From: Jeotgalibacillus aurantiacus
Lineage (GTDB): Bacteria; Bacillota; Bacilli; Bacillales; Jeotgalibacillaceae
Assembly: GCF_020595125.1 (NCBI RefSeq)
Contig: NZ_JACNMS010000003.1
Span: 1 to 64,000, forward strand
DNA: 64,000 nucleotides
Direction: 5' to 3'
Positions 1-64,000 of this stretch are shown here, one piece after another (positions within the stretch are counted from its first letter, which is position 1; every line of letters starts with the position of its first letter). The notes beneath the pieces were generated by a model, which worked only from the letters and a program-made list of their open reading frames with translations, ran no database searches and was not told where the DNA came from. A program made the translations under genes and the position numbers.

Positions 1-163
1 CGGGATAAGTGCTGAAAGCATCTAAGCATGAAGCCCCCCTCAAGATGAGATTTCCCACACGCAAGTGGTAAGATCCCTGAAAGATGATCAGGTAGATAGG
101 TTCGAGGTGGAAGCATGGCGACATGTGTAGCTGACGAATACTAATCGATCGAGGACTTAACCA
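1..163 (+). rRNA. 23S ribosomal RNA, 3' end
   Basis: The first ~163 bases match the conserved 3' end of Bacillales 23S rRNA: GATGAGATTTCCC, AAGATCCCTGAAAGATGATCAG and the terminal AATCGATCGAGGACTTAACC. The 5' part lies outside the window. The gene is followed by 5S rRNA on the same strand, the normal operon order. The exact 3' end is inferred from the usual ACC terminus. Confidence 0.96.
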
Positions 164-256
164 AATCGGTGATTCTCGGAAAAACCTTGCGGTTGTTTGA
201 TGTTGTGTCCAGTTTTGAGGGAATGAAATTTTTTGTTCTTTCTTTTAAACCTGTTG

Positions 257-286
257 TTGAAATCAGCAATGGAAACTTGGTATAAT
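257..286 (+). promoter_or_regulatory. SigA-type promoter in the 23S-5S spacer
   Basis: TTGAAA at 257-262 and a perfect TATAAT at 281-286 are separated by 18 bp. It would start transcription about 20 nt before the 5S gene and could feed the 5S and tRNA cluster independently of the rRNA promoters. Activity is inferred from the motif only. Confidence 0.5.
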
Positions 287-312
287 AGTTTTTGTTCCAA
301 GCAAGCAGAATA

Positions 313-429
<117 letters not shown>

Positions 430-434
430 AATAT

Positions 435-509
435 TCCACAGTAGCTCAGTGGTAGAGCAATCGGCTGTTAACCGATCGGTCGTAGGTTCGAGTCCTACCT
501 GTGGAGCCA
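435..509 (+). tRNA. tRNA-Asn (GTT)
   Basis: Acceptor stem TCCACAG/CTGTGGA, anticodon GTT at 467-469 in loop CTGTTAA, T-arm GGTTCGAGTCC, encoded CCA end. First tRNA of the cluster after 5S. Confidence 0.96.
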
Positions 510-516
510 TTTTTCT

Positions 517-592
517 GCTTCCATAGCTCAGCAGGTAGAGCACTTCCATGGTAAGGAAGAGGTCGCAGGTTCAAATCCTGTTGGAAGCTCCA
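517..592 (+). tRNA. tRNA-Thr (GGT)
   Basis: Acceptor GCTTCCA/TGGAAGC, anticodon stem CTTCC/GGAAG with loop ATGGTAA giving GGT, T-arm GGTTCAAATCC and encoded CCA. Only 7 nt after tRNA-Asn, so co-transcribed. Confidence 0.95.
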
Positions 593-597
593 CTCAT

Positions 598-672
598 GGC
601 CCGTTGGTCAAGTGGTTAAGACACCGCCCTTTCACGGCGGTAACACGGGTTCGAATCCCGTACGGGTCACCA
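598..672 (+). tRNA. tRNA-Glu (TTC)
   Basis: Acceptor GGCCCGT/ACGGGTC, anticodon stem CCGCC/GGCGG with loop CTTTCAC giving TTC, T-arm GGTTCGAATCC, encoded CCA. Confidence 0.95.
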
Positions 673-695
673 CTTTTAAAATGAAATCATCCCAT

Positions 696-771
696 GGAGA
701 ATTAGCTCAGCTGGGAGAGCATCTGCCTTACAAGCAGAGGGTCGGCGGTTCGAGCCCGTCATTCTCCACCA
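696..771 (+). tRNA. tRNA-Val (TAC)
   Basis: Acceptor GGAGAAT/ATTCTCC, anticodon loop CTTACAA giving TAC, T-arm GGTTCGAGCCC, encoded CCA. Confidence 0.95.
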
Positions 772-778
772 TTTATTT

Positions 779-854
<76 letters not shown>

Positions 855-870
855 GTTTTCATTTAAATAC

Positions 871-954
871 GGAGGGGTAGCGAAGTGGCTAAACGCGGCG
901 GACTGTAAATCCGCTCCTTCGGGTTCGGCAGTTCGAATCTGCCCCCCTCCACCA
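871..954 (+). tRNA. tRNA-Tyr (GTA)
   Basis: Class II tRNA of 84 nt with a long variable arm (CTCCTTCGGGTTCGG region), acceptor GGAGGGG, anticodon loop ACTGTAAAT giving GTA, encoded CCA. Confidence 0.95.
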
Positions 955-961
955 TTTTTTA

Positions 962-1000
962 AAAAACGGACATATTAAAAGATGTCCTTTCTGTTTTTTT
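962..1000 (+). terminator. Terminator-like hairpin inside the tRNA cluster
   Basis: GGACAT at 968-973 pairs with ATGTCC at 982-987, extended by flanking A/T pairs, and is followed by a T-rich tract CTGTTTTTTT. It separates the Asn-Tyr tRNAs from Gln-Lys, so the last two may be expressed by read-through. Confidence 0.6.
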
Positions 1001-1025
1001 AGGGCATACTGTTCTTAAATAACAT

Positions 1026-1100
1026 TGGGCTATAGCCAAGCGGTAAGGCAACGGACTTTGACTCCGTCATGCGTTGGTTCGAATCCAGCTAGCCCAGCCA
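1026..1100 (+). tRNA. tRNA-Gln (TTG)
   Basis: Acceptor TGGGCTA/TAGCCCA, anticodon stem CGGA/TCCG with loop giving TTG, encoded CCA. Lies 25 nt after the internal hairpin. Confidence 0.95.
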
Positions 1101-1101
1101 A

Positions 1102-1174
1102 GAGCCATTAGCTCAGTTGGTAGAGCATCTGACTTTTAATCAGAGGGTCGAAGGTTCGAGTCCTTCATGGCTCA
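1102..1174 (+). tRNA. tRNA-Lys (TTT), CCA not encoded
   Basis: Acceptor GAGCCAT/ATGGCTC, anticodon loop CTTTTAA giving TTT, T-arm GGTTCGAGTCC. Unlike its seven neighbours the discriminator A is followed by TTA, not CCA, so the 3' end must be added by CCA nucleotidyltransferase. Confidence 0.95.
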
Positions 1175-1178
1175 TTAC

Positions 1179-1218
1179 AAAGCGTCTCATCGATTTTATC
1201 ATCGATGGGGCGTTTTTT
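1179..1218 (+). terminator. Terminator of the rRNA-tRNA operon
   Basis: CGTCTCATCGAT pairs with ATCGATGGGGCG (including G-U pairs) across loop TTTATC and is followed by TTTTTT. Strong rho-independent terminator. Confidence 0.88.
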
Positions 1219-1261
1219 ATTTTGGTTTTTGAGTTAGTGAGGTCGGCACAATAAAGGGGCA

Positions 1262-1725
1262 GGAGTGTCTAATAATGGTGGAGGTCCTCATAATAATGAG
1301 GAAGGGCTATCTAATTGGGGGTGAGGCTGCGCTCAATGCTCTTCGGAACGGATAGTCCATGGTCCAGATCCAGTCGCGAGCTTGTCTTTGAGTTACCCAA
1401 CGGCATGAAAGGCCCCCGGGCTTCGCCGGGATGTTTCTGGAGGTGTGCAGAATGAGGAGCGAAGTGTGTAGAATAACGGTGAAAGTATATCGAATAAGAC
1501 CAAAAGTATGAAGAATGAAGAAGAAAGTGTATCGAATAGCAGGCTTAGTTTATAGAAAAGCCGCTCGCTGCAGTTAGCTAACTTCATGAAAGGCCCCGAG
1601 CTTCGCCGGGATGTTTCCAGAGGTATGCAGAATAACGAACGAAGTGTATCAAATAAAGAGCAAAGTCTATCGAATAAACCCAAAAGTAAGAACAATAAAG
1701 AAGCAACTACATAAAATAACCACGC
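1262..1725. repeat. 21-bp phased intergenic repeat array 1
   Basis: No convincing gene lies between the tRNA terminator and arginase. Instead a degenerate unit resembling AAAGTGTATCGAATAANNNN recurs with the AATAA core at 1270, 1291, 1312, then 1450, 1471, 1492, 1513, 1534, then 1630, 1651, 1672, 1693, 1714, that is exactly 21 bp apart within each block. The last two blocks are each preceded by a related GC-rich header (1404-1437 and 1585-1617) containing CTTCGCCGGGATGTTT. Reading the minus strand gives an ORF with a seven-residue period, a by-product of the 21-bp spacing. Confidence 0.8.
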
Positions 1726-1811
1726 TAGTCATCATAATACTCCCCCAACTGTTCTCCACCCATAGACACCTGTATATATATACATAATTCTGCCCAGTTG
1801 AGTCACTTCAA

Positions 1812-1826
1812 ATGAAAGCGTTACAA
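1812..1826 (+). promoter_or_regulatory. Possible CcpA (cre) site before arginase
   Basis: ATGAAAGCGTTACAA matches the cre consensus WTGNAANCGNWNNCW at all fixed positions but one. It lies ~35 nt upstream of the arginase start, a position where CcpA could repress. Inferred from motif only. Confidence 0.35.
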
Positions 1827-1858
1827 TAAGAAGGCAGTACATTGAAGGGGGAGCAATC

Positions 1859-2761
1859 ATGCAAAAGAAAAACATCTCTGTAATCGGAGTACCGATGGAT
1901 CTTGGTCAGATGCGCCGCGGCGTGGATATGGGACCGAGTGCGATTCGTTATGCCGGATTACTTGAACGTTTAGAGAATATTGGTCATACGGTGACAGACC
2001 TTGGTGATATCCGGATTGACCAGGCTGAGCGCGTACATACGGCTGAGACGAACCTTCGTAATCTTGAGGCTGTGGTAAAGGGAAATACGGAGCTTGCGGA
2101 TCAGGTAAAGGCTGTGAAGGATGCAGGTGATTTTCCACTGATTTTAGGTGGAGATCACAGTATTGCGATCGGCTCACTGGCAGGGATCAGCAGCAAGCAT
2201 GAGAGCCTTGGTGTCATCTGGTATGATGCACATGGTGATTTAAATACAGGTGAAACGTCACCTTCAGGTAATATTCACGGGATGCCGCTTGCGGTGAGTC
2301 TCGGTCTAGGACACGAGGACCTTGTGAACATTCACGGCTATACGCCTAAAGTAAAGCCGGAGAACATTGTCATTATCGGAGCACGATCTTTAGATGAAGG
2401 GGAACGTGAGCTGATTAAGGAAAAAGGCATCCGCGTCTACACGATGCACGAGGTTGACCGTATGGGTATGACGCGTGTAATGGAAGAGTCGATCGAGTAT
2501 CTGAAAGGTCGCACGGATGGTGTGCACCTGTCGCTTGATCTGGACGGACTGGATCCAAGTGACGCACCTGGTGTGGGCACGCCTGTACTTGGCGGCATCT
2601 CTTACCGCGAAAGTCACCTGGCGATGGAAATGCTCGCTGAGGCGGATATTCTGACGTCAGCTGAATTCGTGGAAGTGAATCCGATTCTTGATGAAAAGAA
2701 CAAGACTGCAACGGTTGCAGTTGCTTTAATTGGATCTTTGTTTGGCGAAAAGCTTCTGTAA
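1859..2761 (+). CDS. rocF: Arginase
   Basis: Hydrolyses L-arginine to ornithine and urea in arginine catabolism; cytosolic, binuclear Mn enzyme. The 300-residue protein has the ureohydrolase motifs GGDHS (His100), DAHGD (Asp123, His125, Asp127) and SLDLDG (Asp227, Asp229), plus the conserved VEVNP near residue 271. B. subtilis RocF is about the same length. ATG 1859 follows a GGGGGA ribosome binding site. It stands alone between the tRNA terminator and sigW with its own terminator; a possible cre site suggests carbon control. Confidence 0.95.
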   Translation: MQKKNISVIGVPMDLGQMRRGVDMGPSAIRYAGLLERLENIGHTVTDLGDIRIDQAERVHTAETNLRNLEAVVKGNTELADQVKAVKDAGDFPLILGGDHSIAIGSLAGISSKHESLGVIWYDAHGDLNTGETSPSGNIHGMPLAVSLGLGHEDLVNIHGYTPKVKPENIVIIGARSLDEGERELIKEKGIRVYTMHEVDRMGMTRVMEESIEYLKGRTDGVHLSLDLDGLDPSDAPGVGTPVLGGISYRESHLAMEMLAEADILTSAEFVEVNPILDEKNKTATVAVALIGSLFGEKLL

Positions 2762-2799
2762 TAAGCTAACGCAATTCTTCATTTAATAGTAAGGTGAAC

Positions 2800-2847
2800 A
2801 GACCGGAACAACCTTTTGCAGCTTGTTCCGGTTTGTTTAATTTTTAA
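2800..2847 (+). terminator. Terminator after arginase
   Basis: ACCGGAACAA and TTGTTCCGGT form a 10-bp stem around a ~12-nt loop, followed by TTTGTTTAATTTTT. Confidence 0.85.
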
Positions 2848-2910
2848 CTATGTTACGCACGCATATACCCTCCCCACCTATTCCCAAAAATTTCATATCT
2901 TTTTACTTTA

Positions 2911-2965
2911 ACTGGATGACCCTTGTGTCGAAACATAGTATAATAGAAGGGATGTAATTCGACAC
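2911..2965 (+). promoter_or_regulatory. Candidate promoter of sigW with a flanking inverted repeat
   Basis: A perfect TATAAT lies at 2939-2944, with a weak -35 (GATGAC) 18 bp upstream. A perfect inverted repeat GTGTCGAA (2925-2932) and TTCGACAC (2958-2965) brackets the -10. B. subtilis sigW is auto-regulated from a TGAAAC/CGTA promoter; here CGAAAC occurs inside the left arm but no CGTA at the expected distance. Promoter is plausible, the inverted repeat as an operator is speculative. Confidence 0.4.
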
Positions 2966-3082
2966 ATAGGTCGAAAATGGACGTACATAAAAAATCTCGA
3001 AATAAAAATAAAAAGCGTGAAACCTTTTGCGCCTTCGATCCGTAAACAGGTTAGAGCCGCATGAAGCGGAGGTAAAGGAAGA

Positions 3083-3646
3083 ATGGAACTCATCGTGAAA
3101 AAGAGAATACAGCAGGTGCTGAAGGGTGATCAGAATGCGTTCGGCGAAATTGTGGAACTCTATAAGGACAGAGTGTATCATGTATGTTTCAGGATGTTAG
3201 GCAATCGTCATGAGGCGGAAGATATTGCGCAGGAAGCATTTATCAGAGCTTATACCAACATTCATACATTTGATATCGACCGCAAATTTTCAACGTGGAT
3301 TTTCCGTATCGCCACGAATCTTTGCATTGACCGGATCCGTAAAAAGAAACCGGACTATTACCTGGATGCAGAAGTTGCTGGGACAGAGGGGTTGACGATG
3401 TATTCTCAGGTGGAGTCGGATGAACCGTTGCCTGAGGATGAAGTAGAATCAATGGAATTACAGGAATCAATTCAGAAAGAAATTTCATTATTACCCGACA
3501 AATATCGTTCTGTGATCGTATTAAAGTATATAGAGGAGCTATCGCTGAAGGAAATCAGTGAGATTCTGGATTTACCGCTTGGAACAGTCAAGACCAGAAT
3601 TCATCGTGGACGGGAAGCGCTCCGAAAGCAATTAAGATCAATTTAG
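3083..3646 (+). CDS. sigW: ECF RNA polymerase sigma factor SigW
   Basis: Extracytoplasmic-function sigma factor for cell-envelope and antimicrobial stress. The 187 residues equal the B. subtilis SigW length, and stretches such as EAEDIAQEAFIRAY (region 2), RIRKKKPDYYLDAEVAGTEG and GTVKTRIHRGREALRKQL (region 4.2 helix-turn-helix) are those I recall for SigW. GGAGGTAAAGGA precedes ATG 3083. The anti-sigma gene follows after a 6-nt stop-to-SD gap, so sigW-rsiW form an operon. Confidence 0.95.
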   Translation: MELIVKKRIQQVLKGDQNAFGEIVELYKDRVYHVCFRMLGNRHEAEDIAQEAFIRAYTNIHTFDIDRKFSTWIFRIATNLCIDRIRKKKPDYYLDAEVAGTEGLTMYSQVESDEPLPEDEVESMELQESIQKEISLLPDKYRSVIVLKYIEELSLKEISEILDLPLGTVKTRIHRGREALRKQLRSI

Positions 3647-3661
3647 GAGAGGGTGAGTCTC

Positions 3662-4294
3662 GTGAACACTTGTCCTGAACACATCGTGCATTTAATGCAT
3701 GAGTATTTAGATGAAGAGATTTCACAAGAACAGGAAAAGGAGTTAAAGGCGCACCTTCAGCAATGTGAAGCGTGCAAAACTCATTTTCATGAATTAAAAA
3801 AGACGATTGCGCTTGTCCAGAGCACATCGCATATCCAGGCGCCGTCTGACTTTACGGCAAACGTCATGAACAGACTGCCAAAGGAAAAGAAAAAAGCCGG
3901 TATGAATCGATGGTTCCAGCGTCATCCGCTGTTTGTAGCCGCAGCTGTGTTTTTCGTCTTAATGAGCGGAAGCCTCTTCACCACATGGGGTGGGGACAAT
4001 GAGTTTGCCTTTACACCAAGTGAAAAAGTGGTGGTAGAGGGCAGTACGGTTGTGATTCCTGAAGGAGAAACGGTTGAGGGCGACTTTACGGTCCGCAACG
4101 GCGATCTGCGTGTGGAAGGGGAAGTCACTGGTAATGTGACCGTTATTAACGGCGAACAGTATACGGCAGGTGCCGGAACGGTTACAGGTGAAATTGAAGA
4201 AATTGACCAGGCCTTCGAATGGCTCTGGTATTCGATTAAATCAGCTGTGAAGGATCTGAGCGATTTCGGTCGCTCTTCAGATAACGAGTCATAA
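3662..4294 (+). CDS. rsiW: Anti-sigma-W factor RsiW
   Basis: Membrane-anchored inhibitor of SigW, degraded by regulated proteolysis on envelope stress. N-terminal zinc anti-sigma motif His31-X3-Cys35-X2-Cys38 (HLQQCEAC), one membrane span about residues 89-107, and a beta-rich extracellular domain with the repeated EGETVEGDFTVRNG pattern, as in B. subtilis RsiW. I chose GTG 3662 (MNTCPEH) because AGGAGAGGG ends 8 nt upstream; the in-frame GTG at 3653 overlaps that site. Confidence 0.93.
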   Translation: MNTCPEHIVHLMHEYLDEEISQEQEKELKAHLQQCEACKTHFHELKKTIALVQSTSHIQAPSDFTANVMNRLPKEKKKAGMNRWFQRHPLFVAAAVFFVLMSGSLFTTWGGDNEFAFTPSEKVVVEGSTVVIPEGETVEGDFTVRNGDLRVEGEVTGNVTVINGEQYTAGAGTVTGEIEEIDQAFEWLWYSIKSAVKDLSDFGRSSDNES

Positions 4295-4323
4295 GAACTG
4301 CCCTTGAGGTGGTTCTTTTTTCT
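4294..4323 (+). terminator. Terminator after rsiW
   Basis: AGAACTGCC and GGTGGTTCT pair around CTTGA and are followed by TTTTTTCTG. It separates sigW-rsiW from the downstream cyclase. Confidence 0.75.
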
Positions 4324-4457
4324 GTTGTATACAGTATCTGAACTTAAATGAATGATTTAAAATAAAATAAGTGGTTTTTGGTTGAAAAATGGGTATAAAG
4401 AATTATAAGACGATTCGCATTCATTGTGTTAAAGTGATGAAGAGAGGGGGATGGAAG

Positions 4458-5501
4458 ATGAAGGATATCAAAACAGAACAATTATTTTCCCTGTTACGCT
4501 GGATTTTTCTTATTGCGATCTTCGCAATCTATCTGATCCCTTATTTACGTGAACAAATCGGCTTTACCGGACAGTCGTTTCCAATATTGGTTTTGACCTT
4601 TTTTCTATTTACTGTGTTCGCGCAGGTTCAATTATATAAAGCGACAAGACAGCAGTTGTTATTCCCGCGGTTGTTGCAGAGTGGTGTGTGGATCGATTAC
4701 GGCGCCTTTGTCTGGCTCGTAGCGATTACAGGTGGAATCGAAAGTGAGTTTCTGCCGATTATGTATATTATTTTGATGCACGCGATGATTTACTGGAAAG
4801 AACGCGGTGCTGTTTTGATGACCATGGCCTTAATGATGGCCATCTGGTCCATGCCGTATTTTTTAAATGGCTATACGCCGGAGGTTCTGATTTCCGGTGC
4901 ACTGCAGACGTTTATTTTAATTGTCATGGCCGTTTTCAGCGCCATCCTCGTTTTGCAGGAACGCAGGCATTTAGATAAGGCCGCACATCTTGGAAATGAA
5001 CTTCGCCAGGATTATTTAACGGGCCTTTACAATGTCCGTCATTTTGATGAAGAGCTTGAGCAGCTCGTGAAGCGCAATGAGCCTTTTCATTTATTGATCG
5101 GGGATGTTGATCACTTTAAGGTGGCAAACGATCACTATGGTCATCTATATGGCGATTATGTGCTTGAAAGGGTTGGCCCGATGCTGAAAAAGGTGAGCGG
5201 CGAGCATCTTGGAAAGGCATTTCGCTACGGTGGCGAGGAATTTGTCTTTTTATTTCCCGGGAAAGAATTTAATGTCGAACGTTTTTTAAGTGATCTTCGG
5301 AAAGAAGTAGAACTGCTGGATCTGCAACAGCCTGAGTGGACGCTCAGTATGAGTGTAGGTTACACGATCTTTAAGCGGAACCGTTCTGCTGAACAGGTCG
5401 TGGCGGAAGCCGATCAGCGTCTGTATCACGCGAAGCGGAACGGGCGGGCATGTGCCGTTCTTGAAGATGAACAGGTCTTTCACTATTTAAAAGCACAGTA
5501 A
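4458..5501 (+). CDS. Membrane-bound diguanylate cyclase (GGDEF)
   Basis: Expected to make the second messenger c-di-GMP from two GTP. Residues 1-165 contain about five membrane segments; the C-terminal GGDEF domain carries a metal Asp in GDVDHFK (Asp216) and the active-site motif GGEEF at 258-262, so it should be active. The RxxD inhibitory I-site is not present at the expected place before FRYGGEEF. ATG 4458 is chosen because AGAGGGGG lies 7 nt upstream; an in-frame ATG at 4389 has no SD. Its position between rsiW and cdaA interrupts a gene order that is contiguous in B. subtilis, putting c-di-GMP and c-di-AMP synthases side by side. Confidence 0.88.
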   Translation: MKDIKTEQLFSLLRWIFLIAIFAIYLIPYLREQIGFTGQSFPILVLTFFLFTVFAQVQLYKATRQQLLFPRLLQSGVWIDYGAFVWLVAITGGIESEFLPIMYIILMHAMIYWKERGAVLMTMALMMAIWSMPYFLNGYTPEVLISGALQTFILIVMAVFSAILVLQERRHLDKAAHLGNELRQDYLTGLYNVRHFDEELEQLVKRNEPFHLLIGDVDHFKVANDHYGHLYGDYVLERVGPMLKKVSGEHLGKAFRYGGEEFVFLFPGKEFNVERFLSDLRKEVELLDLQQPEWTLSMSVGYTIFKRNRSAEQVVAEADQRLYHAKRNGRACAVLEDEQVFHYLKAQ

Positions 5502-5535
5502 CAGCTGTTTCAGTTTGATGACATTCCGTTTCACA

Positions 5536-5564
5536 CACACGAAACAGGGGCATTGTGTTATAAT
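5536..5564 (+). promoter_or_regulatory. Extended -10 promoter before cdaA
   Basis: TGTTATAAT (TATAAT at 5559-5564 with an upstream TG) about 105 nt before cdaA; the -35 region is weak. Likely drives cdaA-cdaR-glmM. Confidence 0.5.
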
Positions 5565-5670
5565 GGTGGAGTTTAAATGATTTTATACCTGATGGTGGTA
5601 AGTGAAAACTGCCTGAACAATAGAGAGATAAGTGAACAGCCCTTTTAAATAGATAAATGGAGGAAGTCCC

Positions 5671-6510
5671 ATGCCGTTTTTTGAACAATTTTCAGATTTA
5701 ACGGTGTTAGACATTGCAGTGCACCTTTTAGACATACTCCTCGTATGGTATTTGTTGTATAAGCTGATTACCCTGATTAAAGGGACGAAGGCTGTCCAGC
5801 TGCTAAAAGGAATCTTTGTCATCGTTATTGTACGGATACTAAGTGAACTCCTTGGTTTTAATACACTTGCAAGTATTATGCAGGAAGTCATGTATTGGGG
5901 GGTTCTCGGGGTCATTATTATCTTCCAGCCGGAGCTTCGTCGTGCACTGGAGCAGCTTGGACGGGGAAGGATTTTTACAAGAGGTAATTTGCAGGAGGAT
6001 GAAGAGCGGACACGTCTTGTGGAAGCGGTCACGAAGGCCGTCAGCTACATGGCCAAACGCCGGATTGGTGCCCTGATCTCCTTTGAGCGTGAAACGGGGA
6101 TGGGGGACTATATTGAAACCGGCATCCCGATGGATTCCAAGCTGACGAGCGAGCTGTTGATTAATCTGTTCATTCCGAATACACCGCTTCACGATGGAGC
6201 GGTGATCGTTCAGAAGAACCGGATTTCAGCCGCAGCATGTTATTTGCCGCTGTCCGAAAGTCCGTTCATTTCAAAAGAGCTGGGAACGCGGCACCGTGCT
6301 GCACTGGGTGTCAGTGAGGTCACGGATAGTATTACAATTGTGGTATCAGAGGAGACAGGAGCCATCTCCATCACGACAAACGGTGAACTCAAGCGTAACC
6401 TGGAGCTGGAGGAATTCAGTAAGATCCTCCGCCGCGAATGGTTTAACGAAAAAGCCGGCACATCCGGATTGTCACGATGGAACTGGAGGGGGAAAAAGTC
6501 TAATGGATAA
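5671..6510 (+). CDS. cdaA: Diadenylate cyclase CdaA
   Basis: Makes c-di-AMP from two ATP at the membrane; c-di-AMP controls potassium and osmolyte uptake and wall homeostasis. Three N-terminal membrane segments (about 10-90) and the DAC domain with LHDGA (DGA 175-177) and GTRHRAALG (RHR 207-209). 279 residues, close to the family norm. ATG 5671 follows GGAGGAAG. It overlaps cdaR by 8 nt and precedes glmM, the conserved cdaA-cdaR-glmM module in which both partners modulate cyclase activity. Confidence 0.95.
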   Translation: MPFFEQFSDLTVLDIAVHLLDILLVWYLLYKLITLIKGTKAVQLLKGIFVIVIVRILSELLGFNTLASIMQEVMYWGVLGVIIIFQPELRRALEQLGRGRIFTRGNLQEDEERTRLVEAVTKAVSYMAKRRIGALISFERETGMGDYIETGIPMDSKLTSELLINLFIPNTPLHDGAVIVQKNRISAAACYLPLSESPFISKELGTRHRAALGVSEVTDSITIVVSEETGAISITTNGELKRNLELEEFSKILRREWFNEKAGTSGLSRWNWRGKKSNG

Positions 6511-7840
6511 ATTCCTTGAAAGCCGTTGGTTTTTGCGAGGTTTTGCCCTCATGATTGCCCTTTTTATGTTTTTTTCCGCCAACACTGAAGAAGAAGGGTC
6601 TAACAGCTCGACCAGCTCTCAAAATGATATCGAAACAATTGAAAATGTGCCTGTTGATACGATGTACAACGAAGAAGAATTTGTTGTCAGCGGTGTGCCG
6701 AGCACAATAGACGTCACAGTGGAAGGCCCTGCTGCGCTTGTGATGAGAACGGAATCCGCACGTGATTTTCGCGTGTTCATTAATATGGCTGACCTTGGAA
6801 TCGGGACACACGAAGTGAATATTCAATATGAGAACTTTTCCCCTGAGCTTCGTGTCACGCTGAATCCTTCTGTGGCAACGGTCACCATTGATGAGCGCTT
6901 GACACAGGAATTCAGAGTGGATGCCGAGTTCAACCAGTCGATCGTTCCGGAAGGCTATCAGCTTGATTCAATTGATGTTGAGCCAGAGACCGTTGAAATT
7001 ACCGGCGCCAGAAACGTGCTCGAGTCCATTCGTTATGTACGTGCCTCCCTGAGTGCAGATGGAGAAGTAGAGGATGGAGACACCTTTGAATCCGCCGTTC
7101 AGGTGCTTGATGGCAATCTGGACAAGCTGCCGGTTTCCATTGAACCGCAAAATGTGGATTTGACCGTCAACATATCACAGCCGAGCAAGGAAGTAACCCT
7201 TGTTCCGGTTCAGGAAGGCGAACCTGGCGACGGACTTGAGCTTGAAAATATTTCTTTAGTCAATGAAACCGTCACGATCTTTGGTCCGGCAAGAACGATC
7301 GATGCGATTGAGCAGATTGAAGTACCGTTTGACATATCAGGCGTAACAAGAAGCGGTTCGCGCATTGAAGTGCCAATTCCGGTACCTGAAGGGGTCTCAG
7401 AACTTTCATCAGAAATGGCTTCTGCGGTCGTGACATTGACAGAAAGCGAAGGAAACGCAGATAATACCGAGGAGACAGCTGACACTGAAGAACCGGTTAC
7501 TACTGATCCGGACCAGGACGAAACGGCTTCCGGTGACAATGATAATAATGAAAATACAACAGAAGAGCTGACTTTGTCGGCTCTTCCTGTTGAAACGAGA
7601 AATATTGGCGAGGATCTGCAGGCAACCTTTTTAGAGCCGGCCGGCGGGGAGCTGAATCTGCGTGTATCGGGTGATGCCGAGACGCTTGAAGGCTTATCAG
7701 AAGAAGATTTTTCACTGTATATTGATGCTGAAGGTTTAGATGAAGGTGAACACAACGTTGAGGTCCAGGTGGAGGGGCCCTCGAACGTCACATATATCCT
7801 GTCGCGGCCAAGTGTCACCATTTCACTTGCGCAGGCGTAA
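6503..7840 (+). CDS. cdaR: CdaA regulator CdaR (YbbR domains)
   Basis: Extracytoplasmic regulator of CdaA. One N-terminal membrane segment (about 9-25), then several YbbR domains of ~85 residues and a low-complexity acidic linker rich in Asp, Glu, Thr and Asn before the last domain. 445 residues, slightly shorter than B. subtilis CdaR. ATG 6503 (MDKFLESRWF) lies behind GGAGGGGG inside the 3' end of cdaA, so translation is coupled. The open frame extends upstream but only overlaps cdaA. Confidence 0.9.
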   Translation: MDKFLESRWFLRGFALMIALFMFFSANTEEEGSNSSTSSQNDIETIENVPVDTMYNEEEFVVSGVPSTIDVTVEGPAALVMRTESARDFRVFINMADLGIGTHEVNIQYENFSPELRVTLNPSVATVTIDERLTQEFRVDAEFNQSIVPEGYQLDSIDVEPETVEITGARNVLESIRYVRASLSADGEVEDGDTFESAVQVLDGNLDKLPVSIEPQNVDLTVNISQPSKEVTLVPVQEGEPGDGLELENISLVNETVTIFGPARTIDAIEQIEVPFDISGVTRSGSRIEVPIPVPEGVSELSSEMASAVVTLTESEGNADNTEETADTEEPVTTDPDQDETASGDNDNNENTTEELTLSALPVETRNIGEDLQATFLEPAGGELNLRVSGDAETLEGLSEEDFSLYIDAEGLDEGEHNVEVQVEGPSNVTYILSRPSVTISLAQA

Positions 7841-7884
7841 TCCTGTATAAAACAGGAGCGATTAATTAAGGAGCGATGATTAGA

Positions 7885-9234
7885 ATGGGTAAATATTTTG
7901 GGACAGACGGTGTACGTGGAGTAGCAAATACAGAGCTTACACCTGAAATGGCTTATAAATTAGGACGTTTTGGCGGTTATGTTTTAACAAAAGATACGAA
8001 CCGTCCAAAAGTATTAATCGGACGTGACACACGAATCTCAGGACATATGCTTGAAGGCGCACTCGTTGCAGGTCTTCTCTCAATCGGGGCAGAAGTCATG
8101 CGCCTTGGTGTCATTTCAACACCTGGTGTAGCATTCCTGACGAAAGCAATGGGTGCACAGGCTGGCGTGATGATCTCAGCTTCACACAACCCGGTACCGG
8201 ATAACGGAATCAAATTTTTCGGTCCGGACGGCTTTAAGCTGACAGATGAGCAGGAAAATGAAATAGAAGCACTGATCGATGCAGAAACAGACCAGGCACC
8301 ACGCCCAACAGGAGGCGATCTCGGTATTGTGACAGATTACTTCGAAGGCGGACAGAAGTACCTTCAGTATCTGAAGCAGACAGCTGACGAAGACTTCGGC
8401 GGCATTCATATTGCATTAGACTGTGCGCACGGTGCAACATCAGCGCTTGCTACACACCTATTTGCCGACCTTGATGCGGACCTTTCAACAATGGGTGCAT
8501 CACCAAACGGCCTGAATATTAACGAAGGTGTCGGCTCGACACACCCTGAAGCACTTGCTGCCTTTGTAAAAGAGCGCGGGGCAGACGTCGGTCTATCCTT
8601 TGACGGAGACGGTGACCGCATGATCGCGATCGATGAAAACGGCCAGATCGTAGACGGCGACCAGATCATGTTCATCTGCGCGAAGCATCTGAAATCAGAA
8701 GCACGCCTGAAGCAGAACACAGTCGTATCAACGGTGATGAGTAACCTCGGTTTCCATAAGGGGCTTGAGGAAGCAGGCATCCAAAGCATCCAGACCGCTG
8801 TTGGTGACCGTTACGTTGTAGAAGAAATGAAAAAAGGAAGCTACACACTGGGCGGAGAACAATCCGGCCACATCATCTTCCTTGATTACAATACAACAGG
8901 AGACGGCCTTCTATCCGGTCTTCAGCTCGTCAACATCATGAAGCTGACTGGCAAAAAGCTGTCTGAGCTTGCGGCTGAAATGGAAATCTTCCCGCAAAAG
9001 CTCGTCAACATCCGCGTAAGCGACAAGCACGGCGTAACCGACAATGCACGCGTTAAAGCCGTGATCGAAGAAGTCGAAAAAGAAATGAACGGAAACGGCC
9101 GCATCCTCGTGCGTCCATCCGGCACAGAACCACTCGTCCGCGTCATGGCGGAAGCCCCAACCAAAGAACTTTGCGACCAGTACGTCAGCCGTATCGCTGC
9201 AGTCGTGGAAGAAGAGATGGGTGTAAAAGCATAA
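7885..9234 (+). CDS. glmM: Phosphoglucosamine mutase
   Basis: Interconverts glucosamine-6-P and glucosamine-1-P for UDP-GlcNAc and wall synthesis. Starts [12 protein letters not shown] as in B. subtilis; phosphoserine loop ISASHNP with Ser100, Mg loop DGDGD at 240-244, and the C-terminal phosphate-binding [12 protein letters not shown]. 449 residues. I chose ATG 7885, 11 nt after AAGGAG; the in-frame ATG 7876 almost touches the SD. Last gene of the cdaA module, and its product feeds the same pathway as glmS downstream. Confidence 0.96.
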
Positions 9235-9245
9235 TCAAGTTAAAT

Positions 9246-9281
9246 GAAGCAGGTATCCTTTGGGTGCCTGTTTCTTTTTGT
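9246..9281 (+). terminator. Terminator after glmM
   Basis: GCAGGTATCC and GGGTGCCTGT pair around a TTT loop and are followed by TTCTTTTTGTTT. Confidence 0.8.
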
Positions 9282-9369
9282 TTGGGCAGTGGCGGGTGTC
9301 TGGCGGAGAGGTAATGCGTTGTTGGGCGGCTGGCGGGAAATGAGGGGATGAGGATGTGTCTTTAAACGG

Positions 9370-9575
9370 CTGACCGGAAGTGAGGGAATAAAGTTGTGGA
9401 GTAAAGGAATCAGGAGGCCGGAGTGATGGAATCTTGTCCTGCAATGAAGGGAAAAAGGAGCTGGATAAGCTTAGTGAAGGAATTAAATTCCAGAAAGAAG
9501 GAATAAAAATCTGAAAAGCACGAAATAAAATCTCAAGCGATCGAATAAGTGCCAACAGTGAAGGAATCCCGGGCG
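9370..9575. repeat. 21-bp phased intergenic repeat array 2
   Basis: Between glmM and the DUF2207 gene no real gene is visible. A unit like GAAAGAAGGAATAAAA recurs with its GGAAT/GAAAT/GAAT core near 9385, 9406, 9428, 9449, then after one ~30-bp step 9479, 9499, 9520, 9541 and 9562, so steps are 20-22 bp. The motif differs from array 1 but the spacing is the same. The remaining 9580-9775 shows no gene or clear repeat. Confidence 0.7.
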
Positions 9576-9775
9576 CCGCCAGAAATCGCATCACTGGTTA
9601 CCCAAGTGCATTCAGCAGGACAGGTACCGCAGAACCGGACAGACTGATCTACAAACCCCAATTGCGCAAGCAGCTCTTCGGCAATCAAGAAGCAGAATCT
9701 GAGCAATAAGGCGGCTCCGCAGACGAGACAGTCTACCAATGAAGCCCCATCTCCGCAAGCAGCCTTCAACCACAC

Positions 9776-9803
9776 AAAAAACCTCCGCATTCACGGAGGT
9801 TTC
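9776..9803 (-). terminator. Terminator of the DUF2207 gene
   Basis: On the minus strand AACCTCCG and CGGAGGTT pair around TGAATG and are followed by TTTTTTG. Confidence 0.85.
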
Positions 9804-9815
9804 TCACACGATGAA

Positions 9816-11681
9816 TCAGTCGCCACCACCGCCGCCACCGTCACCGCCTCCATCAAAGGAGCCGTGGTCGTGATGGTTGGCAGGACCGTCATCAAAAATC
9901 AGTATGCCGTCAGAGGAATTTCGGTTCCTTTTCAGCATGTGACTCATGAATTTAAAAGGATCTTTCCTGTGCACGACACCATACGTGAACGGATGATCGC
10001 GCAGGCTGCCGGCATCTTTAGGCGCATATTGCTTCAGATTGGCATTCCGGCGTTTAATCATGGCAGCGCGCAGCATCCACGGGTCAAGCGCCTCATCCGT
10101 AATCGTAAATGTCTCTTTTGAATCAAGCACCTTACGGAAAGCCTGAATACTGGATTTGATGCGGTTTAACTCCAGGTTTTCTGTAAAGATCGGGATCAGC
10201 AGGATATAAAAAAGTGCCGTGATAAAAAACAAAAAGAAGGCTCCTGCCGAACTTGTACTCTCCAGACTCACGGCAGCGAAAAAACTGACGAATACGAGCA
10301 GAATGGCCCAGCGCTTACGCATAGGCAAGCGGATAGATTGTACGAGTAAAAAGCCTGCAACCACAGTGAAAATCACCATCTCCCAAATGCCGGAGCGGTC
10401 AAGCACCTGAAAGACTAAGACGAGCACCAAAAGTAATCCAAGAAGACTATTCCGCACAATAATGGGCCACCGCACCGTGCCCAGCTTCTGTTGAAATTCT
10501 TTTTTCGCAAGCCTGCTCCACTTATTTTCACGATAGCTGAAACGCGTTTTGCTGTGAACGTCCTCACCAAGCGCTTCATCCAGCCTGAAGGTTCCGCCGG
10601 TCGGAAACAGCCAGTCGAGTAAGTACGTCTCAGCATCCGTGTAATCCTTTTTATTGCCGACTTTTTCAAATGCGACCGTTTCCTCTGGCAATCCTTTTTT
10701 GCCGACAGATACGACGGACGTTCTCAACACACCCTGCTCTACAAGTGAATACAGGCCGGCGATCAGTCTGTGCTGAATCGAGGCAGATTTAAACTGAATA
10801 AAATACAGCATCAGCGGATCAACGGTCATGATATCAATGGCATCTCCGCGCTGTCTTCGTTTACGGATCAAGAAAAGCACGCCCGATACAATTAAAAGGC
10901 CCAGCAAAATGGCGCTTGCACCTGCCATCACAGGACTGATCGCATCCTGAATGCCCCGGAAACGTTCCGCTCTGGCAAGCGCAGCTTCCTCACGTTCCAC
11001 CGCCTCTTCATACGATACAGGAGCGGCGATAGCAGGCATCAATGGCACAACCTCTGATGGAAACAGGACCTTCACCTCCGTTGTCGTAAACAGCGGTGAT
11101 TCCGGTGTTTGGAACATGACACCGTCTGACTCCTGATGCACAATCCGCCCGTTGCGGTCATCGAAAAAGGCGCTGTAGTTTTCAGGTGCAACCGGCTCCG
11201 GGAAAATAACCTCGATCGTCACGTTATAAAGATCTTCATCATGCTCACTGCCCGTGCCGAAGAAGGGAAGGTACAGCTCGCTGTATTCATAGTAGCGATC
11301 AACCGCTTCTTCAAGCGTATATGCATAAAAAATCTTATACTCACCGGCTTCGGCATTGATATTCATCCGCATTTCATTGGCGCTGCTGACCACATCAACC
11401 GGACTTAAATCCTCAGCGGATAAATACCCTGGTCGATCCTCCTCACCAACGACCCGGTAAGCCTCAAACGCCTCCACACCTTCATGTCCCCTCTCATGAA
11501 TCGTGCGCAAAATATCCTCCTGCCTGTCATCGAATGTATAATGAAACACTTCATTGACGATAACATCCCCATCCGGCTCAATCCAGGCGCGCACTTTTAC
11601 CTCATCAATCGTAAAGGCACCCGCAGGCACAGCGATGGCAAGCCAGATTAGAAAGGTTGTAATACTAAGTTTAATCTTCAT
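9816..11681 (-). CDS. DUF2207 family membrane protein
   Basis: 621 residues. N-terminal signal peptide (MKIKLSITTFLIWLAIAVPA), an extracytoplasmic DUF2207-type domain (about 25-215, starting FTIDEVKVRAWIEPDGDVIV), a membrane segment near 250-270, a cytoplasmic stretch, three or four further membrane segments (about 400-500) and a glycine-rich tail (GGGDGGGGGGD). Such proteins are widespread in Firmicutes and Actinobacteria; function unknown. ATG 11681 follows GGAGG by 5 nt; an in-frame ATG at 11693 overlaps the SD. Monocistronic, convergent with glmM. Confidence 0.8.
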   Translation of the reverse strand: MKIKLSITTFLIWLAIAVPAGAFTIDEVKVRAWIEPDGDVIVNEVFHYTFDDRQEDILRTIHERGHEGVEAFEAYRVVGEEDRPGYLSAEDLSPVDVVSSANEMRMNINAEAGEYKIFYAYTLEEAVDRYYEYSELYLPFFGTGSEHDEDLYNVTIEVIFPEPVAPENYSAFFDDRNGRIVHQESDGVMFQTPESPLFTTTEVKVLFPSEVVPLMPAIAAPVSYEEAVEREEAALARAERFRGIQDAISPVMAGASAILLGLLIVSGVLFLIRKRRQRGDAIDIMTVDPLMLYFIQFKSASIQHRLIAGLYSLVEQGVLRTSVVSVGKKGLPEETVAFEKVGNKKDYTDAETYLLDWLFPTGGTFRLDEALGEDVHSKTRFSYRENKWSRLAKKEFQQKLGTVRWPIIVRNSLLGLLLVLVLVFQVLDRSGIWEMVIFTVVAGFLLVQSIRLPMRKRWAILLVFVSFFAAVSLESTSSAGAFFLFFITALFYILLIPIFTENLELNRIKSSIQAFRKVLDSKETFTITDEALDPWMLRAAMIKRRNANLKQYAPKDAGSLRDHPFTYGVVHRKDPFKFMSHMLKRNRNSSDGILIFDDGPANHHDHGSFDGGGDGGGGGGD

Positions 11682-11724
11682 CGTATCCTCCATAAAAGAG
11701 TTATTGTATGTAATGGTGGCTGTT

Positions 11725-11925
11725 GGGTGAAACAGGACAAAAACGGGCTGGAACGATACAAATCGTTACCTGAAACGGAACAATCCATGCAGTGAACATA
11801 ACAAAAAATGTCACGTTGCAGGTGAACGATACAATAAAAAACTGAAACGATTGAATCCCCGTCTGAAACAAGCGAAAAATCATGCCAAACGATTGAAAAA
11901 CCAGCCGTAACGATACAAATCGCCA
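11725..11925. repeat. 21-22-bp phased intergenic repeat array 3
   Basis: Upstream of the DUF2207 gene a unit like CTGAAACGATACAATNNNNN recurs with its (G)AAAC core near 11728, 11750, 11771, 11793, then after a ~30-bp step 11823, 11843, 11864, 11886 and 11908. No gene is apparent in 11694-12140 apart from this array. Confidence 0.7.
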
Positions 11926-12148
11926 CCCCCGCAATCCGCACCCAAAAAACCAAAAACCTTCTATTTTTTACAATATGTGATTATACCATACCGGAGGCCC
12001 GATAAAATTATTTTTTCAAATATGAAACTTATTTCATTTCCCGGCGTCTTATCCTATGTACCACCGCATACATAGAAATGTAACGTTTTCGTAACCCACG
12101 GCAACGCGGCACGTGCTATAATCCTTTTCGTGCGTGATAAAATCACGA

Positions 12149-12178
12149 TTGACGAAAAAAAGTGATGTCGCGTATGAT
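12149..12178 (+). promoter_or_regulatory. SigA promoter of glmS
   Basis: TTGACG (12149-12154), 18-bp spacer, TATGAT (12173-12178). The start site would be near 12185, about 97 nt before the ribozyme cleavage site. A second candidate, TGCTATAAT at 12114-12122, lies upstream. Confidence 0.65.
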
Positions 12179-12269
12179 GGAAAGAGTGTAAACTTTATGT
12201 AAACGGGGTATACACAAAAAGTTCAAATCATTCTAGAGAGAGAAAGGTGGATCGTGAGGTAGGCAAACA

Positions 12270-12435
12270 GAGCAACACAAAGCGCCAGGACTGCCCGGTG
12301 GAGCGGCAGTTGACGAGGAGAAGGAGCATCGACGATTCGGCGGATGCCTTCCGGCTGATGACTGCACAGCCGACAACCTGTGATCTGAAATCATAAAGGC
12401 GACTTTATGGACAAAGACGCAGGGCTGCAGCACCA
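12270..12435 (+). ncRNA. glmS ribozyme: glmS ribozyme-riboswitch
   Basis: Self-cleaving RNA activated by glucosamine-6-phosphate that lowers glmS expression when the product is abundant. The conserved core is visible: AGCGCCAGGACTGCCC, GGTGGAGCGGCAGTTGACGAGG, TCGGCGGATGCCTTCCGGCTGA and the 3' domain around GGCGACTTTATGGACAAAGACG. Cleavage is expected between A12281 and G12282. The 3' boundary is approximate. Confidence 0.95.
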
Positions 12436-12457
12436 AAAAAACTTATAAAAGAGAAAA

Positions 12458-12494
12458 GGAGGGCCCGACCGTCCTCTATTCGGTCATGCCCTCC
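12458..12494 (+). promoter_or_regulatory. Stable hairpin between glmS ribozyme and glmS
   Basis: GGAGGGCCCGACCG (12458-12471) pairs with CGGTCATGCCCTCC (12481-12494) with one 2-nt internal mismatch. There is no T-tract, so it is not a typical terminator; it ends ~11 nt before the glmS SD GGAGG at about 12506. Confidence 0.6.
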
Positions 12495-12520
12495 GGATCC
12501 ATATTGGAGGAAAAATTATT

Positions 12521-14323
12521 ATGTGTGGAATCGTAGGATATATTGGATTAACTGACTCTAAGGAAATTTTGCTTAAAGGTCTTGAAAAGCTTGAATACCG
12601 CGGTTATGACTCTGCCGGTATCGCAGTGAAAAACGAAGACGGCGTATCTGTTTTCAAGGAAAAAGGACGTATCGCAGATCTTCGCGCAATCGTAGATGAC
12701 AGCGTAACAGCGAACATCGGAATCGGGCACACGCGCTGGGCAACACACGGTGAACCAAGCCAGGTCAACGCGCACCCTCACCAGAGTGCATCAGGCCGCT
12801 TCACGCTTGTACACAACGGCGTCATCGAGAACTACTCAGGTCTTAAGCGTGAGCACCTGTCAGCCGTTGCGCTTCAGTCTGAAACAGACACAGAAGTCAT
12901 CGTTCAGATGATTGAAACATTTGTCAATGAAGGTCTTGAAACAGAAGACGCATTCCGCAAAGCATTAAAAGAGCTGAAAGGTTCTTATGCAATCGCGCTT
13001 TTAGATAACCAGAACGAAGACACAATCTTTGTAGCGAAAAACAAGAGCCCATTACTTGTTGGACTTGGAGAAGACTTCAACGTTGTTGCATCTGATGCAA
13101 TGGCGATGCTGCAGGTTACTGATCAGTACGTTGAGCTGATGGACAAAGAAATGGTCATCGTGACAAAAGACAGCACAACAATCAAAACGCTTGAAGGCGA
13201 AGTCGTTGAACGTGACGCGTACACAGCTGAAATCGATGCAAGCGACATCGAAAAAGGCACGTACCCTCACTACATGCTAAAAGAAATCGACGAGCAGCCA
13301 GCTGTCATGCGTAAAATCATCCAGGCATACCAGAACGACAAAGGTGAGCTGACAATCGAGCAGTCTACACTAGACGCTGTCAACGCAGCTGACCGCATTT
13401 ACATCATTGCCTGCGGAACAAGCTACCACGCAGGTCTTGTCGGAAAAGAATACCTTGAGAAAACAGCGAAGATCCCAACAGAAGTACACGTGGCAAGTGA
13501 GTTCGTCTACAACACGCCACTGCTTTCTGAAAAGCCATTATTCATCTTTATTTCTCAAAGTGGAGAAACAGCAGACAGCCGTGCCGTACTCGTACACATC
13601 AAAGAGCTTGGCCACCCGGCACTGACACTGACAAACGTAGCAGGATCAACACTTTCGCGTGAAGCGAACCACACGTTACTGCTGCACGCTGGTCCTGAAA
13701 TCGCGGTAGCATCAACAAAAGCCTACACAGCCCAAATCGCTGTCCTTGCGATCCTGGCTGAAGTAGCAGGAAAAGCAAAAGGCTTCGACCTGAAATTCGA
13801 CCTGATCCAGGAGCTTGGCATCGTCGCAAACGCGATCCAGACCCTGACAGACGACAAGGAAGCATTCGAGCAAATCGCACGCGACTTCCTAAGCACAACA
13901 CGCAACGCCTTCTTCATCGGACGCTCAATGGATTACCATGTCGTTCAAGAAGCGGCGCTGAAGCTGAAAGAAATCTCTTACATCCAGGCAGAAGGCTTCG
14001 CAGGCGGCGAGCTCAAGCACGGAACCATCGCTCTAATCGAAGACGGCACACCTGTCATTGCCCTTGCAACACAGGAAAACGTCAACCTGAGCATCCGCGG
14101 CAACGTCAAAGAAGTAGCAGCCCGCGGCGCCAACCCATGCGTCATCGCCATGAAAGGCCTTGAAGAAGAAGGAGACAGCTACGTCATCCCACACGTACAC
14201 GAACTCCTGGCACCACTAGTTTCAGTTGTTCCAACACAACTGATCGCCTACTACGCAGCCCTTCACAGAGACTGCGACGTAGATAAGCCACGTAACCTGG
14301 CGAAGAGTGTTACTGTAGAATAA
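12521..14323 (+). CDS. glmS: Glutamine--fructose-6-phosphate aminotransferase
   Basis: Makes glucosamine-6-P from fructose-6-P and glutamine, the first step of UDP-GlcNAc synthesis. Begins MCGIVGYIG with the N-terminal nucleophile Cys2 of the glutaminase domain (1-240), then two SIS sugar-isomerase domains (ACGTSYHAG and SQSGETADS) and the typical end [11 protein letters not shown]. 600 residues, as in B. subtilis. TTGGAGG precedes ATG 12521. Controlled by the ribozyme upstream. Confidence 0.97.
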
Positions 14324-14362
14324 TCGGGAAAATTAGAAAAATTTGCGAAAAAATGTAGTACA

Positions 14363-14420
14363 ATGGAACCCTTTCCGTTACACTTATTGTAAGTGTGATG
14401 GGGAGGGTTTTTTGTTTTTC
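14363..14420 (+). terminator. Terminator after glmS
   Basis: AACCCT...ACACTT with AAGTGT...AGGGTT form a long interrupted stem followed by TTTTTTGTTTTT. It marks the edge of the core block. Confidence 0.85.
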
Positions 14421-14446
14421 AATTGCCACCTATCAATGCTTAAAGG

Positions 14447-14505
14447 TTAGTTTAGGTATGAGAAAAATGGTTGGTAGTAAAAATAAATATCTAATACCAA
14501 ACTAA
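14447..14505 (+). promoter_or_regulatory. Inverted repeat in the DRT1 leader
   Basis: TTAGTTTAGGTAT (14447-14459) and ATACCAAACTAA (14494-14505) are complementary apart from one bulged base, separated by 34 nt. It ends 23 nt before the reverse transcriptase start. It could be an operator or a leader RNA stem. Confidence 0.5.
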
Positions 14506-14528
14506 ATAAATTTAATAGGTGTGATAAT

Positions 14529-17500
14529 GTGAAAATATTAACTGAAAAATATAATAATCTTAGACCAGACCCTAGCTTTTTAAATGATCCAGTTATTTTA
14601 TCAAGTGCATGGAAGAAATCACATAATTATATCAGACAACACAATTGGTATGCGGATATTTTAGAGTTAGATAGTAGTGTCATAAACTTAGGTTCAAACA
14701 TAAGTGATTTATCAACAAGATTAAAAAATAATGAATATAGACCTTCTTCCCTAAGACTTGTACCTGCTCCTAAAAGCCATGAATGGTATTTTCCAGAGGG
14801 GACTGATAAGTGGATACCTAAAAAATCAGAAAATGAGAAGGGTCAAGAACTTAGACCATTAGCGCATCTTAATATTGAAGATCAGACTGTCGCTAGTGCC
14901 GCTATGATTTGCCTCGCTGATGCAGTTGAAACAGCTCAGGGACCTACAGAGTATAGTGGTTACTTAGATGCTCAAAAGAGAAAAGTCTATAGCTATGGCA
15001 ACCGTCTACATTGTGAGTGGTTATCTCATTTTAATAAGAAAAAACAAGCAAAATTTAATTGGGGGAACGCTCAATCTTATAGGAAATATTATATTGATTA
15101 CCAAACTTTCTTAAAGAGACCTTACGAAGTTTGTCGACATCATAATGATACAGTCCAGTTCGATGAGGAACTTTTTATCGTTTCAATTGATTTGAAGAAA
15201 TTTTATAACAATATTGATCTAACGGCTTTAATAAACGTTCTTAAAGATATCTATAAAAGTTATTGTAAAGAATATTCAATACAGTTGGAAAATGATTATG
15301 AAAACTTCTTTAAACAATTGGAACAAGTTTTTGACTGGAGATGGGATTCAGAAGATGAACAATACATAAGTTTTTTTAAAAATTCTAATGATGATACAAA
15401 TGATAACAATGATGTAGTTAAATATGGTCTTGGTCTGCCCCAAGGGTTGGTATCAAGTGGCTTCTTTTCCAATGCATATCTTACAAATTTTGATCAGGAT
15501 ATGGGTAACGAAATAGGAAAGAGAAACATAAATCAATGCATTAAAGTATTAGATTATTGTAGGTATGTAGATGATATTAGGATAACAATAAAAGTAAAAA
15601 AAGATAAAGAAATTAATGATAATAATATAGAAAAATTAGTAATTAGTAGGATTACAACAATACTGGAGAGTTATTTAGAAAAAATAAAAGCTAAGAGTAA
15701 AATTTCAATTAATGGACAAAAAACAAAGCTTATTCCTTTTAAACAAGTTTCATCTGAAAAAAACATATCTTCTTTAATGAATAGTATACAAAATAGAATT
15801 AGCGGAACCCCGAATGCAGATTCATTAGAACAAATCGCAGGAGAACTTTATGGATTACTTAATTCTACAAATGATTTAAATAGGGTAAATGTAAGTTCAA
15901 ATAAACTCAAACTCTCTAACATTTTTTCAACAGATACAGATATTAAAGATGATACTTTAAAGCGCTTTGTAGCTACTAGACTAGTAAAAACGTTAAGAAA
16001 CAAACGTACCATGACCGTATTAGGAGAAGAAATTTCGTGGAGTGAAATCAATAATCAGCCTGTTACAGCTGAACAAATTATTGACCAACAATTTGAAGCA
16101 GCAGCAAGGAAACTAATTTCACTATGGACAGATAATCCGTCTCTTTCCCTCCTTTTAAAGGTAGGTCTCGATTTACATCCAGACTTTCAACTGTTAGACC
16201 CTGTATTAGATGCCATAGAAAACAAGCTTTATGATGAAAATACTCCATTTAAGGAGAAAAAAACTATCGAATATCTAACGGCTGATCTTTTAAGAGCAGC
16301 TGCAGTAAATATAGGTTATGGAAATGAAAAGATTTATTCGAGAAATATCAATTTGAATATATTTAGAGAAAGGATTTGTAAATTCGCAAAAAAAGTGTTG
16401 AAGTATCACATACCTTTTCCTTGGTATGTTCAACAACAAGCAGTTTTATATTTGATTACAAATCAGAATTTAGGTTTTACATTTTCGATGGATGTTAAAG
16501 AATTAAAACATTATAAGGCGTTATATAATTCATCTATCTATAAATTCGATGCCGATGAGGATATCAGTGATTTAATAACATATATTATAATTTTTCAACA
16601 AATGAACCCCAATAAAGAAAAAGCCATCGCTTTTTTACAAGAGATATTCGAGACATTGAATATTTCGGATAAACAAAAGGTTATACGCATTTTGAAAGAA
16701 ACTCAACCAGCATTTTTAGAGGAGTTGATAAAGAGAGAAATAAACAAAGGAGCTTCAATGCGGAAATTACTGTCACCTCAAGAAGTAAGTTATTACACGT
16801 TAAAAAGAGAGAATTTAAAACTTACTAATTTTGATAAGTCACCTTTGCTTAAAGTGGTTTATAGTTTAGATAATCCTTTCAAACAGGAAAATGCAGTATT
16901 ACTCTTAATCAAAGCAATATTAACTAATTCAGATAGTATTGAAATACTAAACAATATAAACGCAATAGATTATTTAACAATCAGTTGCAGAGACTGGTCA
17001 GATATTCAAAATCCAAAGAATAAAGATATCGATAAATTTATAGAAATAAAATATGATAAGAAGAAAAAACGAAATAACTCAAATTTATTTCCAACATGGG
17101 TAGATGAAAATTATTACTGGGCATATACATTAGGAACCATCATTAGATCTTGTTTAGTAGGTAGCAGGGATTATACTGAGCACACATTTTTATATCGTGA
17201 TGATATTGATGTATATAGAGGAATTAAATCAACTGCTGTCACTAGACAGTTTTCATTAATTAATCAAGGATCAGCACTGATGGGTGAACCATTACCTATA
17301 ACCCCTTGGTTAACCGAGCTGCTTTATAAACTTCTTCAGTGGCCTGGAATAGATTCATTCAACTCTTTTATAAAAGACTGGGATGATGTAATTGATATTA
17401 ATGACTTTCATAAACTAATCAAAAATAGATTGGATGAACAAGCTGTATTGTATGGAGATCTATCAAATACTCCTATGTATAAGTTGCCAGTTCCTAAAAA

Positions 17501-18377
17501 TTCCGAGAAAGAATCGAATAATTTAAGGTGTGCGATAGTCCAGACATTAATGCCTCAGACTACAGACTTTAATCAAAAAGATCCAACAAGTTGGAGTGTT
17601 AATTTTAGAGCTAAACATAGAGATCATCTAGCGTCAATGTGTGAACTATTAATTAAACAAATTAAAGCCTCGAATTATGTAAAAAAGAACATAAATAGTA
17701 GTAAAGGTGCTATTGATGTAATCATTTTCCCGGAACTATCAGTTCATCCAGATGACTTGGATATTTTACAGAGACTTTCTGACAGCACGGGAGCTCATAT
17801 TTTTGCAGGCTTAACTTTTACTAAATTAAACTCATCGGATTTAGTTATAAATCAAGCTCTTTGGCTAATTAGAACTAAAACAAAATCTGGTAGAACACTT
17901 ACTCCCTTATATCAGGGAAAGTATTACATGACCACTAATGAAAAGAAAATGAAAATCACTTCATCAAGAAATTATCAATTAATTATTAATTTACAGGATG
18001 GAAGAGATGATATTAATCTCACTGGTGCGATTTGTTATGATGCAACGGATATGAAATTAACTGCCGATTTAAGAGATATATCAGACGTCTTTATAGTTGC
18101 AGCTTTAAATAAGGATATACAAACATTTGATAACATGATTGCTTATTTACATTATCATATGTTTCAGCCCGTTATACTTGCTAATACTGGGGAGTTTGGA
18201 GGTTCATCCGTTCAAGTACCATTAACCCGACATGAGAGAACAGTTTCTCACGTTCATGGAAACCAACAAGCTATAATAAATATTTTTGAACTAGAGCCCG
18301 GAATATTTAAAGATGTGTCTAAGCCAAAAGAAATAAAAAATAAAAAAACACCACCCGCTGGATTTATGGGGAGATGA
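14529..18377 (+). CDS. drt1a: Defense-associated reverse transcriptase-nitrilase (DRT type 1, UG1)
   Basis: 1282-residue two-domain protein. The N-terminal half is a reverse transcriptase of the unknown-group class: motif A SIDLKKFYNNID with Asp221, motif B GLPQGLVSS (LPQG 303-306), and the catalytic YVDD at 346-349. The C-terminal ~285 residues form a nitrilase-like fold with candidate triad Glu1069 (FPELS), Lys1131 (YQGKYY) and Cys1169 (AICYDA). RT-nitrilase fusions (UG1) are the DRT type 1 anti-phage systems; the mechanism is not settled. GTG 14529 follows AGGTG. Strongly AT-rich compared with glmS just upstream, suggesting horizontal gain. A SLATT-like gene downstream may be its partner. 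Confidence 0.9.
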   Translation: MKILTEKYNNLRPDPSFLNDPVILSSAWKKSHNYIRQHNWYADILELDSSVINLGSNISDLSTRLKNNEYRPSSLRLVPAPKSHEWYFPEGTDKWIPKKSENEKGQELRPLAHLNIEDQTVASAAMICLADAVETAQGPTEYSGYLDAQKRKVYSYGNRLHCEWLSHFNKKKQAKFNWGNAQSYRKYYIDYQTFLKRPYEVCRHHNDTVQFDEELFIVSIDLKKFYNNIDLTALINVLKDIYKSYCKEYSIQLENDYENFFKQLEQVFDWRWDSEDEQYISFFKNSNDDTNDNNDVVKYGLGLPQGLVSSGFFSNAYLTNFDQDMGNEIGKRNINQCIKVLDYCRYVDDIRITIKVKKDKEINDNNIEKLVISRITTILESYLEKIKAKSKISINGQKTKLIPFKQVSSEKNISSLMNSIQNRISGTPNADSLEQIAGELYGLLNSTNDLNRVNVSSNKLKLSNIFSTDTDIKDDTLKRFVATRLVKTLRNKRTMTVLGEEISWSEINNQPVTAEQIIDQQFEAAARKLISLWTDNPSLSLLLKVGLDLHPDFQLLDPVLDAIENKLYDENTPFKEKKTIEYLTADLLRAAAVNIGYGNEKIYSRNINLNIFRERICKFAKKVLKYHIPFPWYVQQQAVLYLITNQNLGFTFSMDVKELKHYKALYNSSIYKFDADEDISDLITYIIIFQQMNPNKEKAIAFLQEIFETLNISDKQKVIRILKETQPAFLEELIKREINKGASMRKLLSPQEVSYYTLKRENLKLTNFDKSPLLKVVYSLDNPFKQENAVLLLIKAILTNSDSIEILNNINAIDYLTISCRDWSDIQNPKNKDIDKFIEIKYDKKKKRNNSNLFPTWVDENYYWAYTLGTIIRSCLVGSRDYTEHTFLYRDDIDVYRGIKSTAVTRQFSLINQGSALMGEPLPITPWLTELLYKLLQWPGIDSFNSFIKDWDDVIDINDFHKLIKNRLDEQAVLYGDLSNTPMYKLPVPKNSEKESNNLRCAIVQTLMPQTTDFNQKDPTSWSVNFRAKHRDHLASMCELLIKQIKASNYVKKNINSSKGAIDVIIFPELSVHPDDLDILQRLSDSTGAHIFAGLTFTKLNSSDLVINQALWLIRTKTKSGRTLTPLYQGKYYMTTNEKKMKITSSRNYQLIINLQDGRDDINLTGAICYDATDMKLTADLRDISDVFIVAALNKDIQTFDNMIAYLHYHMFQPVILANTGEFGGSSVQVPLTRHERTVSHVHGNQQAIINIFELEPGIFKDVSKPKEIKNKKTPPAGFMGR

Positions 18378-18438
18378 ATAAAAATTGTAAAAAAATGAAT
18401 TTTATGCGTAGGGACGTATGCCGCACATTAAGATTTGT

Positions 18439-18492
18439 GGGGACGTATATTTTGAACCATTAGAGACGCGAATGATTCATCATATACGTCCC
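18439..18492. repeat. R1 palindrome (copy 1)
   Basis: GGGGACGTATATTTTGAACC and the matching right arm GATTCATCATATACGTCCC around a ~14-nt loop. It lies 62 nt after the DRT1 stop, preceded by a left-arm fragment at 18411-18421. Confidence 0.85.
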
Positions 18493-18665
18493 TATGTTTC
18501 GCAAGGTCAATATATAAATAAATTACGTTAAAATCTAGAAGGCTATTTATTTCAATATTATATCTTTAAAAAAAGATTGGTTAGTTGCAATTGAATCACT
18601 TCATGAGAACGATTCAATTCAAATTATGACAACACGTCTGTTGATTAACCAATATTTAGGTATGT

Positions 18666-19306
18666 TTAATAGACTTCATGTCTAAGATCATAAAGCCATT
18701 CTGACAGCGCATTCCGCCAGTCGATTGGTAAAGCATCACATATAAACATGCTCATAAAACCCTTTTGTGACAGGTGTTTCCTCACTTTTTTCTTGATTTC
18801 ACTAAAGGTCCATTTGATCAACAGATAAGTGAGCAGCGCGATAAATAGTTGAGAAAACACCGCATTTGGCGATGTCCCAAATAAAGTCGGGACATTCAGT
18901 TCCCCTTTAATCCATTGAAAGAAGGATTCGATTTTCCAACGGTGATGGTCGTAGAATCAATCAATAGTAAAGCATGTCTGATCGGCTTCGATCTCCTTTG
19001 AGCGCGATTACAGTGGCTAACAAGCAGGTGAAACAGATCCTTGACTAACTCATAAGGAACCTCTGCGGCCTTTTTACTGATCGTTGAATAATGAACAGCC
19101 TTTAACTGAAGGGAGGCCATCCGGTCCGCACCGTCACGGTAGCCATCCCATTTTTCAAGCGCTGCGGCCATGAGAAAATCAATGAGATCTCTCACACTGA
19201 ATTTACGAGAAACGTCCGTGTAATCGTGCTTTTCGAGTAAAGACTGAAATGAATCTGTTGAAATTAAATGATCAAACAAGTCGGAAATTGTGCTAAACTG
19301 GTTCAT
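18666..19306 (-). pseudogene. IS4-family transposase, central deletion
   Basis: The N-terminal part (from ATG 19306, MNQFSTISDLFDHL) runs to the first catalytic region LLIDSTTITVG and then joins, out of frame, the C-terminal part: IESFFQWIKGELNVP, the Y-R-E-K-type signature, and FSQLFIALLTYLLIKWTF. About 200 central residues holding the second catalytic Asp are missing, so it cannot be active. The C-terminal fragment reads from about 18860 to 18666. Confidence 0.85.
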
Positions 19307-19371
19307 AGAAAACACCTTTCTGTGATGTGGGTTTGGTCGCTTAACATCGTATCAGAATAGGTGTTTTCTTT
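19307..19371. repeat. Inverted repeat at the transposase 5' end
   Basis: GAAAACACCTTTCT and AGAATAGGTGTTTTC face each other across ~35 nt directly in front of the transposase start. Such hairpins often limit transposase translation from outside transcripts. Confidence 0.45.
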
Positions 19372-19550
19372 CTATATTCAAGTGGAAAAAACTAAATAAT
19401 CAACAAACATGATAAATGAAGGAAAAAGTTCACTCTTGTCGAATGTAAAAAGATAGGATGAGATTTAAGAGGGATTTTCCATTTAATGTTTGGGATGTTC
19501 AAAAATAAGTTTTATTTTAATCCATGAAATATGGTGGAGGTAGGAAAAAG

Positions 19551-20168
19551 GTGTCAGAAGAAAAAAACTATGCTAAAAGTATTGAAGAAGAATTTATTGA
19601 CTTGAAGAAGCGAATTAAAGCAACTAGAAAGTCTAGAATTGAAGCTTCAAAGAGATTAAGAACAAAAAATAATTTTTACGAAAAAATAACCCATTTTTAT
19701 TCACTAGTAGTATTAATTTTATCAGTTTGGTTCTTAAATCTAGCAGGTGACGGAGGGCTGTTTACAGCAAAAGTATTACTTATACTTTCACTCTCCATTA
19801 CTTACTTTACACTCTTTCTTAGTTTAAGAAATTATAAAGAACGAGCAGGGGATTTTGAAGTGAACTACCAACACTTAGATGTTCTAACTAATAAGTTAGA
19901 TCGATTTGCCACTAGCGGCGCAACACTGGACGAAACGGTTTTAAAAAGTTTTCAAAGAGAATATGAAAAATTGATTATTGGAAAAGAAAATCATACAAAT
20001 ATTGATTATTATAGGTCAACCGATGAAAATCAAATAAAGTATAAAAAAGAAATTAAGAGATTTATTCTTCAAGAAAGAATAGCGAATGTATTAATAGCAG
20101 TTTATCCTATTTTCATATTTTTAATTATTTTTATATTTTCCAAGATAGTAACTTTTTTCGATCAATAA
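19551..20168 (+). CDS. SLATT-domain membrane protein (possible DRT partner)
   Basis: 205 residues: a basic N-terminal helix, two adjacent membrane segments (about 48-66 and 72-92), a helical cytoplasmic part and a third C-terminal segment (179-200). The layout and sequence (FYEKITHFYSLVVLILSVWF, LRNYKERAGDFEVNYQHLD) fit the SLATT family, predicted membrane-perturbing effectors of defense systems, one clade of which is coupled to reverse transcriptases. GTG 19551 is chosen because GGAGG lies 10 nt upstream; an in-frame ATG 19524 has none. It probably belonged to the DRT1 locus before the IS insertion. Effector role is inferred. Confidence 0.7.
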   Translation: MSEEKNYAKSIEEEFIDLKKRIKATRKSRIEASKRLRTKNNFYEKITHFYSLVVLILSVWFLNLAGDGGLFTAKVLLILSLSITYFTLFLSLRNYKERAGDFEVNYQHLDVLTNKLDRFATSGATLDETVLKSFQREYEKLIIGKENHTNIDYYRSTDENQIKYKKEIKRFILQERIANVLIAVYPIFIFLIIFIFSKIVTFFDQ

Positions 20169-20213
20169 AATTAATATGGAAACAGCCGAATATAATTAAA
20201 GCCATGACTTTTC

Positions 20214-20346
20214 GAAACACGGGGACGTAGATCTTGTTTCACTCGATACTCGAAAGATTGCTGACTAAAACCAGAATATTAAACTGTTAGATACGGGGCG
20301 TGTGTTGGGAATCATCAACCAGTTGATTCCCAACTCACGTCCCTGA
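20214..20346. repeat. Composite R2/R1-like palindromic repeat
   Basis: Starts with the R2 left arm (GGGGACGTAGATCTTGTTTC) and ends in an R1-type hairpin: GTTGGGAATCATCAAC pairs with GTTGATTCCCAAC, bounded by GGGGCGTG and CACGTCCC. Confidence 0.65.
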
Positions 20347-20358
20347 TTTTTAACTATT

Positions 20359-21024
20359 TTAAACCACCCGCCTAACCCCAACTTGTCCATCCAAAAAAAT
20401 CTCCTCCAAAGAAGGCTCTTCTACTTCCACACGATAGATATCGATCTTGCACTGGTTGAAGGCGCGGATGATGTCTGCGATTTTTTTCTCCTGGTTAACG
20501 GTGATGATGATATGTTGCTCTTTCATTTCTAGGTTGTCGCCGACGTGGGTTAGCCATTGGGTGAGCTGGGTCATGTCTGCGGTAGGGATGTTTCCGTGTT
20601 TGATTTTGACTAGAATGGTTGATTGGTAGTAGGATCTGAGTTCGTCCATGGATCCGGTTTTGATGATTTGACCGTCTTTCATGATAGCGATTCTTGTGCA
20701 GAGCTTTTCGACTTCGTCCAGGTTGTGGGAGGTCATGAAGATGGTTTTGCCTTCATGATGCAGCTCACGTATGAGGTGCTGGATGTGAATGACGGATTCG
20801 GCGTCCAGGCCTGATGTTGGTTCGTCGAGAAAGATGAGCTCAGGGTTATGGATGATGGCTTGGGCGATGCCGAGCTTCTTTTTCATGCCGAATGAGAATT
20901 TACCGGTTTTCTTATGGGCATCCTTTTCAAGGCCGACTTTTTTCAGGATGGATAGGCATGTTTCTTTTGATGCTTTGTTTCCTGACAGTTCGGATAAGAA
21001 TCTTAAGTAGCCCATGGCAGTCAT
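20359..21024 (-). pseudogene. ABC transporter ATPase, 5'-truncated (no Walker A)
   Basis: C-terminal two thirds of an ABC-2-type exporter ATPase: signature FSFGMKKKLGIAQA, Walker B LIFLDEPTSGLD and the H-loop TSHNLDE are present, but the ~70 N-terminal residues with Walker A are missing and no SD precedes the open frame at 21024. No permease gene is adjacent. It resembles the intact ATPase at 60237-60902 in its signature region. Confidence 0.8.
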
Positions 21025-21102
21025 GGATCCGTCAGAACACCGTTAGAGTTAGTAGAGACACTTAATTATCATTGTAAAAACGTCTCAATAACTTGGTTAC
21101 TT

Positions 21103-21624
21103 CTAAATAAAATCACTATTTAGGATGGCCTTTTCTTTTTCACTTGCCTCATGAGTTAACTGATCAATTTCATTGCTTAATTGATTAAATGAAAATTTTA
21201 TTGATTTCATTATATGCTCATAACCGAATTTATTTAATAAATTTTCTAATTCTACTGATGAATATTCATTTGTTCTATTATTAGATTCATTTGAAATTAT
21301 TTTGTCATCTAATGAATATACCCAGAATTCATCTTCAAAGTTACTAAATGCAATTATAGGACCAGTTTGTGTATAGAATTTTTTATCTGAAGTTGAAAAG
21401 ACAACACCTTTTTCTTTCAATAAACTAAAATATGGGTAGGCTGTCTTAAGACTTTCTTCAATATCTGTGATTTGATAATCCAAATAGTCTTTGACTTTCT
21501 TTTTGGATAAGTCCACTTTTCTTAAGTCGCTCTCTAAACTATTTATCTTCTTTTTTACTTCTTTTTTTGTGATCAAGTAATACGCGCCTCCCATTAAAGT
21601 AATAGTCTTCTTAATTGAGGTCAA
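21103..21624 (-). CDS. Hypothetical protein, coiled-coil
   Basis: 173 residues from a TTG start, or 163 from ATG 21594 (MGGAYYLITKKEV). After a short N-terminal hydrophobic patch it is charged and helical (KKINSLESDLRKVDLSKKKVKDYLDYQITDIEESL), with a mixed domain around residues 70-110 and a charged C-terminal helix. No ribosome binding site is convincing. I do not recognise the family. Confidence 0.45.
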   Translation of the reverse strand: MTSIKKTITLMGGAYYLITKKEVKKKINSLESDLRKVDLSKKKVKDYLDYQITDIEESLKTAYPYFSLLKEKGVVFSTSDKKFYTQTGPIIAFSNFEDEFWVYSLDDKIISNESNNRTNEYSSVELENLLNKFGYEHIMKSIKFSFNQLSNEIDQLTHEASEKEKAILNSDFI

Positions 21625-21767
21625 ACAATTTTATCGTAGAAGAAAGCTATTGTTCTAAGAAATAAATACATCGCATTAAAAATGACTGAGATTGAATGAT
21701 TTTAGAAATTTTCAACGGTTGTGGATTTATTCTGTCGAATAATTCAAGATAAAAAGGTTTTTGAACA

Positions 21768-23417
21768 TTAGTTATTCTGCTTAAGAATCTTCTTAGCTTC
21801 CTTCAAATCTATCTTCGCGCGATGGCCGTGCTTTTCTAATAAGTGAAGCAGGTTGCTGCCATTCAATAAAGTGATCGGTTTGTCTGTAGCAAAGTTATAG
21901 GCATCTGGTCCGTAATCTGCTGTAGAGACTAAAATTCCTTTTGTTGCACCTTCGTTTAAAACTGTTCCATATAAATCCCTTACCGCAGAAACTCCTTCGA
22001 CATTTGTATAGCGCTTTGCCTGAATGACGATTTTTCCGCCACGGATAGGGTCTGGGTCAAAGGCTACTGCATCAACTCCACCATCTTTACTTGCCTGGGT
22101 AATTTTAACCTCGCCACCACTTGAGTTAAATTCTTTCTCGAATAGTTCTCTGATGAGATGTTCGAAATCCTGCCAATCCATAGCAGCAAGGTTTGTCTCC
22201 TGATCCATTGTTGCAGCAACATCATAAGAGCTTACAAAACGAGTATCTTCGCGATTAATATTCAGAATTGGAGCGATAGGAGTAAGGCTAGACAGCTTGC
22301 TGCTCCCGACCCCTTTTAAATTCTTGAAGCATATTTTAGAATCAACCTGTTGCAGATTGATAGCCAGGAACGCATCTTTATTGGCTTGTACAGATAAAAT
22401 GCATTTTTTTTCATAGTTTCCATTCGCCTTATTTAATGTGTTGACCCACCCGTTAAAGACGATAGAATCCAGTGCACCTGTAGCATCCGCTTCATACAAT
22501 TCATGAATAGTCCTTAAAGTCGTGTCATAAAGCAGTTTTTCGTAAATTTTATTGACGGCAGCCTCTGTCAAATAAGTTTCTTTATACTCATCTTTAGTGG
22601 CAACATATTTAACTTCTTTTAATTTTGGTATTGCCTCAATATCTGGAAGATTATATTCGACTAATAGAGTTTTAGTGGCTAGAATGTACTCTAAATCGTA
22701 TTCCTTAGGGAAAAGATCAGGGTACTCTGAGTTTGATAAGACCATATCACAATATTCTTCAATTGCTAAAGGATCATTATCAAAATATCTTTGTTTTTGG
22801 AGATCAACGGCCTCATTAGTTTCTTTTTTCTCCAATTCAAATTGATTTTTGCTCTTCTCCCAATCTGCAAGTAAAGATTTATACTTTTTAAGCGCTTCGG
22901 CGTCAGAAATTTTTATACGTTCAATTTCCAATGTCCATTCTTCCAATGCTTTAGAATAGTTGAGATCTGCTTCTTTTATCTTTTTTTCTTTATTCTTTGA
23001 GAAGATTTTATCTGTAATACTAAAGGTTGGTTCAAAAGCACTTTTAACTGGCTGAGAAGGTCTATGAAGAGGAGTAGGCTTTACTGGATAAGGTTCTACA
23101 AAGCTAGAATGATCTTTCAAATCATCCCAGTCGATCCGGTCATCGATATCTAATGTATGCAATAAGACATTGTCTAAGACTTGTAAGTTCTCTACAGCAT
23201 CAGTCGTTTGTTGAGATGCATATTCTTTCTTTTCTTCTTTTTCCAATGCTAATAATTCTTTTTCATGTTTCTTTTCAAGCATTTCTAATTGTTTTTCCCA
23301 TCTCTCATCCCAATCCTTAATTTGAACAGCTGCCTTTTGTTCAACGACATGCCTATCTTTTCCTTTTATCAACCGGTACTTATTTAGTCCATCATGCTTG
23401 ATCTCAATTTGATACAT
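21768..23417 (-). CDS. Mrr-like restriction endonuclease with coiled-coil N-terminus
   Basis: 549 residues. The C-terminal ~130 residues form a PD-(D/E)xK nuclease of the Mrr_cat type: FEHLIRELFEKEF, then GGVDAVA (Asp449) and IVIQAKRY (Gln466-Ala-Lys468). Residues ~20-200 are highly charged with predicted coiled coil. Mrr-type enzymes cut modified DNA and act as type IV restriction; no methylase or helicase gene is next to it. ATG 23417 is chosen for the GAGGAGTG site 7 nt upstream. The specificity domain is not recognisable. Confidence 0.8.
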   Translation of the reverse strand: MYQIEIKHDGLNKYRLIKGKDRHVVEQKAAVQIKDWDERWEKQLEMLEKKHEKELLALEKEEKKEYASQQTTDAVENLQVLDNVLLHTLDIDDRIDWDDLKDHSSFVEPYPVKPTPLHRPSQPVKSAFEPTFSITDKIFSKNKEKKIKEADLNYSKALEEWTLEIERIKISDAEALKKYKSLLADWEKSKNQFELEKKETNEAVDLQKQRYFDNDPLAIEEYCDMVLSNSEYPDLFPKEYDLEYILATKTLLVEYNLPDIEAIPKLKEVKYVATKDEYKETYLTEAAVNKIYEKLLYDTTLRTIHELYEADATGALDSIVFNGWVNTLNKANGNYEKKCILSVQANKDAFLAINLQQVDSKICFKNLKGVGSSKLSSLTPIAPILNINREDTRFVSSYDVAATMDQETNLAAMDWQDFEHLIRELFEKEFNSSGGEVKITQASKDGGVDAVAFDPDPIRGGKIVIQAKRYTNVEGVSAVRDLYGTVLNEGATKGILVSTADYGPDAYNFATDKPITLLNGSNLLHLLEKHGHRAKIDLKEAKKILKQNN

Positions 23418-23507
23418 ATAATCACTCCTCAAAAATGTAATAATTTTCTGATATCTACAGTTTAACACTATAATACTGGTAATTTATATAATATTATTAG
23501 TAAATTT

Positions 23508-23660
23508 GAAACATCGGGAAGTAAAGATTATTTCGTTTGAAACTCTAAAGGTTAGTGACTACAGCCATAAGATTGATCAAGCGCTGCATTTAGTAATTAA
23601 GAAATGGGGAGGGACCCTGTTAATCATTAAACATCCAAATGATTAACAGGATACGTCCCC
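23508..23660. repeat. R2-like repeat with R1-type hairpin
   Basis: The intergenic stretch 23418-23796 holds a diverged R2 left arm (from 23508) and a perfect 13-bp hairpin CCTGTTAATCATT (23616-23628) with AATGATTAACAGG (23638-23650), flanked by GGGGAGGGAC and ACGTCCCC. The hairpin keeps the AATCATT/AATGATT core of R1 with a different outer arm. Nothing else is visible in the gap. Confidence 0.65.
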
Positions 23661-23796
23661 CTTAATTCCTTGGTTAGTCAAGCATTATCTCCGTCTTGAT
23701 ATTTTAAAAACCCCAGTAGATATTATCTTTGATATTACAATTTATAGAAATAATATATGATGTGATCAATAGATAAAGAGAGGCGGTAGTGTGCTG

Positions 23797-24477
23797 ATGG
23801 CTAAAAATAAACCAAAAGAATTGACGCATGAAGCAATAATGACAGCTCTAGATTGGTCTTATGATAAGGCGATCAATGGCGGAATACCAGGTATGGATAC
23901 AGCTACAGAGGTAGCTGATAGTTACTTAAAGAAAAAGGGCACACTTGATGAAAAGGTAAAGAGTTTAATCCGTTGGCAGAATACGAAAAGTGCTACTAGT
24001 GGATTTTTAGCTGGGCTGGGAGGGATTATTCTTATGCCAGTTTCAATTCCGGCCAATATAGCAAGTGTGATTTTAGTGCAGATAAGAATGGTTGCTGCTA
24101 TCGCGCATATGGGTGGATATGATCTGAAAGATGATCAAGTTAAGTCGTTTGTATACGTGTGTTTAGCGGGAACCGGCGCAAAAGATATCCTCAAAAGCAC
24201 CGGTATTCAAATAGGTAAAAAACTTGCGGTTAGCGGGATTAAGAAGATTCCATTTGAGATTATTAAAAAAATCAATCATGCAGTAGGATTCAAACTGTTA
24301 ACAAAATTCGGAGAGAAAGGCGTTATCAATCTCGGAAAGATGGTTCCTCTAGCAGGAGGGGTGATCGGTGGAACTGTCGATGCTGTCTCAACAAACATCA
24401 TTGGTAAAGTTGCTCATAATGTTTTCATAGAGAATTCAGAAATGGATCATGATCAGGACATTATAATTATGAGTTAG
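23797..24477 (+). CDS. EcsC family protein
   Basis: 226 residues. Hydrophobic, Gly/Ala-rich segments (LAGLGGIILMPVSIPANIASVILVQIRMVAAIAHMGGYDL at 70-105, MVPLAGGVIGGTVDAVSTNIIGKVA near the C-terminus) are characteristic of the EcsC family, membrane-associated proteins found alone or in defense and T6SS-toxin contexts. Function here unknown. ATG 23797 lies ~10 nt after GAGGCGG; GTG 23791 in the same frame is less likely. Confidence 0.75.
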   Translation: MAKNKPKELTHEAIMTALDWSYDKAINGGIPGMDTATEVADSYLKKKGTLDEKVKSLIRWQNTKSATSGFLAGLGGIILMPVSIPANIASVILVQIRMVAAIAHMGGYDLKDDQVKSFVYVCLAGTGAKDILKSTGIQIGKKLAVSGIKKIPFEIIKKINHAVGFKLLTKFGEKGVINLGKMVPLAGGVIGGTVDAVSTNIIGKVAHNVFIENSEMDHDQDIIIMS

Positions 24478-24487
24478 TTGGATTTGT

Positions 24488-24541
24488 GGGGACGTATATT
24501 GTGAATCATTAGACTTTCGAATGATTCACAATATACGTCCC
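24488..24541. repeat. R1 palindrome (copy 2)
   Basis: GGGGACGTATATTGTGAATC pairs with GATTCACAATATACGTCCC over the full arm; the stem is perfect. It starts 11 nt after the EcsC stop codon. Confidence 0.9.
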
Positions 24542-24611
24542 GACGTTTCTTAAGCGTTTGATTACAATGGTACAAATTCAATAAAATAAACAATGAGGAG
24601 TAGATAGTTTT

Positions 24612-24878
24612 GTGAGTGGCGTGCTTATAGAAGAATACATGAAATTTATCTATTTACCTTTATTATTACAATTTATAATAATAATTCCTTTAATTTTCGT
24701 GTTTTTCTGTATTTTTTTCTTTATAATTAGAATGGTGGATATTAGTATAAAAGGTTCTAAAAAAAGTTATTATGAAACTAGTTATGATCCGTTAACATTC
24801 AAAAGATTATTACGAGCAGCTTTTTTTTGTACCGGTTCGCTAACAATACTTCATATAATGGTTTTATTTGATAGGTGA
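24612..24878 (+). CDS. Small hypothetical membrane protein
   Basis: 88 residues with a long hydrophobic region (about 12-45, probably one or two membrane segments) and a second segment at 65-85. GTG 24612 follows GAGGAG at ~11 nt. A terminator lies just downstream. No family recognised. Confidence 0.55.
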   Translation: MSGVLIEEYMKFIYLPLLLQFIIIIPLIFVFFCIFFFIIRMVDISIKGSKKSYYETSYDPLTFKRLLRAAFFCTGSLTILHIMVLFDR

Positions 24879-24918
24879 AAAATAACTGAATATAAAATTT
24901 AGGTGTTTGACTGAATTA

Positions 24919-24968
24919 TTAAAAGGTCTGTATTGAAGTAAAACCTTCTCACAGACCTTTTAATTTTA
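24919..24968 (+). terminator. Terminator after the small membrane protein
   Basis: AAAAGGTCTGT (24921-24931) and ACAGACCTTTT (24951-24961) form a perfect 11-bp stem followed by AATTTTATT. Confidence 0.8.
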
Positions 24969-24969
24969 T

Positions 24970-25035
24970 TGGAAACACCGGGGCGTAGATCTTGTTTCAT
25001 TTGTCACTCGAAAGGTTCCTGGCAGCAGCCATTAA
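24970..25035. repeat. R2 repeat, left-arm copy
   Basis: GAAACACCGGGGCGTAGATC followed by TTGTTTCATTTG, the same left arm as at 20214 and 28767. No matching right arm. Confidence 0.6.
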
Positions 25036-25136
25036 ATTGATCTGAGGTTGCCATTTTTTGCTCCACCCTTGCCACAATGAGATCCATTCTACTTTTAATA
25101 TCAAGTGGTGTATTTAGAAAATAATCAGTGATTTGT

Positions 25137-25190
25137 GGGGACGTATGTTTTGAATCATTCGGGATGCGAAGAGTTAACCCTAAGCGTCCT
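25137..25190. repeat. R1 palindrome, degenerate copy
   Basis: Left arm GGGGACGTATGTTTTGAATC is intact, the right arm (GAGTTAACCCTAAGCGTCCT) has decayed. The gap 24969-25275 holds only these repeats. Confidence 0.6.
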
Positions 25191-25275
25191 TTTTTGACAG
25201 AAATGATCAAAAGTAATGATAACAAACCTGACTAATTATGGTTATAATTAACATTAAAAAAGGGGAGGGAGATCT

Positions 25276-25588
25276 GTGCTAGAGGCAATCATTAGCGGTT
25301 TATTTGCATATAAGCTATAAAGTGTTCAGATATCTACTTGATAAATGTAAAAGTTTATCAAGTGAATTTACTTTAAATATCTTTCCTGGCTGGCTTTTTA
25401 TTATGGTCACTTCTGGCATAGTACTCTCTCTTCAATATGATTTTCCTGGTATCATCGTTATACAATTTGTTTTTGAGTTATCAACATTTTTTACAATCTC
25501 ATTAATGATCATCCTATTTATTATTAAACCGATATCTAAACCTTTACACGATAAGATAACAGGAACGATCGATCGGATTTATAGGTGA
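25276..25588 (+). pseudogene. Small membrane-protein gene with a probable frameshift
   Basis: A strong SD (AGGGGAGGGAG) precedes GTG 25276, but that frame stops after MLEAIISGLFAYKL. A second frame, open from TTG 25304, continues with a typical small membrane protein (KVFRYLLDKCKSL, then two hydrophobic segments GWLFIMVTSGIVLSL and FVFELSTFFTISLMIILFII). A one-base shift near 25310 would join them. The stop codon abuts the right half of an R1 palindrome (25586-25607). Confidence 0.5.
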
Positions 25589-25648
25589 TTCATCATATAC
25601 GTCCCGGTGTTTCAGAATTAATAACTAATTTAAATGGAGAATTACTAA

Positions 25649-26524
25649 ATGAAAAATAATCTTATAAAAAGCATTCAATTGGTTTATTCTGATCTTCCCA
25701 TTGAAGACTATTATGTTAATGAAATTGGACAGAATAACGATGTGTTGATTGTAAACAATTCATTGGTTTTTAGATTTCCGAAATATAAAAATGGAATCAC
25801 TCAATTAAAAAGAGAAACAGTAATTTTGAATTATATTAAAGATACTGTCTCTACTCCTGTTCCGATCCCTATTTATCAATCTTTTGCAGATTTAGAACCA
25901 GGCAAGGTTTTTACCGGCTATCATCTTATAGATGGAGTCCCTTTATGGAGAGATAGTTTGGATGGTATTAAGAGTGATGAATTAGTTAGTGTAATAGCAG
26001 CTCAACTTGTTTCATTTCTTAAAGAACTTCACTCTATAACAGAAGACAAAGCAAGTAAAGATTTGAATTTAAAGGCTCGCCATCCGCGAGAACAAATGCA
26101 TAGCTTGCATAATAAGATTCAAAGTAAACTGTTTTCTTATATCAGAAAAAGCGCTCAAGAAGAAATCTCACACTCTTTTGAAACGGTCCTAAATGGGAAA
26201 GCATTTTCGAATTTAGATAATACCCTTATACACGGAGATTTCGGAGCTGCTAATATTTTATGGAATCCGGAAACAAACAGGATATCAGGGATCATTGATT
26301 TTGGTGGTTCTGGCATAGGAGACCCTGCGTATGATTTCGCCGGAATACTCTCCAGCTATGGTGAAGACTTTTTTAATATGTGTATGAATCTATATCCCAA
26401 CGGTGAAGAAATATCAGAACGAGTTAGATTTTATAAAAGTACATTCGCTCTACAAGAAGCATTGCATGGAGTGGAGAATGATGACAAAGAGGCTTTTGAA
26501 AATGGAATTAAAGATTATAGATAG
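25649..26524 (+). CDS. APH-family phosphotransferase (aminoglycoside type)
   Basis: 291-residue kinase-fold protein of the aminoglycoside phosphotransferase family: Brenner motif LIHGDFGAANILWN (catalytic Asp) and metal motif GIIDFGGSGIGDPAYDFAG. The layout resembles APH(2'') enzymes, but substrate cannot be fixed from sequence; homoserine or choline kinase-like relatives are possible. AATGGAGAA precedes ATG 25649. Next to a second APH-fold gene. Confidence 0.78.
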   Translation: MKNNLIKSIQLVYSDLPIEDYYVNEIGQNNDVLIVNNSLVFRFPKYKNGITQLKRETVILNYIKDTVSTPVPIPIYQSFADLEPGKVFTGYHLIDGVPLWRDSLDGIKSDELVSVIAAQLVSFLKELHSITEDKASKDLNLKARHPREQMHSLHNKIQSKLFSYIRKSAQEEISHSFETVLNGKAFSNLDNTLIHGDFGAANILWNPETNRISGIIDFGGSGIGDPAYDFAGILSSYGEDFFNMCMNLYPNGEEISERVRFYKSTFALQEALHGVENDDKEAFENGIKDYR

Positions 26525-26597
26525 AATGAAACACCGGGACGTATACCGTGTTTCATAAGATAACTTTTTAGAAAATGAATAACAGGAGGGTGAGGAC

Positions 26598-27503
26598 TTG
26601 AGTGAAGCATTATTAAAACAGATCCCTTTAATAAGTAATTACAAAGAAGCTGTTGAAATTAAAAAAGGATTTTCCTCAGATGAAAAATACGTGATACATA
26701 TGCCGAATGGTAACGATAAGTTCTTGCTTCGGATGTTTGATGTAGAAGAGTTGGAATCAAAGAGGACGGAATTCTTTATCTTAAAAAGGATGCAGGATTA
26801 TGACGTTACTTGCTCACAGCCGGTGGCGATTGGTGAGGCGGGAAATCGGGGGTATATGGTTACATCGTACATAGAGGGTGAGGATGCTGGGGATGTCATG
26901 CCAACATACTCGAACCAGGAACAATACAGTATTGGTTTTGAAGCGGGAAGAGAATTAAAGAAAATGCATCAATTTGCTGCTCCAAGCCATATCCCTTCGT
27001 GGTATTCAAGGAAGGTCGAAAAGCATCGGAAGTATATAGATGCTTACTTAGCTTGTGGGGTAAAGATAAAAAATGATCATAAAATCATGAGTTTCATTGA
27101 CGAAAATATCCATCTCATGAAATCACGACCGAATTTGTTTCAACATGATGATTTTTGTCCTGGAAACATCATTGTGAATGATCAAAAATTTGCAGGAGTG
27201 ATAGACTTTAACCGATATGATTGGGGAGATCCTATTCATGAATTTCTGAAGATAGGAATTTTCACGCGCGAAATAAGCGTTCCTTTTTCAATCGGTCAAA
27301 TCAGAGGTTACTTTGATGATAAGGAGCCAGACGAAGATTTTTGGAGGTTGTATTCACTTTACTTAGCAATGTGCGTTTTCTCAACAGTAGTCTGGACATT
27401 AAATACCATTCCAGACAATATGGATGAGATGTTAGATAAAGTTTATACCTTTTTAGAAGACCATGATGATTTCAGTAGATTGAAGCCTAAGTGGTATGAA
27501 TAA
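26598..27503 (+). CDS. APH-family phosphotransferase
   Basis: 301 residues with the phosphotransferase motifs LFQHDDFCPGNIIVN and GVIDFNRYDWGDPIHEF; N-terminal lobe has EIKKGFSSDEKYVIHMPNG. TTG 26598 follows AGGAGGGTG at ~8 nt. Similar genes are annotated as aminoglycoside phosphotransferase or YcbJ-like; substrate unknown. Only distantly similar to its upstream neighbour. Confidence 0.75.
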   Translation: MSEALLKQIPLISNYKEAVEIKKGFSSDEKYVIHMPNGNDKFLLRMFDVEELESKRTEFFILKRMQDYDVTCSQPVAIGEAGNRGYMVTSYIEGEDAGDVMPTYSNQEQYSIGFEAGRELKKMHQFAAPSHIPSWYSRKVEKHRKYIDAYLACGVKIKNDHKIMSFIDENIHLMKSRPNLFQHDDFCPGNIIVNDQKFAGVIDFNRYDWGDPIHEFLKIGIFTREISVPFSIGQIRGYFDDKEPDEDFWRLYSLYLAMCVFSTVVWTLNTIPDNMDEMLDKVYTFLEDHDDFSRLKPKWYE

Positions 27504-27508
27504 AACAT

Positions 27509-27611
27509 GGGGACGGAGCGGCCGTTCCTTTTCTTCAGCTCTGTCCCCCAGACTAAAAAGACAGAGGGACAGAGCTTAGCCATTGGCGCACCCGCTCCGT
27601 CCCCTTGTTTC
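27509..27611. repeat. R3 double-hairpin repeat (copy 1)
   Basis: Outer stem GGGGACGGAGCGG with a near-complementary CCGCTCCGTCCCC end; inside, AGCTCTGTCCCC pairs with GGGACAGAGCT. A second copy lies at 35426-35529. It sits between a stop codon and the SD of the next gene. Confidence 0.8.
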
Positions 27612-27626
27612 AAAGGAGAGTTTTTG

Positions 27627-27917
27627 ATGAAGAGAATAAAGATGACACTTGGAATAGTGGCAAGTGTAATTTTGGGATTTATTTTCATGGGTGGATTGGA
27701 TTTGGATGACATTACTTTTCGAAGGAATATCATGAGACTGAAAAGAGAGGAATGGTTCAAAAAAATTATTAAGTCCGGCTATCATTATAACGAAATATAT
27801 GACAATCCAAAAGTTCGTGAATATTTACTTCAAGAGAACATTGTCTCGAAAATTAAAAATAATGAGAAGGAAAGAGAGTATTTTCAACTTATGATAAGTA
27901 AGAATACGCCTAAGTAA
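27627..27917 (+). CDS. Hypothetical protein with N-terminal membrane anchor
   Basis: 96 residues: MKRIKMTLGIVASVILGFIF is a signal-anchor, followed by a charged soluble part (LKREEWFKKIIKSGYHYNEI). ATG 27627 has AAAGGAG 8 nt upstream. The open frame continues into the R3 repeat upstream, which is not coding. No family recognised. Confidence 0.55.
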   Translation: MKRIKMTLGIVASVILGFIFMGGLDLDDITFRRNIMRLKREEWFKKIIKSGYHYNEIYDNPKVREYLLQENIVSKIKNNEKEREYFQLMISKNTPK

Positions 27918-27968
27918 CTAAGTGAGAGCTTTTTTGAAACACAGGGACGTATACTATGTGTGATTTGT

Positions 27969-28006
27969 GGGGACGTATATTGTGAATCATTAGACTTCCG
28001 AATCAT
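27969..28006. repeat. R1 left-half copy
   Basis: GGGGACGTATATTGTGAATC plus ATTAGACTTCCGAATCATTT; the outer right arm is missing. Confidence 0.55.
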
Positions 28007-28100
28007 TTTTTAGCTGCATTTTCTAATATTGATTTAACTAGAAAGTTCAGAACTTTTGACTTTAGTGATAACTACTTTATACATGAGAAAGGGGAGTACT

Positions 28101-28295
28101 ATGATGGGGAGATTAGACAATTCACGATGGAAACTTAGTCTGGCTGGCTTCACTGCGTTTATTATTGCGACTATTTTCTACTTAATAACGGGTCCTAATA
28201 TACCTGGAATACTTGGCTTTTTAACTGCTGCAATCGTATTATTTATTCTTAATGCTGCGTATGTTTTATATACGAATAAGAAATCTGAGGGATGA
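28101..28295 (+). CDS. Small two-TM membrane protein
   Basis: 64 residues: charged start MMGRLDNSRWK, two membrane segments (LAGFTAFIIATIFYLI and GFLTAAIVLFILNAAYVLY) and a basic tail. AAAGGGGAG precedes ATG 28101. An R1 palindrome begins 6 nt after its stop. Confidence 0.6.
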   Translation: MMGRLDNSRWKLSLAGFTAFIIATIFYLITGPNIPGILGFLTAAIVLFILNAAYVLYTNKKSEG

Positions 28296-28300
28296 TTTTT

Positions 28301-28355
28301 GGGGACGTATACTGTGAATCATTAGTGACACGAATGGTCCACTATATACGTCCCC
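28301..28355. repeat. R1 palindrome (copy 3)
   Basis: GGGGACGTATACTGTGAATC with right arm GGTCCACTATATACGTCCCC; loop ATTAGTGACACG. Confidence 0.85.
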
Positions 28356-28360
28356 GCACT

Positions 28361-28510
28361 TCCCTTACAGATGTAAATATTAAATTTGAATATGGGCATA
28401 AAAGAGTTTCAGGCTCTGTAGCTGTTGGAGTATATCCAGGTGGTTTTGGAATTATCCCTGCTTGGAATACTGATCTTTCATACCCATACGCATTGACAAT
28501 ACATTATTAA
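28361..28510 (+). pseudogene. C-terminal gene fragment
   Basis: Codes for about 49 residues ending YPYALTIHY, with VNIKFEYGHKRVSGSVAVGV, a beta-rich pattern of a secreted or surface protein. There is no start codon or SD; upstream sequence is the R1 palindrome. Looks like the tail of a lost gene. Confidence 0.4.
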
Positions 28511-28527
28511 AAGGTGGTTTAAAAGAT

Positions 28528-28695
28528 ATGGCAAAGGTTTTAGGTGTTTTTGTATTAGTTCTTATAATTTCGGCTCTTGTTTTGTTTCCTTTGACTAGTA
28601 GTGCTAGTGTGGACAGTGAATACATATTGTCACTTTCAGTTATCATCGTGGTTCAAAATGCATTGATCATAGCACTTTTGTTAGGAAAAAAATAA
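28528..28695 (+). CDS. Tiny two-TM membrane protein
   Basis: 55 residues, two hydrophobic segments (VLGVFVLVLIISALVLF and ILSLSVIIVVQNALIIALLL) and a Lys-rich end. ATG 28528 follows AAGGTGG at ~10 nt. Real gene status rests on the SD and the membrane-like composition. Confidence 0.45.
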   Translation: MAKVLGVFVLVLIISALVLFPLTSSASVDSEYILSLSVIIVVQNALIIALLLGKK

Positions 28696-28766
28696 GTAAC
28701 CACTGTATTGATTAATCTAAAACATCCTTACTGCCTATCTTTTTTAGATTCAGTAAAAAACATACT

Positions 28767-28830
28767 GAAACACCGGGACGTAGATCTTGTTTCATTTGAA
28801 ATGCGAAGGGTTGCTGACTAACTGCAGTCA
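28767..28830. repeat. R2 repeat, left-arm copy
   Basis: GAAACACCGGGACGTAGATC followed by TTGTTTCATTTGAAATGCGA, near-identical to the copies at 20214 and 24970. Confidence 0.6.
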
Positions 28831-28881
28831 CAAGACCAATGCAGGGTTGTTCTAAAACTCAACAATACCCTCAACATTTGG

Positions 28882-28936
28882 ACATTTGAAACAGCAATAC
28901 CCCTAATGAGCTAGAGAATAGGCTCATCAGGGGTAT
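28882..28936. terminator. Terminator overlapping the antitoxin-like gene's stop
   Basis: AATACCCCTAATGAGC pairs with GGCTCATCAGGGGTATT; on the minus strand the stem is reached at the end of the gene and its stop codon TAG (28911-28913) lies in the hairpin loop. Confidence 0.7.
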
Positions 28937-29489
28937 TTTCATGTGAATTTATTTGGTCATTAAGATATGACCACACTTTTAAAATATGATGGTCTGAAAA
29001 AATTTCTTTCTTTCGAGGGTTCCAATTTTTCACCTCTTTAATAACATAGTTGGAGTCTGTAGACTTCACTAGGTTTTCTTGCATGATCCAGTAAACGGTA
29101 GAGAGCAGCTCCATTCCGTAGGGATTCTCGAAACCTTTGATAAGTGATTTCACTTCTTTAAGTCGCTCTGTTACAATTTTGTCATTTTGAAGAAAATCTT
29201 TTGCTTTTTCAGCTGCATCATCAACCAGATAAATCTCTGCTTCGCGAGTTCGATCACCATATCCCCGGATATAATGACCTTCCATTCTCTGCAGTACGTG
29301 GTTTAAGTTTTCTGCATAAGGGCCATATTTATATTTCTTAAAGTCCAGCTTCATTTGTTCTCCAGTTTCCTGAAGAATATAAGCTAACTTTTGAACTTCC
29401 AGATGAGAAAGGCGGTATCCAGGGACTGCATAGCTCTCCATCAACGCAATGAGTAATGCCTCATGAGTATTCATTTTATGCTTTTCCAT
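28911..29489 (-). CDS. DarG-C/Panacea-like antitoxin domain protein
   Basis: 192 residues matching the C-terminal half of DarG-type macrodomain antitoxins: ALLIALMESYAVPGYRLSHLEVQKLAYILQETGE, then KYKYGPYAENLNHVLQRMEGHYIRGYGDR. In DarTG this part binds and blocks the DNA ADP-ribosyltransferase DarT. Here the macrodomain is absent and no darT gene is adjacent, so it is an orphan domain, a truncated antitoxin or a solo protein. ATG 29489 lies 9 nt after GGAGG. Divergent from the primase-helicase gene. Confidence 0.75.
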   Translation of the reverse strand: MEKHKMNTHEALLIALMESYAVPGYRLSHLEVQKLAYILQETGEQMKLDFKKYKYGPYAENLNHVLQRMEGHYIRGYGDRTREAEIYLVDDAAEKAKDFLQNDKIVTERLKEVKSLIKGFENPYGMELLSTVYWIMQENLVKSTDSNYVIKEVKNWNPRKKEIFSDHHILKVWSYLNDQINSHENTPDEPIL

Positions 29490-29651
29490 CCTCCTCACCC
29501 TCCCACTTAACTATATTATGTTCTTTTAGCATGGTCACAAATGAATATATGAGAAAAAATCTCTATGTATATAGTTCAGTAAAACGCTTTTCGATATACT
29601 TAACTCAACAATAATCGAATTTTTTTATACCCCAATCCAGGAGGTGACACA

Positions 29652-31898
29652 ATGTCCTTAGAAAGCAAACTCGAGGAACTAACTGCTGAAAATAAACGTT
29701 TAAAGAAACAACTTGAGCAATATCGCTTCATCCTGGAGCAACACAATCTTCTCCCAAAAGAAGATCATAAATCTCAGCCACCATCTAATGAAATCAACAA
29801 GAATGAGGTTATTCGCAGGAGACTTCAAATTTACATGTCCCTATTCAGAGGAAGAGATGACGTGTTTGCTCATAGATGGACTTCTGGGGAGCAGGCTGGT
29901 TATGCGCCGGTGAAGAATCAGGATGGTTCGTTTGCGCCTTTGAGTGAAGAGGTTCTTTATCGGCATTTGTCAGGGGAAAAGACGGTTGGATTGTATCCAT
30001 TGGTTACAGATAACAGCTGCTATGTACTTATTTTTGATTTTGATAAGAAGAACTGGATGGATGATGTTTCTGCGTTTGGTCAGGCTTGTGCACGTTTTCA
30101 AATTCAATGCTCTTTTGAAATTTCCCGATCTGGTGAAGGGTGTCACGTGTGGTTGTTTTTCTCTGAGAAGGTTCCTGCAACAATTGCTCGTCAGTTAGGA
30201 GAACGGATGTTAACAGAAGCAGCTTTTATCAGAGGGACGAAGAAATTGAAGTCATTTGACCGTATGTTTCCAACTCAGGATCATTTAACGGAAAATGGTC
30301 TCGGGAATTTAATTGCATTGCCTCTGCAGGGTGAGAAACGAAGATTGGGATGCACCGTGTTTGTGGATCAGAACTTTCAAATCATAAAAGATCAGTGGGG
30401 ACATCTTGAGAACGTTCGACGATATACATGTGATGAGATTCAAAAGTTTGTTGATGACGTGGTTGAAGGTAAAGTGAAAAATGAAGGTCATGGGCAAAAT
30501 GAAGCCGTGTTGAGAGAAGGGATTTTCATTCCTAAAAGCATGCTCAATGCAGCGACTGCCGAAAAGTTGACTAATATGTGCACCGTTAAGAATCCGGAAT
30601 ATTTTAAGGCAAAAGCACAACGGTTTTCAACCGACAGGATCCCTTCACAAATCAAAGCTTACTCAGAAAGTACCAACGCATTTGTTTTTCCAAGAGGGAA
30701 AGTGGAAGATGTAATAGCGGAGCTTGGTGATGGGAATGTCTTAAAGGATTTACGGCATTATGGAGAAAAATTAGACGTGGATTTTCTGGCCAGTTTATTC
30801 CCGCAGCAGCAGGAAGCTTTGGATCATTTAAAAGCAAGGAACTGTGGCGTGCTTTCTGCAACAACAGGGTTTGGTAAAACGGTAGTTGCTTCAGCTCTGA
30901 TTGCAGAACGGAAAGTAAACACGTTGATCCTGGTACACAGAAATCAACTCATTCAACAATGGAAAGGAGCTCTTACTTCTTTTCTATCAGTAGATGCTGA
31001 TCAGATAGGACAAATAGGAGGCGGGAAGAATAAGCCCACAGGTCAAATCGATATTGCCACAATACAGAGTATCAGAAACAAAGAGCTGCCGCATCAGTAT
31101 GGTCAGGTCATTGTCGATGAGTGCCACCATATCTCCGCCTATTCATTTGAGGAAATCCTGAAGAAGCTCAGAAGTGCATACGTACATGGGCTGACGGCTA
31201 CACCTGTCAGGAAGGATGGACTTCATCCTCTGATGTATATGCAATGCGGTCATGTTGTTTACAAAGTAGATGCGAAAGATCAGGCAGAAATCAGACAGTT
31301 CCATCATCTGATCCATCCAAGAATGACAAATTTTAAAAGCAGGGCAGACACTACAGATATTCAGGATATCTATAACCAGTTGATACATGATGAAAAGCGT
31401 AATGAAATGATCTTTAATGACATATTAAAGGCGCTGGATCAAAAGAGAAATCCTCTTGTATTAACGGAACGCATTGAACACCTTCAGATACTCGTTGAAA
31501 AACTTAAGCATTTTACAAAGAATATGATCATCCTGACTGGCGCATTAAGCAAAAAAGAACTGCAGGTCCAGTTCCAGAAGCTCGCCTCTATTCCTGATCA
31601 TGAAGAGAGAATTATTCTTGCGACAGGTAAGTATATAGGAGAAGGCTTCGACAACCCAAGACTCGATACCATCTTCCTGACCATGCCCGTCTCCTGGAAA
31701 GGCACCCTCGCACAATATGTCGGCCGTCTTCACAGAGCCTATGAAGGGAAAGAATCTGTCGAAGTATATGATTACGTTGACCGGAACGAAAAAGCGTTAA
31801 TGGAGAAGTACGAGAAGCGGTTGAAGGGATATAAATCACTTGGTTATTCTACCGTGGAGGAAGCGAAGAAAGAAAAGAAACAAATGAAGTTGTTTTGA
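29652..31898 (+). CDS. TOTE-like primase-helicase (AEP primase fused to SF2 helicase)
   Basis: 748 residues. N-terminal coiled coil (1-35), then an archaeo-eukaryotic primase domain with catalytic FDFDKK (Asp129, Asp131) and SRSGEGCHVW (His165). The C-terminal half is a superfamily 2 helicase: Walker A TTGFGKT (405-410), DECH at 489-492, GLTATP, and the motif VI region QYVGRLHR. This pairing is the core of TOTE conflict systems, proposed to act against invading or modified DNA; the nuclease part found in some members is not seen. GGAGGTGA precedes ATG 29652. Defense role is inferred from family and location. Confidence 0.82.
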   Translation: MSLESKLEELTAENKRLKKQLEQYRFILEQHNLLPKEDHKSQPPSNEINKNEVIRRRLQIYMSLFRGRDDVFAHRWTSGEQAGYAPVKNQDGSFAPLSEEVLYRHLSGEKTVGLYPLVTDNSCYVLIFDFDKKNWMDDVSAFGQACARFQIQCSFEISRSGEGCHVWLFFSEKVPATIARQLGERMLTEAAFIRGTKKLKSFDRMFPTQDHLTENGLGNLIALPLQGEKRRLGCTVFVDQNFQIIKDQWGHLENVRRYTCDEIQKFVDDVVEGKVKNEGHGQNEAVLREGIFIPKSMLNAATAEKLTNMCTVKNPEYFKAKAQRFSTDRIPSQIKAYSESTNAFVFPRGKVEDVIAELGDGNVLKDLRHYGEKLDVDFLASLFPQQQEALDHLKARNCGVLSATTGFGKTVVASALIAERKVNTLILVHRNQLIQQWKGALTSFLSVDADQIGQIGGGKNKPTGQIDIATIQSIRNKELPHQYGQVIVDECHHISAYSFEEILKKLRSAYVHGLTATPVRKDGLHPLMYMQCGHVVYKVDAKDQAEIRQFHHLIHPRMTNFKSRADTTDIQDIYNQLIHDEKRNEMIFNDILKALDQKRNPLVLTERIEHLQILVEKLKHFTKNMIILTGALSKKELQVQFQKLASIPDHEERIILATGKYIGEGFDNPRLDTIFLTMPVSWKGTLAQYVGRLHRAYEGKESVEVYDYVDRNEKALMEKYEKRLKGYKSLGYSTVEEAKKEKKQMKLF

Positions 31899-31958
31899 GG
31901 TGCAATAAGAAGCTGATAAGAGGAGTATAAAAACTCCAATCAAAGGAGCTGTAAAATG

Positions 31959-32055
31959 ACACAAAGATGATCTGCAGGGCGGCAATCCTGATCTCTGGTA
32001 ACTATCTGAAAGATAGCGCGTGGGGAACCATTCCCACCTCAGATTATCTTTGTGT
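31959..32055 (+). ncRNA. Candidate structured RNA (multi-branched)
   Basis: ACACAAAGAT (31959-31968) closes with ATCTTTGTGT (32046-32055). Inside lie three short hairpins: CAGGG/CCTG near 31975-31990, CTATCT/AGATAG near 32002-32017 and GTGGG/CCCAC near 32020-32038. It is not followed by a T-tract. I could not match it to a riboswitch class I know. Orientation is uncertain. Confidence 0.4.
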
Positions 32056-32089
32056 TATTCATTAGTATAATTTATAAATTATGATTTGT

Positions 32090-32130
32090 GGGGACGTATA
32101 TCTTGAATCATTGGTGATACGAAAGATTCT
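32090..32130. repeat. R1 left-half copy, degenerate
   Basis: GGGGACGTATATCTTGAATC then ATTGGTGATACGAAAGATTC; outer right arm missing. Confidence 0.5.
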
Positions 32131-32182
32131 GCCTATGTTTCTCAGTGCTCCATCAAAAATAAATCATTAAGGCGGTGTGCTC

Positions 32183-32500
32183 ATGGAAAATTCAACGGGA
32201 TTCACTATCTTTCAGCCCGTAGGTATCAAAATTGACTATGTAAATGTTGATTTAAAAGAACAACGGGTGGCGGCAAATATTTTATGTCACGATGTAGTAA
32301 AGATGACTTTTGTGATCGATTTGAATCTTAATCAGGTATATAGAGAAGGTTCCATGGAAGAAGTATACGCTTTATTGCCTGATAAGGATGAGGAATCATA
32401 TGTTGAGGAAATTACCAGATGGGCTCAAATATTCATCGATAACAAAGTCACTGATCCTAAAAAGTATTTCGAATCGTTAATACAAAACGCTGGGACATAG
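32183..32500 (+). CDS. Hypothetical protein
   Basis: 105 residues, soluble and acidic, starting MENSTGFTIFQPVGIKIDYV. ATG 32183 follows AAGGCGG at ~7 nt. Its last codons (AATGCTGGGACATAG) fall in a repeat-like GGGACAT sequence. No family recognised. Confidence 0.5.
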   Translation: MENSTGFTIFQPVGIKIDYVNVDLKEQRVAANILCHDVVKMTFVIDLNLNQVYREGSMEEVYALLPDKDEESYVEEITRWAQIFIDNKVTDPKKYFESLIQNAGT

Positions 32501-32521
32501 AGCCTGTTTCGTTTGAAGCAT

Positions 32522-32574
32522 GGGGACGTATAACGAACCATTAGTGACACGAATGGTCCGCCATATACGTCCCC
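32522..32574. repeat. R1 palindrome (copy 4)
   Basis: GGGGACGTATAACGAACC with right arm GGTCCGCCATATACGTCCCC. Lies between convergent genes. Confidence 0.85.
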
Positions 32575-32587
32575 GCACTTTCCGGTT

Positions 32588-33526
32588 TTAGTTCCAGTTC
32601 ACTGGTGGTTTTATTAACTGTGCTTTCATGCCGAGCTCTTCGGCCGCAGCTAAGATAAATTCTTTTCTGAAAAAGTAACTTTTATGGCTTACTATTTTTC
32701 CATTTTCTATTTCCTGCATTTGTATGTCATGTATTTCGCGCCCCTGATCACCATCAGCTAAAACAATGATAACGGGTTTACCCCAAAGGATAAATTCTTG
32801 AGCGGTATGGCCAGGCAATCCGAATTTTAGAGACCCTTTAAGCATTTCTTTCTTAGAAAATTCCTGGAAGCCAAAGAATGCTTCGTTTTGTGCGTTTTCA
32901 CTAAACAAACTTAACATGCTATTTAAATCTCCATTATTAAAGGCTTCTAAGTATGCTTGAACCGTTTCGTTTTGACCTTGTGACGTTACACCGGATTCAG
33001 TTTTCGAAAAGTCTAAAGAAGCTATTTTTCTTCTCGCACGTTGCACAGCTGAATAGACACCTCCTGGCGTACTTTGAACAATACCGGCTACTTCTTCTGC
33101 GCTAAATTGGAAAATATCTAATAGTAGGAATGCAGTTGTTTGTTTAGGCGTCAAATTCGATTCCAACGATGTTAGGATTTCTTCCAGAAATAGACGATCT
33201 GAAAAATCAACACTTTGTTCAGGTACTTCATCTAAAGACCCTACTTCACGCTTTAATTTTCTGCACTGATCAAGCCACGTATTTGTGGCAATTCTGAACA
33301 GGTAGTACTTCTTGTCCGTGATATCACTCCACCTTTGAGGAAGTAATCCAAAAGATTTTATCATCGTTTCTTGATAAAGATCTTCTCCATCCCAAGGCGA
33401 ACCAGTGACGTATTTACAATAATTCCAAAGATCTGTGGAATAAACTGACACGATCTCTGCAAAGTCATTTCTTAATTTTCGAGCTTCATCTATAAAATCC
33501 TTGTTAATGCTGCTTGTTTGCTCCAT
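32588..33526 (-). CDS. ECF sigma factor with SnoaL-like C-terminal domain
   Basis: 312 residues. Residues 25-180 are sigma-70 regions 2 and 4 (DLYQETMIKSFGLLP; FSAEEVAGIVQSTPGGVYSAVQRARRKI). The remaining ~120 residues look like a SnoaL/NTF2 domain (YLEAFNNGDLNSMLSLFSENA), an extension seen in several ECF groups that lack a classical anti-sigma. No anti-sigma gene is adjacent. GGAGGG precedes ATG 33526. Targets unknown. Confidence 0.8.
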   Translation of the reverse strand: MEQTSSINKDFIDEARKLRNDFAEIVSVYSTDLWNYCKYVTGSPWDGEDLYQETMIKSFGLLPQRWSDITDKKYYLFRIATNTWLDQCRKLKREVGSLDEVPEQSVDFSDRLFLEEILTSLESNLTPKQTTAFLLLDIFQFSAEEVAGIVQSTPGGVYSAVQRARRKIASLDFSKTESGVTSQGQNETVQAYLEAFNNGDLNSMLSLFSENAQNEAFFGFQEFSKKEMLKGSLKFGLPGHTAQEFILWGKPVIIVLADGDQGREIHDIQMQEIENGKIVSHKSYFFRKEFILAAAEELGMKAQLIKPPVNWN

Positions 33527-33757
33527 ATGGTTTCCCTCCTAAAATGTTTACACTATAAAGACGTTTCCATTTAGAAAAATTATACGGTTAAATTCAAAAT
33601 AATTATAGAAACTTCAATATGTTGTATTACACTAGGAGTGATTCATGTCATTAATTAGACAGCTTAAGCGATTTTAACAAAGTATGATAGCTCTTATTTA
33701 TTCAACTATAACGTTCCTTAATTTTAATGAAAATAATTCAAATAGAGGCGGAATCAG

Positions 33758-34720
33758 ATGCCCAAAATTGACAACATGTTAGCAATTCTATGGATGCTTC
33801 GTTCAGGTGAAAAGGTGACGGCGCAACAGATTTCAGAGAGGTTAGAGATGAATATCAGGACGGTGTATCGTTATATTGATACGATTTCAACGAGTGGGGT
33901 ACCGATCGTGTCAGAACCGGGACATAATGGTGGATACAGTTTATTGGATCATTTTGTTGAGGCGCCTTTATTTTTTGATGCTGAGGAGCAAACGTCACTG
34001 TTTCACGCTGCTGTTTTTGCAGAAGAAGCCGGGTATTATGGTGGTGAGGCGCTGAATAGGGCGATTTCAAAACTGAGTAATTACTCGAATCAAGTGCAGG
34101 AAACGAAGGTGAACCAGCATGTCGCGAGTCTTGAAGTCATCAGTCGCTCACGCTCATTTTCTGTGGAGCCTTTTTTGAAGGAGCTGGAGCAGGCGGTTGC
34201 TGACGGTTACTCAGTAAACATGGTTTACCATAAAAACGGATCAAAGCAGTTGGATGATAGACTGGTCGATCCGTACAGAATGATCTATTGGAATCATAAG
34301 TGGTATGTGATTGGATTTTGTCATCTCAGAAATGATATTCGTAGTTTTAGAGTAGATCGAATTGAAAGTCTCACGCCAACCGAAAATACATTTAGCCGGC
34401 CCGAACATTTTTCAGCACGGGACTTTTTTACAAGAAATCTTCTTCCAGCTACAGATGATAAGGATGGGGTTATTTCTTTTGTGATCAGTGGGGATCGGCG
34501 TGTACTGGATGATATTTGCGAGCATTGGTTTTTGGGGCATTATGTAAAAGAGCGCACTTCCAATCAAGCTGTTTTCCTTCTTGAAGAAGATGTACTCCAT
34601 ACTTATGTGCCTTATTTGCTTTTACCGTACAATCAATCGATTAAAGTAGTAGAGCCGGTCAGTCTTAAGAAAAGAATGGTTGAAGTTCTGAAGGAATTAA
34701 TCAAATTTCATGAAGTATGA
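33758..34720 (+). CDS. HTH-WYL transcriptional regulator (YafY/DeoR type)
   Basis: 320 residues. N-terminal winged helix (MLAILWMLRSGEKVTAQQIS to GVPIVSEPGHNGGYSL) and a WYL domain (LVDPYRMIYWNHKWYVIGFC, FRVDRI), followed by a C-terminal extension. GAGGCGG precedes ATG 33758. WYL proteins sense ligands or nucleic acid. The adjacent DJ-1/PfpI gene downstream is a plausible target. Confidence 0.82.
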   Translation: MPKIDNMLAILWMLRSGEKVTAQQISERLEMNIRTVYRYIDTISTSGVPIVSEPGHNGGYSLLDHFVEAPLFFDAEEQTSLFHAAVFAEEAGYYGGEALNRAISKLSNYSNQVQETKVNQHVASLEVISRSRSFSVEPFLKELEQAVADGYSVNMVYHKNGSKQLDDRLVDPYRMIYWNHKWYVIGFCHLRNDIRSFRVDRIESLTPTENTFSRPEHFSARDFFTRNLLPATDDKDGVISFVISGDRRVLDDICEHWFLGHYVKERTSNQAVFLLEEDVLHTYVPYLLLPYNQSIKVVEPVSLKKRMVEVLKELIKFHEV

Positions 34721-34732
34721 TCACTTCCCTGA

Positions 34733-34757
34733 CGCTAACTGTCAGGGAAGTTTTATT
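34733..34757 (+). terminator. Terminator after the WYL regulator
   Basis: CTTCCCTGAC and GTCAGGGAAG form a perfect 10-bp stem around GCTAACT, followed by TTTTATTAT. Confidence 0.88.
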
Positions 34758-34794
34758 ATACTGGCAATATCAAATGTGATTGGAGTGTTAATGG

Positions 34795-35421
34795 ATGCAA
34801 ACGAAAAAAGCTTATTTATATGTATTTGATACAATGTCGGACTGGGAATATGGCTATTTAATCGCGGAACTCAACTCAGGAAGGTATTTTAAAAAGGATC
34901 TAGCACCTTTAAAAGTGATCACAGTAGGAGCGAATAAAGACATGATTACCACGATGGGAGGACTTTGCATAAAACCGGATATGTCCCTTGATGAATGTAC
35001 GTTTGGAAAAGATGATCTTGTCATTTTACCGGGAGGGACTACGTGGAGTGAAGACATTCACCAGCCTGTCCTGGAAAGAATCGGCCGCGCTTTAGAGATC
35101 GGCACCATTGTTGCGGCAATTTGTGGCGCTGTTGATGCCCTCGCAAATAGAGGATACTTAGATACCAGAAAGCACACAAGCAACAACTTGGAATACACCA
35201 AAATGGTAAGCCCTCACTATAAAGGCGAGACCTTTTATGAATCGGGAGCTGCCGTCGCTGATACAAACTTAATCACCGCATCAGGAATCGCCCCGCTGGA
35301 ATTTGCCATAGAAGTACTGAAAAAAATAGAAGTATTTACACCAGACGCTATACATTCATGGTATAACCTGAATAAGACAAATGAGCCTGAATACTTTTAT
35401 GAGTTGATGAACGGTAAGTGA
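34795..35421 (+). CDS. DJ-1/PfpI family protein
   Basis: 208 residues of the glutamine-amidotransferase-like fold. The nucleophile elbow AAICGAVDALA carries the expected Cys; an acidic residue near the start (YLYVFDTMSDWEYGYLIAEL) is typical. Members act as glyoxalases, chaperones or stress proteins (YoaZ-like in Bacillus). ATG 34795 has TTGGAGTG upstream. Separated from the WYL gene by a terminator. Confidence 0.75.
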   Translation: MQTKKAYLYVFDTMSDWEYGYLIAELNSGRYFKKDLAPLKVITVGANKDMITTMGGLCIKPDMSLDECTFGKDDLVILPGGTTWSEDIHQPVLERIGRALEIGTIVAAICGAVDALANRGYLDTRKHTSNNLEYTKMVSPHYKGETFYESGAAVADTNLITASGIAPLEFAIEVLKKIEVFTPDAIHSWYNLNKTNEPEYFYELMNGK

Positions 35422-35425
35422 CACT

Positions 35426-35529
35426 GGGGGACGGAGCGGCCGTTCTTTTTCTCCAGGTCTGTCCCCTTGATTCTAAATACATAGGGACAGAGCTTAGCAA
35501 ATGGCGCAGCCGCTCCGTCCCCTTGTTTC
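35426..35529. repeat. R3 double-hairpin repeat (copy 2)
   Basis: Same outer stem (GGGGGACGGAGCGGCCG...CCGCTCCGTCCCC) and inner stem (GTCTGTCCCC with GGGACAGAGC) as at 27509-27611, with scattered differences. Begins 4 nt after a stop codon. Confidence 0.8.
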
Positions 35530-35582
35530 CCACCCCTACCCACGAAAACCCTTTTCCTGTAGCATTCTTCCTCAAAACTAAA

Positions 35583-35640
35583 TTGACCCTTACCCTTTCG
35601 CGTGCTAAAATCAGGAACGGGAATGATAATCGTTCTCAAC
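35583..35640 (+). promoter_or_regulatory. SigA promoter with Fur box
   Basis: TTGACC (35583-35588), 17-bp spacer, extended -10 TGCTAAAAT (35603-35611). Just downstream TGATAATCGTTCTCA (35624-35638) matches the Fur 7-1-7 sequence TGATAATNATTATCA at 12 of 14 fixed positions. Fur bound there would block transcription when iron is plentiful. Confidence 0.75.
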
Positions 35641-35668
35641 ATTATGCACGATGGAAAGGAACAGACTG

Positions 35669-35917
35669 ATGAATAACATTCAAAAATATAACCAGGCTTT
35701 TATAAATATACTGGAAATCGACAAAACACAAGTAAATGAGGGGCTGGCGCTTGGCGTCACGCGTGAATGGGATTCCATTGCGCACATAGGCCTGATCTCC
35801 GAGATGGAGGAACTGTTTGATGTGTCGATCGACTATGACGTGCTCACGGAATTTAATACCTATGAAGCGGGTATGAAGCTTCTTGAGGGTCTTGGCGTTG
35901 ACTTTAGCAATGACTGA
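35669..35917 (+). CDS. Acyl carrier protein (DltC-like)
   Basis: 82 residues with the phosphopantetheine site WDSIAHI (Ser36) in a four-helix carrier fold. ATG 35669 follows AAAGGA. First gene of a four-gene operon encoding carrier, ligase, MBOAT and SGNH proteins, the same four activities as dltC, dltA, dltB and dltD. The carrier presumably holds the acyl or aminoacyl group activated by the next gene product. Confidence 0.82.
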   Translation: MNNIQKYNQAFINILEIDKTQVNEGLALGVTREWDSIAHIGLISEMEELFDVSIDYDVLTEFNTYEAGMKLLEGLGVDFSND

Positions 35918-37295
35918 TTTTAAGACGCTGGAGGCATTCAGTGACCGGATTGCCTTGCATGCAGAGCGGGACTATTCTTACTCAGATATGATCGGGATCG
36001 CGGACACGATCGCGGATGCCGTCGGAAAGCGCACACTAGTCTTTATTCTCTGCGCGAACAATAAAGAGTCCGTGTTTGGCTACGTCGGGTTTCTTCGTAG
36101 CCGGATCGTTCCGGTGTTACTGGATGCAGCGATCAGGCATGATCAGCTCGAGAAACTGATCGATCTCTATCAGCCTGCGTTCGTCTGGGCACACAGTTCG
36201 CATCCATTTCTAAGCGAATCGATGGAAAGCACATTCACGCATGCGCATTATACTTTGTTTCGTCATCCGACACCTGCAGATCACGCTCTGAACGCGGAAC
36301 TGGCTTTGCTCGTTACGACGTCCGGCAGCACGGGGAGTCCAAAGTTTGTGCGCTTAAGTAGCAATAATTTGTTCAGTAATGCGGAGTCCATTGCGGAGTA
36401 CCTTCATATTACATCAGATGACCGGCCGATCACGACTTTGCCGATGCACTATTCATATGGGCTGTCGATCTTGAACAGTCATTTGATACGAGGTGCGACG
36501 ATCATTTTGACGGACGCATCGATTGTCACAAAAGACTTTTGGCAACTTTGCAAAGAACAGCGTGCCACGACATTCGGCGGTGTGCCGTTTGTCTATGAGA
36601 TGCTTGACAAGTTAAAATTCGATAAGATGGAGCTCCCTCACTTGCGAACACTCACACAAGCTGGCGGCAAGATGAAGCCCGAGCTCGCCTGCAAATTTGC
36701 TGAAATCTGTCAGTCAAAAGGCATCGAGTTCATCTCTATGTATGGGCAAACGGAAACCACAGCCCGTATGAGTTATCTTCCGCACGAGAAACAATTCGAT
36801 AAACCAGGTAGCATCGGCAGGGCCATTCCAGGAGGGGAACTGACCCTGCAGGATGAAGAGGGGAACGAGATCAGTGATCCTCACATCAACGGCGAACTGA
36901 TCTATAGAGGCCCGAACGTGTCACTTGGTTACGCGGAATCGATCGAAGATTTGGCAAGTGGTGATGACAATCACGGTATGCTTCGGACTGGGGACATTGC
37001 GTACCGGGACGAAGACGGTGATTTTTTCATCACCGGGCGCTTGAAACGAATCATCAAACTGTACGGCACACGCATCAGTCTTGATGAGATTGAACGCTTG
37101 CTATATGACCACGGCCACGACTGTGTCTGCACTGGGAACGATGATGAACTCATCATTTATACGGTGAAAGATGACACGGACGCGATACAAAAAACAATGA
37201 AAGAACATCTACACGTAAAAGGCTTTACTATTCGAAAACGAGACGAACTGCCACGCAACGCGTATGGAAAGATCCTCTATTCGGAGTTACGTTGA
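35910..37295 (+). CDS. AMP-forming acyl/aminoacyl ligase (DltA-like)
   Basis: 462-residue ANL-superfamily enzyme: P-loop-like TSGSTGSPK (137-145), YGQTE, the hinge region TGDIA and RIIKLYGTRIS, and a C-terminal catalytic Lys candidate in AYGKILYSEL. It should adenylate a carboxylic acid and load it on the upstream carrier protein. ATG 35910 overlaps the carrier stop (ATGACTGA), implying coupling. Substrate cannot be read from the sequence. Confidence 0.8.
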   Translation: MTDFKTLEAFSDRIALHAERDYSYSDMIGIADTIADAVGKRTLVFILCANNKESVFGYVGFLRSRIVPVLLDAAIRHDQLEKLIDLYQPAFVWAHSSHPFLSESMESTFTHAHYTLFRHPTPADHALNAELALLVTTSGSTGSPKFVRLSSNNLFSNAESIAEYLHITSDDRPITTLPMHYSYGLSILNSHLIRGATIILTDASIVTKDFWQLCKEQRATTFGGVPFVYEMLDKLKFDKMELPHLRTLTQAGGKMKPELACKFAEICQSKGIEFISMYGQTETTARMSYLPHEKQFDKPGSIGRAIPGGELTLQDEEGNEISDPHINGELIYRGPNVSLGYAESIEDLASGDDNHGMLRTGDIAYRDEDGDFFITGRLKRIIKLYGTRISLDEIERLLYDHGHDCVCTGNDDELIIYTVKDDTDAIQKTMKEHLHVKGFTIRKRDELPRNAYGKILYSELR

Positions 37296-37313
37296 TTTTT
37301 ATAAGGTGATCCC

Positions 37314-38765
37314 ATGGCTTTTATTTCAATAGAATTTCTCATTTTTATCGCACTGGTTGTTGTGACGTATTACACGTTGCCTCATCGTTTCCGGTGGATG
37401 CTGTTACTCGTTGCGAGCTACGTCTTTTACGCGACGCTCAGCATCCAGTTCATCCCGCTGCTTCTCATCAGCGCGGCGTTTACTTACGTGACCGGGATTT
37501 GGATCGAAAAGCAGGAAACGAAACAACAGAAAAAGCGCGTAATGCTCGGCGGGATTATTGTCCTTCTTTTGGCGCTCGGCTTTTTTAAATACTTAAATTT
37601 TGTGAACGACACGCTGCGTGAAGTGGCCGCTGTGATCGGCTTGAATTACGCGGTTCCGTATCAGGACATTGTGCTGCCGCTTGCCATTTCATTTTATACA
37701 TTTCAGGCGATCAGTTACCTCGCGGACATTTACTTCGGAAAGCAGAAAGCCGAGCGTCACTACGGCTACTTTTCCATCTTTTTCAGTTTCTTCCCGCAAC
37801 TTGTCGCAGGACCGATTGAACGCGCCAGGAAGTTGTTGCCGCAGTTTAAGACGGAGCAACGATTTGACGTAGCCAACATCACCTACGGCATGAAGCGAAT
37901 TGCCTGGGGTTTTTTTAAGAAGACGTTGATTGCGGACCGGCTGGCACCGATCGTGGCGAGTGTCTACGATTCACCGGACCCGACAGGTTCTCAACTCGTT
38001 GTCGCGACGATTCTGTTCTCCATTCAGTTGTACGCCGACTTCTCAGCGGTCGCAGACATCGCAATTGGCTGTGCACGTATGTTCGGCATCAAGCTTACGG
38101 AAAACTTCAAACAGCCGCATTTCGCGACATCGATTGCTGATTTCTGGAATCGCTGGCACATCACGTTGTCTATGTGGCTTCGCGACTACATCTTTATCCC
38201 GCTGTGTAAAGGGAAGAAGAAGCGCGGGGAGATTTATGTGGCGATTATCATCACGTTTCTCGTGAGTGGCATCTGGCACGGGGCGGCGTGGACGTTCGTC
38301 ATATGGGGATTCCTGCACGGCTTCTACCGTGTGTTCAGTGACTACACGAAGCATCCGCGTGAGAAGATGGCGTCCATTGTCCGGATTGACCAGCACCCTG
38401 CGCTGCACAAATGGTGGAAGATTGCAGTGACGTTCCTGCTCGTGTGTTTTTCACGTGTGTTTTTCCGTTCGGAAACGGTGGAGAGTGCGTTTCAAAATGG
38501 GCTTCTCTTTGTGAGTCCTGCTTCCTGGAATCCGTTCAGTTTGTTTCAAGCGCTCGAGCTGTTTTCGCTCCTTGACCTCGTGATCTTCACGGTATTTTTT
38601 GTGGTCGTCCAACTGTTCCACTACATCGAACGAAAGCATGTCTGTACATGGAAGTGGTTATCTGCACGACCGTTTCCAGCACGCTTTGCTGCCTACACAT
38701 TCATCGTACTGTCGATCATCGTCTTCGGCATGACAGGAGGTGGATTCATCTATGGAGGGTTCTAA
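37314..38765 (+). CDS. MBOAT membrane O-acyltransferase (DltB/AlgI-like)
   Basis: 483 residues with about 11 membrane segments. MBOAT hallmarks: FFPQLVAGPIERA, DFWNRWHITLSMWLRDYIFIP and the active-site His322 in SGIWHGAAWT. Such proteins carry acyl groups across the membrane onto an extracytoplasmic acceptor. ATG 37314 follows AAGGTGA. Overlaps the next gene by 14 nt. Confidence 0.88.
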   Translation: MAFISIEFLIFIALVVVTYYTLPHRFRWMLLLVASYVFYATLSIQFIPLLLISAAFTYVTGIWIEKQETKQQKKRVMLGGIIVLLLALGFFKYLNFVNDTLREVAAVIGLNYAVPYQDIVLPLAISFYTFQAISYLADIYFGKQKAERHYGYFSIFFSFFPQLVAGPIERARKLLPQFKTEQRFDVANITYGMKRIAWGFFKKTLIADRLAPIVASVYDSPDPTGSQLVVATILFSIQLYADFSAVADIAIGCARMFGIKLTENFKQPHFATSIADFWNRWHITLSMWLRDYIFIPLCKGKKKRGEIYVAIIITFLVSGIWHGAAWTFVIWGFLHGFYRVFSDYTKHPREKMASIVRIDQHPALHKWWKIAVTFLLVCFSRVFFRSETVESAFQNGLLFVSPASWNPFSLFQALELFSLLDLVIFTVFFVVVQLFHYIERKHVCTWKWLSARPFPARFAAYTFIVLSIIVFGMTGGGFIYGGF

Positions 38766-39681
38766 ACGCACCATGCAAAAGTTAATTCTTAAAATTTCCG
38801 CCATAGTAACAGTATGTGTGTTGCTGTTCCTGCCGATCAATCATTTCGTCGGGATCTCTTACGATTACAACATCAATCGTTCCATCATTGCGTTTAAAAA
38901 AGACCCGCACCCGGTCGATATCATCAATCTCGGTGCCTCTCACGCCATGTATGGCTATAATTTTAAATCTACTGGCCTCGAGCACCTGGACCTGGCGCTG
39001 CCGGCACAGACGATTGAGTACGACTACAAGCTTTTAAAAGAATACGGTGAATACGTGAAACCAAACGGCGTCATCCTCGTCTCCATCTCGCAGATCACGT
39101 TCGGGAGCACAGAAAACAATTACATCGGCAACTACTACAAAATCCTGGACCGTACAGACATCGACCCGTTCAACTGGATCGATTACTATACGTACCTGTA
39201 CCTGCCTGGCGCCAACACCGGACGCTTTCTATCTGCCGTTGCCGGAAGACTCAAACAGTTCCGCTGGGACGACCATCAACCGTGGGCAAACGGTGGCGAC
39301 AACTACTCAATGAGAAAATTTCAGAAAGTGGAAAACGAGTACCAGGTAGCCGTTGACAACAACACCATCAGGGAGAACATGGCCTACCTTAAAGCCATCA
39401 TCGATCATTGCAACGACAACGGCTATCCTGTCGTCCTGACGATGGAACCAGTTCACCAGTCTTACGCGGCTTATTTTGACGAAAACGTAATGAACGAGCT
39501 CGTATTCCAACATCTTGATGAACTTGACCTGGATGTTCCAATGCTCAACTACATGAACGATAAACGCTTTAGCGACCATCAGGAATACTTTATTGATCCG
39601 GACCATCTGAACAAAGAAGGAAGAAAGGTGTACTCGGAGATTGTGTATAAGGATTTGAGAGAGATGGGGTATTTGCAGTAG
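38752..39681 (+). CDS. SGNH/DHHW-type acyl-transfer protein (DltD-like)
   Basis: 309 residues: N-terminal membrane anchor (about 8-28), nucleophile motif NLGASHAMYG (Ser63) and the C-terminal Asp-His pair in IDPDHLNKEG. The role matches DltD or AlgX-like partners of MBOAT proteins, finishing the transfer outside the membrane. ATG 38752 is chosen for AGGAGGTGG 8 nt upstream, inside the MBOAT gene. Confidence 0.8.
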   Translation: MEGSKRTMQKLILKISAIVTVCVLLFLPINHFVGISYDYNINRSIIAFKKDPHPVDIINLGASHAMYGYNFKSTGLEHLDLALPAQTIEYDYKLLKEYGEYVKPNGVILVSISQITFGSTENNYIGNYYKILDRTDIDPFNWIDYYTYLYLPGANTGRFLSAVAGRLKQFRWDDHQPWANGGDNYSMRKFQKVENEYQVAVDNNTIRENMAYLKAIIDHCNDNGYPVVLTMEPVHQSYAAYFDENVMNELVFQHLDELDLDVPMLNYMNDKRFSDHQEYFIDPDHLNKEGRKVYSEIVYKDLREMGYLQ

Positions 39682-39693
39682 AGAGTGACACAT

Positions 39694-39746
39694 GGGGGAC
39701 GTATACGCTGCATCATTCGTAGCACGAATGATGCAGGTATACGTCC
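39694..39746. repeat. R1 palindrome (copy 5)
   Basis: GGGGGACGTATACGCTGCATCATTC pairs with GAATGATGCAGGTATACGTCC: the inner arm is changed to TGCATC on both sides, a compensated change. Starts 13 nt after the operon stop and is followed by TTTTATTTC. Confidence 0.9.
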
Positions 39747-39791
39747 TTTTATTTCTTTTAAAAGGTTGTTTTACAGCCATGGTGAAGCGCC

Positions 39792-39844
39792 GGGACGTAT
39801 ATTTTGAATCATTAGCTACACGAATGATTCATAATGTACGTCCC
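39792..39844. repeat. R1 palindrome (copy 6)
   Basis: GGGACGTATATTTTGAATC with GATTCATAATGTACGTCCC; loop ATTAGCTACACG. Tandem to copy 5, ~45 nt apart. Confidence 0.85.
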
Positions 39845-39936
39845 TTTATTTCATTTTTAAGCTTGTTTTACAGTCAGCAGTTTGAAATAATTGGCATTAG
39901 AATTGCATACCAAATGATAGGCAGTGAGGATTACAT

Positions 39937-40056
39937 ATGAGAAATGTTTTAGTGTTGGTGACAGATGGGTTTGCGGATTGGGAGGCGCGGATTTCTGGAT
40001 CACTCAATACTTACAGCTTTGATAACCTAATCCATTTAAAGGAGGAAGCCCATTGA
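39937..40056 (+). pseudogene. DJ-1/PfpI gene stub
   Basis: MRNVLVLVTDGFADWEA is the start of a DJ-1/PfpI protein, but after ~17 residues the match ends and the frame stops after 39 codons at the SD of the next gene. Probably the 5' remnant of a deleted gene. Confidence 0.5.
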
Positions 40057-41027
40057 AAGCCATCGTATTAGATCGTTTTGGAGGTCCTGAGGTATTAAAG
40101 GTTAAAGACGTAGACGTTCCTTCCATTTCTCTTAATGAGGTATTGATAAAAGTTAAGAAAACGAGCGTGAATTTTGCGGATATTAAAAATCGAACTGGCA
40201 AAAAAGCAGCAGGTGAATTTCCGTTAATTCTGGGATTAGATGCTGCAGGAATAATAGAGAGCACTGGCCCGGGAGTTAAGAATTTGAAACGAGGCCAAAG
40301 GGTGATTGCGTTTCCTAAACATGGTTCATATGCAGAATATGTAGTAGCTGATGAGCAGCTTACATTTCCAATACCGGATGAACTTGACTTTGATGTCGCT
40401 GCTGCATGCCCGATTGTTTCTTTCCTGTCTTATATGTTATTAAAACGAGTTGGCAGGATTGAAAAAGGTGATACGGTGCTAGTCCACGCTGCTTCTGGTG
40501 GTGTCGGAACTACAGCCATTCAATTAGCCAGGATACTTGGCGCAGGAACCATTATTGGGACTGTTGGGGATGAAAAGAAACTTAATACAGTCAAAGAAGC
40601 TGGAGCGGATTACGCCTTGACGTATGATGAATTTTATAAACATGTAAATGAAATTACCAATCATCAGGGTGCCGATATCATATTGGACTCGATTTCAGGA
40701 AAGATATCTGAAGAAAGTATGAATTGTTTAGCACCTTATGGAAGGCTTGTTCATTTTGGGAACTCCAGTGGAGAAGTAGGTACCTATCTAACTAAAAACC
40801 TTCATTTCAGCTGCCGTTCCGTATTAGGATTTAGCTTTGGAACCACTCGAAAGAAAAAACCCGAGATGCTGAAAGAAGTTTCAGAAGAAGTATTCAAGAT
40901 ACTGTCAGATGGCAGCCTCAACATTAAAATCGGAGAACAATTTAATTTAGAAGATGCAAATCAAGCTCATATATTAATGGAATCACGGCAGCATGTGGGT
41001 AAGATCCTGTTGAAGGTAGACGAGTAG
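40053..41027 (+). CDS. Zinc-free MDR / quinone oxidoreductase-like protein
   Basis: 324 residues, medium-chain dehydrogenase fold: N-terminal GroES-like domain (MKAIVLDRFGGPEVLKV), NADPH-binding Rossmann motif HAASGGVGTTAIQLA. No structural zinc cysteines, so of the quinone reductase/zeta-crystallin group that reduces quinones or enals. TTG 40053 follows a strong AAAGGAGGAAG. Confidence 0.82.
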   Translation: MKAIVLDRFGGPEVLKVKDVDVPSISLNEVLIKVKKTSVNFADIKNRTGKKAAGEFPLILGLDAAGIIESTGPGVKNLKRGQRVIAFPKHGSYAEYVVADEQLTFPIPDELDFDVAAACPIVSFLSYMLLKRVGRIEKGDTVLVHAASGGVGTTAIQLARILGAGTIIGTVGDEKKLNTVKEAGADYALTYDEFYKHVNEITNHQGADIILDSISGKISEESMNCLAPYGRLVHFGNSSGEVGTYLTKNLHFSCRSVLGFSFGTTRKKKPEMLKEVSEEVFKILSDGSLNIKIGEQFNLEDANQAHILMESRQHVGKILLKVDE

Positions 41028-41035
41028 TGAGTCGT

Positions 41036-41089
41036 GGGGACGCATATTGTGAATCATTCGAGATTCGAATGATTCAAGAAAACGTCTCC
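41036..41089. repeat. R1 palindrome (copy 7)
   Basis: GGGGACGCATATTGTGAATC with GATTCAAGAAAACGTCTCC; begins 8 nt after the stop of the quinone reductase gene. Partly degenerate right arm. Confidence 0.75.
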
Positions 41090-41122
41090 GATACTTATAA
41101 AAAAGAATGTAGGAGAGTTAAA

Positions 41123-41407
41123 ATGTGGATCATATTAGGGATAATGGCAATAGTAGCAACAGTAATCAATCTACTTATGTATGCAGCAGGAAAGGATTAT
41201 AAGCTGGCGATGGCAATGGGATTGTCATTGACCGCATTAACACTGTGCGCAGAATACAGTGTGGTATCTGATTGGGTAAAATCTGAAAGCTGGGCGTCTT
41301 TAGCGGATGTCGTACCCGGCATGGAAAGAGCGTTATGGTTCTTGACCATTGTTTCGATCTTGCTGAATATTACGCCTGTGTTTTTGGAGCGGAGAAAAAA
41401 GAAATAA
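41123..41407 (+). CDS. Small membrane protein
   Basis: 94 residues with three membrane segments (about 2-20, 30-50 and 68-88) and an RRKKK end. ATG 41123 follows TAGGAGAG. The same frame is open upstream through the R1 palindrome but that part is not coding. Family not recognised. Confidence 0.6.
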   Translation: MWIILGIMAIVATVINLLMYAAGKDYKLAMAMGLSLTALTLCAEYSVVSDWVKSESWASLADVVPGMERALWFLTIVSILLNITPVFLERRKKK

Positions 41408-41423
41408 GATCTGGGTGAGGCAG

Positions 41424-41478
41424 GGGGACGTATATTCTGAATCATTAGAGATGCGAATGATTCAGAATATACGTCCCC
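41424..41478. repeat. R1 palindrome (copy 8)
   Basis: GGGGACGTATATTCTGAATC pairs perfectly with GATTCAGAATATACGTCCCC. 17 nt after a stop codon. Confidence 0.9.
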
Positions 41479-41542
41479 TCACTTTACTCGACAAAATAAC
41501 TGGATGTAGTGAAGATGAGATGGAAAAAGGGGGTATTAATAA

Positions 41543-42340
41543 ATGGTTACTCAGTTGAAATCGAGTTCATCCGATATAAATGATTTTATTGTGAATCTGC
41601 AAATAGGGATTTCAGACATAATCAAAGATGATTTGATTGGTATCTATATCCATGGTTCGTTAGCAATGGGAGGATTTAATCCGAACAGTAGTGATATTGA
41701 TGTATTGGTCGTTACGAATAAGCTGATGACAGTTCAAACTAAAAGGGAATTAGCAAAACTCTTATTAATGCATTCTAATTCCCCATTCCCAGTTGAAATT
41801 AGCTTCCTGAATAAAGAGCAATTAAAGGTCTGGCAGCATCCTTGCCCATATGATTTTCATTATAGTGAATTTTGGAGAGAACGATATGCAAATGATTTAT
41901 CAAATGGGACAATCGAATTCTTAAACTGTGATGTCAATGTCGATGCAGATTTAGCGGCTCATATTACCATCACTAATAATAGAGGGGTTTGTATATATGG
42001 TAGATCTATTGAAAAAGTTTTTCCTTTAATTCCATCCTCAGATTATCTTTCATCAATATTGAATGATTTTGAGGATTGTTTAGAAAATATTGAAGAGGAC
42101 CTAATTTACTGTACGCTAAACTTGATTAGAGTTTATTGGTACCTAACAGAAGGAGTTATTTCTTCAAAACAAGAAGCTGGTAACTGGGGATTAACTGCAT
42201 TGCCAAAAGAGATTAAAAATACAGTTGAAAAAGTGGTTAAATGTTATTCCTGTGATAAAAATACTTATGATTTTGAGAGAAATGAACTTGTGTTGTTAAA
42301 AAACTACATTTCAAACAATGTACAAGAGCTATTAAAATAA
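41543..42340 (+). CDS. Aminoglycoside nucleotidyltransferase (AadA/ANT(9)-like)
   Basis: 265 residues. Nucleotidyltransferase motif GSLAMGGFNPNSSDIDVLVV with the metal Asp pair, and a C-terminal helical domain (DUF4111 type) with LNLIRVYWYLTEG and KQEAGNWGL, as in streptomycin/spectinomycin adenylyltransferases. Inactivates the drug by AMP transfer. ATG 41543 follows AAAAAGGGGG. Substrate is inferred from the family. Confidence 0.82.
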   Translation: MVTQLKSSSSDINDFIVNLQIGISDIIKDDLIGIYIHGSLAMGGFNPNSSDIDVLVVTNKLMTVQTKRELAKLLLMHSNSPFPVEISFLNKEQLKVWQHPCPYDFHYSEFWRERYANDLSNGTIEFLNCDVNVDADLAAHITITNNRGVCIYGRSIEKVFPLIPSSDYLSSILNDFEDCLENIEEDLIYCTLNLIRVYWYLTEGVISSKQEAGNWGLTALPKEIKNTVEKVVKCYSCDKNTYDFERNELVLLKNYISNNVQELLK

Positions 42341-42362
42341 CTGGGCACTCATGGTGAGAAAA

Positions 42363-42416
42363 GGGTACATATATGCTGGAACATTAGAGCTTCGAATGAT
42401 TCACCATATACGTCCC
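42363..42416. repeat. R1 palindrome, degenerate left arm
   Basis: Right arm GATTCACCATATACGTCCCC is intact, left arm (GGGTACATATATGCTGGAAC) decayed. Confidence 0.7.
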
Positions 42417-42422
42417 CTTGCT

Positions 42423-42707
42423 TCACGGATTCCGAAAAGCAAACGCACCCACAAAACTAATGAACAAACTCACAACAAGTAACGTAATACTCACAGTGAG
42501 CACCAGGGCTCTATATTTTGTTCCCTTAGCAAGATAAGCAAATACTACAGCGGCTGTACTATAGATAATTAAAAATAAGAACATTAAAGGGCCGGTGTAG
42601 CCAAACGTTAACATGCTCGCGATAACTTGCTCATTCATCATAGAACCAATTAATACAGCTCCGATAATGATGAAAATCAGCGAAAGAGTAGCAAGAAAAT
42701 TCCTCAT
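42423..42707 (-). CDS. Small membrane protein, three TM
   Basis: 94 residues, three hydrophobic segments (FLATLSLIFIIIGAVLIGS, PLMFLFLIIYSTAAVVFAYL, VSITLLVVSLFISFVGAF). AAAGGAG lies 6 nt before ATG 42707. No family recognised. Confidence 0.6.
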   Translation of the reverse strand: MRNFLATLSLIFIIIGAVLIGSMMNEQVIASMLTFGYTGPLMFLFLIIYSTAAVVFAYLAKGTKYRALVLTVSITLLVVSLFISFVGAFAFRNP

Positions 42708-42749
42708 TTAATTCTCCTTTAGGTAAAAGATACGATTCCAGATTACTGC

Positions 42750-43679
42750 TCAAGGCTTACTGATAAACTCAACAGCTTCTCTCAACAATTCAGTAAAATC
42801 ATCAGGAAAGAAGTGGCCCAATCCTTCTTTAACAATCAATTTGCACGGAAATTCGTTGTCTTCTAAGAGCTTTACGAACTCGACAGTTTTCTTGTAAAAA
42901 GGATCTTGATCTCCTGTGATAATGCAGCCTTTAAGGTCATGCGTATTTCCCTTTAGCAAACCTTCCAAAGCAGCCACATCCTGAATGGCTGGAATGACCG
43001 CTATAAATCCTTTTGTGCTAAGTGTATTTCCATTAAAACTGAGTTCAATCGCTAATTTCCCACCCTGAGATGCACCCGCAATTATATCCTGTTTTGTATT
43101 GAAGTTTTCTTTGAAATCCTTGAATGATTCGGTAATTTCATTGACCGCAATACTTGGATTGTCCCAGCAGTAAGCGTTATATCCGAATACCTGAGAGGAT
43201 TGTGGAAATGCCAAGAGAAGGTCACCTAATAAACGGTCGTCAAACCAATAAGGAGCAAAGGTCTCTACATTAGAACCCCGCATGTGCAACGAAAATAACC
43301 CTGTATCTGACTGATCATGGCCGTATGTAAACAGTTCAGGTTTAGACATATGTTGATGATTTTCTAAAATTCTCTGGCACTCATCTAAAATCAATTTGAA
43401 CGCTTCGATGTCTTTGAGGTTTTTTAAGTGCCGGTCATAAGTCAGCGCAAGAGGGTTCCACCATATTCCTTGATGTAAACCGTCGTTAAGTGCTGCAATG
43501 GCGTTTTGCTCGTTTCCTTGAGCAGCATAAGCGCAAGCTCTCCAAAATGTTGTTTTCTCTAATCTATCGGGAAAACCATCCTGGGCTTGATCAATCAACA
43601 AATGAATGTCATCGTACTTTTCTAATTCAAATAAGCTAAAAAGTTCTTTTTGAAGTTCAACAAGCTTTGTTTCCTTCAC
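42750..43679 (-). CDS. Alpha/beta hydrolase with TPR-like N-terminus
   Basis: 309 residues. The N-terminal ~110 are helical and repeat-like (YAAQGNEQNAIAALNDGL); the C-terminal part is an alpha/beta hydrolase with nucleophile elbow AGASQGGK, an Asp in TGDQDPFY and the catalytic His in GLGHFFPDDF. GTG 43679 follows AAGGAGCG. Substrate unknown. Confidence 0.72.
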   Translation of the reverse strand: MKETKLVELQKELFSLFELEKYDDIHLLIDQAQDGFPDRLEKTTFWRACAYAAQGNEQNAIAALNDGLHQGIWWNPLALTYDRHLKNLKDIEAFKLILDECQRILENHQHMSKPELFTYGHDQSDTGLFSLHMRGSNVETFAPYWFDDRLLGDLLLAFPQSSQVFGYNAYCWDNPSIAVNEITESFKDFKENFNTKQDIIAGASQGGKLAIELSFNGNTLSTKGFIAVIPAIQDVAALEGLLKGNTHDLKGCIITGDQDPFYKKTVEFVKLLEDNEFPCKLIVKEGLGHFFPDDFTELLREAVEFISKP

Positions 43680-43743
43680 GATTTCACGCTCCTTAATATT
43701 CTTCAGAAATAAACGTTGATGTTTTCATTTTAGTAATGACTGT

Positions 43744-44196
43744 TTAATCAACACTCAAAAACTCCTCGCCAGTTACCCACTCTACATCATCACCCAATTG
43801 AATAATCGGTTCTACGAAGCTGCCTTCCATCACCTTGTAATCATTGTTGCCGCCAATAAAAGACCCATCATCAAAGTCAAAAAAGTAACTGTTAAAGCCT
43901 TTATGGATGGTCATCGTATAGTCCAACAGCTCGTTATTTCTCCCGAATTGCTTGTTAAGTGATACAGTTGACTGGTCGGCAATTAATTGATTTATCATGT
44001 CGCGATCATCGATACGTGCCCATAAGGTTTCACCGTTTATACGGGATTCTAAAATGATATGAGTGATATCATCCGTTCCGCTGAGATTCTCGCTTAAAAC
44101 CTTTCCAAACGTAGTATTACCAGTAAGTTGAAACCAGGTCATTCCACCTGCTGTTATGACGAGTATGATTAACAAACTTGCGATTAACTTCTTCAA
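43744..44196 (-). CDS. Hypothetical membrane-anchored protein
   Basis: 150 residues: N-terminal membrane segment (MKKLIASLLIILVITAGGM) and a soluble domain facing outward (THIILESRINGETLWARIDD). GGGAGGG precedes ATG 44196. Resembles small Bacillus proteins of unknown role; I cannot name the family. Confidence 0.6.
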   Translation of the reverse strand: MKKLIASLLIILVITAGGMTWFQLTGNTTFGKVLSENLSGTDDITHIILESRINGETLWARIDDRDMINQLIADQSTVSLNKQFGRNNELLDYTMTIHKGFNSYFFDFDDGSFIGGNNDYKVMEGSFVEPIIQLGDDVEWVTGEEFLSVD

Positions 44197-44233
44197 AAAA
44201 TCCCTCCCGCTAAAAACTCGTCCCCAACCTCCA

Positions 44234-44674
44234 TCACTTCACAATCCTCAACATCATATTCGCACCCTTTTGAAACTCATAAGGCACATTCATCTCTTCA
44301 ACCTGATAACCTTTGTTTTGTAAATAGTCTATGAGGCGATCTAAATGCTCGTATCGTTTTCCTTCTAAATCAATCAAAGGAAAGAGTCTAATCTCTTCTT
44401 TGGTCACCCTTAGAAATTCATTTAGCGTGTCTAAATGAAACTGGAAATCCAGTCTGTCAGCATAAGTAAACAGGAAGTGTGCGGATACCAGGATATCAAA
44501 GGCTTGATCGGCAAATGGCAATACGGGTAGCTCAACGGGAATATAACGGTCAGGATTTTCCTGCATATCCTGCGTACAGGTCAGCAAAGCTTTTTTACGA
44601 TGTTCATGTAAATGACTGATGTCAGTAAAGTACTGCCATCTATAATGATCCTTCGCCTTCTCCATATGAGTCAT
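44234..44674 (-). pseudogene. Class I methyltransferase, 5'-truncated
   Basis: 146 residues covering the C-terminal half of a SAM-dependent methyltransferase: LPFADQAFDILVSAHFLFTYADRLDFQFHL and KEEIRLFPLIDLEGKRYEHLD. The N-terminal glycine-rich SAM-binding motif is absent. The SD AGGAGG is 14 nt from ATG 44674, while the nearer ATG leads to an immediate stop. Likely a truncated gene; a functional short protein is less likely. Confidence 0.6.
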
Positions 44675-44748
44675 CGCATGCTTAAGATCCTCCTATCTCA
44701 ATTGGATTTCAGCTCCCCAGTTTTATTGAAAAAACTACGGTAGTAAAC

Positions 44749-44949
44749 CTATCTTTTTATTAAACGCTCATAAAAACCGATACAAAAGACAAGAATCCCG
44801 GCTATGATTAGTGAATATATGTAGCCCTCAAGAACTGAGGTATATTCCGAACTTAAGTTCTAATGAAAAATGTCAACCAATCCATAAGCTAAAGGAGTGC
44901 TGAGAACTGTTATTGCAATGCCTAAAATAAAGTAAGTGTATGCTTTCAT
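44749..44949 (-). pseudogene. Small two-TM protein gene interrupted by an amber codon
   Basis: GGAGGTG precedes ATG 44949; the frame encodes MKAYTYFILGIAITVLSTPL and stops at TAG (44860-44862) after 29 codons, then continues in the same frame for 36 codons with a second membrane segment (YSLIIAGILVFCIGFYERL) to a final TAG. The two parts together look like an ordinary small membrane protein split by one nonsense mutation. Confidence 0.6.
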
Positions 44950-45057
44950 TGATTCACCTCCATATGTTATATCCATATTTTAGCGCTGGCGGGTGAGTGT
45001 TTTCTAACCATTTTTAAAAAGGGTATAAGTCTCTGTTAAGGTATTGTAAAAATCAGG

Positions 45058-45113
45058 TTGACTATTCAGTTCAACTGTATTAATGTATTTATTAAGTTGA
45101 ACTATATAGTCAA
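45058..45113 (+). promoter_or_regulatory. Operator of the PadR regulator
   Basis: TTGACTATTCAGTTCAAC (45058-45075) and GTTGAACTATATAGTCAA (45096-45113) form an 18-bp inverted repeat with three mismatches, followed by AACTGAATAG. Long dyads like this before PadR genes are typical autoregulatory sites. Confidence 0.7.
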
Positions 45114-45133
45114 ACTGAATAGTGGGTGAAAGT

Positions 45134-45451
45134 ATGAAACATAAATTATTACCGTTATCTGAGACCATGCATTACATTTTATTAGCTCTGCGTGAGCCGC
45201 GCCATGGCTATGCTGTCATGCAGGAGATAGAAAAGATGAGCAATGGCGACGTTATTTTAGCAGCGGGAACGTTGTACGGTGCGATTGAAAATCTGAATAA
45301 ACACGGTTGGATTGAACCGGTAGGAAGCTCAGGCCGGAGGAGGATTTATCATATTACTGATGAAGGCAGAGAAGTATTAAAGACAGAGCAGCAAAGACTC
45401 CAACACATTTTATCCTTGTATGAAGGAAGTGAATGCAATGAAGAGGTTTAA
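45134..45451 (+). CDS. PadR family transcriptional regulator
   Basis: 105 residues. PadR winged helix: MHYILLALREPRHGYAVMQEI, LAAGTLYGAIENLNKHGWIE and GRRRIYHITDEGREVL. Usually a repressor released by a small molecule. ATG 45134 preferred over ATG 45122. Its 3' end overlaps the DUF2812 gene by 14 nt, and an inverted repeat lies upstream. Confidence 0.9.
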   Translation: MKHKLLPLSETMHYILLALREPRHGYAVMQEIEKMSNGDVILAAGTLYGAIENLNKHGWIEPVGSSGRRRIYHITDEGREVLKTEQQRLQHILSLYEGSECNEEV

Positions 45452-46004
45452 AGTCTTTTTGGATGTAGAGAAAGAAGAGCAGTGGCTGAACGAGCAGTTG
45501 GAGAAAGGGTACCGCTGTACGAATATTAGCGGACTGGGGATCTACACTTTCGAAAAAACGGAAAAGAAATACGTGATGCGCCTTGATTATCAGGCTGATT
45601 TATCTAAACGTAGGCTTGAGGAGTACAAGGGGATTTATGAGGATTTCGGCTGGAACTATGTAAAGGGCTTTGCGCTGAACGGGATTAGATATTGGCAAAA
45701 GGAAGACGATGGTCAGAACGAAATCTTCTCAGACCGGGAGTCCACCGTTCATTACTATAGGAGGCTGATGAAGTACTCTTTATGGTTAGGTATGTTATTC
45801 CTGGCTTATTCCTTCATGCTCTATAGCGATTCAGGACTGTACCACGAAGGACTGTGGAATATGGAAGGCTCAATATTCTGGAAAGCACTTGTATTTGAAA
45901 CCCCATTCGCTCTTATAAAGTTGCTGCCAGCCATCATGGTTGTTGCGTTCAGTTTGAGTTTTTATAAGTCTTATCAGAAATATGTGGTTTTGAAGGGGCA
46001 GTGA
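45438..46004 (+). CDS. DUF2812 membrane protein
   Basis: 188 residues: an N-terminal soluble DUF2812 domain (KVFLDVEKEEQWLNEQLEKG, YRCTNISGLGIYTFEKTEKK) and two C-terminal membrane segments (about 113-130 and 155-180). Commonly paired with PadR regulators, as here. ATG 45438 follows GGAAG; translation is coupled to padR. Function unknown. Confidence 0.82.
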   Translation: MKRFKVFLDVEKEEQWLNEQLEKGYRCTNISGLGIYTFEKTEKKYVMRLDYQADLSKRRLEEYKGIYEDFGWNYVKGFALNGIRYWQKEDDGQNEIFSDRESTVHYYRRLMKYSLWLGMLFLAYSFMLYSDSGLYHEGLWNMEGSIFWKALVFETPFALIKLLPAIMVVAFSLSFYKSYQKYVVLKGQ

Positions 46005-46009
46005 TAATA

Positions 46010-46061
46010 GGAACGTGAATTCTGAGTCATCGGATTACCAAACGATTCAAAATTCACGTCC
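46010..46061. repeat. R1 variant palindrome
   Basis: GGAACGTGAATTCTGAGTC with GATTCAAAATTCACGTCC: the outer arm ACGTGAATT is changed on both sides relative to ACGTATATT. 6 nt after the DUF2812 stop, between convergent genes. Confidence 0.75.
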
Positions 46062-46066
46062 CTACT

Positions 46067-46936
46067 TTAATCTATCTCTAAAACATTTTCTAAATAACTT
46101 CTTTCTTGCTCTAATTGTACTTTAAGGTTTTCATCTTCCATTACTTCAGCGATATCAAAAGCTTTATTAATAGCTTTATCACCATTACTCTTGTTCAATA
46201 AGTTTTCCAGTAGCCCTTTTCTTATATAGCACAAAGCTATTTGGGGATAAGCCTTTTGTTCTTTTAGGTCTGTTAATACATCTTCATTTAAAGAGTTAGC
46301 TTGGATCAATAATTTTTTTCTAATGAGGAGTTGAACTAAATTGTATTTAAAAGGAATAAAAATTTTTTTATAATCTATATAGTTTTCATACTTTTCACTT
46401 TGCTTTAGAGCATAGTTTGTAATGGAAACGGCTGTTTCAATGGGGAACAAAAATAAAATAACACCAATTAATTTGAAGTCTGATAAATACCATGTATCGA
46501 GTTTCTCAAGTCTCTTCCAAACTTTTTCTGCATAGGATCGAGCCGACTCAAAATTACCGCTTTCCTCAATATTGATTAAACCTCTGGAAATACTCAAAAT
46601 ATCTTCTATGTAACGATCATCATTTTCCATCAAATACACTTTAGAGGCCGAAATAATTTCGTTCAGCGATCTTATATCTATAAACTTTATTTGAAAAAAA
46701 TTTCTAATTATCTTATCCCGGGGTGAGTAATCATAACCATAATGGACAAACTTAAATTCCTCTAAATCCATCTCTAAATTATCAAGTATTTTATGAAATT
46801 TCTGATAACTTATTTCGATATTTTCCAGCTCAAACTTGGAATAACTTGTTTGATGCATAATATTTTTACTTACTTCGCTCTGTTTGTAATTTTTAGATAA
46901 TCTGATCTGTTTTACTGTTTCTCCTACCATGTTCAT
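46067..46936 (-). CDS. Rgg/GadR/MutR family peptide-responsive regulator
   Basis: 289 residues. N-terminal XRE-type helix-turn-helix (VGETVKQIRLSKNYKQSEVS, IMHQTSYSKFELENIEISY) followed by Rgg-type EEFKFVHYGY and a helical TPR-like C-terminal domain. Rgg proteins in streptococci bind short hydrophobic peptides and activate adjacent genes. AGGTG lies 7 nt before ATG 46936. It is divergent from a 15-codon hydrophobic peptide gene at 47038. Confidence 0.85.
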   Translation of the reverse strand: MNMVGETVKQIRLSKNYKQSEVSKNIMHQTSYSKFELENIEISYQKFHKILDNLEMDLEEFKFVHYGYDYSPRDKIIRNFFQIKFIDIRSLNEIISASKVYLMENDDRYIEDILSISRGLINIEESGNFESARSYAEKVWKRLEKLDTWYLSDFKLIGVILFLFPIETAVSITNYALKQSEKYENYIDYKKIFIPFKYNLVQLLIRKKLLIQANSLNEDVLTDLKEQKAYPQIALCYIRKGLLENLLNKSNGDKAINKAFDIAEVMEDENLKVQLEQERSYLENVLEID

Positions 46937-47010
46937 AGATAATCACCTAATTTCAATATAAGGTTATATGCTTATTTTATCTTCTTTGTAGTTAAAAGTA
47001 TACATAATAG
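46937..47010. promoter_or_regulatory. Divergent promoter region rgg / peptide
   Basis: The 101-nt gap contains CATAAT at 47003-47008 without a good -35, as expected for an activator-dependent promoter, and an imperfect dyad ATCACCT...AGGTTAT around 46945-46970 that could bind the regulator. Inferred only. Confidence 0.35.
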
Positions 47011-47037
47011 AGGCAGTTAATAGAAAGGAGGATGGAA

Positions 47038-47085
47038 ATGGATATCATAATAATGACGATCGGTTGGATGGTTGGGTGCTGCTAA
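47038..47085 (+). CDS. Candidate short hydrophobic signalling peptide
   Basis: 15 codons: MDIIIMTIGWMVGCC. AAAGGAGG sits 6 nt before ATG 47038, a much better site than chance would give. It is hydrophobic with one Asp near the start and one Trp; streptococcal SHP peptides carry a similar core (MDIIIIVGG as I recall), and RopB's SIP is a leaderless octapeptide. Divergent from an Rgg-type regulator and upstream of a secreted-protein gene. Whether it is exported and sensed is inference. Confidence 0.6.
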   Translation: MDIIIMTIGWMVGCC

Positions 47086-47225
47086 AGGTTTATAACATAT
47101 AACAATTATGAAAATTCAAGTATAACTTGTTTTTTAGTTTGTTATGACATTCTTTTAGATTTAGGCTGAACGAGATAAGCATGACACTTTTAAAAATGAA
47201 ATTATAAAAAAGGGGGATGCAATAA

Positions 47226-47927
47226 ATGAAGAAAATTGGTAAACTTTTCTTAGCAAGTAGTTTAGCTTTAGGTGGATTATTTTCATTAGGGGAAACAGTA
47301 TCGGTGGCAAGTAGTAATCCTATCGATAGTTTAGAGAATATGAATGTAATTGAAGCTAGTGAGTTAGTGAAGGATAAAAAAATTAAAAACAATAACAAAA
47401 ATCTCGAAGAGTTAAATGTCGAATATAATTTAAAAGATGTAGATTTAGATAATCTTGAGGAAGGAACGAATGTGTATAATTTTGAAACTGAAGAGGATTT
47501 ACAAAAGTTCTTAGAAGAAATTGAAAGCACACCAAAAAAAGTCCATAAAGAAATAAAGCTAAATGATTCTAACAATGATCATAAAGTCTCTGATGATGGA
47601 GAATTTTCTACTATGGCAACATCTTCAGTTAGGCCTTCTACAAGCGAAAACACTGGCTTCTCAGATGTATATTTATATGCTGACATAAGCGTGTACTCAA
47701 CTGGTTCATTCAGACAAATTACTGGTATAAATAAAGTTTGGACAGAACACAACGGTGTTACGTTCTCGCAAGATTGGAAAGAGACGTATGCTTACGGAAC
47801 CGTCAATAGTACAAAGCAGTTAGCAAACATTTATGGTGGCGGTGAATTTAGTTACGTGCTCTTCATTGAGGGAATTGGTAAATTGTACACAAGAAAAATT
47901 GACTTAAGTTTTACTTACTATTTATAA
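47226..47927 (+). CDS. Secreted protein of unknown function
   Basis: 233 residues: Sec signal peptide (MKKIGKLFLASSLALGGLFS, cleavage near VSVASS), an acidic Asn/Lys/Glu-rich middle (30-135) that may be a propeptide, and a C-terminal ~100-residue beta-rich domain (SSVRPSTSENTGFSDVYLYA, GVTFSQDWKETYAYG). The two-part layout recalls secreted peptides or toxins processed on export, but I do not recognise the family. GGGGG precedes ATG 47226. Likely target of the upstream Rgg-peptide pair. Confidence 0.65.
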   Translation: MKKIGKLFLASSLALGGLFSLGETVSVASSNPIDSLENMNVIEASELVKDKKIKNNNKNLEELNVEYNLKDVDLDNLEEGTNVYNFETEEDLQKFLEEIESTPKKVHKEIKLNDSNNDHKVSDDGEFSTMATSSVRPSTSENTGFSDVYLYADISVYSTGSFRQITGINKVWTEHNGVTFSQDWKETYAYGTVNSTKQLANIYGGGEFSYVLFIEGIGKLYTRKIDLSFTYYL

Positions 47928-47958
47928 GTTCAATTAAAACTTAAGAGGAGGTCACCAA

Positions 47959-48060
47959 ATGTTTGATTATGTGTGGCAAATCACAAATGGTATTGTTTTC
48001 ATCTCACTGTTTGTTTTTATATTGAGGTGGTTGTTAAAAAAGAATATTAAAACCTCGTGA
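47959..48060 (+). CDS. 33-residue membrane peptide
   Basis: MFDYVWQITNGIVFISLFVF then ILRWLLKKNIKTS: one membrane helix with a basic tail. AGGAGGTC precedes ATG 47959 by 6 nt. 31 nt after the secreted protein gene, so it could be an immunity or export helper of it. Toxic type I-like peptide is an alternative. Confidence 0.6.
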   Translation: MFDYVWQITNGIVFISLFVFILRWLLKKNIKTS

Positions 48061-48067
48061 TTAAAAA

Positions 48068-48117
48068 GGACGTATAGCCTGAATCTCAGATCTCGGTGAT
48101 TCTGTTATACGTCTTTT
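48068..48117. repeat. R1 variant palindrome
   Basis: GGACGTATAGCCTGAATC with GATTCTGTTATACGTC followed by TTTTTTA. Lies between convergent genes and may terminate both. Confidence 0.7.
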
Positions 48118-48522
48118 TTAATTTTTATTCCTCCTATTATCCTCCTGCTTCAACCAATACCTGATCCCCTTTCCAGCCAAAGGTTCATCGTTATATCTCG
48201 GTATCACGTGGAGATGACTGTGGGGGATTTCCTGGTTCGACACTTTGCCAACATTCCATCCCATTGTATAGCCATCCGGAGAGTATCTTTCATCTAGGAT
48301 TCGTTTCGCCTCATGCAAAATTTCATAGGTATCCTTCCACTCTTCAGGTGTTAGCTCAAACGGATCCTGGCGGTGATTCTTAGGAACAATCAAGCCGCTG
48401 CCTTCTAAAATTCCCTGATGCTTATTGTGCTGCAGAAAATAGCACGTTGCATTCTCTAGTATAATAGTTTGTTCAATGTCCTGATCCGGGTTGCACAAAG
48501 GACAATGTTGATCGTAAGCCAT
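48118..48522 (-). CDS. HIT family hydrolase
   Basis: 134 residues with the histidine triad HSHLHVIPR and an N-terminal CPLC zinc-like pair. HIT proteins hydrolyse nucleotide conjugates such as AMP-lysine or dinucleoside polyphosphates. Starts at ATG 48522 behind AGGTGGGAG. Confidence 0.85.
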   Translation of the reverse strand: MAYDQHCPLCNPDQDIEQTIILENATCYFLQHNKHQGILEGSGLIVPKNHRQDPFELTPEEWKDTYEILHEAKRILDERYSPDGYTMGWNVGKVSNQEIPHSHLHVIPRYNDEPLAGKGIRYWLKQEDNRRNKN

Positions 48523-48686
48523 ATTTCTCCCACCTTAAAAAAATCTCTAAATAGCCTGATGTTATCGTTAGATTTTACCATAAAAAGTATGGGGAAGTTT
48601 ATATCCACATCAAAACGTTTAGACGCAGACATTTATCATTAGAAATATATGTTAAAATCGAATTGTAGGTAAATCTTAATTTTACA

Positions 48687-48766
48687 AAGGGAGGTTGGTC
48701 CAGTGGTAAAGAAATAATCAAAGAAAATCTATGTCTTGAAAAATAGAATAGCATGTAGATTTTCTT
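48687..48766 (+). promoter_or_regulatory. Leader peptide and hairpin before the MBL gene
   Basis: AAAGGGAGG (48687-48695) precedes a four-codon ORF GTG GTA AAG AAA TAA (MVKK, 48703-48717). Directly after it AAGAAAATCTA (48721-48731) pairs with TAGATTTTCTT (48756-48766), 11 bp perfect. The arrangement recalls translation-attenuation leaders of cat and erm genes. Confidence 0.45.
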
Positions 48767-48809
48767 CATTTACGACGAATAGATCAATAACGATTGAGGA
48801 GAAATGAAC

Positions 48810-49658
48810 ATGCTGAAAAATATACATTCATCCATTTACTATATGCCAAACGACGATGATCGGGAGCGGCCAACTTTAGGACTGGTCGTTGGTGATCAGT
48901 GCAGTCTTATTATAGATGCCGGGAATTCTGTTCAACATGCGCAGGATTTTTTGAAGGAAATAGAGTCATTGAATGTGCCGCCGGTAAAATACGTGGTGGT
49001 GACGCACGGCCACTGGGATCATTTTTTAGGGTTGAGCGAATTTAACGCGACGATCATCGCGAACCGCCTGACGAGCCAGATCATCCATGAGTGGCAACAG
49101 TTCACTTTTGATGATGATTCACTTCAGGAATACGTGGATGATAACAAGATGAGTGCTAAATGTATGGAGATTATAAAAACAGAGATGCCAGAAAGAGAAT
49201 CCTTTAGCGTTGTTTCTCCTGATCTTACGTTTGAAACGTCTCTGACAATCGACCTCGGAAACAAACTGTGTGTGATTGAGAAAGTTCGGAGTACGCACAC
49301 GGATGATTCCACGATCGTATATGTACCTGATGACAAAGTATTGTTCTTAGGGGATTGCGCATACGGTACCACGACAAACTCATTATTTCATTATAAACAG
49401 TCACAGTTACTGCCGATGATCAACGACATCCAAAAGTATGACGCTGAATTTTTCCTCCTTGGACATGAATCCCTTTGTGACCAGGCTGAGATGAAACAAT
49501 ACTGGGATGAACTCACGGCTGCAAGCAAAGCCACCAGCTCTGCTTCATTAGAAGAAGCCGTCCAGTCCTTCGAAAAAGAAAACAGCAGGCCGCCCAACGC
49601 AAATGAGACATTCTTTATCGAAGCATTTGTGAATGATTGGGTGATTAGGTCGAGGTAA
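48810..49658 (+). CDS. Metallo-beta-lactamase fold hydrolase
   Basis: 282 residues. Metal motif HGHWDHFLG, a later Asp in FLGDCAYG and GHESLC. Members hydrolyse thioesters, lactones, beta-lactams and others; no specific substrate can be assigned. ATG 48810 lies 8 nt after GAGGAG; ATG 48804 is too close. Preceded by a leader peptide and hairpin. Confidence 0.78.
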   Translation: MLKNIHSSIYYMPNDDDRERPTLGLVVGDQCSLIIDAGNSVQHAQDFLKEIESLNVPPVKYVVVTHGHWDHFLGLSEFNATIIANRLTSQIIHEWQQFTFDDDSLQEYVDDNKMSAKCMEIIKTEMPERESFSVVSPDLTFETSLTIDLGNKLCVIEKVRSTHTDDSTIVYVPDDKVLFLGDCAYGTTTNSLFHYKQSQLLPMINDIQKYDAEFFLLGHESLCDQAEMKQYWDELTAASKATSSASLEEAVQSFEKENSRPPNANETFFIEAFVNDWVIRSR

Positions 49659-49667
49659 GTGAAGAGT

Positions 49668-49720
49668 GGGGACGTATATGTTGAATCATTTGGTTAACGA
49701 ATAAAGTAATATACGTCCCC
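49668..49720. repeat. R1 palindrome (degenerate inner arm)
   Basis: GGGGACGTATATGTTGAATC with AAAGTAATATACGTCCCC; 9 nt after the MBL stop and followed by GCATTTTTTG. Confidence 0.75.
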
Positions 49721-49735
49721 GCATTTTTTGTAGTT

Positions 49736-50329
49736 TCAGTCTGGGGTTGGCAAGTTTAAAAGCATTGAATATAAGTTTAAAGCTGATCTGCTGTCAGAGA
49801 AATAGAATGTATCTTCTTCAAAATGATAAAAATAGATCCCTTTTTCATTTCCCCATAATTCTAACTTTATTTGTTTGCTCTGATCTAATGTAACACCAAT
49901 ATCAAATGTATTTGCGGAACCTCTTTCTAGATTCGCAATAGGTTCTGCATCGACGATAACATTCTTCAACTCATGAAAGAATTTTGAATCATCTTTGATT
50001 TCAATGACATTCAATGGGGAGGTAGAACTGAGTTCAAATAATTCATCTGTCTTAGATGCTTTGACTGTAACCAACGTAATGGTGATGTTTTCATTTGCAC
50101 TACTCTGCTGGGGGGCATTGTCGTTAATATCAGAAAAAAACAAGAAAAATATTATAGAAAAACTAATGATCGATGTTATAGGGATCACCAGGAATCGTCT
50201 GCTGAAAAATTTGGTTTTTGAGTCGGTGTAATTGAGTAGGGCATTTAAAGATCTCATTCTATCTGCATCTGATCTTTCAACATTCTTCAATTCTTCAAAT
50301 AAGTTTTTAAATTCATCTGAATGATTCAC
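49736..50329 (-). CDS. Putative membrane anti-sigma factor
   Basis: 197 residues: short cytoplasmic N-terminus (HSDEFKNLFEELKNVERSD), one membrane segment (FLVIPITSIISFSIIFFLFF) and an extracellular domain. GTG 50329 overlaps the sigma gene end by 17 nt and follows GGGAGG. Position and topology suggest it inhibits the adjacent ECF sigma; no zinc motif is seen. Confidence 0.65.
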   Translation of the reverse strand: MNHSDEFKNLFEELKNVERSDADRMRSLNALLNYTDSKTKFFSRRFLVIPITSIISFSIIFFLFFSDINDNAPQQSSANENITITLVTVKASKTDELFELSSTSPLNVIEIKDDSKFFHELKNVIVDAEPIANLERGSANTFDIGVTLDQSKQIKLELWGNEKGIYFYHFEEDTFYFSDSRSALNLYSMLLNLPTPD

Positions 50330-50849
50330 TAAAGCTTGCCTCCCTCTTTTTGAATTCTTTCCTCAGCTGAATGAGAGCTCTTGATGTCATAGATTTCACT
50401 TTGTCCTCAGACCATTCAAGAATCATGGCCGTCTCTTTTATGGAACACTCATTAATCTTTCTAAGTATGATGACTTCTTTATATTCTTTTTTCAATGTAT
50501 TTAAAGATTGATACAGATTATTAACGTCTTCTGACTGAATCATCAAGTCCCCGTAAGATATTTGTTTATTCGTAAGGGTGTTCATAAAGAGGTCTATATT
50601 TAGTAGGTGCTTGAATCTCTTTTTCTTTAGGTGATCAAGCGTCACATTCCTCGCTATTTTAATCATCCATGTACTGATCGTTGAATCAGACCGAAACTGA
50701 TTAAGGTTTTTGTATACTCTAATAAATGTTTCTTGTGTCAGGTCCTCAGCTAAATGTTTATCTGACACCATGTAATAAATATATTTAAATACAGCATCTG
50801 AATGAAGCAGATAAATTTGCGTTATTTTTTCATCTGAATGATCAGTCAT
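50313..50849 (-). CDS. ECF sigma factor
   Basis: 178 residues with region 2 (HLAEDLTQETFIRVYKNLNQ, STWMIKIARNVTLDHLKKKR) and region 4 (ECSIKETAMILEWSEDKVKS). ATG 50849 is chosen because GGAGGTG lies 5 nt upstream. Forms an operon with the downstream membrane protein. Regulon unknown. Confidence 0.85.
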   Translation of the reverse strand: MTDHSDEKITQIYLLHSDAVFKYIYYMVSDKHLAEDLTQETFIRVYKNLNQFRSDSTISTWMIKIARNVTLDHLKKKRFKHLLNIDLFMNTLTNKQISYGDLMIQSEDVNNLYQSLNTLKKEYKEVIILRKINECSIKETAMILEWSEDKVKSMTSRALIQLRKEFKKREASFSESFR

Positions 50850-50959
50850 TGTGACACCTCCGCATATCATTAGACGCTATTTTTTGAAAAAAGTGTCATT
50901 ATTCCAAAAAACATTTACTTTATTAATAAATTGGTTTACCGTTTGATAAAAGACTAGTA

Positions 50960-50990
50960 GGGACGTATATGGTGGATCATTTTATTAAAG
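50960..50990. repeat. R1 left-half copy
   Basis: GGGACGTATATGGTGGATCATTTTATTAAAGGATG; right arm missing. Confidence 0.5.
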
Positions 50991-51037
50991 GATGAGAGAA
51001 GTTTTACTTACACAAATACTAGTAAAGGAGTGGTGAG

Positions 51038-51820
51038 ATGATTAATGATCCCTGGTTTACAGTGCAACAAATCGATTCACGCACATTTGCGATTAGTGAA
51101 TATGGCCATTGGGAGAAGGTTCATTCGTTTTTATTGTTAGGCGTGGAAAGAGCGATGTTAATTGATAGCGGACTTGGAATCGATAACATTAAGAGAATAA
51201 CAGACCAGCTTACGCCTTTACCTGTAGAGGTTTTTACAACACATGTTCATGTTGATCATATTGGGAGTCACGGAGAATTTGATAAGGTATACGTGCATGA
51301 ACGAGATAGAGAGTGGCTGGAAAACGGAATTTCAGGATTGCCAATCACTCAGATTAGAAAAGATATTGGTAGAGATATCACAAAGCCGACTCCTAAATCT
51401 TTTCATCCTTCAACATATCAGTCTTTTCAAGGAAAGCCCTCAGGGTTACTGGAGGACCAGCAACGTATCCATTTGGGAAATCGTGTCATAATCGTGCTAC
51501 ATACTCCAGGGCATTCACCAGGACATGTTTGTTTCTTTGATGAAACAAATGGTTACTTATTTACTGGAGATCTTCTATATGACACAACGCCGATCTATGC
51601 ATTTTATCCTTCAACGAACCCAGAGGATCTCGTTGCATCGCTTGAAAAAATAACTATGATTAATGGGGTTAACAGGATATTCGGGTCTCATAATACACTT
51701 GGCCTATCAATCAGTATTCTAGATGAAGTTAAACTTGCTGTTACACACTTGAGAAAAAATAACTTGGTTAAATTCGGAACAGGGATACATGAATTCCGAG
51801 GATTTAGTATTCAATTCTAA
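51038..51820 (+). CDS. Metallo-beta-lactamase fold hydrolase
   Basis: 260 residues with the metal motif HVHVDHIGSHGEF, HTPGHSPGH and LFTGDLLYD, typical of the glyoxalase II-like MBL group. AAAGGAGTGGTG precedes ATG 51038. Substrate unknown. Only distantly related to the other MBL protein at 48810. Confidence 0.82.
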   Translation: MINDPWFTVQQIDSRTFAISEYGHWEKVHSFLLLGVERAMLIDSGLGIDNIKRITDQLTPLPVEVFTTHVHVDHIGSHGEFDKVYVHERDREWLENGISGLPITQIRKDIGRDITKPTPKSFHPSTYQSFQGKPSGLLEDQQRIHLGNRVIIVLHTPGHSPGHVCFFDETNGYLFTGDLLYDTTPIYAFYPSTNPEDLVASLEKITMINGVNRIFGSHNTLGLSISILDEVKLAVTHLRKNNLVKFGTGIHEFRGFSIQF

Positions 51821-51844
51821 ATGAGTATGGATAAGTGCTGAGTA

Positions 51845-51898
51845 GGGACGTATATTTTGAATCTTTAGAGCTTCGAATGATTCAAAATATACGTCCCC
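51845..51898. repeat. R1 palindrome (copy 9)
   Basis: GGGACGTATATTTTGAATC pairs with GATTCAAAATATACGTCCC. 25 nt after a stop codon. Confidence 0.9.
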
Positions 51899-51938
51899 CT
51901 GTTTCACACGTTACATATCGCTAGAACGGAGAATCAAA

Positions 51939-52466
51939 ATGACACAGTATAACGCTGAGAATCAATTACAGGCCTTGTCCGACATAGGTGCAATCTCAAA
52001 AACATTAGGAATAGCGTTTTGGTTGCGTGGCGGATGGGCCATTGATTTTTTACTTGGAAGGGTTACTCGGCCGCACGATGATATTGATATAGTAACGTGG
52101 ATTGATCATCGTGAGCGTTTAGAGATAGAGCTTGAAGAGGCTGGATACGAGAAAGTGCCTGTTAAAAAAGAATTTTGTGATCGGCAATCTGATTTTCATA
52201 AAGAAGATGTAGATATTACATTTACTTATATCACTCGAACAGCGGGTGGAAACCTGATCATGAATGGATTGCCTAAATGGGTTTGGAGACCGGAGTCTTT
52301 GCTTGCTGAGACTTTTATTTTGGAAGGAATAACAGCGCAGGTGATTCACCCTAATCAGCTTTTAGAGGAAAAAGAAGTCTATGAACAAATTGGTCGTTTA
52401 CCAAGAAAAAAAGATGCAGTGAGTAAAAAGATCCTGCATCGAATCATTGATGAAAAATTGGTATAA
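51939..52466 (+). CDS. Nucleotidyltransferase (ANT(2'')/lincosamide type)
   Basis: 175 residues: FWLRGGWAIDFLLGRVTRPHDDIDIV is the nucleotidyltransferase core of the ANT(2'')-Ia and Lnu(A)-like family, with DVDITFTYI as the third acidic strand. Would inactivate an aminoglycoside or lincosamide by nucleotide transfer; substrate not certain. AACGGAGAA precedes ATG 51939. Confidence 0.78.
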   Translation: MTQYNAENQLQALSDIGAISKTLGIAFWLRGGWAIDFLLGRVTRPHDDIDIVTWIDHRERLEIELEEAGYEKVPVKKEFCDRQSDFHKEDVDITFTYITRTAGGNLIMNGLPKWVWRPESLLAETFILEGITAQVIHPNQLLEEKEVYEQIGRLPRKKDAVSKKILHRIIDEKLV

Positions 52467-52510
52467 AAGCATATGCACTTCAAAACCCTCTTCAGAAAGG
52501 AAGGCCAACC

Positions 52511-52945
52511 ATGAAAGAAACCAACTTCTCTATTCAAATCAACGCACCAAAAGAATACGTCTGGACCATCCTTTGGGAAGATGAAACCTTCCAGGACTGG
52601 GCGAGCATTGTGGACGAGGGTACTTATAAGAAAGGTACCATGAAGGAAGGGAATACGATGGAGTTCATTTCTGCTGTAAACGGCTACGGCGTTACGAGTC
52701 TGGTGGAGAATCTCCAGCCCCATGAGTTCGTCTTATTCAGGCACCGCGCTGACACAAAAGAAAGCGGGCAGCAGGAGCGGGACAACGAGTGGACCGGTGG
52801 GAAAGAGAGCTATACTCTTAGCGAGGTGAATGGCGTAACGCTTCTAGTCATCACAATGGATATCCCAAAGGAACAGGAAGAAACGTTTGCTGACCGGATT
52901 CCGAAAGCATTGGAGCGGATTAAGGAGTTGGCTGAGGGAGAATGA
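52511..52945 (+). CDS. SRPBCC/AHSA1-type ligand-binding protein
   Basis: 144 residues with the START-like pattern FSIQINAPKEYVWTILWEDE and a C-terminal helix RIPKALERIKELAEGE. Binds hydrophobic ligands; role unknown. GAAAGGAAGG precedes ATG 52511. Confidence 0.72.
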   Translation: MKETNFSIQINAPKEYVWTILWEDETFQDWASIVDEGTYKKGTMKEGNTMEFISAVNGYGVTSLVENLQPHEFVLFRHRADTKESGQQERDNEWTGGKESYTLSEVNGVTLLVITMDIPKEQEETFADRIPKALERIKELAEGE

Positions 52946-53001
52946 AAGAGTGTAGAGTTGTGGTCTGTCTCTGAGGTCTACGCCATTTAAAGGAGAGTAA
53001 A

Positions 53002-53571
53002 ATGATCATTAGAAGATACACGAAAGATGATGAAAAGGGCTGGCTGCGCTGCCGGGTTTTGTCATTTTTGAATACAGCTTATTATGACAATGTGTTGAAG
53101 GAGAAGGAGGTTTATGATCATCCTTCGATTGAATTGGTAGCAATCAGGGATAATCAGGTTGTGGGTTTGATTGATGTTGAGTACGAAAAAGAAGCGAAGT
53201 CTGTTTGTACCTCAAGGGACCGTCCGGGAGGCATGATCTGGCACATTGCGGTTCACCCTGACTATCAGCGTCAGGGGATTGGTGAAAAGCTTTTAGAGGC
53301 TGTCGTGGAGGAAACAAAACGGTTGAACCTGACCTATTTAGAGGCTTGGACGAGAGATGACGTCTGGGTTCAAAAGTGGTATGAAAAAATGAGCTTTGAA
53401 CAGACAACTTCTTATTATCATTTGTATTTTGAAGGGAATGAGATTTCGTCTGATAAAGTAGAAAAGCTTTATACTGTGACAATGTTTGCACATTACATGG
53501 GGAGTGATGTGCAGCAATTTGATCATTTGAAAAGGAAGCATCTTTGTGTTTGTTATGTCAGGGAACTATAA
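53002..53571 (+). CDS. GNAT family N-acetyltransferase
   Basis: 189 residues. Acetyl-CoA site IAVHPDYQRQGIGEKLLEAV. After residue ~130 the protein continues with a tail not typical of the fold. AAAGGAGAG precedes ATG 53002. Substrate unknown. Confidence 0.82.
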   Translation: MIIRRYTKDDEKGWLRCRVLSFLNTAYYDNVLKEKEVYDHPSIELVAIRDNQVVGLIDVEYEKEAKSVCTSRDRPGGMIWHIAVHPDYQRQGIGEKLLEAVVEETKRLNLTYLEAWTRDDVWVQKWYEKMSFEQTTSYYHLYFEGNEISSDKVEKLYTVTMFAHYMGSDVQQFDHLKRKHLCVCYVREL

Positions 53572-53582
53572 AAGATTTAAGT

Positions 53583-53620
53583 GGGGACGTATCTGCTGAA
53601 TCATTCGAATAGCGAATGAA
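53583..53620. repeat. R1 left-half copy
   Basis: GGGGACGTATCTGCTGAATC plus ATTCGAATAGCGAATGAAAC; outer right arm missing. 12 nt after a stop. Confidence 0.6.
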
Positions 53621-53675
53621 ACAAGTTCTACATTCTTTTGTGTTAATAAAGGGGATGAACGGGAGGAGACATAGC

Positions 53676-54374
53676 ATGAAAATCGCATTAATCGGTGACA
53701 GTTTAACAGAGGGACGTCCTGGCGTTTCTTTTATAAAATTTTTAAAGGAAACATTTCCAACGGTTACTTTTGACAACTTAGGCAAGCCTGGAGAGTCAGT
53801 TAAAAGTCTACATTCTAGATTATTAAAAACCAAATTAGATTCTGATTGTGATCTTGCCTTCGTTTGGATTGGTGTAAACGATGTTTATACTAAATTATTG
53901 AAGGTGCAAGCACAGCCAGTGACGAAAAATCATGAAGAATTTAAAGATCTTTACGAAGAAATCCTGAATATAGTACTTGGATCTTCCAAAAATATTGTAG
54001 CAGTTTCACCAGCACTAGTGGGTGAGACGAACAATTTAGCTAACAAAGAAATAAAAGAATTAACCGCCATCATTGAATCTATCGTGAATAGAACGGCAAA
54101 CACCAGCTTTGTAAATATTTATTCCGTGTTTGAAGAACGTTTAGCTAAGGTCAATAGTTCTGACTACATCAGCACGAAGGTGTTAACAGTCATGAAAGAT
54201 GTATTGTTTTATAAAAAGAACGCCCGAATTGATAAATTATCTAAAAAAAGGGGATTAAATTTTACTTTAGATGGCATTCATTTAAATAGTTCCGGTGCTC
54301 GAATTGTGGCAGAAATAGACGCATCAGCTATCGACAAGTTTTTCTACATCAATCACAGTGTTATAAAAGAATAA
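53676..54374 (+). CDS. SGNH/GDSL hydrolase
   Basis: 232 residues with all four blocks: IGDSLTEG (Ser), GKPGES (Gly), GVNDVY (Asn) and DGIHLN (Asp-His). Esterase/lipase type; substrate unknown. ATG 53676 follows GGGAGGAG; the upstream in-frame ATG at 53616 lies in the R1 fragment. Confidence 0.85.
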   Translation: MKIALIGDSLTEGRPGVSFIKFLKETFPTVTFDNLGKPGESVKSLHSRLLKTKLDSDCDLAFVWIGVNDVYTKLLKVQAQPVTKNHEEFKDLYEEILNIVLGSSKNIVAVSPALVGETNNLANKEIKELTAIIESIVNRTANTSFVNIYSVFEERLAKVNSSDYISTKVLTVMKDVLFYKKNARIDKLSKKRGLNFTLDGIHLNSSGARIVAEIDASAIDKFFYINHSVIKE

Positions 54375-54498
54375 TGGGGTAGTGCGGTAAGTTGTATTGA
54401 TGGCGTACATAAAAAAATTCGTTATACAAATAATTTTTAATGTTCTTTACTTTAATGCTCAATTTGAAATTTGATAAAACAGAATGTGAGAGGATCCA

Positions 54499-54951
54499 AT
54501 GCAAAAGAAACCGACTGTAGTCATCCTATTAATCGTAGTGTTAGGCTTGTCTTTATTATCCGTTTTTCAATATAGAGAGCTGGCGGCTGCACAGAAAAAC
54601 CAGGAGAATAACGTGCTGGATGCTCTTGGATTAATGGATACTTCTTATGTGAAATTTATGGAATTTGAAAATAACCTACTTACTGATAATCCGACTGATG
54701 AGCAAATGCAGGACTATGAATGTATCAGGGAAGTACTCATCAGCTATTCTCAGACAATCATGAACTTGACCTATATAAATGGGGAAGTGGATGACGACTA
54801 TGTTGAATTTCATTATGCCCTGGCCACGCTGACTCAGAATTTCGGATCCGCGGGCACATCTGAAGAACGTCAGGAAATTCATGATGAGGTAGAAGAGTGG
54901 TATAGCCGTTTTCAGGACATTGTGGAGCGGTTAAGCGCAGAGTATGATTGA
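54499..54951 (+). CDS. Hypothetical signal-anchored protein
   Basis: 150 residues: membrane anchor (TVVILLIVVLGLSLLSVFQY) and an acidic helical domain (YVKFMEFENNLLTDNPTDEQ). GAGAGGA precedes ATG 54499. No family recognised. Confidence 0.6.
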   Translation: MQKKPTVVILLIVVLGLSLLSVFQYRELAAAQKNQENNVLDALGLMDTSYVKFMEFENNLLTDNPTDEQMQDYECIREVLISYSQTIMNLTYINGEVDDDYVEFHYALATLTQNFGSAGTSEERQEIHDEVEEWYSRFQDIVERLSAEYD

Positions 54952-54968
54952 CGAGAAAGGAATTTCAA

Positions 54969-55490
54969 ATGACATACTTTCAAGATGAAATTCTGATGAT
55001 CCGATCAATGATGGAACAGGATCCGGAGAAGTTCGTTGAGGCTTTCAAGAAGCAGGGGTGGGATAAACCACTCGAATTATATAAAAGATATTTTGTTCAG
55101 CAGTCCAGAAAAGAATTGTACGTCCTAGTGGCCGAGGTAAATCAGCAGGTTGCGGGTTACGTGATCCTGCTTCCTTTTGCAAAATCAGGACCATTTGCTG
55201 CAATGAATGTACCAGAAATCGCGGATTTAAATGTCTTAATGAGCTATCAAAAAAGCGGGATCGGAAATAAGCTGATGGACGTAACAGAAGCATTAGCTAA
55301 AGAAAAAAGCAATGCTGTGTCATTGGCAGTCGGTCTGCACTCGGGCTATGGCACTGCACAGAGAATGTATGTTAAACGGGGTTACCTCCCTGAAGGATCA
55401 GGCGTCTGGTACAAAGGAGAGCCGTTAGAGCAATATGCGAAATGTGAGAATGATGATGACTTGGTGCTTTATTTTATAAAAAAATTATAA
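54969..55490 (+). CDS. GNAT family N-acetyltransferase
   Basis: 173 residues. VAEVNQQVAGYVILLPF and LNVLMSYQKSGIGNKLMDVT give the GNAT fold with an acetyl-CoA loop (QKSGIG), and AQRMYVKRGYLPEG is the usual C-terminal motif. ATG 54969 follows AAAGGAAT. 17 nt after the preceding gene. Confidence 0.8.
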   Translation: MTYFQDEILMIRSMMEQDPEKFVEAFKKQGWDKPLELYKRYFVQQSRKELYVLVAEVNQQVAGYVILLPFAKSGPFAAMNVPEIADLNVLMSYQKSGIGNKLMDVTEALAKEKSNAVSLAVGLHSGYGTAQRMYVKRGYLPEGSGVWYKGEPLEQYAKCENDDDLVLYFIKKL

Positions 55491-55564
55491 GGGGATGGGT
55501 GACATGATGAATCAGGCAGCTGATGAATCTTCGCCTGCCCTTTTTGTTTTAGGAGCTGATACAT

Positions 55565-55747
55565 GTGAGAGAATTAGTATTATCAAAAAAGTTCACCCCG
55601 GTCTATTTTATTGTCGGAATACTGGCTGTCATCCTATTTCGAGCGATTGAGCTTTCAGCGCTGGAAATTTTCATGTTGACCTTTTCGTGTTTTTTAGTAG
55701 GGATCATTTCGTTTTTGCAGAATTTTGTGTTTAAAAATAAAGAGTAA
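55565..55747 (+). CDS. Small two-TM membrane protein
   Basis: 60 residues: segments VYFIVGILAVILFRAIEL and IFMLTFSCFLVGIISFLQ. GTG 55565 follows TAGGAG. Function unknown. Confidence 0.55.
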   Translation: MRELVLSKKFTPVYFIVGILAVILFRAIELSALEIFMLTFSCFLVGIISFLQNFVFKNKE

Positions 55748-55859
55748 ATGCAGGTATCGACTAATATATAAACCGATTACTTATGAATTCAATTCCATAA
55801 AATTACTTCATAAATCAATAAATGGGACGATATGTAAAATAAAGAAGGGAGGGAACCGT

Positions 55860-56660
55860 TTGAATATCAATAAAACAGGATTTAGCACTGATCATGCGAT
55901 TTCATTAACGAATACATTTTCCAGTCAGCGTGAGGACGTAAAAAAGATTGAAGAAAAAGCAAGAGAACAAATAAAAAATAAACCCGTTGACCAGTTTGCA
56001 AGAGCTGACTCAGGAGCGCCTGTCAACTTAACAGCAACAGTAGTCGAGCTTTATAACCGCGAGAAGTTTAATTTCATTATAGGTATAAATGAAATGAGTA
56101 TTGATGACAAGAGAACAATTATGAATCTGATCGAAAAAACAACACAAAAAGCCAGTGCAGGGAATGGTGATTATTTTCAAATGGAGCGCGCCCAGACAGG
56201 TATGCAATTACAGCTGATTGCAGAAAAACTTATTCCTGAAAAATATCAGGAGCAAATGCAACAGGCGATCAAGGATTATCAGGAGGAAGAGTTCAATCAT
56301 GCTAAGAGCTCTTATGAACAAATGATCACTAAATTCGAGAACGACAAAAGTGATGTAGGGCAAAGAATGTTTGCAAGGTTTACAGCAGCTTTACCAATAT
56401 TCATTGCTCAGGAAGAGAAAGTGAGAAGTTTTTATCAGGATATCGACCTGTCAAATCCATCCAAACTGGCAGAATCCTTTGAAAAAGCACTGGCCCATAT
56501 GGGGGATGAACAAAAGAAAAGCATGACTCATGATGAGATCATCAAGGCTGACCAAGAAGCGCTGCGTACTAAATGGAACGAGTTCACTTCTATATTTCCA
56601 AGGCTCCAATCGTTTCAATTGCCGACTGCTCAAAAGGCTGTGTACGATTTTTCTGTTTAA
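55860..56660 (+). CDS. Hypothetical helical protein
   Basis: 266 residues from TTG 55860 behind GGGAGGG; soluble, helical and Gln/Glu/Lys-rich (KIEEKAREQIKNKPVDQF; EKYQEQMQQAIKDYQEEEF). No membrane segment or signal. Not recognised. Confidence 0.6.
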   Translation: MNINKTGFSTDHAISLTNTFSSQREDVKKIEEKAREQIKNKPVDQFARADSGAPVNLTATVVELYNREKFNFIIGINEMSIDDKRTIMNLIEKTTQKASAGNGDYFQMERAQTGMQLQLIAEKLIPEKYQEQMQQAIKDYQEEEFNHAKSSYEQMITKFENDKSDVGQRMFARFTAALPIFIAQEEKVRSFYQDIDLSNPSKLAESFEKALAHMGDEQKKSMTHDEIIKADQEALRTKWNEFTSIFPRLQSFQLPTAQKAVYDFSV

Positions 56661-56666
56661 GATCAA

Positions 56667-56702
56667 TGGGACGTGAATCTTATTTCATTTGATTATCGTC
56701 CC
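56667..56702. repeat. R2-like fragment
   Basis: GGGACGTGAATCTTATTTCATTTG and a GTCCCCC end; begins a few nt after the stop at 56660. Confidence 0.4.
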
Positions 56703-56709
56703 CCGTTAT

Positions 56710-57039
56710 TCAATCATTCCCCGGAGCCTTCTGCAATAAATGCCTTTCTCCTTCTCTATCCTCCACAATAATAAAATCCGTATCATTTTTAACGGAATAA
56801 ATTATAGACCCTTCTTCAAAAAAGTTGGATTCATTATTATTTGGAAATACATCAGCTGGTACTTTTTTTACGACATTTCTAATCGCGTTTTGCACCTCAT
56901 AATCCGCTATATCTTCTTCGGTACCGCCGTATTCAATATCATTCACGACCACAATTTGTGCGAAGCTTTCTGGAGGGTTCGTCTGGTTGCATGCTGCTAG
57001 AAATAGGATGCAGCATAACAATACGCCAGTTTTTCTCAT
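56710..57039 (-). CDS. Putative lipoprotein
   Basis: 109 residues, signal peptide with lipobox LAAC (MRKTGVLLCCILFLAAC), then a small soluble domain. Lipid-anchored outside the membrane. ATG 57039 has a GGAG-like site upstream. Function unknown. Confidence 0.65.
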   Translation of the reverse strand: MRKTGVLLCCILFLAACNQTNPPESFAQIVVVNDIEYGGTEEDIADYEVQNAIRNVVKKVPADVFPNNNESNFFEEGSIIYSVKNDTDFIIVEDREGERHLLQKAPGND

Positions 57040-57127
57040 TTAAAGTTCACTCCGTTTCAGGGAAATTAAAAATGATAGATCTTTTACTATGACTAAATGA
57101 GAGCATCTCATAAGCGTGTTCGTTTAA

Positions 57128-57379
57128 TTACTCTCCGAAAGAAGCGGCATATCCAAATAAGATGAAGATAAAAATGAGTATATCCACGGAGCTGACTGCC
57201 AGTGCTATGGTGGGGAGAATCCTGGGTTTATTACTTTCTTTTTTAAAACTCCAAACACCAAAAATAAGGCCAAGAATCGCTGTGATGGGAGTAAACTGAA
57301 GAAAAACCACGATCGCACCAAAGCCATTGCTGGTAAGAGCCATTGTGACAAATAAAATAAGTTGGAAAATAAAGAGCAA
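57128..57379 (-). CDS. Small membrane protein, start uncertain
   Basis: 83 residues from TTG 57379 with three membrane segments. The frame is open for 18 codons further upstream (SLQGKITIGILL) without an ATG/GTG, and no SD is well placed, so the true 5' end may be lost. No family named. Confidence 0.45.
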   Translation of the reverse strand: MLFIFQLILFVTMALTSNGFGAIVVFLQFTPITAILGLIFGVWSFKKESNKPRILPTIALAVSSVDILIFIFILFGYAASFGE

Positions 57380-57572
57380 TAATATACCAATAGTGATCTT
57401 GCCCTGTAAGGAAATAGGCTTATGATCAGTCCTTTACTTAGGATGTTGATGAGTTATTGGAGGATTTTTTGGTTAAATTCAGCTTACCATATCGAGGTGG
57501 TAATTGCTGTTTGAAGGAAAATTTGACTTTGAGCTGCAGGATGATGAGAGATAGATAAGTCTCTATTTATAA

Positions 57573-57619
57573 GGAATCGGGTGGTGGAAGGCAACGGATT
57601 TATAGTCCCAGCTTGACTA
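57573..57619 (+). repeat. 47-bp direct repeat, left copy
   Basis: Starts GGAATCGGGTGGTGGAAGGC and ends CCCAGCTTGACTA. Identical over 47 bp to 62675-62721. Between the copies lie an ABC exporter and an ABC-F gene. The gap 57380-57896 otherwise holds an R2 palindrome and a leader. Confidence 0.9.
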
Positions 57620-57629
57620 GGAAACCTGT

Positions 57630-57682
57630 GGACGTAGATCTTGCTTCATTCGATCAACGAATAAAACAAGATCTACGTTCCC
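57630..57682. repeat. R2 palindrome, complete copy
   Basis: GGACGTAGATCTTG (57630-57643) pairs with CAAGATCTACGTTC (57668-57681): a full-length member showing that the R2 left-arm copies elsewhere are halves of a palindrome. Confidence 0.8.
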
Positions 57683-57740
57683 GTTTCGCTTAATTGAAAA
57701 TAATGGTTTAGACTCTATCAATTAGTATTTTTATTTGGTA

Positions 57741-57870
57741 TATTTTAGGTGTGTTATAAAAGGAGGGCACACTATTTAAATTTATAATAAGTCATTTTAC
57801 CAGTGTAAAATGACGTTTTACTATTATAAAAACCACCTGAAAATACTTGTTTTAATAGTAACAAAAGGTA
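57741..57870 (+). promoter_or_regulatory. Structured leader of the ABC exporter operon
   Basis: An AAAGGAGGG without a following start codon, a 10-bp hairpin GTCATTTTAC/GTAAAATGAC with a CAGT loop (57793-57816) followed by GTTTTAC, and a second inverted repeat TTACTATTA...TAATAGTAA. Could be an attenuator. Weak evidence. Confidence 0.4.
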
Positions 57871-57896
57871 CATTAAACATTTAAGGAGAAGATAAA

Positions 57897-58661
57897 ATGT
57901 ATAATGTTGTTTCTGCAGAAGTGAAAAAATTGAAATTGCCATACATCATCAGCATATTGATTGCGATTCTATATGCTGGTTTAATGATTATTCCTTACAC
58001 ATCTGGATATAGTTATAATCATAACATTGAAATTTGGGAAGAATCTACAGGGTTATTTGTTGTTATTTTTCCGTTGTTTGCAGTTCTGCCAACGATTTGG
58101 CTTATGTACTTTGAAAGAAAAGATGGGTTTATTCATTATACTCAAATTAGAATATCCAGAAGTAAATATATTTTGACCAAGTGGCTGGTTGCTTCGACGG
58201 GTGGCGCATTGATTGTCTTTTTGGCTTCTATCACCGGTTTAATGATCGCCTTGTTTTTTGTTCCTGCAGTTGAACCATTTGGTGATGATTACGCACTTCA
58301 GAATTTCGGTGGATCTTATTATGTCAATCACCCACTGTTGTACGGCTTAGTTTTAAGTTTGTGGCGTATGACACTTGGGTTCCTGGTGGCTACATTTGGT
58401 TTCGTTCTTGCTTTATTTGTGAATAACATATTCGTTATTTTAACAGGACCTTTTGTATATGCAGTACTTGAAAATTTTATTTTATCCATTTTGGGCGTTC
58501 CTTTTTATCGCTTATCCACTTCTTTTGGTCCACACACGTTATCGCAGGATGCTATTACTGTTCCTCGTCTACTGACGGGTCCCATCATACTCATTGTCAT
58601 GATCATAGTCGTTTACCTTTATTTTAAATACATAAAGAAAGTATCGATTTATGAGAAATAA
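57897..58661 (+). CDS. ABC-2-type exporter permease
   Basis: 254 residues with about six membrane segments. Starts MYNVVSAEVKKLKLPYIISI, like lantibiotic-immunity or bacitracin-type permeases. AAGGAGA precedes ATG 57897. First gene of a permease-permease-ATPase operon. Confidence 0.78.
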   Translation: MYNVVSAEVKKLKLPYIISILIAILYAGLMIIPYTSGYSYNHNIEIWEESTGLFVVIFPLFAVLPTIWLMYFERKDGFIHYTQIRISRSKYILTKWLVASTGGALIVFLASITGLMIALFFVPAVEPFGDDYALQNFGGSYYVNHPLLYGLVLSLWRMTLGFLVATFGFVLALFVNNIFVILTGPFVYAVLENFILSILGVPFYRLSTSFGPHTLSQDAITVPRLLTGPIILIVMIIVVYLYFKYIKKVSIYEK

Positions 58662-58685
58662 GGTCAAAAGGGGTAATAAGGTCTG

Positions 58686-60224
58686 ATGATAATAAGCTTG
58701 ATTAAAAGAAATCTTGATGAGTTTTTTTATAGTAAAATATGGATGTTGGTTATTGTTTGTATCGTCTACACTTTTTATTCTGTACAAATAAAAAGTGTAG
58801 CGATCAGCTTCAATATTGATTACTGGGAATACTTTCTTTTATCTATGTCAGACCAGTATTATACTATCTATTTTATGATGCTCAGCTTTTTATTAATGAT
58901 TTTTTATGTGTTTAAAAAGAGCGAAGAAATAGTGTGGATTAGAGCGGGTACTTATTTCAGGTTTTTTGTATCGAATATTTTATCTGTGGCAAGTATATCA
59001 GCTGCTTTTGTAGCCGTTCATGTTTTGATTACATTAGTTATGGGCCTTGGCTTAAGTGTAAATAATACTTACACTGTTCTTCCTGATGACAGCAGATTTA
59101 CATTCAGTTTATTTGCTTCCTATTTTGATACGCCTTTCCTGGCTGCGATGGGGACAGTTATTTACTTGATATTCGGTCTGACATTTCTAGGGGTGCTGTT
59201 TCTCTTTTTAAAACAGTACTTTAAAGATATTCAAGTTATATTAATATTGATAGTCGTTTTTATTAGTGTGTTATTAAGTCTGAGATCGGATTTGGATCAA
59301 ACTTTTCCTTATTTATTCTTTAATAATTTTCTTATCCTGCACCATGCAACGAGTTTATTAGATCATCAATATTACAGATTTTTTATTGTTGGTTCTTTAT
59401 CTTCGATGATTGGTATGTGGATCATAAAGAATTACTGGAATAAAACAATAGATGGACGTTTGAGCAAGTTTCGACTTAGATTCATGGATAAGTGGAATCT
59501 GAGTATGCTTCTTTCCAGAAAAAACGTGACGTTTATTATTCTTTTATTGGTTTTCACCCCAATTGCAACTCTTTTAAAAGGGAATGACATAACGACATTT
59601 TATGGGCTGCTGTATTCTCAGTTTGCTGGGCATGGAACTGGTTACTTTTTTTATTTGAATTTCCTCCAGATGATTATATTTAACGGTATACCTTTGTACA
59701 TTCTATGCTATTTTATCGAAAGTGAAGGTATCAAAAGAAGCTATTTACTACTCATCAGAATGAAATATAAAAAGTCTTGGGTGGAATCTTTAGTAAGATC
59801 CGGTTCACTATTTATTGCACTATATGTAACTTTTACGATTGGGATTATTTTGATCACGTCTTTGATCTTTGGTTTATCATTTGCGGTTGATGATGGTGTC
59901 AGTATTTTAGGATCTTCTTTAATGATCGTGACTTTAAAAATAGCAGAACTGATTTTTTGCTTTCTCTGTATTTTTCTTCTGTACTGTTATACAAAAAGTG
60001 TCATATTTAGTTTTCTGTCGGTGATCTTTTCCTACCTGTTATGTGTTTTCACCGGAGCAATCATCCGGTATCTCCCGTTTGGCATGTCTTCTTTAGAGAG
60101 GATACGGGAATTCTCCGGCAGTGGTGATCTTTCTTTTTTTACTTCATTCATCATCCTCAGTTTGGGGTGTCTAATACTATATCAGGTCATCAAGAAAAAT
60201 GCTTTATACAGAATCTATCAATAA
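58686..60224 (+). CDS. ABC exporter permease, large
   Basis: 512 residues with about 12 membrane segments, probably two fused permease halves. AAAGGGG lies upstream of ATG 58686. Together with the 254-residue permease and the ATPase it forms one exporter; substrate unknown (drug, peptide or lipid). Confidence 0.72.
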   Translation: MIISLIKRNLDEFFYSKIWMLVIVCIVYTFYSVQIKSVAISFNIDYWEYFLLSMSDQYYTIYFMMLSFLLMIFYVFKKSEEIVWIRAGTYFRFFVSNILSVASISAAFVAVHVLITLVMGLGLSVNNTYTVLPDDSRFTFSLFASYFDTPFLAAMGTVIYLIFGLTFLGVLFLFLKQYFKDIQVILILIVVFISVLLSLRSDLDQTFPYLFFNNFLILHHATSLLDHQYYRFFIVGSLSSMIGMWIIKNYWNKTIDGRLSKFRLRFMDKWNLSMLLSRKNVTFIILLLVFTPIATLLKGNDITTFYGLLYSQFAGHGTGYFFYLNFLQMIIFNGIPLYILCYFIESEGIKRSYLLLIRMKYKKSWVESLVRSGSLFIALYVTFTIGIILITSLIFGLSFAVDDGVSILGSSLMIVTLKIAELIFCFLCIFLLYCYTKSVIFSFLSVIFSYLLCVFTGAIIRYLPFGMSSLERIREFSGSGDLSFFTSFIILSLGCLILYQVIKKNALYRIYQ

Positions 60225-60236
60225 AGGGTGTTTTAA

Positions 60237-60902
60237 TTGGAAAATATAATTGAATTAGAAAATGTCAATAAATCGTTTAAGGGTAAACATTTACTGCAAA
60301 ACGTCAATTTACATGTTAAAAAGGGTCAGACAATTGGTGTTGTAGGGTCGAATGGCAGCGGAAAGTCAGTTTTATTTAAGATTATTTCCGGCTTTGTGGA
60401 TGCCGATAACGGTGAAGTGTTCGTTAGAGGGAAAAAGATTGGTGAAGAAATTGATTTCCCAAGCAATACTGGGGTTTTGATCAATGAACCAGGGTATATC
60501 GGGTTTTATAGTGCATTTAAAAACCTGAAGTTTTTAGCAGAAATCAACAAGTTTATTGATGACGCAAAAATAAAAGAGACGATGAAGCTGGTAGGGCTTG
60601 ATCCGGATGACAAAACCAAAGTAAAGAATTTTTCAATGGGCATGAAAAAAAAGCTGGGGATTGCTCAGGCGATTATGGAGAACCAGGATATTATTATTTT
60701 GGATGAGCCATTTAATGCATTAGATATCAAAACTTATAAAGAAATTAAAAACATTATCGGGTCCTTAAAGCAAAGAGGGCATACGATCTTACTGACGAGT
60801 CATAATCAAAACGACATAGAAGAGCTTTGTGACGAAGTGTTCATTATTGTTGATCATGAGTTGAAAAAAATGACGAATGAGTTAAAAGCAGAGTATTTTT
60901 GA
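60237..60902 (+). CDS. ABC transporter ATPase
   Basis: 221 residues with Walker A VGSNGSGKS, signature NFSMGMKKKLGIAQA, Walker B IIILDEPFNALD and H-loop TSHNQ. TTG 60237 follows AAAGGG. Energises the two upstream permeases. The signature closely resembles the truncated ATPase at 20359-21024. Confidence 0.9.
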   Translation: MENIIELENVNKSFKGKHLLQNVNLHVKKGQTIGVVGSNGSGKSVLFKIISGFVDADNGEVFVRGKKIGEEIDFPSNTGVLINEPGYIGFYSAFKNLKFLAEINKFIDDAKIKETMKLVGLDPDDKTKVKNFSMGMKKKLGIAQAIMENQDIIILDEPFNALDIKTYKEIKNIIGSLKQRGHTILLTSHNQNDIEELCDEVFIIVDHELKKMTNELKAEYF

Positions 60903-60908
60903 CAACAA

Positions 60909-60971
60909 ATACAGGAACGCAAAATATGAATCGATTCATTAGCTAATGATTGAACATTTGCGTTCCTGTAT
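60909..60971. terminator. Bidirectional hairpin with R1 core
   Basis: ATACAGGAACGCAAA (60909-60923) pairs perfectly with TTTGCGTTCCTGTAT (60957-60971); the inner part GAATCGATTCATTAGCTAATG resembles the R1 core. It lies between convergent genes and may terminate both. Confidence 0.65.
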
Positions 60972-60981
60972 ATTTGAACCT

Positions 60982-62433
60982 CTACTTCAACTCTACAACC
61001 TTACAAGCAACTCTCTCCACAAAAACATGATCATGCTCAACAAACAATAATGTTGGCTGATGTTCCTTGATCATTTTCTCGAGCTGCTGCTGGTTATAAA
61101 CGTCTAAATAGTTGAGCGGTTCATCCCATAGATACCATTCTGCTTCAATACCGAGAGATTTGGAAAGCTCTACTTTTTTCTTTTGTCCCTCGCTCATTTC
61201 CTCAATGGGTACCTGAAAAACGTCTCTGGTAAACCCGAGGATGCGTAGATGGTTAAGAAAAAGAGAGTAATCGATTGCGTGTTTTTCGGCAAAGTCCTTT
61301 AATAGCCCGTGATGAGTAGCTGTTTGTGAGACGGTGCTTTTGGTGATGCCCTGAGGAATCAGGATTTCCCCGCTTGCTTTTACGCCGTCACGCTTCCCTT
61401 GAAGATAATGGAGCAACGTTGTTTTTCCGGAACCGTTTGGACCCGTGATGGCCACTTGTTCACCTTGAAACAGCTCAAACGAAATCGGTTCAAATAGCGG
61501 CTCATCACCATACCTTAAGGTGAAATTCTTTACGCGCAGGACGGGATTTCGGTGAGTTCGCACACAGTGAATGGTCAGGTCACTGATCTTTTCAATATTT
61601 TTAAGCAGCTTCTTCTTTTCTTCAATTTTAGCGGCAGCACGTTGTTCAATGGCTTTCCCTCGTTTCATCATCCTTTTTGCAATCGCATTTCCGAATGGAT
61701 CATTACCGGACGGTTTCTCACGCTCGAGTCCCCAGTTTGATTTTTCTTTTGCAGATTGTTCAATACGTGCAATCTCGGATTTCAAAGACTTGTTTTGATC
61801 GAGCTCAAATTGATCCTGAAACTGCTTTTGTTCCTCATACGTTGAAAAATCCCCGTGATACAGAGCGATTTGGCTACGTTCAATCACAAGCGTGTGATCA
61901 ATGACAGTATCTAAAAAATGGCGATCGTGACTGACCACAATATAGCCACGCTTCTTTTGTAAATAATCGGCCAACTGACGTCGACCCTGCAGATCCAGAT
62001 GGTTGGTGGGTTCATCGAGCAGAGCGAACCGGTCATTGTCACAGAAAAGAGCGGCCAGCATAACGCGTGTCTGCTCACCACCTGAAAGCTTAGAAAACGG
62101 CTCCCAGATAATCGCCTTATTCATCCCGAGCAGCTGACACTCCCGTTCGAGCTTCCACAGTTCAAGAGGCATCACCTCATCAATCGCTGTATACACTGGA
62201 AGCTCTGGACTCATGATCGGTAGCGGGAAGTATACAAAGTCAAGATTCGTTACAATTTCCCCTTCATAGTCCAGCTGACCCATCAAAAGCTTAAGCAGCG
62301 TCGTCTTTCCGCGTCCATTCCGTCCAATCAGACCAAGCCTCCACGACTCATCCAATGTGAGCGAAACATCATCAAATAGTGGCTGATCAAGTAAATCATA
62401 GTTAAATCGTACATTTTTTAATTCAATCGGCAT
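60982..62433 (-). CDS. Lsa/Vga-like ABC-F ribosomal protection protein
   Basis: 483 residues, two ABC domains without membrane segments: Walker A GRNGRGKTT (37-45) and GPNGSGKTT, signatures LSGGEQTR and MSEGQKKK, Walker B LLDEPTNHLD and LWDEPLNYLD, with a charged interdomain linker (about 190-290). ABC-F proteins of this group free ribosomes from lincosamides, streptogramins A and pleuromutilins. GGAGG lies 8 nt before ATG 62433. An attenuator leader precedes it. Confidence 0.88.
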   Translation of the reverse strand: MPIELKNVRFNYDLLDQPLFDDVSLTLDESWRLGLIGRNGRGKTTLLKLLMGQLDYEGEIVTNLDFVYFPLPIMSPELPVYTAIDEVMPLELWKLERECQLLGMNKAIIWEPFSKLSGGEQTRVMLAALFCDNDRFALLDEPTNHLDLQGRRQLADYLQKKRGYIVVSHDRHFLDTVIDHTLVIERSQIALYHGDFSTYEEQKQFQDQFELDQNKSLKSEIARIEQSAKEKSNWGLEREKPSGNDPFGNAIAKRMMKRGKAIEQRAAAKIEEKKKLLKNIEKISDLTIHCVRTHRNPVLRVKNFTLRYGDEPLFEPISFELFQGEQVAITGPNGSGKTTLLHYLQGKRDGVKASGEILIPQGITKSTVSQTATHHGLLKDFAEKHAIDYSLFLNHLRILGFTRDVFQVPIEEMSEGQKKKVELSKSLGIEAEWYLWDEPLNYLDVYNQQQLEKMIKEHQPTLLFVEHDHVFVERVACKVVELK

Positions 62434-62477
62434 ACATAAAACCTCCAGTTAAAGTGAATGGGAGGTACACGCATTTT

Positions 62478-62510
62478 CAAAAAAATCCTCCCGCGCGAAA
62501 GCGGAAGGAT
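62478..62510 (-). terminator. Attenuator terminator in the ABC-F leader
   Basis: On the minus strand ATCCTTCCGC pairs with GCGGGAGGAT across a short loop and is followed by TTTTTTG, ~45 nt before the ABC-F start. A terminator here would stop transcription before the gene unless an alternative fold forms. Confidence 0.7.
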
Positions 62511-62570
62511 AAGTGTATACATAAATAAGCCTTTATCGTTCGTAAAGGAATACATATGGACAGACTGATC

Positions 62571-62600
62571 CTATTTTTTCTCGTAAAAATGCGTATACAT
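62571..62600 (-). CDS. Leader peptide candidate of the ABC-F gene
   Basis: Nine-codon ORF MYTHFYEKK upstream of the attenuator. No strong SD is seen. Another very short ORF (MMDGR, near 62630-62650) sits behind AAGAAGGG. Antibiotic-stalled ribosomes on such uORFs could switch the terminator off. Confidence 0.35.
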   Translation of the reverse strand: MYTHFYEKK

Positions 62601-62674
62601 TTTGACGTTTAAAATAGAATTAGTTGCTCATCTGCCATCCATCATCCCTTCTTGTGAGTTAGGTTTAGTATAAG

Positions 62675-62721
62675 GGAATCGGGTGGTGGAAGGCAACGGA
62701 TTTATAGTCCCAGCTTGACTA
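62675..62721 (+). repeat. 47-bp direct repeat, right copy
   Basis: Perfect copy of 57573-57619. Lies in the upstream region of the ABC-F gene and before the PNP-oxidase-like gene. Confidence 0.9.
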
Positions 62722-62807
62722 CGCGCTCTGCATAAATTTTAATGTGAATGTAAGGCTTTCTTTTTGTGAAATGGTTCATTTACATAGAGCAGGGAGCTGA
62801 ATGTTGA

Positions 62808-63464
62808 GTGGGTAAAGATGTGAGGGAGCAGATTAGAAATAGCAAAACGCTTTTGGGGCCGTTTCCTGAATTTAAAGTGGAGCAAAGTCCGGCGTCACCA
62901 ATGGATCTGTTTTTGGAATGGTTTCAGGTAGCGCTTGATTATCATGTTCATGAGCCTCATGCGATGACGCTTTCCACTGTGGATGCGGATGGAAGGCCGG
63001 ATGCGAGAGTACTGAGCCTGAAGGACACGGATGAAGAAAGCTGGTATTTTGCCACCGGTACCGGAAGTGAAAAAGGGAGGCAGCTGGACGGGAATCCGGC
63101 AGTCTGCTTAAGTTTTTACTGGTCGGAGGTTGGCCGGCAAATCAGAATCCGCGGACAGGCCGTAAAGATGAATGAAGAATTCAATGCGCGGGACTTTTTA
63201 AAAAGAGGAAAAATGGCGCGTGCCATTGCTCTGACGGGGAATCAAAGTAAGTTGATTGATAGTCAAAGTGCCTTTGAGGGAGAATTGAATCGTCAATTAT
63301 TAAACCTTGAAAAAGATCCTGCTATTATCGCTAAGGATTGGACCGTCTACCGGGTGCAAGTCAGTGAAGTGGAATTCTGGCAGGCAGACGAAGAAAGGCT
63401 GCACATCAGATTGAAATATTTTTTACAGAATGGCCAGTGGGTGAAGAAGCGGCTGGCACCTTGA
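62808..63464 (+). CDS. Pyridoxamine 5'-phosphate oxidase-like protein (PdxH family)
   Basis: 218 residues, split-barrel flavin fold: AMTLSTVDADGRPDARVLSLK, SWYFATGTGSEKGRQL and the C-terminal IRLKYFLQNGQWVKKRLAP typical of PdxH. It would oxidise PNP/PMP to pyridoxal phosphate with FMN, although in Bacillales PLP is usually made by PdxST. GTG 62808 follows GGGAG. Confidence 0.78.
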   Translation: MGKDVREQIRNSKTLLGPFPEFKVEQSPASPMDLFLEWFQVALDYHVHEPHAMTLSTVDADGRPDARVLSLKDTDEESWYFATGTGSEKGRQLDGNPAVCLSFYWSEVGRQIRIRGQAVKMNEEFNARDFLKRGKMARAIALTGNQSKLIDSQSAFEGELNRQLLNLEKDPAIIAKDWTVYRVQVSEVEFWQADEERLHIRLKYFLQNGQWVKKRLAP

Positions 63465-63473
63465 CTGAATCAT

Positions 63474-63526
63474 GGGGACGTATATCCTGAATCATTTGAT
63501 TAACGAATGATTCAGGATATACGTCC
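63474..63526. repeat. R1 palindrome (copy 10)
   Basis: GGGGACGTATATCCTGAATC pairs with GATTCAGGATATACGTCC: another compensated variant (CC/GG). 10 nt after the stop, between convergent genes. Confidence 0.9.
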
Positions 63527-63531
63527 TTCTT

Positions 63532-63732
63532 TTACCTTCCAAAAAAATGCGCCAGCACTGGCAATACGAGTAAAACAATCAGACTTTGAAAAAAGGTCAC
63601 AATGATATCCTTTTTCCAGCTGTTTTTACCCGGGTACCAATAAACAATTCGCTGAAATGCAAAAAATACTCCCCACCAAATAACCAATGTTAAAAGTGCT
63701 GAACCAATGCTTCCGTACATTTCGCTATACAA
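63532..63732 (-). CDS. Small two-TM membrane protein
   Basis: 66 residues. AGGAGGG lies 7 nt before TTG 63732; ATG 63720 (MYGSIGSALL) is an alternative start. Segments GSALLTLVIWWGVFFAF and IIVTFFQSLIVLLVLPVL. Function unknown. Confidence 0.55.
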   Translation of the reverse strand: MYSEMYGSIGSALLTLVIWWGVFFAFQRIVYWYPGKNSWKKDIIVTFFQSLIVLLVLPVLAHFFGR

Positions 63733-63774
63733 TAAAAACCCTCCTGATCTACTGAACATACTTGTTAAAATATA

Positions 63775-63814
63775 TTAAAAGAGGGGACACAGCATTACTG
63801 ATCCAGTGTCCCCA
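63775..63814 (-). terminator. Terminator of the Ltp-like lipoprotein gene
   Basis: On the minus strand GGGGACAC and GTGTCCCC pair around ~15 nt and are followed by TCTTTTAAT. Confidence 0.75.
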
Positions 63815-63819
63815 GGTTG

Positions 63820-64000
63820 TTAAAACAACCCTACCGTATCCACAGCGTATGTGGCATCTTTCAGACTGAATCCTTCAAAGACCAGTTGATCAATTAATCC
63901 GGCTCTTGAGAAAGCGGTGTAGTCCAGATAGTTTTGCGCCATGGCGACTGCCTGTTCTCTCCAATCCACGCTAATGCTTTCTACACCATATGTGGCGTCA
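63820..64000 (-). CDS. Ltp-type surface lipoprotein, C-terminal part (runs off the window)
   Basis: The visible 59 codons hold one complete Ltp repeat: DWREQAVAMAQNYLDYTAFS then RAGLIDQLVFEGFS and DATYAVDTVG, with the end of another repeat before it. Such repeats occur in host cell surface-exposed lipoproteins, some of which exclude superinfecting phage. The N-terminus with signal peptide and lipobox is outside the window. Confidence 0.75.
   Translation of the reverse strand, partial: DATYGVESISVDWREQAVAMAQNYLDYTAFSRAGLIDQLVFEGFSLKDATYAVDTVGLF

Follow-up and report, generated by a model that had tools for sequence, protein, structure and literature searches.

Rgg/SHP and RopB/LCP are established systems of receptor and peptide. 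For the streptococcal SHPs, the cores DIIIIVGG and DILIIVGG have been published (PMC3150281, PMC3679016), the former being that of active SHP3 (PMC3150281), and the four precursors tabled in the second of these papers are 22-26 residues long, basic at the N-terminus and with an acidic residue at the start of the core (PMC3679016). With RopB, a survey predicted LCPs, mostly of 8-10 residues, in six families including the Bacillaceae and Staphylococcaceae, and longer ones were noted in, e.g., Lysinibacillus sphaericus (PMC10518010). Jeotgalibacillus, Sporolactobacillus and Listeria are not named in its main text, and some of the receptors described below may be among its 975 RopB homologues (PMC10518010). 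Rgg itself has been assigned to the Lactobacillales (PMC9765709, PMC12700828). An earlier note on the DNA considered here, made from its sequence alone, had presented a circuit of this type in the Bacillales as new or little described; with LCPs already listed for Bacillaceae and Staphylococcaceae, this is not wholly so. A literature search returned no paper joining Sporolactobacillus, Rgg and quorum and, judged by titles, none describing the peptides reported below. The circuit family has been little noticed outside the streptococci and their kin; ORFs so short are probably skipped by gene callers, which may be a reason for this oversight.

The locus lies in a 64-kb window (the whole stretch of DNA analyzed) from the 3.5-Mb genome of a member of the genus Jeotgalibacillus. 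An Rgg/peptide autoinduction circuit is its best explanation, at a probability of about 0.83, in which a secreted toxin-like protein would probably be switched on by a receptor together with a signal peptide of 15 residues. With Rgg2 and Rgg3 (and Rgg1358) and their SHPs, the locus shares a divergent, adjacent gene pair, as in SHP groups I and II, and a C-terminal hydrophobic peptide core, and the cores DIWFIGGG and DIWLIKGG of relatives resemble the streptococcal DIIIIVGG. However, the window peptide has only 15 residues, none of them basic, with IGW in place of D/E-I-I; no acidic residue opens its candidate core, IGWMVGCC, the sole acidic residue (D2) being at the other end. In view of the relatives' DIWFIGGG and the published SHP cores, IGWMVGCC may be aligned with DIWFIGGG as a putative SHP-like core. 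The MDIII that the earlier note had matched to a known SHP is shared as letters, being recognizable in DIIIIVGG, whereas the SHP-like core would be at the opposite end of the peptide.

With RopB and its LCP (or SIP), the likeness lies in a divergent and very small ORF with a strong Shine-Dalgarno (SD) sequence and without a recognizable leader, and in hydrophobic, species-specific codes (PMC10518010). The present peptides differ in their length (15 residues in the window and 10-24 in relatives, against the 8-10 of most LCPs; PMC10518010) and in a Trp-centered core that is SHP-like in several relatives. The nearest solved relative of the receptor, by both sequence profile and fold, is Lmo0325 (PDB 4ryk), which has no known ligand and has been cited as being without evidence of activation by a peptide (PMC12445099). 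An Rgg-like receptor, as judged by the fold matches, and Trp in the peptide are features in common with ComR/ComS. The signal XIP carries a double Trp (the WW motif), as do seven Listeria plasmid peptides near their ends, but the window peptide has a single Trp. As the leader and acidic opening of the SHPs and the length of typical LCPs are both wanting, the predicted circuit is filed only as an Rgg/peptide system that would work like the SHP and LCP types.

The locus and its receptor

The rgg gene (46067-46936, minus strand) is followed, 101 nt from its divergent start codon, by the 15-codon ORF (47038-47085, plus strand), and this by genes on the plus strand for a 233-residue secreted protein (47226-47927) and a 33-residue membrane peptide (47959-48060). 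A PadR/DUF2812 pair flanks the locus on one side and, as read by eye, a HIT-like protein on the other. The layout described in the earlier note is thus real, as is the near-perfect SD sequence that it had claimed for the small ORF: this is the 8-nt AAAGGAGG at 47024-47031 on the plus strand, 6 nt ahead of the ATG.

The regulator, a protein of 289 residues with a helix-turn-helix (HTH) and a TPR-like peptide-binding domain, is a member of the Rgg family (RRNPP), having the Rgg C-terminal domain and a TPR-like fold as in Rgg2, Rgg3 and PlcR. It scored 40.3 bits against Pfam Rgg_C (cut-off 27) and 39.1 bits against TIGR01716 (cut-off 36.9), with HTH_3 just below its cut-off (22.5 bits against 23). 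Its AlphaFold2 model, of mean pLDDT 91, was matched by Foldseek to Lmo0325, Rgg2, PlcR, Rgg3 and NrpR in that order, with Rgg144 at rank 12, and a profile of 20 relatives matched the solved structures of Lmo0325, Rgg3, Rgg2, Rgg144, PrgX, PlcR and RopB. When the profile was confined to the peptide-binding part, Lmo0325 (2.9e-6) was followed by RopB (1.1e-4), with generic TPR proteins close behind (Hop, 6.8e-4), and then by PlcR (3.1e-3); Rgg3 (0.76) and Rgg144 (0.87) matched more weakly, so that in this profile search the part matches RopB better than either of them.

Relatives of the receptor are distributed in patches. Counting its own genome each time, they were found in 4 of 61 near-relative genomes (E 0.001), 14 of 397 genomes of the order (1e-20) and 23 of 398 of the class (1e-10). 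With a Sporolactobacillus receptor as the query, all 15 genomes of that genus matched at 1e-20, one of them (G158) by a fragment only.

The peptide ORF and its counterparts

In a scan with five 8-nt SD words, the peptide ORF, encoding MDIIIMTIGWMVGCC from ATG to TAA, was the only one of 9-25 codons in the window to start 3-10 nt past such a word. Jeotgalibacillus sp. R-1-5s-1 has two counterparts: a divergent copy proximal to rgg, interrupted at codon 10 by a stop, and an intact one, MDLILTAIGWMIGCC, about 1.3 kb beyond it. The intact copy differs from the window ORF by 15 nt, distributed 4/1/10 over the first, second and third codon positions, and 11 of the 16 codons keep their meaning (p 0.0002 by Monte Carlo random substitution), while only 11 of the 48 nt behind the ORF match in an ungapped comparison. 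In Viridibacillus soli the counterpart is MNLIKSLIDWMIGC, and a possible one, MIYEIVIFVNWYFS, was read by eye at the corresponding place in Metasolibacillus meyeri. At the DNA level, WM[VI]GCC-stop was present in 2 of 299 genomes of the order, both of which have this Rgg, and its reversed control in none. The 15 codons can, with high confidence, be taken as a translated, selected peptide that is linked to Rgg; its product would be a secreted signal. The conservation beside the same rgg that the earlier note had proposed to check is found only in part, in V. soli and, as the distal copy, in J. sp.; in J. alimentarius and Planococcus CAU13 the Rgg and its putative box are present but the place holds no such ORF, and no clear ORF was seen upstream of the nearest receptor in genome G459.

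A family-wide comparison started from 104 Rgg places located by tblastn, of which 71 were kept as non-redundant after filtering on upstream or protein identity. The uniform rule applied called for a divergent ORF of 9-25 codons, 70-165 nt away and led by an SD-like word, with Trp after residue 5 and at least half of its residues hydrophobic; the requirements for Trp, hydrophobicity and distance had been chosen after peptides had been seen. Such an ORF was present in 33 of the 71 upstream regions, against 1 of 71 on the opposite strand and, over 100 rounds of dinucleotide shuffling, a mean of 2.14 (sd 1.46, never above 6). With a stricter SD, a range of 55-185 nt and Trp not required, the count was 24 of 71 (shuffles 2.63, maximum 7 in 60); requiring Trp as well left 21 of 71 (shuffles 0.57, maximum 2) and none on the opposite strand. 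Four ORFs that were named by eye fail the uniform test, namely that of Metasolibacillus, MFSPADIWIVGGGIVLCSISSFAR beside the second receptor of G399, MEITTSTLWLIGTGRGS in L078, and a leadered form in Jeotgalibaca caeni, of 47 residues and ending GGGDIWLIGGW.

Sporolactobacillus and Viridibacillus, both of which form spores, have Rgg receptors with matching peptide ORFs, as do Jeotgalibacillus and Listeria plasmids. Across Sporolactobacillus, 14 of the 15 genomes have such an ORF, which accompanies 15 of the 16 receptor places (once with a weak SD only); the sixteenth is the G158 fragment. The peptides begin MFSPDI[IV]W in 5 of these 15 and with variants, e.g., MFSANDIW or MFSPEDIW, in the rest. 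Matches were found in 25 Listeria plasmid records; among the nine examined, seven have WW near the peptide end, L065 has a single-Trp peptide and L113 has none. One of the Listeria plasmid receptors faces three tandem ORFs that end in WW motifs (MTGLIQVLIQWWM, MNKYLGFILYLNWWIG and MKARFQKWGHWWM). The two receptors of G718 are paired with MDLIITIMDIWLIKGG, where the receptor match carries an in-frame TAG, and MDLIITIMDIWFIGGG, and a receptor of G459 is paired with MVVVQVIGVVQLFQDVWIIVGGG. The SHP-like cores DIWFIGGG and DIWLIKGG come from two genomes.

The peptides co-vary with their receptors. Seventy receptors (one of the 71 was too short and was omitted) were placed on a quick maximum-likelihood tree, on which the label for a Trp peptide required 12 changes; shuffled labels required 23.6, none of 500 shuffles being as low, a result to which near-copies contribute. 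Peptide distance correlated with receptor distance at r 0.75 (n 33; 0 of 5000) and, thinned to n 16, at r 0.32 (8 of 5000). Both the clustering and the correlation are explained in part by shared descent. The window receptor falls in a clade of seven rows (SH-aLRT 100), comprising those of the window, J. sp., J. alimentarius, Planococcus, Viridibacillus, Metasolibacillus and G459, among which an ORF that satisfies the uniform rule at the place proximal to rgg is present in just two, the window and V. soli.

The putative Rgg box and the predicted output genes

Between the two start codons lies a near-palindrome, ATAAGG-TTATAT-GCTTAT (46958-46975, on neither strand in particular), with one mismatch between its arms. 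The 18-nt element, of consensus ATAAGC-N6-GCTTAT, was found in all eight aligned regions, these being the seven rgg upstream regions of the clade and that of the distal J. sp. copy. The arms are exact in Planococcus, Metasolibacillus and G459 and depart by one to three positions in the other five, by one in the window. From the position of this putative Rgg box, Rgg is expected to activate transcription by binding beside the -35 region; a promoter scan listed nothing upstream of the peptide ORF, and the -10 at about 46999-47008 was read by eye. The box pattern TAARSTTWTAYGCTT has three matches in the window genome, and 46958-46975 is the sole intergenic one. A wider Rgg regulon in that genome was considered and rejected, the other two matches being inside open frames of 359 and 417 residues.

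A second copy of a 125-nt segment, running from 77 nt ahead of the peptide ORF to the end of its stop codon, precedes another secreted-protein cassette in J. sp.; the two copies show two differences, and their likeness stops at that codon (15 of the 60 following nt are alike). Following the intact copy are genes for a different secreted protein, of 231 residues and with a hydrophobic end rich in glycine and cysteine, and for a 75-residue membrane protein; no family scored over cut-off for this cassette. This exchange of a secreted protein and a small membrane protein behind one promoter would fit the pattern of a bacteriocin cassette.

The 233-residue protein has a signal-like N-terminus and the 33-residue peptide one hydrophobic segment, both as read by eye. 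The former was matched in 7 of 348 genomes of the order, its own included, and six members were aligned, the partial match L064 being left out. A small membrane partner of 32-43 residues adjoins four of the six: behind the gene in the window, L061 and L063, and in front of it in L062. None was seen in L060, and the L059 sequence ends soon after the gene. As judged by eye, the genes of L062 and L063 are near plasmid-mobilization-like genes. No match above cut-off was obtained for the protein in Pfam or NCBIfam. Its structure model, of moderate confidence (mean pLDDT 72), resembles a pro-domain in its alpha/beta N-terminal part and is all-beta in its C-terminal domain, and Foldseek gave nothing at E 0.001 (best 3kny, 1.6e-3, and Lmo2686, 2.5e-3). 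Its proposed role consequently rests on architecture: with a secreted pro-protein and a conserved small membrane partner, 47226-48060 has that of a toxin and its immunity protein, and is predicted to encode a bacteriocin-like protein and a putative immunity partner.

The proposed circuit and its alternatives

In the proposed circuit, the 15-codon ORF would encode a very short hydrophobic pheromone precursor that, whole or as a C-terminal part around IGWMVGCC, would be exported and then re-imported via an oligopeptide permease; the genome has five genes for oligopeptide-binding proteins. The divergent Rgg would bind the peptide in its TPR-like domain, and the complex would act at 46958-46975, just upstream of the peptide promoter, to raise transcription of the peptide, the secreted protein and the membrane peptide. 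The earlier note had likened the geometry of the locus to those of Rgg-SHP and RopB-SIP. This likeness gains from the conservation of the peptide, its place and the near-palindrome and from the family-wide test, and it is weakened by the absent or broken ORF beside the rgg of near relatives.

These absences are what favors a spurious ORF, i.e., 15 codons open by chance beside an Rgg that controls the secreted protein through another ligand, as the place is empty in J. alimentarius and Planococcus CAU13. A chance ORF was nevertheless rejected on its codon pattern, SD and recurrence, and is the least probable of the alternatives: differences fall mainly at third positions, no other SD-led ORF of this size exists in the window, WM[VI]GCC-stop keeps company with this Rgg, and the family test gave 33 of 71. 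It is also improbable, if a little less so, that the ORF is a cis-acting leader peptide, translated only for attenuation or stalling at its Trp or Cys codons, such that no signal leaves the cell. The ORF does head the putative transcript, it ends in Trp, Met, Val, Gly, Cys, Cys, and J. sp. has duplicated it along with its promoter. However, ORFs of this kind in other Rgg regions have very different sequences that track receptor phylogeny, no terminator-like site was found by a scan of 46800-48200, and the J. sp. copies diverge right at the stop codon, so no shared attenuator remains.

That the peptide is itself the effector, a small antimicrobial or membrane peptide under an Rgg controlled by some other ligand, would suit its hydrophobicity and its Trp and Cys residues, and Rggs control antimicrobial peptides elsewhere. 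This is judged slightly more improbable than a leader peptide, as the sequences vary with receptor clades, one Listeria plasmid receptor faces three tandem WW-ending ORFs, and the SHP-like cores DIWFIGGG and DIWLIKGG point to ligands.

Beyond the autoinduction circuit at this locus, a joint reading is slightly favored, in which the peptides would form a Bacillales-wide class of Rgg pheromones, encoded by ORFs of 10-24 codons with a Trp-centered core and standing between leadered SHPs and leaderless LCPs. The class would be near genus-wide in the spore-forming Sporolactobacillus and also carried on Listeria plasmids, with promoter and pheromone as a cassette behind which bacteriocin-like effectors, unrelated to one another, are exchanged. 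The dozens of natural receptor/peptide pairs now available bear on how specificity evolves, whether SHPs and LCPs have a common ancestor, and how such a circuit gains toxins. Viral spread as the carrier was considered and rejected: 70 candidate stretches of viral_contigs contained one distant relative, and 7 of 50,697 phage records matched; all seven are of Listeria, and the one examined shares the peptide ORF of L065.

Hairpins behind the Sporolactobacillus peptide ORF

In 12 Sporolactobacillus loci that carry an Rgg receptor and a candidate peptide ORF (L019, L038, L039, L041-L045, L047-L049 and L051), a conserved hairpin with a C-rich loop was found directly 3' of the stop codon of the pheromone-candidate ORF; its loop, CTCCCC, is invariant in all 12. 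A second hairpin, with the stem GACTGC/GCAGTC, lies within the same stretch, the first ~80 nt past the stop, and two-sided changes were observed at two of the 12 predicted base pairs of these hairpins. No Rfam match was obtained for this region in the seven Sporolactobacillus loci searched. The hairpins may belong to a small RNA that pairs with SD sequences and is made on one transcript with the peptide. In the window itself, Rfam matched a glmS ribozyme (12270-12433, plus strand), a skipping-rope RNA (31967-32047, minus strand) and ncr1575 (62479-62663, minus strand).

A duplicated promoter-peptide unit

In Jeotgalibacillus sp. R-1-5s-1 (locus L033), a promoter-plus-peptide unit is present twice (in the regions 2295-3600 and 4350-4900), each copy preceding a secreted-protein cassette, the two cassettes being unrelated to each other. 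The rgg-proximal copy has decayed, with interruptions in both the peptide and the secreted protein.

Other peptide arrangements

A leadered 47-residue ORF with the C-terminus GGGDIWLIGGW is divergent from a same-family Rgg in Jeotgalibaca caeni (L040), and may be a bridge between leadered and leaderless peptide forms. On the Listeria ivanovii plasmid pLIS46 (L066), three tandem mini-ORFs with SDs lie on the divergent side of Rgg, and all three products bear a double-Trp motif near the end. Genome G459, whose nearest receptor falls in the window's seven-receptor Rgg clade, has three consecutive Rgg-family genes (C1:978632-981403), the first facing an SHP-like ORF (SHP, the streptococcal Rgg-pheromone type) with product end DVWIIVGGG, and two further Rgg-family genes apart from these, at 2802617 and at 377015, the latter facing an ORF that encodes MLDVVIETLHIWFSGVGK.
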